From IMG/VR virus record IMGVR_UViG_3300030116_001321, positions 1-25,211 of that record: a DNA stretch of 25,211 nucleotides; one strand, given 5' to 3'. Position numbers and translations under genes: made by a program. Every line of letters begins with the position of its first letter. Position 1 is the stretch's first letter. This document shows, in pieces, positions 1-25,211 of this stretch. The DNA comes from a virus. Below the pieces are notes generated by a model. It was not told the DNA's origin. It did not search any database and saw nothing but the letters and a program-made list of their open reading frames with translations.

Positions 1-1
1 A

Positions 2-316
2 GCAACTGGATGTAGTATAACTGAAGCGTCTCAAATAGCAGGGTATGCAAAGGGTGATGCTGGTAGAGTGACTGCTAGCAAGGCGTTAAAGACTCCTCAT
101 GTACAGGAATATATGATGCAGAGTATTGCAAATAGTATTGGTGTTAATGCTACACTTGCAAGCAGTAAGCTCGTTAAGTTAGCGAGTGGAGCTAAGAGTG
201 AGTATGTACAGCTTGAAGCAAGCAAGGATATACTTGATCGTGCAGGATTCAAAGCGCCAGATAGACACCTGCATTTACACAAGGGAGATATTAAAGTTTC
301 TATTGATCTGGGATAA
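2..316 (+). CDS. terS: Terminase small subunit, 5' end missing
   Basis: DNA-recognition subunit of the packaging motor; it binds the phage genome and hands it to the large subunit. The reading frame is open from base 2 and runs off the left edge, so the start lies outside the window and 104 C-terminal residues are visible. The N-terminal visible part (ATGCSITEASQIAGYAKGDA) resembles the helix-turn-helix of the Terminase_2-type small subunits. The segment that follows (TPHVQEYM, then SEYVQLEASKDILDRAGF) matches the helical oligomerisation region of those proteins. A GTG at base 68 is in frame, but starting there would cut the HTH, so I read the gene as partial. Its position upstream of the large subunit fits, although five small genes lie in between. 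Family call is from motif memory and context. Confidence 0.83.
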   Translation, partial: ATGCSITEASQIAGYAKGDAGRVTASKALKTPHVQEYMMQSIANSIGVNATLASSKLVKLASGAKSEYVQLEASKDILDRAGFKAPDRHLHLHKGDIKVSIDLG

Positions 317-450
317 ACTTGTGTGTGCTGTCTGTGCATAGGAGGGGTGGGGTTAAAAACTGGGCTAACGTTTGTACCATGTGGTCCACTACTCGCATTA
401 TTTGCTAAAAAAGCTTTTCAAAAATATTTTTTTATTGTAAAGGTAAAAAC
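317..450 (+). other. Non-coding gap between terS and the basic-protein cluster
   Basis: A 134-base stretch with no credible gene; only a nine-codon ATG frame without a ribosome binding site is present. Bases 346-360 are G-rich, and the right half (about 408-436) is made of A and T tracts including the palindromes AAAAGCTTTT and AAAAATATTTTT. Such tracts are compatible with a promoter or bent DNA, but I could not fit a convincing -35/-10 pair or a T7-type promoter. I see no tRNA fold. Confidence 0.4.
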
Positions 451-744
451 ATGAAAACACCTGCATGGACAAGATCAGAAGGAAAAAGCCCTAGTGGAAG
501 TTTAAATGAAAAGGGTCGTACATCTTATACACAAGGTACATTAAAGCCACCAGTTAAGAGTGGTGATAATCCAAGACGTGCTTCTTTCTTAGCTCGCATG
601 GGTAATATGAGAGGACCAGAAAAGGATAGTAAGGGTAGACCAACTAGACTTCTTCTCAGCCTTAGAAAGTGGGGTGCAAGTAGTAAAGCTGATGCTCGTG
701 CAAAAGCAAGAGCGATTAGTAAACGTAATAAAGCAAAAGCATAA
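451..744 (+). CDS. Small basic protein, DUF6321-like
   Basis: A 97-residue, highly basic protein (about 25 Lys/Arg against 6 Asp/Glu). The pattern AWTRSEGKSPSGSLNEKGR, then FLARMGNMRG, then LLLSLRKW, matches what I remember of the DUF6321 family, small proteins of marine phages with no known function. The start ATG has AAAGG about eight bases upstream. It is the first of four consecutive basic small proteins placed between the two terminase genes. The charge suggests nucleic-acid or RNA contact, but no catalytic motif is visible. The family name is from memory and should be checked with a profile search. Confidence 0.72.
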   Translation: MKTPAWTRSEGKSPSGSLNEKGRTSYTQGTLKPPVKSGDNPRRASFLARMGNMRGPEKDSKGRPTRLLLSLRKWGASSKADARAKARAISKRNKAKA

Positions 745-755
745 GGAGTATTGAT

Positions 756-890
756 ATGCCGATGGGTAAAGGAACATATGGAAGTAAAAAGGGTAGACCA
801 CCTGCAAAGAATAGTGCTAAGAAAATGACTGCTTCACAAAAGAAGTTACCTCCTTCTTTGAAAAAAGCAATTATGAAAAAGAAAAGGTAA
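756..890 (+). CDS. 44-residue Lys-rich microprotein
   Basis: Starts at ATG 756 after a good ribosome binding site (AAGGAG at 743-748) and ends at TAA 888-890, overlapping the next gene as TAATG. The product has 15 Lys/Arg and no acidic residue. Its opening PMGKGTYGSKKGRPP is a pattern I associate with tiny phage proteins of unknown role. It contains a GRPP element reminiscent of the AT-hook core (GRP), which would suit minor-groove contact with AT-rich DNA, but a single short match is weak. The ribosome binding site and overlapping stop/start support translation; the function is unknown. Confidence 0.72.
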   Translation: MPMGKGTYGSKKGRPPAKNSAKKMTASQKKLPPSLKKAIMKKKR

Positions 891-1066
891 TGGCTGTAAA
901 CGAAGCAGGTAATTATACCAATCCAGAAATGCGTAAGAGAATGTTTGCTGCTATTAAGCGTGGTACAAAGGGTGGTCGAGCAGGTCAATGGTCTGCTCGT
1001 AAAGCACAGTTACTAGCGTTGCGTTATAAAAAAGCAGGTGGTGGTTATACCACTAAGAAGGCATGA
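890..1066 (+). CDS. 58-residue basic microprotein with GQWSARKAQ motif
   Basis: Start ATG at 890 overlaps the previous stop (TAATG), and the TGA at 1064-1066 overlaps the next ATG (ATGA), so it is tightly coupled on both sides. It has fourteen Lys/Arg against two Glu. The central block GTKGGRAGQWSARKAQLLAL, followed by a KKAGGGY tail, is one I recall as recurrent in small phage proteins, but I know no function. It is too short for most gene callers. The conserved-looking core and perfect coupling make it a real gene rather than a chance frame. Confidence 0.72.
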   Translation: MAVNEAGNYTNPEMRKRMFAAIKRGTKGGRAGQWSARKAQLLALRYKKAGGGYTTKKA

Positions 1067-1305
1067 AGAAGTCTCAAAGAAGTTTAAAGGCATGGACTGC
1101 CCAGAAGTGGAGAACTAAATCTGGTAAACCTTCTTTAAAAACTGGTGAAAGATACTTACCAGAGAAAGCTATTAAGGCTTTAAGTGATGAAGAGTATCGC
1201 AGAACAACAAGAGCAAAGAGGGCTGCAATGAGAAAAGGCAAGCAGGTTTCCAAACAACCTAAGTCTATTTCTAAGAAAACAGCTAGTTATAGAAAGTTTA
1301 GTTAA
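1063..1305 (+). CDS. Small basic protein, DUF5872-like
   Basis: An 80-residue protein with about 26 Lys/Arg and 5 acidic residues. The succession LKAWTAQKWRTKSGKPS, then TGERYLPEKAIKALS, then KGKQVSKQPKSI, matches my memory of the DUF5872 family, uncharacterised proteins found in phages and some bacteria. It overlaps its upstream neighbour by ATGA and its downstream neighbour by TAATG. No catalytic residues or membrane segment are visible. The surrounding basic genes suggest a shared role, perhaps with DNA during packaging or with host nucleic acids; that role is inference. Confidence 0.72.
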   Translation: MKKSQRSLKAWTAQKWRTKSGKPSLKTGERYLPEKAIKALSDEEYRRTTRAKRAAMRKGKQVSKQPKSISKKTASYRKFS

Positions 1306-1499
1306 TGGCTTGGCTTCACAAACTATCGCAGGAAGATAGAAACATTCTAAGGACTGTTGTTAAACAGGTACACATGAAACACTTCCCAAAAGATTTCTGT
1401 ACTGATTATGAAGCTGATAAATTAATCTCTTCCCTAGCCCCTTCGACTTTAGAAAAGCTAGAGAAAATAGGGAAGGACTACAAGGTTGATAGAATTTAA
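1305..1499 (+). CDS. Hypothetical protein, 64 residues
   Basis: Starts in a TAATG overlap with the basic protein before it and runs 14 bases into the terminase large subunit gene. Unlike its four upstream neighbours it is not strongly basic. It is predicted helical, with HFPKDFCTDYEADKLISSL as its most distinctive segment, which I associate loosely with other phage hypotheticals directly upstream of terL. No domain is recognised. The overlaps on both sides are the main reason to accept it. Confidence 0.65.
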   Translation: MAWLHKLSQEDRNILRTVVKQVHMKHFPKDFCTDYEADKLISSLAPSTLEKLEKIGKDYKVDRI

Positions 1500-3003
1500 G
1501 TACAAGCCTGATGGTCAGGTACTTAAAAACTTTATGAAGGATGATACTTTCTTTCGTGGTATTCGTGGTCCTGTAGGTAGTGGTAAGTCTGTTGGATGTT
1601 GTGTTGAGATATTCAGAAGGGCATTGCAGCAAGAACCGAATAAGGAAGGAATACGCAAAAGTCGATGGGCGATTATTCGTAATACCAATCCTCAGTTACG
1701 CACCACCACAATAAAGACTTGGCTTGATTGGTTTCCCGAAGAAGATTGGGGAAAGTTTATCTGGTCTGTTCCTTTTACGCATCACATTAAAAAAGGGGAT
1801 TTGGATATTGAGGTTATCTTCTTAGCTCTTGATAGACCAGAAGATGTAAAGAAACTGTTGTCTTTAGAATTATCTGGGGTGTGGGTAAACGAGGCAAGAG
1901 AGATTCCCAAGAGTATTATTGATGCGTGTACTATGAGGGTAGGAAGATTCCCTTCTATGCGAGAAGGTGGACCAACTTGGTCGGGAGTTATTGCTGATAC
2001 CAATGCACCAGAGGAAGATCATTGGTGGTCGATAATGTCTGGTGAAGTTCCTATACCCGATCACATTCCAATAGATCAGGCTCGTATGTTAATCAAACCT
2101 GACAACTGGCACTTCTTTTCTCAGCCTCCTGCGATGATAGAAACATTGACAAAAGAAGGCGCAGTTGAAAAATATACTGATAGTAAAAAGGCAGAAAACA
2201 AATCCAATATGTTAAAAACATATTATACGAATTTAATTCGTGGTAAGACAAAGAGTTGGATTGATGTCTATGTTATGAATCGTCTTGGAACAATACAGGA
2301 GGGAAAACCTGTTTACCCACAGTTTGTTACAGAAACCCATGTTGCCACTGAGGAAATACCTATTGCTATTGGTGTTCCTTTGTATATTGGGGTTGATTTT
2401 GGTCTTACCCCTGCTGCTGTATTTGGTCAGAAAGTTAGAGGAAGATGGCTTATTCAATCGGAAATAGTAGCGATTGATATGGGGATAGTTCGTTTCTCAG
2501 AACTTCTTAGGCAGGAAATAGCAACACGTTTTGGTAATCTTGATGTTTATATTTTTGGTGATCCTGCAGGAGATTTCAGAGCGCAGACCGATGAAAGTAC
2601 ACCCTTTCAGATATTAAGAGGTGCAGGATTAAAAGCTCAACCTGCGCCAAGCAATAGTGTTGATCTAAGATTAGAGGCTGTTACTTCTCAGCTTACTAAG
2701 ATGTCAGATGGTAAATCTGCTTTTTTAGTTGACCGAAGGTGTCCAAGTCTGATAAAGGGTTTTGAAAGTGGCTATGCTTATAAAAGAATACAAATGTCTG
2801 GAGAGCGATATGACGATAAGCCAGAAAAGAATATGTATTCACACATACATGATGCTTTGCAGTATTTACTTATTGGTGCAGGTGAAGGTAGAAGTCTTAT
2901 GAATAACCAAAGACAAGCAAAACCCTTTCAAGCAAAAACAGGTTTTGATGTTTTTAAAAGAAAACCCATTCAACAAAGAACAAGTTTCTGGTCAAGGATG
3001 TAG
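1486..3003 (+). CDS. terL: Terminase large subunit (packaging ATPase and nuclease)
   Basis: Motor that drives DNA into the prohead through the portal and cuts the concatemer. The 505 residues carry both domains. In the ATPase there is a Walker A motif GPVGSGKS at residues 28-35 and a Walker B-like GVWVNE at 131-136, where the usual Asp is Asn followed by the catalytic Glu. In the RNase H-like nuclease the acidic residues fall at D304 (IGVDFG), D359 (IFGDPAG) and D456 (HIHDAL). The start is TTG at 1486, preceded by GGAAGG and needed to keep the segment before Walker A; the next in-frame Met is residue 17. It overlaps the upstream gene by 14 bases. Complete and intact; family assignment is secure from the motifs. 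Confidence 0.95.
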   Translation: MIEFKYKPDGQVLKNFMKDDTFFRGIRGPVGSGKSVGCCVEIFRRALQQEPNKEGIRKSRWAIIRNTNPQLRTTTIKTWLDWFPEEDWGKFIWSVPFTHHIKKGDLDIEVIFLALDRPEDVKKLLSLELSGVWVNEAREIPKSIIDACTMRVGRFPSMREGGPTWSGVIADTNAPEEDHWWSIMSGEVPIPDHIPIDQARMLIKPDNWHFFSQPPAMIETLTKEGAVEKYTDSKKAENKSNMLKTYYTNLIRGKTKSWIDVYVMNRLGTIQEGKPVYPQFVTETHVATEEIPIAIGVPLYIGVDFGLTPAAVFGQKVRGRWLIQSEIVAIDMGIVRFSELLRQEIATRFGNLDVYIFGDPAGDFRAQTDESTPFQILRGAGLKAQPAPSNSVDLRLEAVTSQLTKMSDGKSAFLVDRRCPSLIKGFESGYAYKRIQMSGERYDDKPEKNMYSHIHDALQYLLIGAGEGRSLMNNQRQAKPFQAKTGFDVFKRKPIQQRTSFWSRM

Positions 3004-3005
3004 CT

Positions 3006-3425
3006 ATGTGTAGAAGAAGAAGAAGAAAACAGCAAGAAGATACAACACCATTTAATCAAGCTGATATAGATGCAGCACTTGCGGCGGAAAGAGCAAAAGC
3101 AGCTGAAGAAGCGACTGCTGCTGCTGAAAAACAAGATCAAGCCGATGCAAATTTAGGTACAGTACAAGCTTCAGATACGGCTGCTGCAAATATGACAGGG
3201 TTACAACAAACTGTAGATCAAATGGGTGGGTCTATAGAAGCTATGAAAGGACTACAAGAGCAAAGCTTTAGACAGGTAGAAGATGCAAAAGAAAAAGAAA
3301 GGCTAGCTATTAAACGAAGAAAAGAACAACAGTTACAAAGAGCTATTCGTCAAAGAAAACAAACGGGCTTAACAGGTAGACGATCTTTAATTACTGGAAC
3401 AGCAGGTGGTAAAGGGTACGCTTAA
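3006..3425 (+). CDS. Small virion or assembly protein, T7 gp7.3-like
   Basis: A 139-residue protein beginning with a run of five Arg (MCRRRRRK), followed by an Ala/Glu/Lys-rich helical middle and a second basic stretch (about residues 97-125). The C-terminal tail GRRSLITGTAGGKGYA resembles the tail of T7 gp7.3 (GKKSL followed by a Gly-rich end), a virion protein needed for tail assembly, and similar tails are common in T7-like phages just before the portal gene. Position between terL and portal, overlapping the latter by TAATG, agrees. The resemblance is limited to the tail and the charge pattern, so the role is inferred. Confidence 0.55.
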   Translation: MCRRRRRKQQEDTTPFNQADIDAALAAERAKAAEEATAAAEKQDQADANLGTVQASDTAAANMTGLQQTVDQMGGSIEAMKGLQEQSFRQVEDAKEKERLAIKRRKEQQLQRAIRQRKQTGLTGRRSLITGTAGGKGYA

Positions 3426-5017
3426 TGGAAATGATGGATAGTTCATTTGTAACGGATGATAATGTTAAGTCATTATTAACTCGTTATGAAAAAGCAACAC
3501 ACATAAAAGATCAGTTTAAAGATTTGTTTGAAGAATGTTATGAAGTAGCATTTCCTCAACGAAAAGGATTCTATACAGAAACAATAGGTGAGCGCAGAGA
3601 TGAAAAGATATTTGATGAAACTTGTGTCGTGGGTGTTCAGGAGTTCGCCTCCCGACTCCAACAAGGGCTTGTCCCGAACTTCGCAAGGTGGGCAGACTTC
3701 CAAGCAGGGTCGGAAACGCCAAGTGAAGAAAAAGACCAGATCAACAACCAACTTGACGAAGTAACGGAATATGTTTTTGAGGTCTTACAAAACTCAAACT
3801 TTGCACAGGAAGTACATGAATCCTTTATGGACTTGGCTGTCGGTACAGGTGTTCTTGGTGTTGAAGAAGGTGATGCCTTAACTCCAGTTAACTTTTCAGC
3901 TATTCCTTTAACAGATGTGGTACTTGATACAGGACCAGATGATAGAATAGATCATGTCTTTCGTGAAAGAGAAATGAGGTATTCCGATTTACAAAATCAA
4001 TATCCTAATGGACAATTTAATACTGAATTGTTAAATGCGATTGCATCAAATCCAGATACAAAAACAAAAGTATTAGAAATTGTTTGTAAAGATTACAGCA
4101 AGAAAAATGAAGATGCGTATTACCAGACAACCATACATGAGAAATCAAAGAGTGTTATAGATCATAAAGAGTTTAAAGGTGTAGGTGCAAATCCTTTTAT
4201 TTGTTTTCGTTGGTCTAAAGTAGCAGGTGAAATTTATGGGCGAGGTCCGTTAATGAACGCCCTCTCTGCTATTAAGACTTGTAACTTAACAGTGCAATTA
4301 ATTCTTGAAAATGCACAAATGGCTATCTCTGGTATTTATCAAATGGATGATGATGGTGTTGTAAATCCAGATACAATCTCTTTAATGCCAGGAACTATTA
4401 TCCCTAAAGCACCAACAAGTGCAGGACTTCAACCCATAAGAGCAGCAGGTTCTTTTGATGTTGCACAGCTTATTCTCTCAGATATGCGTTTAAATATTAA
4501 AAGAGCTTTATATAATGATATGCTTGGCAATCCAGATCGTACACCTGCATCAGCTACAGAGATTGCAGAAAGAATGGCTGATTTATCCAGACGTATTGGT
4601 TCTGCCTTTGGAAGATTGCAAGCTGAGTTAGTACAGCCTGTATTGCAAAGAGTTGTATATATATTAAAAAAGCAAGGACGTATAGAGTTGCCAACTATTA
4701 ATGGACGAGAAGTAAAAGTAAGGTCTGTATCTCCATTAGCACAAGCACAATCACAAGCTGATATTACATCTATTGCTCGTTGGATGGAATTAATTCAAGC
4801 TAACTTTGGTCCACAGTTATTAAATCTTTTAATAGATGCAGAAGAAGTTGCAACTGTCTTGGCTCGAAAGTTTGGTGTTCCTGATACACTTGTTAGAGAT
4901 GGTGAAGATAGAAAACAAATTGTAGAACAAATGCAACAAATGGCACAACAACAACAAATTGATCCTCAACAATATGCAGAAACTATAACAGGTCAACAGG
5001 GAGAAATGGGTGTCTAA
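3425..5017 (+). CDS. Portal (head-tail connector), T7 gp8-like
   Basis: Forms the twelve-subunit ring at one capsid vertex that the terminase docks on and the tail attaches to. At 530 residues it matches the usual size of T7 gp8-type connectors. Recognisable blocks are ECYEVAFPQRKGFY near residue 40, EFASRLQQGLVPNFARWADF near 75-95, and TPASATEIAERMADLSRRIG in the C-terminal half, the last being typical of the family. The C-terminus is Gln-rich. The start overlaps the preceding stop (TAATG). A stretch of about 100 bases (3621-3720) has far higher GC than the rest of the gene. Family call is confident. Confidence 0.94.
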   Translation: MEMMDSSFVTDDNVKSLLTRYEKATHIKDQFKDLFEECYEVAFPQRKGFYTETIGERRDEKIFDETCVVGVQEFASRLQQGLVPNFARWADFQAGSETPSEEKDQINNQLDEVTEYVFEVLQNSNFAQEVHESFMDLAVGTGVLGVEEGDALTPVNFSAIPLTDVVLDTGPDDRIDHVFREREMRYSDLQNQYPNGQFNTELLNAIASNPDTKTKVLEIVCKDYSKKNEDAYYQTTIHEKSKSVIDHKEFKGVGANPFICFRWSKVAGEIYGRGPLMNALSAIKTCNLTVQLILENAQMAISGIYQMDDDGVVNPDTISLMPGTIIPKAPTSAGLQPIRAAGSFDVAQLILSDMRLNIKRALYNDMLGNPDRTPASATEIAERMADLSRRIGSAFGRLQAELVQPVLQRVVYILKKQGRIELPTINGREVKVRSVSPLAQAQSQADITSIARWMELIQANFGPQLLNLLIDAEEVATVLARKFGVPDTLVRDGEDRKQIVEQMQQMAQQQQIDPQQYAETITGQQGEMGV

Positions 5018-5279
5018 TAAAAACTTTATTTCTATAGATGGCTTTCAAAGAAATAGAATAAATGATGCTCGTATATCAACAGATGTTGCTGCATTATTTA
5101 ATACAGATTTAGGACAAGAAGTATTTAAGTATTTAAAAAGCATTACGATAGATGCTGTTAATGGTCCTCATGTAACGGACGCAGAGTTGCGTCACCTCGA
5201 AGGTCAGCGATATATAGTTGGCTTAATTGATAGAAGAATCCAACACGCACATAGGGTGAAAAATGAACGAGCAAGTTGA
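5010..5279 (+). CDS. Hypothetical protein between portal and scaffold, 89 residues
   Basis: Starts at GTG 5010, eight bases inside the portal gene, with CAGGGAGA upstream as a plausible ribosome binding site, and ends 17 bases inside the scaffold gene. The sequence is helical with the distinctive segment VTDAELRHLEGQRYIVGLID. I recall comparable short proteins beside the portal gene of marine podoviruses but know no function. Its size and place suggest a head-assembly or virion component; no domain is recognised. Confidence 0.65.
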   Translation: MSNKNFISIDGFQRNRINDARISTDVAALFNTDLGQEVFKYLKSITIDAVNGPHVTDAELRHLEGQRYIVGLIDRRIQHAHRVKNERAS

Positions 5280-6042
5280 ACAGAATACAGTCGCAGATGT
5301 AATGGAAAAGAATGAATCAACAGAAAATGTTTCACGTGAAACATCTGTTGATGCAGCAATGGACACTATTGCACCAGTTGAACGACCTGAATGGTTGCCT
5401 GAAAAATTTACAACAGGTGAGGATTTAGCAAAGTCTTATAAAGAATTGGAAACAAAAATAGGTGCAAAGGAAGAAGAGTACCGAGATAAATTCCAGAAAG
5501 AATTTGAACAAGAAGCGTTTAAAGATCGACCCGAAGCAAAAGGTGACTACATTATTAGTGAAGAAGCACAGAAACTTTTAGATATGGGTGCTGCAACAGA
5601 TAATAAATTATTGGATTGGTGGTCACAAACAGCATTTGATAATGGATATAATCAGGAAGAATTTAATCAAGGTATTATGATGTACCTTGAACAAATAAGT
5701 GAAACGCTTCCTAATCCAGAAGAAGAACTTGTTAAGTTAGGTGATAATGCGAATGTGCGTATTGAAGCTGCATCTTTATTTGCCAATCAATACTTTCCTA
5801 AAGACTTAATGCCAACAGTTGAATTGCTTGCATCAACAGCAGAAGGTGTAAAAGTTTTGGAACATATACAGGAAAAACATAAAGGCATAAATGTTAGCAC
5901 TCCTTCTCAGCCTATTAATCAAATTAATGAAGCGCAGCTTCGTGACTTAATGGCATCAGACGAATATCATAATCCTGCAAAAAGAAATCCAGAAGTAGTA
6001 AGGCAAGTCGAAAGTGGATTTAAACAATTATATAAATCGTGA
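5263..6042 (+). CDS. Capsid assembly scaffold, T7 gp9-like
   Basis: Internal scaffold that directs procapsid assembly and leaves before DNA fills the head. The 259 residues are acidic and mostly helical, with a disordered N-terminus, the block PEWLPEKFTTGEDLAKSYKE at about residues 42-61 (a hallmark of scaffold and capsid-assembly proteins of this class), and a long central helical region ending in a basic C-terminus (residues 240-259) that would contact the coat protein. It lies directly before the gp13-like and capsid genes, as expected. A perfect parS-type palindrome is embedded at codons 22-28 (residues NVSRETS), inside the poorly constrained N-terminus. Function is from family and context. 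Confidence 0.86.
   Translation: MNEQVEQNTVADVMEKNESTENVSRETSVDAAMDTIAPVERPEWLPEKFTTGEDLAKSYKELETKIGAKEEEYRDKFQKEFEQEAFKDRPEAKGDYIISEEAQKLLDMGAATDNKLLDWWSQTAFDNGYNQEEFNQGIMMYLEQISETLPNPEEELVKLGDNANVRIEAASLFANQYFPKDLMPTVELLASTAEGVKVLEHIQEKHKGINVSTPSQPINQINEAQLRDLMASDEYHNPAKRNPEVVRQVESGFKQLYKS
5327..5344. other. parS-type palindrome (ParB binding site)
   Basis: ATGTTTCACGTGAAACAT is a perfect 18-bp palindrome. Its inner 16 bp (5328-5343, TGTTTCACGTGAAACA) are identical to the consensus chromosomal parS site bound by ParB in most bacteria. It lies inside the scaffold gene, encoding N22 to S28. A given 16-mer is expected by chance about once per four billion positions. I saw no second copy and no other CACGTG-centred site in the window. 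The match is seen in the sequence; ParB binding to this phage copy is inference. Confidence 0.8.
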
Positions 6043-6562
6043 GATTATAGCGTCACTAAGAAATATATCTTTAGCTAAAGCTAAAGTAGCAGATGTAATG
6101 CCTGTATCTCAGAATATGAGATTACCTGATATAAGAGAGTGTGCTATATTTGGCACACAACCTTTTGATTGTTTAATGGATGCAGTTATAAATTTTCCAG
6201 ATGAAACTTATACGATTCTTATAAATGAAAGACCTGTAGCTATGTGTGGTACATCAGAGTACCCAAGTTCAAAAGGCAATGCTTCTGTATGGATGCTTGG
6301 TACAAATGATATTGATAAACATTACTTTGTGTTTCTTAGAGGTGCAAAAGATTGCATAAATATTCTTCAAGCTGACTATAAAAACATAGATAATATTGTT
6401 CCTGTAGATCATATAAAAACAATCCAATGGTTAAAATGGTGTGGGTTTACATTTGAAGAACATATAGAAAATCACTACGGATATGATTTTTTACGATTTA
6501 ATCGTTGCAATTTATTTCAATCTAGTATTTATAATGAATCATCAAGGTCTGTAATACACTAA
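6014..6562 (+). CDS. T7 gp13-like internal virion protein A (acetyltransferase fold)
   Basis: About 182 residues from GTG 6014, or 154 from ATG 6098; the first keeps the segment VADVMPVS, which I expect to be part of the fold, so the longer form is preferred, although its start lies 29 bases inside the scaffold gene with no clear ribosome binding site. The pattern FGTQPFDCLMDAV, then NERPVAMCGTSEYPSS, then WMLGTNDI, then IKTIQWLKWCGFTFEEH, is that of the T7 gp13 family (formerly DUF2833), which looks like a GNAT acetyltransferase and in T7 is needed for proper virion assembly. In T7 this gene follows gp12; here it sits between scaffold and capsid. Enzymatic activity is not established for the family. 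Confidence 0.72.
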   Translation: MDLNNYINREIIASLRNISLAKAKVADVMPVSQNMRLPDIRECAIFGTQPFDCLMDAVINFPDETYTILINERPVAMCGTSEYPSSKGNASVWMLGTNDIDKHYFVFLRGAKDCINILQADYKNIDNIVPVDHIKTIQWLKWCGFTFEEHIENHYGYDFLRFNRCNLFQSSIYNESSRSVIH

Positions 6563-6643
6563 GCGACCCTATTGGACAATCGTGTTGAGGTGAGGAGCAG
6601 GTAACCAGAGATACCATGAAACTTAATATAAGGAGGTTTGCTA
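6563..6643 (+). other. Capsid gene leader
   Basis: An 81-base gap, long for this compact region, ahead of the capsid gene. It holds the strong ribosome binding site but no ORF. I could not find a convincing sigma70 or T7-type promoter; TATAAG at 6626-6631 lacks a partner -35. A phage-specific promoter is possible because capsid needs high expression. Confidence 0.35.
6631..6636 (+). promoter_or_regulatory. Strong ribosome binding site for the capsid gene
   Basis: AGGAGG is complementary to the 3' end of 16S rRNA and lies seven bases before ATG 6644. This decides the start: the in-frame TTG at 6638 would be too close to be used. Confidence 0.85.
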
Positions 6644-7459
6644 ATGGCAAACACAATTGACACAGCCTTTATTAAGCAGTTTGAATCTGAGGTGCATCTT
6701 GCTTATCAGAGAATGGGATCGAAGCTACGAAACACCGTTCGTACAGTAAGTAATGTTGCAGGAAACATAGTACGTTTTCAAAAAATCGGTTCTGGTTCTG
6801 CTTCAACAAAGTCTAGGAATGGTATGATTACTCCAATGGAGTTAGCGCATACCACAGTAGAAGCTACAATGGCTGACTACTATGCTGCTGAGTACATTGA
6901 TAAGTTAGATGAACTCAAGACAAACATAGATGAAAGACAAGCTGTAGCTAAATCGGCAGCTGCTGCTCTTGGTCGTAAGACAGATGAAATTCTTATTACA
7001 GCTATGGATGCAGGTGCTAATTCAACTCAATTACATGATACAAGCTCGGCTCTTGCAAAAGCAGATTTATTGTCTGCCTTTGAAACAATGGGTGCTGCTG
7101 ACATCCCAGAAGATGGACAGCGGTATATTGCTATGCACCCGAAAGGTTTCGCTGACTTATTTGCTATTACTGAATTTGCATCAAGTGATTATGTTGGAGA
7201 TCAAAACCTACCGTATGCAGGTGGAATGACAATGAAACAATTCTTAGGTTTCAATATCTTTTCTACATCTGCGGTAACAGCAGGTAAGAGTATGGTTTAT
7301 CATACGTCTGCTGTTGGTCTTGGTATTAATTCAGATGTTTCTACAGAGCTGAATTATGTTCCTGAGAAAGTATCTCACCTTGCAACTTCTTCGATGTCTA
7401 TGGGTGCTGCTGTTATTGATGACAACGGTATCTATGAACTCTTAGATAATAATTCATAG
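6644..7459 (+). CDS. Major capsid protein
   Basis: Coat protein forming the icosahedral head; 271 residues from ATG 6644, which has an ideal AGGAGG seven bases upstream. The helical N-terminal part (MANTIDTAFIKQFESEVHLA, then RMGSKLRNTV) and the middle block with DERQAVAKSAAAALGRKTDE, then MHPKGFADLF, resemble the small HK97-fold coat proteins of marine podoviruses. It is shorter than T7 gp10A (about 345 residues). Position after scaffold and before the small head protein supports the call. I see no frameshift site near the stop that would make a longer minor form. The exact capsid family is not certain. Confidence 0.88.
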   Translation: MANTIDTAFIKQFESEVHLAYQRMGSKLRNTVRTVSNVAGNIVRFQKIGSGSASTKSRNGMITPMELAHTTVEATMADYYAAEYIDKLDELKTNIDERQAVAKSAAAALGRKTDEILITAMDAGANSTQLHDTSSALAKADLLSAFETMGAADIPEDGQRYIAMHPKGFADLFAITEFASSDYVGDQNLPYAGGMTMKQFLGFNIFSTSAVTAGKSMVYHTSAVGLGINSDVSTELNYVPEKVSHLATSSMSMGAAVIDDNGIYELLDNNS

Positions 7460-7470
7460 GAGGTATAGAT

Positions 7471-7734
7471 ATGGCTTATGCAGCTTCTGGTTTAACTCGT
7501 CTTGCAGGTGCATCAAATGGTAACCTATGGTGGTATTCGACGACAGATGCAATTGCTACTGTAAATACGGCTGGGTACTTTAATGACGCAGCAAATATGC
7601 TTGCAGTACGAGATGTTATCATTGTTTCAGATACCAATGTACCTACAACAAGTTTTGTAAGTGTATTGTCAAATACTGGTTCGGTGGTAGACGTATCAGA
7701 TGGTACGGCTATTGCTGAGACAGATGGTGACTAG
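7471..7734 (+). CDS. Small head-associated protein, possibly decoration
   Basis: An 87-residue neutral, beta-rich protein following the capsid gene after 11 bases, with AGGAGGT (7458-7464) overlapping the capsid stop and six bases before ATG. The segments LWWYSTTDAIATVNTAGYFN and VRDVIIVSDT are ones I associate with small proteins next to the capsid gene in marine phages. Its place, strong translation signal and the terminator right after it suggest it is made at capsid-like levels, as a decoration or stabilising protein would be. No experimental function known to me. Confidence 0.6.
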   Translation: MAYAASGLTRLAGASNGNLWWYSTTDAIATVNTAGYFNDAANMLAVRDVIIVSDTNVPTTSFVSVLSNTGSVVDVSDGTAIAETDGD

Positions 7735-7738
7735 GGGG

Positions 7739-7769
7739 AATGGGGGGGTAACACCCCCCATTTTATTAT
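7739..7769 (+). terminator. Intrinsic terminator after the capsid genes
   Basis: A perfect nine-base-pair stem (AATGGGGGG at 7739-7747 with CCCCCCATT at 7754-7762), a six-base loop and a following T-rich run (TTTATTATT, partly interrupted by A). It begins five bases after the stop of the small head protein and reaches the start codon of tail tubular A. In T7 the main late terminator is also just after the capsid gene. The interrupted T run suggests partial read-through, which the downstream tail genes would need. Confidence 0.8.
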
Positions 7770-7770
7770 T

Positions 7771-8361
7771 ATGGTAACAAGCACACCTGCAAATAGTGCA
7801 GTCGATATTGCAAGTAGAGCATTAATTTTAATTGGTGCTGAACCTATTACATCCTTTGGTGATGGCACAACGGAATCACTTATTACTTCTAACCTTTATG
7901 AAGATATAGCACGAACAGCATTAGTTAATGCTCGTTGGCGATTTGCTACAAATCAAGCTGTATTAAATTTATTAAGTGATGCACCGACAGGTCGTTATGA
8001 TAAAGCCTATCAATTACCAGACGGCACATTAATGGTTCATGCTGTTACAGTTAATGATGCTTTAATTGATTATCAAATCTATGGTAATATGATTTATGCA
8101 GATACAAATGAAGCTGATTCTGTTGTTGTAGATTATACATTTAGAGCGAGTGAAGTTGATTGGGCTTCGTATTTTTCTCTTGCTGTAGAATATGCACTAG
8201 CAGTTCCTTTATCTTTTTCTTTAGCTAGAGATGCTAGTCTAGGTAATCTAATGCAACAGCAAGCAACAGCACTAATGGCAAAAGCAAGAAGTATAGATTC
8301 ACAACAACAAACAACACGCAAACTTGTAACATCGAGATTCATTACGAATAGGAGGAGTTAA
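7771..8361 (+). CDS. Tail tubular protein A, T7 gp11-like
   Basis: Gatekeeper ring that joins the portal to the tail nozzle. The 196 residues match T7 gp11 in length, and the N-terminal block AVDIASRALILIGAEPITSF, then LYEDIARTALVNARWRFAT, is the family's characteristic region. The start ATG 7771 has no ribosome binding site; the terminator hairpin lies immediately upstream. The gene ends within GGAGGAG, which serves as the ribosome binding site of the nozzle gene, and its TAA overlaps that start (TAATG). Identification is confident; how it is translated is unclear. Confidence 0.9.
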   Translation: MVTSTPANSAVDIASRALILIGAEPITSFGDGTTESLITSNLYEDIARTALVNARWRFATNQAVLNLLSDAPTGRYDKAYQLPDGTLMVHAVTVNDALIDYQIYGNMIYADTNEADSVVVDYTFRASEVDWASYFSLAVEYALAVPLSFSLARDASLGNLMQQQATALMAKARSIDSQQQTTRKLVTSRFITNRRS

Positions 8362-10934
8362 TGCAAAAAGCAAAAATTCCTATTCAAAATTTTCAGTATG
8401 GTGAAGTAAGCCCTGCCCTTGTTTCCAGAACAGATACAGAGATTTATAATAATTCTGCTCAACGATTGCAGAATTTTTTTCTACGAGCAGAAGGTGGAGT
8501 ATTAAAACGTTCAGGTACAAAACATATTTATACTTATGATATAACGCAAAACAATACAGCTTGTACAATTACCGTAACGGATTATGCTAATATAGCTGTT
8601 GGTGCATTTATTACATTAACAACATCAACAGGAACGGAAGTTGTATTTACAGCAGAAGCAGCAGGTTCTTCATCGGCTTCTGATTCTCAAGGCTTTAGAC
8701 CTTATACAGATAATAATACAACAGCCGATAATATATACACGGCTATAAATAATCATAGTTTATTTACAGTATCAAATCCTGCTGCAAATGTTATTACAGT
8801 TACAGAAACAACACCTAATGCAACAGGGTTTTTAACAGCAACAAGTTCAGATGGAACACGATTAGCCGTTACAAGTCAGGCTAGAAATAGAACACAGCAA
8901 GCAAGACTTGTTCCTTTTATTTTCTCAGATGACGAGCGATATATAATATCTTTAGAAAATGCAAAGATAAGATGCTTTCAAGTTAGTACAGCAGATGTTG
9001 TATCATTGGTTGCAACGATTACGCAAGATACCGATAGTGCTGCCGTACCTTTTGCTGATTCAATCCTGCATGAAATATCTTATGCTCAGTCAGGTGATGT
9101 AATGTTTTTGGCGCATCAATCTTTCCCAGTTAAAAAGCTTGTGCGTACAGGACTTACATCTTTTGAATTGCAAACATTTGAGTTTGATAAAAACTCGGAT
9201 AATACATTAATCCATCAACCTTACAGTAAGTTTCATACAGATGGATTAACTATTGACCCAAGTGCTTCAACGGGAAGTGGTGTTACAGTAACAGCAAGTG
9301 CAAGTTATTTTGAATCAAATCATGTTGGTGTAACTTTACGTTATCATAATAGTGAGATACTTATTACTGGATATACAAGTGCGACTGTTGTTACAGGAAC
9401 AGTACAGGGTAATTTAAAACAACAATTAGATATTAATGCTTTAAGAACAATAGATGGTTCGGCATCTATAGAAGTCACTCATGTTGCTCATGGATTAAAA
9501 ACTGGAGATTCAATAGCTATAACAGAAGCTGCAACAATAGCAACTTTAACAGCTGCAAATATTAATGGTACACGCACAATAACATCTGTTGTAGATGAAA
9601 ATAGATATAGATTTTCGGCAGCAAGTGGAACAGCTAATGCTTCTGTAGATGGTGGAGGTGCGCCTGTTATAACAACTCATGCAGCAACAACAGATTTTAG
9701 TGAGCAATCTTTTTCGTTGGTTCGTGGTTATCCTGCTGCTGTTGCTTTCCATGAAGGACGATTATGGTTTGGTGGCTCAACATCACAGCCAGATACTTTG
9801 TGGGGAAGTAAGTCAAATGAGTTTTTTAATTTTGATTTAGGTACGGCTGCGGATAATGATTCTATAGAATTGCTTGCAAGTATAGGTGAGATAAATACTA
9901 TACGTCATATTGTTTCTAATCGTGATCTACAAGTCTTTACTTCAACCTCAGAGTTTTATGTACCTTCATTTCAAAACTCACCTATTACTGCAACTAATGC
10001 ACAGATAAAAAGACAGACACCGTTTGGCGCTTCCTTTGCCAAGCCTTATGTGTTTGATGGTTCGACATTGTATGCTCAAGCATCAGGTGCAGCTATAGCA
10101 GAATATCTATACAATGATGCTCAAAATGCTTATTCATCACAAAGTATTTCAACTGTATCATCTCATTTAATTAAGTCACCACATCAAATGGCTGTGCTTC
10201 AAGGCTCAACAACACGACCAGAAGCTTATTTATTTGCTATCAATAATGATGGAACAATAGCTGTATTTAATGCAAATAGAGCAGAACAAAAAGCAGGATG
10301 GACAGAGTTTACAACGAATGGTCTATTTGAATCTATTTGTGTTATTGATACCAATGTTTATGTAACGGCTTGGTTTGATACTGGTGCAGGTACAAAGAAG
10401 CTTTATATGATGCAGTTTGATTCAACAAAGAATTTAGATTTAAGTCGTGATTATGTAACAAGTGCAACAAGTACAATAGCAGGTGTATCATCAGATTGGG
10501 TAAATGGTGCAGTCCTAGATGTAATAACAGAAACAGATTATGTCGGTCAGTTTACTATGGCAAGCAATAAGATTGATACAAGTACAAGGGAGGCTGTGCC
10601 TATTAACCGTAAGGTTGAAGTAGGATATACATTTCCTGTAAGTTTAAAAATTAATCCTATTGATATAGCTTTACAATCAGGACCATTAACAGGAGAGCCA
10701 CGTTCTTTAAATAAAGTTATTGTTGATATGAGTGATACAGGTGCAATATCAGTTAATGATAATAGTTTAATTATACGACAAACAACAGATGATTTTAGTA
10801 CAGGTCGTTCTAATTTTACAGGTAAGAAAGAGTTTCGATTGCTTGGTTATTCTAAAGACCCACAGGTAACCATCAGCCAGTCTGCACCTCTTTCTTTGCA
10901 GATCAATGGTTTAGTAGCGGAGGTAACTTTCTAA
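8361..10934 (+). CDS. Tail tubular protein B (nozzle), T7 gp12-like
   Basis: Forms the tail nozzle below the gatekeeper. At 857 residues it is longer than T7 gp12 (794). The N-terminal QNFQYGEVSPALVSRTDTEI, then LRAEGGVLKRSGTKHIY, and the middle YPAAVAFHEGRLWFGGS (about 457-473), then DTLWGSKSNEFFNFDLG, are family signatures of the beta-propeller tail nozzle. Between them lie what look like inserted beta domains: about residues 62-172 (TVTDYANIAVGAFITLTT onward), about 295-352, and about 363-437 with the recurring phage pattern AHGLKTGDSIAIT ending in FSAASGTANA. These could add surface interactions, for example with a host receptor. The gene is preceded by a strong GGAGGAG. Confidence 0.92.
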   Translation: MQKAKIPIQNFQYGEVSPALVSRTDTEIYNNSAQRLQNFFLRAEGGVLKRSGTKHIYTYDITQNNTACTITVTDYANIAVGAFITLTTSTGTEVVFTAEAAGSSSASDSQGFRPYTDNNTTADNIYTAINNHSLFTVSNPAANVITVTETTPNATGFLTATSSDGTRLAVTSQARNRTQQARLVPFIFSDDERYIISLENAKIRCFQVSTADVVSLVATITQDTDSAAVPFADSILHEISYAQSGDVMFLAHQSFPVKKLVRTGLTSFELQTFEFDKNSDNTLIHQPYSKFHTDGLTIDPSASTGSGVTVTASASYFESNHVGVTLRYHNSEILITGYTSATVVTGTVQGNLKQQLDINALRTIDGSASIEVTHVAHGLKTGDSIAITEAATIATLTAANINGTRTITSVVDENRYRFSAASGTANASVDGGGAPVITTHAATTDFSEQSFSLVRGYPAAVAFHEGRLWFGGSTSQPDTLWGSKSNEFFNFDLGTAADNDSIELLASIGEINTIRHIVSNRDLQVFTSTSEFYVPSFQNSPITATNAQIKRQTPFGASFAKPYVFDGSTLYAQASGAAIAEYLYNDAQNAYSSQSISTVSSHLIKSPHQMAVLQGSTTRPEAYLFAINNDGTIAVFNANRAEQKAGWTEFTTNGLFESICVIDTNVYVTAWFDTGAGTKKLYMMQFDSTKNLDLSRDYVTSATSTIAGVSSDWVNGAVLDVITETDYVGQFTMASNKIDTSTREAVPINRKVEVGYTFPVSLKINPIDIALQSGPLTGEPRSLNKVIVDMSDTGAISVNDNSLIIRQTTDDFSTGRSNFTGKKEFRLLGYSKDPQVTISQSAPLSLQINGLVAEVTF

Positions 10935-11371
10935 TGTGTACATGGCAAGCAGCTTTAATGGGTGTTGGAACAGCAATGCAAATGAGTGCAGCAAAAAAAG
11001 CAGGAGAAGCACAAAAAGAAATAGCAGATTTAAATGCTAGAAATGCACTTATTGAAAAGTCACAAAATGAATTACAAGCAAGACAAATTGCGAATGATAC
11101 TTTATTTCAGTTAGATGAAGATATGAAAGTAGCACAAACTATGTTTGCTTTTAATAATAGAGAAATGCCCTCAGAATTTTTAAAAGGACAACAAGAAGTT
11201 GCATATACAAATATGGATAGAGCTTTATTGTCCTCAAATATACGAAGTAATGCAAGTTTAGCAAAAGCAAATCAAGAGCTTTTAGGTGGTCAATATGCAA
11301 TTAAAAATGCAAAGGTACAACAACAATCATTATTATTAAATGGTGTTTATAGAATGACTCAAATTGTATAG
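10934..11371 (+). CDS. Internal virion protein B, T7 gp14-like
   Basis: First of three ejection proteins. 145 residues, shorter than T7 gp14 (196). It opens with a weakly hydrophobic stretch (WQAALMGVGTAMQMSA) followed by a long Ala/Gln/Glu-rich helical region, the layout of gp14, which inserts in the host outer membrane during DNA ejection. It starts in a TAATG overlap with the nozzle gene and is followed after seven bases by the gp15-like gene. The call rests on order, layout and the N-terminus rather than a strong motif. Confidence 0.75.
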   Translation: MCTWQAALMGVGTAMQMSAAKKAGEAQKEIADLNARNALIEKSQNELQARQIANDTLFQLDEDMKVAQTMFAFNNREMPSEFLKGQQEVAYTNMDRALLSSNIRSNASLAKANQELLGGQYAIKNAKVQQQSLLLNGVYRMTQIV

Positions 11372-11378
11372 GTAAATT

Positions 11379-14300
11379 ATGGTCGATATTGGTATAAAAA
11401 GACGAAGAAGAACTGGTGTTAATCCTGTTATTGGATTGCCTAATTATCGTAACGTAAAGCAACAATATTTTGAATCTGTAGCAAAGGGTGCTACACTTTT
11501 GCACGATATAGGTTATGAACAAGGTGTTATTTACGCAGATAAAACAGGTGTAGATGCAGCACAAGCCTTACCACAAGAAGCTTATGATATTGATTCTACA
11601 ACTGGTAAACCAAAATATTATAGTATGGATGTTGGAGGAACACTAGCCAATCGTGCTTTTATTAATCAAGCTAAAAAAAATTATATAGAAAATCATCAAA
11701 CAGCTTTATTAAAAAAATCTAATGAAGCTTTTGCTAATGCAATGAACTCAGGTGGTAATGTTGCAACTTTTACAAATGAAGTATCAAGTTTTGCAGACGA
11801 ATTAGTAAAAAATGCTAATGATGAATTTAAACAACCTATTTATCAAACGGCTGCAAAAATTTTAGCTCAACAGCAAAGATTTTTAATTACAGAACAATTT
11901 AATATCAATAAACAGAAGCAGATAATAAAACAAAAAAATCAGATTAATTCTGCTATAAATAATTATACTGTTCCTACTGATGGTAGTTATACAAGTAAAC
12001 TAAAATTTTTAGAAAGCCAATGGAGTGCTATAAACACATCATTTAATCTTCCAGAAGATCAACAGTCCAATTCAATTTTAAGTCAAGACCAAGAAAATGT
12101 AAATTATTTAAATTCTATTAATAATGATGTTTTGCCAAGACAATTAGCAGCAAATGTTTTAAGTCTAGTTTTAGACGACATAAAAATAAATGATGAAGAA
12201 AAAACAGTAATAGAAACTCAAGAAGTATTAAAACAGTTTGAACAGGTAGCAAAACAATTTGGTACAAATGCTTATCAAACTGATTTAAATAAATTACATA
12301 ATTTAACAAATAAAAAATATGTAAAAGCCTTTGAGTTATTAAAAAATAAAACTAATACAGAATCAAGAGAGAAAGCTGCACAACCTTTTATAAATGCAAT
12401 TACTCCAGAAACTTTAGTAGACTTAAATAAAAAAGAAGCTGACATAATAAGAAATAACAATATTCAAGATACAATAAGCAGAAATAAAATATTAGAAGCC
12501 GAAAAATTAGAAATAGAAAGTAACATAACTCTTGCAAGAAACGACCTAAGTTCTCATTTTGTAGATATTTTACCATCTTTATTAGATAATACAACACTAA
12601 CTGATTCTAATAAAGTTGTAGATATTATAATTGACCAAATTATGGTAAAAGCTACTAGTTTATCAAATGAGTATATAGATGATGAAAATGGAAAAACTGA
12701 ATATTTAAATTTTGTTAAGGATCAATATACTAGAGAGAAAATTAAAGGCGAAGTATTTAATTATAAAAAAAGTGCAGCACAAGAAAAATTAGATGCCGCA
12801 TTATATAATGTAGGTTTGACTGAGAATGAAAGTAATCTTCAAGAAATATTAACTAAGATTACAACCTATACTTTAATACCAGACAAAAAAAATAAAACAA
12901 ATATAAAACAAGACTTATTAAAAGTTTCAGGAGCTAAAGAGGCACTTGATATTATTGATGAGTTTGAAACCTTTTGGCAAAACGATGCTTTTTATAATAA
13001 AAATCAACACAATATTTGGGCAAACGCTATTGGTGATGTTGAAGCTAGAACAATGGCAATAGTAACTGTTCAGGATAATAAGAAAAAAGATTCTTTAGAT
13101 CAAGAAATAGAAAGTTTAATATCATTAGGATTAACAGATAATTTAGACCCTGATATTTTATCTCCTGTAGAAAAAATGACTGGTAATGTTAACCCAGAAG
13201 AGGCAATGAAAAGAGGTATTGAATTTTCAATAAACAAAAGAGAAAATATAATAGAACAACTAACCAAGTTGTATGATGAAAAGAAAAAAACGGGAAGTAT
13301 GTTTTTTTCTACAGATGAAAAAGTTAATGCAATAAAGAATTTTAAGGTTACATATAATGAGCAAATTTTAAATAATTTAATTAGTTCTTTACCTGTAAAT
13401 ATTCCAGAAGGTCAAAAAATATATACAGATTTAAAAGATTATTTTCAAAATCCAACACAACAAAATAAAAATAAATTACCTAAAATATTTAAAGAATTTG
13501 TAAATAGTTTTGGTTTTGATAAACCAGATGAATTAACGCCAATATTAAATGAACAACTTCAAAAATCGTTTGCTCGTAATCCTTTACCTTCACCACTTAC
13601 AGATAAAGAAATTTTTAATAAAGAAGTTATTGAAAATGCTACAAACTCAAAAAACTGGATTAATTTAGATAATGATACACAAACAAAAGAAGCGTTAAAT
13701 TCCGTTGTTTCAGAAATGACGGATTGGAACGATCCAAATAAAGATTTTTCTATAGCTTTAACAATTAAAACAGGAATAGTATCGGAAAAATGGGACAAAA
13801 CAATAGAAAAATGGTTAGATGGTCGCATAACAAATCCAGAAAATAGTTTAGCTATTGTTCAATATTTAGAAAATATAACCAATTCACCACAAATGAATGG
13901 TGGTTCTAATCGTTTAATTATAAAAGAATTAGATACCAAACATAATAATCGTTTATCGGCTGTATTAAGTACAATTAAAGTAATGGGTATAGCTAATGAT
14001 CCTGAAAAAATTAATGAAATTATAAACACAGCAAGAGAAACAAGTCTGCTTCCAGACGAAGTTCCTTATAGTGGAAACTTAAAAAAAGAAGTGAATAATT
14101 CTTTAACGAACTATTTAAAAAGTAAAGAACTTCCTGAACATTTCATTGCAAAAATTCTTAATGATAGTCAAGGATATTTAGACTACGAAACAAGAATAAT
14201 GCTTGCACAAGGTGATGATATGGTTGGAGAAAAGACAGTAAAAAATGTTACTGATAAAATTATTGAAGCCTTTGAAAATCATTTTGAAGCTAATTATTTT

Positions 14301-15119
14301 CCTTTAAGTTCTAATGAACTTGGTATGTATGGAGAAAATACTTTAGTTTCTTCTAAGACAATAGATGGTACATTTGTTGATAGTACAAAAAAAGATTTAT
14401 TCTATGCTCAAATTAGATATGAATTAGCTAATAATAATTATGGGTATAATGGGAAAACGCTTTTATTAAATAGTGACTATAATACGCAATTAAATGCTAT
14501 TCCTAAAGGTGATTTACAGGCTATTAATAAATTTGAAGAAACTTATATGCCTGTTTTTCTTTCTTCTTTAGATCAAGCAGGAAAACCAAAATGGCTTGTA
14601 TATATAAAAGAAGATTTAGAAACACCAGATTTATTAATTACTAAAGGTAAAGGTGGTGATTTTGATGGTGTTGAAACAATTATGGAATTTGATGCTCAAT
14701 CAATACACGCAGCACAAGCTCGATTATCCATGTTAGAACCATTGCCAAAAGTTAGCGGTGATTTAATTATGCGTCAAGGTGGTGCAAAAACTTTAATTGA
14801 AAGATTAGAAGAAAAACATGGTTATAAAGATATAAGAACTCAATATTATTTAAAAGAGTTAGATAATAAAATAGAAGAAATAAAAATTAGAGCGTTACAA
14901 ACATATGATCGTTCAATTCAACCTATAGAAAACATAACAGAAAAAGACCGAACAGGATTGCATAAACAGGTAGAGCAATGGTTTTATAAAACGTTTTGGA
15001 ATGAAAGAAAAGTAATTAAAAATATAATAAATTTAGACTCAAAGAGTAAAACTTTTCCAAATATTCCTTTAAGGAAGATTAGAGATGCTTATAAAGCTAG
15101 TAAAGAAAAGGATAATTAA
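11379..15119 (+). CDS. Internal virion protein C, T7 gp15-like
   Basis: A 1246-residue, Lys/Asn/Glu-rich, almost entirely helical protein, well above T7 gp15 (747). The N-terminal block RRRTGVNPVIGLPNYRNVKQ, then LLHDIGYEQGV, resembles the start of gp15-type ejection proteins, and it sits between gp14-like and gp16-like genes. Such proteins form the channel that carries DNA across the periplasm. No enzymatic motif, signal peptide or membrane segment is apparent. The gene is exceptionally AT-rich (about 22 percent GC in 12181-12240 by hand count). It overlaps the next gene by TAATG. Role is from position and general character. Confidence 0.76.
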   Translation: MVDIGIKRRRRTGVNPVIGLPNYRNVKQQYFESVAKGATLLHDIGYEQGVIYADKTGVDAAQALPQEAYDIDSTTGKPKYYSMDVGGTLANRAFINQAKKNYIENHQTALLKKSNEAFANAMNSGGNVATFTNEVSSFADELVKNANDEFKQPIYQTAAKILAQQQRFLITEQFNINKQKQIIKQKNQINSAINNYTVPTDGSYTSKLKFLESQWSAINTSFNLPEDQQSNSILSQDQENVNYLNSINNDVLPRQLAANVLSLVLDDIKINDEEKTVIETQEVLKQFEQVAKQFGTNAYQTDLNKLHNLTNKKYVKAFELLKNKTNTESREKAAQPFINAITPETLVDLNKKEADIIRNNNIQDTISRNKILEAEKLEIESNITLARNDLSSHFVDILPSLLDNTTLTDSNKVVDIIIDQIMVKATSLSNEYIDDENGKTEYLNFVKDQYTREKIKGEVFNYKKSAAQEKLDAALYNVGLTENESNLQEILTKITTYTLIPDKKNKTNIKQDLLKVSGAKEALDIIDEFETFWQNDAFYNKNQHNIWANAIGDVEARTMAIVTVQDNKKKDSLDQEIESLISLGLTDNLDPDILSPVEKMTGNVNPEEAMKRGIEFSINKRENIIEQLTKLYDEKKKTGSMFFSTDEKVNAIKNFKVTYNEQILNNLISSLPVNIPEGQKIYTDLKDYFQNPTQQNKNKLPKIFKEFVNSFGFDKPDELTPILNEQLQKSFARNPLPSPLTDKEIFNKEVIENATNSKNWINLDNDTQTKEALNSVVSEMTDWNDPNKDFSIALTIKTGIVSEKWDKTIEKWLDGRITNPENSLAIVQYLENITNSPQMNGGSNRLIIKELDTKHNNRLSAVLSTIKVMGIANDPEKINEIINTARETSLLPDEVPYSGNLKKEVNNSLTNYLKSKELPEHFIAKILNDSQGYLDYETRIMLAQGDDMVGEKTVKNVTDKIIEAFENHFEANYFPLSSNELGMYGENTLVSSKTIDGTFVDSTKKDLFYAQIRYELANNNYGYNGKTLLLNSDYNTQLNAIPKGDLQAINKFEETYMPVFLSSLDQAGKPKWLVYIKEDLETPDLLITKGKGGDFDGVETIMEFDAQSIHAAQARLSMLEPLPKVSGDLIMRQGGAKTLIERLEEKHGYKDIRTQYYLKELDNKIEEIKIRALQTYDRSIQPIENITEKDRTGLHKQVEQWFYKTFWNERKVIKNIINLDSKSKTFPNIPLRKIRDAYKASKEKDN

Positions 15120-18100
15120 TGACTCTTATTCCTTTTAATTCTATTATAAAACCATCTTTTCGACATGACGATTATCATGGTACTTTTTTACAACCAGAAG
15201 GTCCGTCTTGGTTAGATACGTTAGGAGCGCAGTTAGAATATAGAACATCACCTTTATTTAATAGAGTTGCTCCTGTTTGGATGTATGGAAGAGATACAAG
15301 TAAAACAGGTTATTTTGCAAAGAAAGACCCAGGGTACAATCCTTTTGATGATGATTTTGAAGGCTTTGAAGAGCATAAAGAATTTCTAATTGAAAATGCT
15401 GTTAATGCAGATCATATGTATAGGTTAAAAAACTTTGTTTTAAAAGGAAAGGAATATCGTCAAACTCTTGCTGATTCAAGTATTTTTAATCAATTTACAG
15501 CAGGTTTGTTTGACCCTGTTAATTTTATTGCATTACCTTTTGGTGGTCCTACTATTGGCATTGCTCGTTCTGCTATGAGAGTTGGTGCAGGTGTTGGCGT
15601 TTTAAGTATTGCAGAAGAAGCAGGGCGAGTTCCTTTTGATCCTTTGAATCAATCTATTGAAGCGCCATTAAATATTGGAATAGGTATTATAGGTGGTGGT
15701 ATTTTAGGTGGTTTGACAGGAATTTTACCAACCCGTAGAGCTAAAGCTATTCAAAATATGCAAAAAGAAGCTGATAAATTAAATGCTAGTATGGGTAGTT
15801 TTAGACTAAGTGATTATAAACCTAAAACTGAAAGAGTAGCATTTAAAAATATAACAGATGAAAGCTTAAATAAATTAAAAACAGATAATGATACAAAAAT
15901 TAAAAAGCTTGAAGATGAAATAACAAATTTAGAAACAGAATTTAAATCAGGTCTTTCGACAAAAACTAGAATTGATACAGATACATTAGAAAAAGTAGAG
16001 AAATTAAAAGACGATAAATTAAATTTAGAACAAACATTAGCTGAACAAATAAAAGAAAAAGAATTTAGAACGTATGATCAATTTATAGATGGTAATAGAG
16101 AAATAAAAATAGACAGTAATTGGGCTGCCGATTCTTTATTATATAATATGGTTTCAGTTCCTTTTAGACGTATATTAAATAGTGATGCTCCTAATTCGGT
16201 TAAAATGATTATGTTAAAATTGGGTTCTGATAATGGTGTAGCAACCACATTAACTCGTTTAGGTATTGCTCTTAGCCCTTCTGTCTATGCTAAATCAGGT
16301 ACACGAATGGGACAAATGTACACAACATTAGCTAAATTAACAAATGACTGGGCTGAACATGGCAAAAAAGGAACAGCTACAACAAAGGGTAATTATAATT
16401 ATACTAACTTTGAGCAACGTGCAAAAAATTTATTTGATCGTTCAATAACAGATGAAGATTCTATACCTGCTGAAAAATTAACATTACAACAATATTTAAA
16501 ACAAATAGATAAATTAAGAACAATGGGTAAACCATTAAGTGAACTAACCGAAGCTCAAAGACGATCAATAAAAACATTAGATTCGTTTTACAAACAATGG
16601 AGAGAACGATTAGAAGCAGAAGGTTTAATTGGAAATATTAAAACTTTAAATAAACAATTAAAAACAAAACAAAACGATTTAAATAAATTTAATAAAGAAT
16701 TAAAAACATTATCATTATTTAAAAAAGATACTAAAACTTTAGAATGGCAATCTATTTTAAGTACAAGAAAACAAAATTTAATAGATGAAATAAAAGAATT
16801 AGAAGCTAGTATTAAAGCTAGTCAAGATGACCCTAATATGATTGAAGAAATCTTTTCTCCTAGATATTGGAATAAAGAAGCAATTAAAAAAAATAAACAA
16901 GGTTTAAAAGAAATACTTGAAGAATGGTACACAAAAAATCCATCTGTTTATGTATTTAATAATAAAACAAAACAATGGGAACAAAAAATATTATCAACTG
17001 AACCAGAAGAAATATCTAAAAGAGCCGATGAAACAATAAAAAGAATATTAAATGAAACGGATGAATTACATTTTGATAATTCGTATTTTGGTTCAGGTAT
17101 ATCAAAACATTTAAAACATAGAGCAATAGATATTCCTAATAAACTTGTTTATGATTTTATACATCAAGACCCATTACAAGTAATGAGAGCTTATATTTCT
17201 AAAACTGCTCCTACTTATGAATTTTCTGTTGCCTTTAAAGGAAAATCTATAAATCAAATTGAAAGCGATATTTATATAGACACTTTAAAAGCAGGTGGAA
17301 CAGTAGAAGATGCTCAAAATTATTATATGAATATAAGAGCAATGTACGATAGAATTGTTGGTACTGCTGTGCGAAATCCTGACAGAATGAGTTATAAAGC
17401 AGCAAATGTAATGCGGTGGTTGGCTCAATTAAATTATTTAGGTAAAGCAATGTTTGCTACTGTTGCTGAACCTGCTAAATTATTACATGATCATGGAATA
17501 AAAGATACATTTAAAGGTTTATTAACTTTAGTTGAAGCAGGGGTAGGAAATTCTAAAGCTAAAATGACTGCCGATGAAGTTATGATTGCAGGTGAAGCCC
17601 TTGATATTATTCTTAACTCAAGTCACATGAGATTTATGGATGATTTATCAAGCAATCCTTTAAGAAATAATATTTGGGACAAAACAAGAGATGTATTTTT
17701 TACGGTAAATGGTCTTGCTCCTATTACAAATATGTTAAAACAATGGGATGGAATAGTAAGACAACATACGCTTATTGATAATTCAATTAAATTAGTAGAT
17801 GGAACAGCAACAGATCAGGAAATAAGATTTTTAGCACGATATGGTATTGATAAAGATATGGCTATTAGAATTTCAGAAACACCGTATGATAGGTCTAGTA
17901 GAGGTTTATATTTTGCTAATACTGAAGCTTGGACACAAACAAAAAAGTTTAAACATATAGCCGATGTTGAAACTCGTATATCAAGTGCTGATGAAATTGA
18001 ATGGCCGAAAAAAAGAAAAGGCTATAGGTCTTTTGTAAGATATACTAAAAATAAAAAACCTATTATTTTTTTGGATAAAGATAGAATTTATAATGATTTT

Positions 18101-19099
18101 GAAAGAAAACATTGGAAACAATACACAAATTGGTCTGATGATAAATTTAAAACAAAAGAAGATTATTTTAATTTTATTCGTATGCAGCAAATGTTTGCAG
18201 TTCAACATATAGTAGGGAAAACACCAAAAGAAAAACTTACAGCATCCTATGATATTTTTAAGTTACCTAAAAATATACAAACAAAAATAAATCAAAAAGC
18301 GTTTAATGAATTAAATAAACAAACAAATGTAGATCAAGAAACTGTTGATACATTTCGTTCTGCTTTAAGCACAGGTGTTTTAAATACAATTATGATGGGT
18401 ACACCTGCTGACAAACCAATTTTAAATGATGGAATTGTTTACATCCCAATGCGTATAGCTAGAGAATTTAATATGAAAGAAGATTCAGTTGTAAAAGGTT
18501 ATGCTCGTATTGAGAATGGAATTTTAGGTTTACCATTACAATTTTATTCTTATTCTTTAGCTTCTGTAGCCAAAATAACAGGTTCATTTGTGCAAGGTAA
18601 TGTTAAAAATCGAGTTGCAGCTTTATCAGGTGCTTTAATGTTAGCTTATATGGGTCAAAAATTTAGAACAAATGACTACACATGGGAACAACTTTCGTAT
18701 CAAGATAAATTTATGAGAGCTTTTGATTATTCTGGAATTTTGTCTTTGTATTCTGCTTTATATTACGAAGCTTTACATTCTTCTTTAGCTTTAGGTGGAC
18801 CTGATATTGGTATGGGTTTAATTAATCCAAAGTTTAATGTAACAGAAGATGGTCCTGCTGAAACTGTTGCAGGTTTAGCAGGTGCAGGTCCAAGTATATT
18901 TTGGGATTATTCTAAAAACGCTTTTACACTTGCCACAGGCAAGGAAATTGATTATGCAGAAGGAGCTTTTAAATTTATAAATGGTGATAGGGGAACAGCA
19001 GCTAGACATTTTATTAAAGGATTACCATTCATGTCGCTGCCTTATTATTCAGAAAGAATAAATGATTTTGGTAGAGCAATAGATAGGAATTGGGATTAA
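15119..19099 (+). CDS. Internal virion protein D, T7 gp16-like
   Basis: A 1326-residue protein, nearly the size of T7 gp16 (1318). Visible parts: an N-terminal region with TAGLFDPVNFIALPFGGPT (about 127-145); a Gly/Ile-rich hydrophobic segment at 184-203 that could enter a membrane; coiled coils at about 248-315 and 502-568; and a hydrophobic C-terminal region ending in KGLPFMSLPYYSERINDFG, which resembles the C-terminal motif of large ejection proteins. It probably completes the DNA-translocating channel in the inner membrane. I found no soluble lytic transglycosylase motif of the kind at the N-terminus of T7 gp16, so wall digestion must be done otherwise. Confidence 0.8.
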   Translation: MTLIPFNSIIKPSFRHDDYHGTFLQPEGPSWLDTLGAQLEYRTSPLFNRVAPVWMYGRDTSKTGYFAKKDPGYNPFDDDFEGFEEHKEFLIENAVNADHMYRLKNFVLKGKEYRQTLADSSIFNQFTAGLFDPVNFIALPFGGPTIGIARSAMRVGAGVGVLSIAEEAGRVPFDPLNQSIEAPLNIGIGIIGGGILGGLTGILPTRRAKAIQNMQKEADKLNASMGSFRLSDYKPKTERVAFKNITDESLNKLKTDNDTKIKKLEDEITNLETEFKSGLSTKTRIDTDTLEKVEKLKDDKLNLEQTLAEQIKEKEFRTYDQFIDGNREIKIDSNWAADSLLYNMVSVPFRRILNSDAPNSVKMIMLKLGSDNGVATTLTRLGIALSPSVYAKSGTRMGQMYTTLAKLTNDWAEHGKKGTATTKGNYNYTNFEQRAKNLFDRSITDEDSIPAEKLTLQQYLKQIDKLRTMGKPLSELTEAQRRSIKTLDSFYKQWRERLEAEGLIGNIKTLNKQLKTKQNDLNKFNKELKTLSLFKKDTKTLEWQSILSTRKQNLIDEIKELEASIKASQDDPNMIEEIFSPRYWNKEAIKKNKQGLKEILEEWYTKNPSVYVFNNKTKQWEQKILSTEPEEISKRADETIKRILNETDELHFDNSYFGSGISKHLKHRAIDIPNKLVYDFIHQDPLQVMRAYISKTAPTYEFSVAFKGKSINQIESDIYIDTLKAGGTVEDAQNYYMNIRAMYDRIVGTAVRNPDRMSYKAANVMRWLAQLNYLGKAMFATVAEPAKLLHDHGIKDTFKGLLTLVEAGVGNSKAKMTADEVMIAGEALDIILNSSHMRFMDDLSSNPLRNNIWDKTRDVFFTVNGLAPITNMLKQWDGIVRQHTLIDNSIKLVDGTATDQEIRFLARYGIDKDMAIRISETPYDRSSRGLYFANTEAWTQTKKFKHIADVETRISSADEIEWPKKRKGYRSFVRYTKNKKPIIFLDKDRIYNDFERKHWKQYTNWSDDKFKTKEDYFNFIRMQQMFAVQHIVGKTPKEKLTASYDIFKLPKNIQTKINQKAFNELNKQTNVDQETVDTFRSALSTGVLNTIMMGTPADKPILNDGIVYIPMRIAREFNMKEDSVVKGYARIENGILGLPLQFYSYSLASVAKITGSFVQGNVKNRVAALSGALMLAYMGQKFRTNDYTWEQLSYQDKFMRAFDYSGILSLYSALYYEALHSSLALGGPDIGMGLINPKFNVTEDGPAETVAGLAGAGPSIFWDYSKNAFTLATGKEIDYAEGAFKFINGDRGTAARHFIKGLPFMSLPYYSERINDFGRAIDRNWD

Positions 19100-19102
19100 G
19101 CT

Positions 19103-22100
19103 ATGACAATAAGTGTATCAGATAATACCCCCCGTGTTTCGTATTCTGTTTCGGCAGGAGCAACACAGACATCATTTACAGTTTCATTTGAATTTTTTGC
19201 AGATGCAGATTTAAATGTTTATGTTGATGGTACAAAGAAAACACTTACCACTCACTACTCCGTGACAGGTGGGGATGGTTCTACAGGTTCTATCTCTATG
19301 TCTGTTACAGGTGCAAGTGGTGGCTCAACTGTTGTTATTACCAGAGGGATAGCTTTAGAAAGAACAACTGACTTTCCTGTATCTGGTGCATTTGCTGTTG
19401 GTACATTGAATACTGAGCTTGATAGATTTGTAGCTATACAAGCTGATCTCAATGACACTATTACTCGTTCTATTCGTTTAGCTGATGATGATACAGCTGT
19501 TACTATGGAGTTACCAGATAAAGCGGATCGTCTTGGTAAGGTACTTTCTTTTCATTCAACAACGGGTGCTGTTCAGGTACAGACCTATGCTTCTCCTGAT
19601 GCAACAGCAGGTATTGATGGAGTTACAGCAGGAACAGTTGCAGCAAGTAAATTTCTACAAGTAGACGCTAACCGTGATTTATCGACCATTCGTAATTTGA
19701 CCAGTGACGGTACAATTACAGCTTCATCTTTTGTTATTGGTTCAGCAGCAATCAATGAAAATGATTTAGAGGCTCTTGATGATGTGACAGCAGGTACGGT
19801 TGCAGCAAGCAAAGCAGCAATAGTTGATACGAATAAGGATATTACAGGCTTTAGAAATATTACTCTTACAGGTGAATTAGATGCAGCTACATTAGATATA
19901 TCTGGTGCTATAGATGTTGCAGGAAATTCTGTATTAGCATCTGTAGATGTAACAGGTGTTGCAACAGCAGCAACGTTTGAACCAGATGGTGATACAAGTG
20001 CAGGTGACAATGCTGCGATAGGTTATACAAGTACAGAAGGTCTGATACTTACAGGTCAGGGCAGCAGCCATGATGTTACTTTGAAAAATGACGCTGATAC
20101 AGTTGTTGCTTATATTCCTACAGGTACAGCTAAGTTTGATGTTGTTGGTTCATTTCAAGTTACAGCATCAGGTGGAGCAAAAGCGTATCTTACAACAAGT
20201 GAAACAACTGTTGTTGCCGATGACAGTCTTGGTGCGTTAGAATGGTATGCTGTTGCAGAAGCTTCTGGTACAGATAGCCTTGCGAAGTCAGGTGCTATTG
20301 AATGTACGGCAGAAGGTACGTTTACAGATACAGCTAATCCTACTCAGATGCTTTTCAAGCTTGGTGTGAGTGAAGCAGCCACGACAAAAATGACGCTTTC
20401 GTCGGGTGGAAATCTTACAGTGACAGGCGATCTTACGATTACTGGCGATGATCTGTTTATGAACACGAACACTTCTGGTTATATGTTGGTTGCTGACGGA
20501 ACGAATTACAATCCTGTGGCAATATCAGGTGATGTTACAATGGCAGCTTCTGGTGCTGTTACCATAGCTAATGATGCCGTTGAGCAGGCGATGATAGCAG
20601 ATGATGCAGTTGGTGCAGATCAATTAGCTGCAAGTGCCGTTGTTACGGCAAGTATTGTTGACGATGCTGTAACTCAAGCCAAGATTGCCGATGATGCAGT
20701 CGGTGCTGATCAGCTTGCTGCAGATGCAGTTGTAACGGCGAGTATTGCCGACGATGCTGTTAGCTTGGCAAAAATGGCAGGACTTGCAAGAGGTAACATT
20801 ATTTACGGCGATTCAAGTGGCAACCCTGCTGCTTTGGCTGCTGGCACAGACGGTTATTATTTAAAATCAGATGGTACAGATATTTCTTGGGCTTCTGTGA
20901 GTGCAGGAGCTACGGCTGCTGATGATATCGGGACAGGTGATGCAGCTGTAACAATAGCTACAAGCTCAGGAAATATTACTTTCGACGCTCAAGGAAATGA
21001 TACTGATATTATTTTTAAGGGTACAGATGGGAGCGCAGATACAACGTTTTTAACGCTCGATGGTAGCGAAGCAGGCGCAGCAAGCTTCAATGGTGTAGTT
21101 ACGGCGAACGCTGGTGTAGTTGTAGATAACATTACTATCGATGGAACAGAAATAGACTTATCATCTGGGGACTTAACTATAGATGTGGCAGGGGATTTAA
21201 TTCTCGACACTGGTGGTAGAGATACTAAATTTAACTACGCAGGAACGCAAGAATTGAACATCCACACAGGTACAGGCTCAACAGTCATATCCACCACTCA
21301 ATCTGACCGAAATTTAGATTTCGGAGGAAATGATGGAGGGTCTGACATTACTGTTTTATCCTTTGACATGAGTGAAAGTGGTTATGCGACTTTTAAAGCT
21401 GGGGCTGTTTTCAATGAAGATAGTCTAGACTCTGATTTTCGAGTTGAAAGCAATGGAGATGCCAATTGTTTAATCGTTGACGCAGGATTAGATGCCGTGT
21501 TGATGGGGACATCAACCGAATATTCTGGCACACCTGCAAAACTGACTGTTGCTGACGCAGCTGATTTTGGCACGACAAGTTCTACCGGCAGCGCTGCTGT
21601 TAATTTTGTGAGAGCTGCATCTACGGGCGTAATTGGAGGCATTTTTGGGAAGTGGAGTGGCTATGGCAACGGAGGTTACATAAAATTTAATGCCGATAAT
21701 GTTGGAGGCGGAGCACAAACAGCCAGTATCGTCATGGGGACTACTGTAAACAATTCTGTGAGCGATAAATTTAATATCGCAGGTAATGGCGATTTAACTG
21801 CCGCAGATACATCAATTAGTTCAATTTCAGATGAGCGATTGAAGGAAAATATTGCCGATTTTACATATGATATTTCTAAATTTAAACAGTTAAAACCTCG
21901 GTCGTATAAATGGAAAAATCCAATTTATCACGGGAATAGAGTTGACGATGACGGAAACGCCTTAACGTCTTACGGAACAATAGCTCAAGAGGTTGCGGCT
22001 GTTGATGCTGATTATGTACGCGATTATGAAATTAAAGATGAAGTAAACGCTGACAAAGATTTGCTTGATTCAGACAATATTGTAAAAACAACGACGCTTA

Positions 22101-22198
22101 CAGGTAAAGAACACGCAATGTATATATCTATAATTCAACAACTGATTTCCAAAGTTGAAACACTAGAGACGAAAGTTGCAGCTCTAGAAGGTGGATAA
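19103..22198 (+). CDS. Tail fibre with T7 gp17 N-terminus and S74 chaperone
   Basis: Receptor-binding fibre of 1031 residues. Residues 1 to about 130 match the T7 tail-fibre N-terminal domain that attaches to the nozzle (TQTSFTVSFEFFADADLNVY, then TTDFPVSGAFAVGTLNTELD, then DLNDTITRSIRL). A long Ala/Gly/Thr/Asp-rich shaft follows, with two internal repeat systems. Residues about 905-1031 form a Peptidase_S74 intramolecular chaperone: SDERLKENI with the Ser909/Lys914 dyad, GTIAQEV at 958-964, and a terminal coiled coil (about 1003-1029). By analogy with endosialidases the chaperone helps trimerise the fibre and cuts itself off before Ser909. The shaft has higher GC than neighbouring genes, which suggests exchange of fibre modules. 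Confidence 0.95.
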   Translation: MTISVSDNTPRVSYSVSAGATQTSFTVSFEFFADADLNVYVDGTKKTLTTHYSVTGGDGSTGSISMSVTGASGGSTVVITRGIALERTTDFPVSGAFAVGTLNTELDRFVAIQADLNDTITRSIRLADDDTAVTMELPDKADRLGKVLSFHSTTGAVQVQTYASPDATAGIDGVTAGTVAASKFLQVDANRDLSTIRNLTSDGTITASSFVIGSAAINENDLEALDDVTAGTVAASKAAIVDTNKDITGFRNITLTGELDAATLDISGAIDVAGNSVLASVDVTGVATAATFEPDGDTSAGDNAAIGYTSTEGLILTGQGSSHDVTLKNDADTVVAYIPTGTAKFDVVGSFQVTASGGAKAYLTTSETTVVADDSLGALEWYAVAEASGTDSLAKSGAIECTAEGTFTDTANPTQMLFKLGVSEAATTKMTLSSGGNLTVTGDLTITGDDLFMNTNTSGYMLVADGTNYNPVAISGDVTMAASGAVTIANDAVEQAMIADDAVGADQLAASAVVTASIVDDAVTQAKIADDAVGADQLAADAVVTASIADDAVSLAKMAGLARGNIIYGDSSGNPAALAAGTDGYYLKSDGTDISWASVSAGATAADDIGTGDAAVTIATSSGNITFDAQGNDTDIIFKGTDGSADTTFLTLDGSEAGAASFNGVVTANAGVVVDNITIDGTEIDLSSGDLTIDVAGDLILDTGGRDTKFNYAGTQELNIHTGTGSTVISTTQSDRNLDFGGNDGGSDITVLSFDMSESGYATFKAGAVFNEDSLDSDFRVESNGDANCLIVDAGLDAVLMGTSTEYSGTPAKLTVADAADFGTTSSTGSAAVNFVRAASTGVIGGIFGKWSGYGNGGYIKFNADNVGGGAQTASIVMGTTVNNSVSDKFNIAGNGDLTAADTSISSISDERLKENIADFTYDISKFKQLKPRSYKWKNPIYHGNRVDDDGNALTSYGTIAQEVAAVDADYVRDYEIKDEVNADKDLLDSDNIVKTTTLTGKEHAMYISIIQQLISKVETLETKVAALEGG
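19622..19879 (+). repeat. Two-copy repeat in the fibre shaft (VTAGTVAASK units)
   Basis: Residues 174-205 and 228-259 are diverged copies: both start VTAGTVAASK, then V-D-x-N-x-D near the middle and R-N-[LI]-T. At DNA level copies begin at 19622 and 19784 and share ACAGCAGG followed by GTTGCAGCAAG. Copies probably form successive shaft repeats. Confidence 0.75.
20600..20761 (+). repeat. 30-residue tandem repeat in the fibre shaft
   Basis: Residues 500-529 and 530-553 are tandem copies (90-base period) of DDAVGADQLAA, then AVVTASI, then DDAV; a partial unit (NDAVEQAMIA) lies just before, at 490-499. The two copies differ mainly at synonymous sites, so selection keeps the protein repeat. Hydrophilic repeats of this type build triple-helical fibre shafts. 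Confidence 0.82.
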
Positions 22199-22219
22199 AC
22201 AAGACTAGGTTTTTAATGT

Positions 22220-22651
22220 ATGGTAGTAGACCCAATCTCAGGCGCACTCTTAGCTTTCACAGCTATAAAAAAAGGTATTGCGATTGGCAAAGATTTGTCC
22301 TCGATGGGCAAAGATTTAAACAATCTTTTTTCCTTTATTGATGGAGCTAAAGCTGCACACAAAAATCCTTCTGCTAATAAGTCTGACCCTTTGTCTAGCT
22401 ATATTGCTTATGAGAAAGCAATGGATTATGAACGGCAACTAAGAGATATTATTATTAATGCAAGAGGTATGAAGGGCTACGCCAAGTTTGAACAGTTTAG
22501 AAGAGAGGCAAAGAAGGCTGAAAGAGAAGGTCGTTATGCTGCTATTCGCAGACAGAATCAAATAAAACAAATTGCAGGTCTTGTTGTGGCTATTATTATT
22601 ACAGGCTTTGGTGCATATGGAATGATCTGGTTTGCTATGCAATATAAATGA
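22220..22651 (+). CDS. Tail-anchored membrane protein of unknown function
   Basis: A 143-residue protein: an N-terminal amphipathic region (ISGALLAFTAIKKGIAIGKD), a basic helical middle with ARGMKGYAKFEQFRREAKKA, and one C-terminal membrane segment (about 118-138, AGLVVAIIITGFGAYGMIWF) leaving only a short tail. The middle pattern YEKAMDYERQLRDIIINARG is one I recall in proteins that follow the fibre gene in marine phages. The layout (soluble N-terminus, C-terminal anchor) differs from an i-spanin, which has its anchor at the N-terminus. It overlaps the microprotein gene by ATGA and heads the lysis cassette. Function unknown. Confidence 0.7.
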   Translation: MVVDPISGALLAFTAIKKGIAIGKDLSSMGKDLNNLFSFIDGAKAAHKNPSANKSDPLSSYIAYEKAMDYERQLRDIIINARGMKGYAKFEQFRREAKKAEREGRYAAIRRQNQIKQIAGLVVAIIITGFGAYGMIWFAMQYK

Positions 22652-22749
22652 TACAAAATAAAATTATATTTTTTTTTACATTATATATGTTATTACTTTC
22701 TTACTATGATTCAATTACAAACAAACCTTACTGGATGATGATAAAATGA
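22648..22749 (+). CDS. 33-residue membrane microprotein in the lysis cassette
   Basis: A short frame that fills the gap between two genes exactly: ATG 22648 overlaps the upstream TGA (ATGA), and its own TGA 22747-22749 overlaps the ATG of the holin-like gene (ATGA). The product begins MIQNKIIFFFTLYMLLLSYY, one hydrophobic segment after a short polar lead, with a polar tail containing NKPYW. It has no ribosome binding site, so translation would be by coupling; the following gene also lacks a good site and would then depend on this frame. A nine-T run (22669-22677) encodes the Phe stretch. It might be a small holin, antiholin or lysis-timing peptide. Real translation is inferred from the overlaps. 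Confidence 0.55.
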   Translation: MIQNKIIFFFTLYMLLLSYYDSITNKPYWMMIK

Positions 22750-22946
22750 CACCTGAACATTTAGACAAGTGGCGAATAATACCTAGACTTATTATGTTAT
22801 CTCTAATTGTAATGACGTATAGAGTTATTGAATGGTTTATATCTTTACCTGATCCATCACTCGAACAGGCAGCCCTACCTTCTGTGATGACAGGTGCATT
22901 AACAGGAGCGTTTGCAGTTTTCTTAGGAAGTGGAAAGAAAGAATGA
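22746..22946 (+). CDS. Holin-like protein with two membrane segments
   Basis: 66 residues with two membrane segments (about 13-33, including LIMLSLIVMTYRVIEWFISL, and about 42-61, LPSVMTGALTGAFAVFLGSG) joined by the short loop PDPSLEQAA, and a basic GKKE tail. Size, topology and place two genes ahead of a three-TM holin and endolysin fit a class II holin or a holin partner. The segment RIIPRLIM, then WFISLPDPSLEQAA, is a pattern I associate with small phage holin-like proteins. It overlaps both neighbours by ATGA. As another clear holin follows, one of the two may be an antiholin. Confidence 0.68.
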   Translation: MTPEHLDKWRIIPRLIMLSLIVMTYRVIEWFISLPDPSLEQAALPSVMTGALTGAFAVFLGSGKKE

Positions 22947-23257
22947 GTGAAGAAAATAAACCTTTTCAGTTAAGCGACAACTCTAATATTAGCATACCTC
23001 TTAGAAATCTTATAAGCATGATTGCTGTCACAGCCTTATCAGTATGGTTATATTTTGGTTTAACCGAAAGGCTGTCAATGCTTGAACACAATTTTGCTTT
23101 GCTTGAAGTTGAGGTTGAGGAAAACGATACGTGGATAGATAATTGGTCACCACCCAAAGCCGTGCAAGATACAATCTCAAGAGTTCAAGATTTGGAAAAG
23201 ATAACAATTATTTTAGATAAAGACATTAAGTATCTTAAAGGAATGTTAAACAAATGA
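22943..23257 (+). CDS. One-TM protein with helical tail, possible spanin-like
   Basis: 104 residues: a polar lead, one membrane segment (about 19-40, IPLRNLISMIAVTALSVWLY), then an acidic helical segment (ERLSMLEHNFALLEVEVEE), a short break with WIDNWSPPKAV, and a second coiled-coil-like helix. A membrane anchor followed by a long helical domain is the layout of i-spanins and some lysis accessory proteins. No outer-membrane lipoprotein partner with a lipobox is visible in or next to it, so the spanin idea is tentative. Overlaps its neighbours by ATGA on both sides. Confidence 0.6.
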   Translation: MSEENKPFQLSDNSNISIPLRNLISMIAVTALSVWLYFGLTERLSMLEHNFALLEVEVEENDTWIDNWSPPKAVQDTISRVQDLEKITIILDKDIKYLKGMLNK

Positions 23258-23655
23258 GTTTAATAAATAATTTAATTGGTCCTGTTACTGGTATTCTTGA
23301 CAAGGTAATTGAGGACAAAGATCAGAAAGCCAAGCTTGCACATGAGTTGGCAACGATGGCTGATAAGTTATCCCATGAACAACAACTTGCACAGATTGAG
23401 GTTAATAAGGCAGAGGCAGCTTCAGGAAGCTTGTTTAAAGGTGGCTGGCGTCCTTGCGTTGGTTGGGTCTGCGCTATTGCTTTCTTCTATCATTTTGTTG
23501 GTCAGCCTGTTATTATTTTTATTGTAACATTATTTGGTATGCAGCTTCCTTCTTTGCCTGAGTTTGATATGTCAACACTTCTTACTGTTCTTGGCGGTAT
23601 GCTTGGGATTGGTGGATTAAGAAGCTATGAGAAGCAGAAAGGATTAACGAAATGA
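23254..23655 (+). CDS. Three-TM holin (GTA_holin_3TM type)
   Basis: 133 residues. An amphipathic helical N-terminal half (KDQKAKLAHELATMADKLSH) is followed by GGWRPCVGWVCAIAFFYHF, then PVIIFIVTLFGM and TLLTVLGGMLGIGGLRSYEK. The GWRP motif and the closing GxxGLRxYEK are hallmarks of the three-TM holins first noted in gene transfer agents of Alphaproteobacteria. It should form the pore through which the cytoplasmic lysozyme encoded next is released. It overlaps both neighbours by ATGA. An alternative frame inside it also looks hydrophobic but is a shadow. Confidence 0.85.
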   Translation: MSLINNLIGPVTGILDKVIEDKDQKAKLAHELATMADKLSHEQQLAQIEVNKAEAASGSLFKGGWRPCVGWVCAIAFFYHFVGQPVIIFIVTLFGMQLPSLPEFDMSTLLTVLGGMLGIGGLRSYEKQKGLTK

Positions 23656-24095
23656 ATATAGAAAAGCTGCGAAAGCAGTTAGAGATTGACGAGGGTGTAA
23701 AGTATGAGGTCTATCTGGATCACCTCGGTAAGAAAACTTTTGGAATTGGGCATCTCACAATTTCAGGTGATCCTGAAAATGATATGGAAGTTGGTACACC
23801 TGTATCTGAGAAAAGGGTTCAGGAAGTTTTTGATAAAGATGTTCAGTCTGTTATTGATGATTGTAAAAGATTGCACAGTGATTTTAATTCTTTACCTGAA
23901 GAGTGCAAGCAAATCGTGGGGAACATGATGTTTAATATGGGCTTGCCAAAGATGAAAGCTTTTAAAAAGATGAACAAAGCTATTGAGAATAGAGATTGGA
24001 ATGAAGCTGCAAATCAAATGATTGACAGCAAATGGTATCGTACCGTTCCTAACAGGGCAGATCGTCTTGTTCAGAGGATGCGTATGGTTAGCTAA
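23652..24095 (+). CDS. Endolysin, T4-type lysozyme (GH24)
   Basis: Muramidase that breaks glycan strands at lysis. 147 residues with the T4 lysozyme triad in place: Glu14 (in IDEG), Asp23 (YLDHLG) and Thr29 (KKTFGIGHL). The tail WYRTVPNRADRLVQRMR matches the family's C-terminal end. T4 lysozyme has 164 residues, so this is slightly short but complete. No signal peptide or signal-anchor segment is visible, so it needs a pore-forming holin, which agrees with the gene before it (ATGA overlap). The stop codon lies inside a ten-base-pair inverted repeat. Identification is secure. Confidence 0.95.
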   Translation: MNIEKLRKQLEIDEGVKYEVYLDHLGKKTFGIGHLTISGDPENDMEVGTPVSEKRVQEVFDKDVQSVIDDCKRLHSDFNSLPEECKQIVGNMMFNMGLPKMKAFKKMNKAIENRDWNEAANQMIDSKWYRTVPNRADRLVQRMRMVS

Positions 24096-24120
24096 GATTC
24101 TCCTCCCATCTCTTAGCTAA
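24088..24120 (+). repeat. Inverted repeat across the endolysin stop codon
   Basis: TTAGCTAAGA (24088-24097) and TCTTAGCTAA (24111-24120) form a perfect ten-base-pair stem with a 13-base pyrimidine-rich loop. The endolysin TAA is in the first arm. There is no T run after it, so it is not a terminator on its own; it stands six bases before the stem of the real terminator and may protect the 3' end of the mRNA. Confidence 0.75.
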
Positions 24121-24125
24121 ACTCA

Positions 24126-24168
24126 CCCCCGACTTGAGCTTGTTGGTTGGCTCGTCGGGGGTTTTTTT
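24126..24168 (+). terminator. Intrinsic terminator of the + strand late operon
   Basis: Stem CCCCCGAC (24126-24133) with GTCGGGGG (24154-24161), a two-base bulge, an inner GAGC/GCTC stem, then seven T (24162-24168). A textbook strong terminator closing the structural and lysis operon 30 bases after the last stop codon. Confidence 0.94.
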
Positions 24169-24310
24169 ATTAGTTGTAATCTAATTCTGTAAACAACCTA
24201 CAACCGATACAACCTATACAACAAAAAAGAACGAGGGTTGCCCACAACAAAACAACCCTCGCTCAGTTGAGGCAGTTGAGATTAGTTTGGAGAACACTTC
24301 TCTGCCTCTC
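24169..24310. other. Convergent intergenic region
   Basis: The space between the converging operons. It holds the - strand terminator, then a near-tandem CAGTTGAGG/CAGTTGAG pair (24264-24280) and a weak seven-base inverted repeat (GAGGCAG at 24269-24275 with CTGCCTC at 24302-24308). No gene seen. Confidence 0.6.
24222..24261 (-). terminator. Intrinsic terminator of the - strand operon
   Basis: Read on the - strand, CGAGGGTTG (24261-24253) and CAACCCTCG (24240-24232) make a perfect nine-base-pair stem with a 12-base loop, followed by TTCTTTTTTG. It ends the ERF operon 50 bases past its last stop and faces the + strand terminator. Confidence 0.9.
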
Positions 24311-24730
24311 CTAGAACGGAACTTCATCCTCTAAAGTAACAGAATTACTTTCTGGTTCAATAGATTTGTTATCACCACCTGGAATTTTCTCAGATACAGA
24401 TAGACTCAAATAGTTTCCTTTTTCTGATTGCCGTTTCCAAGCTGCAAGTTTCATTTCTTCTCCTAAATGATCTTGCAAACTACCAGAATAATTGGGTGCT
24501 TTTTCATTGATAATTTTATTACCGTTTGCATCAAGTCTACCTTCATTTTCAAACATAATACCTAGCTCTTGGTACACTCTGATAATTTTTTTACCACCTT
24601 TGGTTTCTCCTGTAATGTAGGCACATTGTTTTTCAATACCGTTTACATCAAGTTTACCTGCTAGAATAAACTTCTGATCTGGAAAGGGTGGAAATGCAGC
24701 ACCCTTGTTTGTGTTGTCGTAGTCTGACAT
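24311..24730 (-). CDS. Protein with SSB-like acidic tip, next to ERF
   Basis: 139 residues, starting at ATG 24730 directly against the ERF stop with AAGGAGA upstream. The body (FILAGKLDVNGIEKQCAYIT, then KLAAWKRQSEKGNYLSLSVS) looks beta-rich; the AWKRQSEKGNYLSL part resembles DUF736-type proteins. The C-terminus is a disordered acidic stretch ending LEDEVPF, very close to the DDDIPF-type tip by which SSB recruits repair and replication proteins. I read it as a single-strand-binding or SSB-mimicking partner of the annealing protein encoded just before it. No OB fold can be proven by eye. Confidence 0.6.
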   Translation of the reverse strand: MSDYDNTNKGAAFPPFPDQKFILAGKLDVNGIEKQCAYITGETKGGKKIIRVYQELGIMFENEGRLDANGNKIINEKAPNYSGSLQDHLGEEMKLAAWKRQSEKGNYLSLSVSEKIPGGDNKSIEPESNSVTLEDEVPF

Positions 24731-25198
24731 TTAAAAGTCTCCTTCTGTTTCTGGTTTAATTGGAATTGGTAATTCTTTGCGTGGCTGTAACTCTGCTTCA
24801 TTACCATCATCATCTTCTGGTGCTATGCAAGCCATCTGCAATGCACCATATCGTCGAGCGTAAGTAATTGCTGAACCTAGACCTTGCATAGTTTGTTTTT
24901 CTAAGATCAAAGGTACTCTTGATACAAATGTTGCACCTGTTACATGAGTGAGTATTGTATCTACATAATCATTACCTGCTTCATCACGACCAGATGGTTG
25001 TGTAACTATAAAACCATTGTTGTGAAATGCTTCCATACAAGCCTCAAGGACATTGGAAAGATCAGCGTATGCACTCCCTTTTGGTTTTCCTTTACTTGCA
25101 TAAAATGGATTATGAGATTGCTTTAATGCTTTACCCATTTCTTTTTGTGCTTTTAGATAACAGTCAAGTGCTGTTTGTTTTTCTTCTTTATTTGCCAT
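24731..25198 (-). CDS. erf: ERF-family single-strand annealing recombinase
   Basis: 155-residue DNA annealing protein of the ERF superfamily, first known from P22, which promotes recombination and genome circularisation or concatemer formation. The signatures are KGKPKGSAYADLSNVLEAC (about 32-51), and the hallmark GLGSAITYARRYGALQMACI followed by APEDDDGNEA. The start ATG (complement of 25196-25198) has AGGAGA upstream. It is encoded on the opposite strand to the virion genes, with the SSB-like gene immediately downstream, so both belong to a separate replication and recombination operon that continues beyond the right edge. Confidence 0.93.
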   Translation of the reverse strand: MANKEEKQTALDCYLKAQKEMGKALKQSHNPFYASKGKPKGSAYADLSNVLEACMEAFHNNGFIVTQPSGRDEAGNDYVDTILTHVTGATFVSRVPLILEKQTMQGLGSAITYARRYGALQMACIAPEDDDGNEAELQPRKELPIPIKPETEGDF

Positions 25199-25211
25199 CT
25201 TTAGTTCTCCT

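Follow-up and report, generated by a model that had tools for sequence, protein, structure and literature searches.

The stretch of viral DNA analyzed here (25,211 nucleotides, hereafter the window) carries at 5328-5343 an exact 16/16 match to the palindromic chromosomal parS consensus TGTTTCACGTGAAACA, and the best overall explanation for this site, which we consider likely, is that a single parS serves as a DNA element that lets the ParB protein of the host load on the phage genome, which may then be tethered or partitioned. The part of this explanation that we hold most firmly is that the phage parS is a putative loading site for host ParB, which the comparisons below make very probable. 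The relevant features of the window are as follows.

5263 to 6042, plus strand: capsid scaffold gene (259 aa), assigned by similarity and position; its poorly conserved acidic N-terminus holds parS
5327 to 5344, no strand: perfect 18-bp palindrome ATGTTTCACGTGAAACAT, in which an A and a T flank the 16-mer; the longest in the window
5328 to 5343, no strand: ParB-binding-type parS 16-mer TGTTTCACGTGAAACA; exact consensus match, kept in relatives
5326 to 5343, plus strand: codons 22-27 (NVSRET) overlapping parS; the VSRET codons are frozen in six divergent lineages

The site in the window and its phage

The preliminary description of this DNA had reported a perfect parS inside the scaffold gene at 5327-5344, and this is borne out by the exact 16-mer at 5328-5343 within the 18-bp palindrome. 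No other perfect palindrome in the 25.2-kb window reaches 14 bp, and the 16-mer is the sole match to parS within three mismatches (mean in shuffled sequence, 0.15). An exact parS is expected 5.9e-6 times per window under uniform base frequencies, 8.7e-6 times given the base composition, and 9.0e-6 times under a second-order Markov model, so that the earlier figure of about six per million windows was right. In the reading frame of the surrounding gene, the codons at the site are AAT GTT TCA CGT GAA ACA, which encode residues 22-27, NVSRET.

The assignment of the open reading frame (ORF) at 5263-6042 as a capsid scaffold gene is supported by its position and by its similarity to annotated scaffolding proteins. 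Matches in tblastn were obtained to such proteins of pelagiphages, roseophages, and Vibrio phage CKB-S2, together with a weak match to PHROG 1052 ("head assembly"; E = 1.7e-5), and the order portal-orf-scaffold-orf-MCP fits this identity. More widely, the genes run from a terminase small subunit-like gene through TerL, portal (head-tail adaptor), a small Bbp19-like ORF, and the scaffold to an internal-virion-like ORF, the MCP, tail tubes, two large internal virion proteins, fibre, and lysis genes, downstream of which SSB-like and ERF recombinase genes lie on the opposite strand; the names of the tail, internal virion, fibre, and lysis genes derive partly from position and from the annotation of MEP301. 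Among cultured phages, Pelagibacter phage EXVC031P "Hodr", which infects SAR11 HTCC1062, is the closest (TerL, 65%; MCP, 53%). The records OQ414635 and OQ414636 ("Hodr" and "Baldr") each bear the locus tags of the other, and the isolate names may be swapped.

Homologs of the MCP occur in 81 of 385 sampled alphaproteobacterial genomes (E ≤ 1e-10), mostly at 41-52% identity, and the eight best of these loci share the order of neighbouring genes as far as tested, which makes an alphaproteobacterial host probable. These loci (L382-L397) point to a widespread prophage group related to the virus, present in about one-fifth of the 385 genomes. In the near-complete relative G004, no integrase was found among the roughly 20 early and small proteins scanned; the window itself is a 25-kb fragment. 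SAR11 was considered as the host but found no support, as a search of 397 SAR11-family genomes found no phage of the subfamily and the cultured relatives carry no exact parS.

Codon conservation and placement of the site among relatives

Ten of the 15 scaffold relatives examined carry the exact parS. Two others have TGTTTCACATGAAACA (NVSHET), with one central mismatch, and the CA centre in place of CG, seen in L009 and L014, may bind ParB poorly. In a further two, both close relatives, an in-frame loss of 9 nt (GTTTCACGT) within parS leaves ENETS (L007:4201-4350 and L008:3846-3995), and the distant L016 is the one scaffold relative without any site. Exact parS sites also occupy the same place in the scaffold genes of distant lineages, namely L144/L145 (52-53% scaffold identity), L070 (45%), L160/L162 (41%), and L177 (33%), whose N-termini are otherwise unalignable around the kept site. 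Across six divergent scaffold lineages, 22 columns hold the same amino acid with at least fourfold codon degeneracy, and the codon itself is identical in only four of them. These four are exactly the V, S, R, and T of parS, compared with 0 of 18 columns elsewhere in the gene, and the chance of four frozen columns falling on the site is 1/C(22,4) = 1.4e-4. In the MCP, taken for comparison, 11 of 112 invariant columns of the same degeneracy are frozen.

A selected VSRET peptide, with the palindrome as its by-product, could account for the common reading frame at all scaffold sites. Yet the codons at the site are frozen despite common synonymous change nearby, the three residues VSR have been lost by deletion in close relatives, and other relatives have exact sites in non-coding DNA or, in one case, a one-mismatch site in another frame (below). 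We have rejected a peptide constraint on these grounds and regard it as very improbable. The preliminary description had proposed a DNA function as the simpler explanation, to be abandoned if relatives kept NVSRET and lost the palindrome through synonymous changes; among the relatives examined, there are no cases of synonymous loss with the VSRET peptide retained. The frozen codons amid varying comparable ones and the exact non-coding sites support the proposal, and the evidence favours selection that acts on the DNA rather than on the peptide. As to the accompanying question, whether the site stays in place while synonymous positions around it vary, parS is frozen in the six scaffold lineages and lies elsewhere in several relatives.

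These other placements are diverse. In L057 (TerL, 66%), the exact 18-mer sits in the intergenic gap between the portal gene and the homolog of orf5010, and in G100, an exact parS lies between genes, upstream of an ORF that by eye is endonuclease-like. Both G097 and G098 have exact sites within a large internal virion protein gene, G090 has the one-mismatch variant TGTTCCACGTGAAACA in another frame (MVMFHVKQ) at the start of a small ORF, and L204 has a variant with a CA centre in the C-terminal tail of the ORF preceding the MCP. With the exception of G098, every positive record holds one site within two mismatches. In the 33.8-kb contig G098 (L372 and L373), both ends contain a segment of the internal virion protein gene, 84% identical, each with an exact parS, reflecting either a chimera from assembly or a genuine duplication. 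The site TGTTGCACGTGAAACA of L199/L203, inside an internal virion protein gene, may be a chance match and was kept out of the support, and the weaker sites of L169 and L202 (three mismatches) were disregarded.

Among ten near-complete relatives and isolates (≥29 kb), chosen without regard to parS, the site is exact in five, has one mismatch in one and two mismatches in one (Hodr, which retains only the remnant TGTTTCAAATGAAACA), and is absent from three. No parS within two mismatches was found in seven other pelagiphage isolates, nor was any site found in about 60 partial relatives. Because so many relatives are without it, parS appears to be useful but dispensable. On an MCP tree, the labels for sites in the scaffold gene and for sites elsewhere are scattered, which points to repeated gains, moves, or losses; the records scored as lacking a site on this tree are mostly partial, and their count is rough. 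Since the site moves, we disfavour a role bound to expression of the scaffold gene or to one set position in packaging. In eight relatives residing in alphaproteobacterial genomes (20 kb each), there is no parS (best match, four mismatches), an absence that fits a cost of an extra chromosomal parS in what is a small sample, mostly of higher GC content.

That some relatives have no parS would also be expected if the site were a chance occurrence. However, a sequence expected at about 1e-5 per genome recurs at several positions unrelated to one another in relatives picked irrespective of it, and control palindromes are rare in viruses (see below), so that we find chance hardly credible.

A putative partner and what it may do

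The preliminary description had raised the possibility that the phage encodes its own ParB elsewhere, and this was not found. Profile searches with PF02195, PF17762, or both covered 20 or more distinct related records: no ParB domain was detected in 19 records with PF02195 or in 11 with PF17762 (some shared between the sets), parB was not found in the window, and no recognisable ParB is present in the window or in 20 related records. A Pfam scan of about 20 early or small proteins of G004 likewise yielded neither ParA nor ParB. As a result of these searches, the ParB of the host is the likely partner. The window phage and its relatives thus share with phi29 the carriage of parS with no ParB found; the P1-like combination of parA and parB in one genome was not seen, with ParA checked only in G004.

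A true phage partition system, in which an unrecognised ParB-like protein of the phage binds the site, would have room among the early proteins that have no assigned family. Against it, neither near-complete relatives nor Hodr give a match to ParB_N or HTH_ParB, and the sequence is the chromosomal consensus, whereas phage and plasmid ParB systems mostly have their own sites. We rejected a phage-encoded ParB on the searches with PF02195 and PF17762 and judge the unrecognised variant improbable.

The chromosomal ParABS of SAR11 offers a point of comparison. Of 15 SAR11 genomes, 10 have parS within one mismatch, located in rsmG between mnmG and parA and read there as VSRET, and 12 have a protein of the ParB family, with parB 1.5-1.7 kb from parS; a single good chromosomal parS is present. 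Genes in these genomes were named from their order and from motifs that could be recognised; for the expected parA, one of these was the Walker motif KGGVGKTT. SAR11 and the phage share the same 16-mer in the same frame of a coding sequence (NVSRET), but the SAR11 site adjoins parA and lies near parB, while the phage has neither gene, and the flanks show no evident homology. Direct capture of the phage site from host rsmG was rejected, as the similarity, judged by eye, does not reach beyond about 19 bp.

Host ParB loading on phage DNA, as the preliminary description had suggested, is a reading supported by an exact, selected, and movable parS in a phage without a recognisable ParB. From established ParB biochemistry, ParB-CTP clamps of the host would load at the phage parS and slide over several kilobases of phage DNA. 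If the analogy with phi29 and Spo0J holds, host ParA and SMC might then treat the phage genome with its coat of ParB like an origin region, so that it is tethered and positioned at the nucleoid, and in a stalled infection of a slow-growing host, it could be passed to a daughter cell. We tentatively favour tethering and partition as the main benefit of the loaded ParB, with somewhat less than even confidence; the next choices are ParB titration, in a host with a single parS, and SMC-driven compaction.

Titration would mean that phage copies strip ParB from the single parS of the host, so that host segregation stops or host DNA is freed, while nothing is gained from how the phage DNA itself is handled. 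As there is only one good parS per SAR11 genome, phage replication would quickly yield more copies than the host has sites, and titration is also compatible with the free placement of the phage parS. It should, however, favour several sites per genome, yet nearly all records of the family have one, and the phi29 precedent (PMC9437464) is one of tethering and entrapment. We therefore consider titration rather unlikely. A little less likely still is condensation, in which ParB on the phage DNA would recruit host SMC and replicating concatemers would be organised for recombination or packaging. ParB is known to load SMC at parS in many bacteria, and the sites of this family fall mostly in the late part of the genome, with the head and internal protein genes, but those of G100 and G090 lie near early or replication genes. 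Tethering and partition stay our first choice for what the loaded ParB would provide.

parS in other viruses and in known systems

Viral contigs are strongly enriched in parS. In IMG/VR, the 16-mer occurs in at least 120 contigs, as does the 18-mer ATGTTTCACGTGAAACAT alone, compared with 1, 5, and 11 contigs for three control palindromes. No ParB match (E ≤ 1e-3) was present in 48 of 50 parS-bearing IMG/VR contigs tested, many of which are fragments. Some IMG/VR contigs (L033, L060, and L434) have four or five parS sites clustered within a few kilobases, in contrast to the single site in the family of the window phage. Among records of cultured phages, a padded parS BLAST query matched 369 and a control 11; as BLAST allows mismatches, not all of the 369 are exact; a ParB of the phage itself is possible in some cases, and some of the records are of doubtful origin. 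Many "Listeria phage LM 4-..." records with parS were not relied on, being contigs that lack annotation and whose origin is uncertain. The matched phages infect Listeria, Bacillus, Lactobacillus, Arthrobacter, Microbacterium, Gordonia, Pseudomonas, Vibrio, and others, and small single-stranded DNA (ssDNA) phages are also included. Among 60 evenly spaced rows of these matches, there was no phage of Escherichia, Salmonella, or Klebsiella, hosts that to our knowledge do not have ParABS. Pseudomonas phage phiPsa374 (L364) has a near-consensus parS at 389-404, in its left direct terminal repeat, and another at 98150-98165 of the record, near the right end, and the left terminal repeat of Vibrio phage phi 3 likewise contains a parS-like match.

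The strong excess in viral contigs suggests that phi29 and Spo0J are one example of a common strategy. It is tempting to speculate that the capture of host ParB by a single, freely placed parS evolved repeatedly in unrelated phages, among them tailed phages of actinobacteria, bacilli, pseudomonads, vibrios, and marine alphaproteobacteria and apparently also ssDNA phages, that it serves the handling of the phage genome in stalled or slow infections, and that phi29 was merely the first case seen; we consider this about as probable as its opposite. If the window site indeed loads host ParB, abundant marine phages would join host chromosome segregation by means of a 16-bp tag, without genes of their own, and there would be a testable handle on the persistence, positioning, and inheritance of phage genomes in slow-growing bacteria. 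As parS marks hosts with ParB, it may also be a clue to the hosts of metagenomic phages.

The preliminary description had left open whether such a site was already described. Among virulent phages, the use of host ParB has a known precedent in phi29, in which host Spo0J (ParB) is reported to mediate entrapment of the phage genome in the spore (Meijer et al. 2005, EMBO J 24:3647, as cited in PMC9437464). A literature search, with most subscription journals outside it, returned no account of a marine podovirus family with a single exact parS or of a general parS excess in phages.

The genome of phi29 (L356, NC_011048) contains four identical one-mismatch sites TGTTCCACGTGAAACA, at 10445 (in the connector gene), 15903 (in the endolysin gene), 17243, and 18760. 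This virulent podovirus, with near-consensus parS that lies partly in structural genes, relies on host ParB, and its requirement for Spo0J is published; the family of the window resembles it in carrying parS and in its putative use of host ParB. The two differ in their virion and replication gene sets. In contrast to the four one-mismatch sites and sporulating host of phi29, this family has one exact site and a host that is probably a non-sporulating alphaproteobacterium; we know of no alphaproteobacteria that make endospores. P1 ParABS and the parAB mycobacteriophages (PMC7157519) likewise have a ParB-type centromere on phage DNA, but they bring their own ParA and ParB and their own sites, and ParA and ParB were not found in the family of the window. 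Finally, phages with CtrA, LexA, or Spo0A sites (PMC9437464) are alike in that a virus bears binding sites for a regulator of its host. Those sites act on transcription from promoters; parS instead loads a sliding clamp, and its placement is free.
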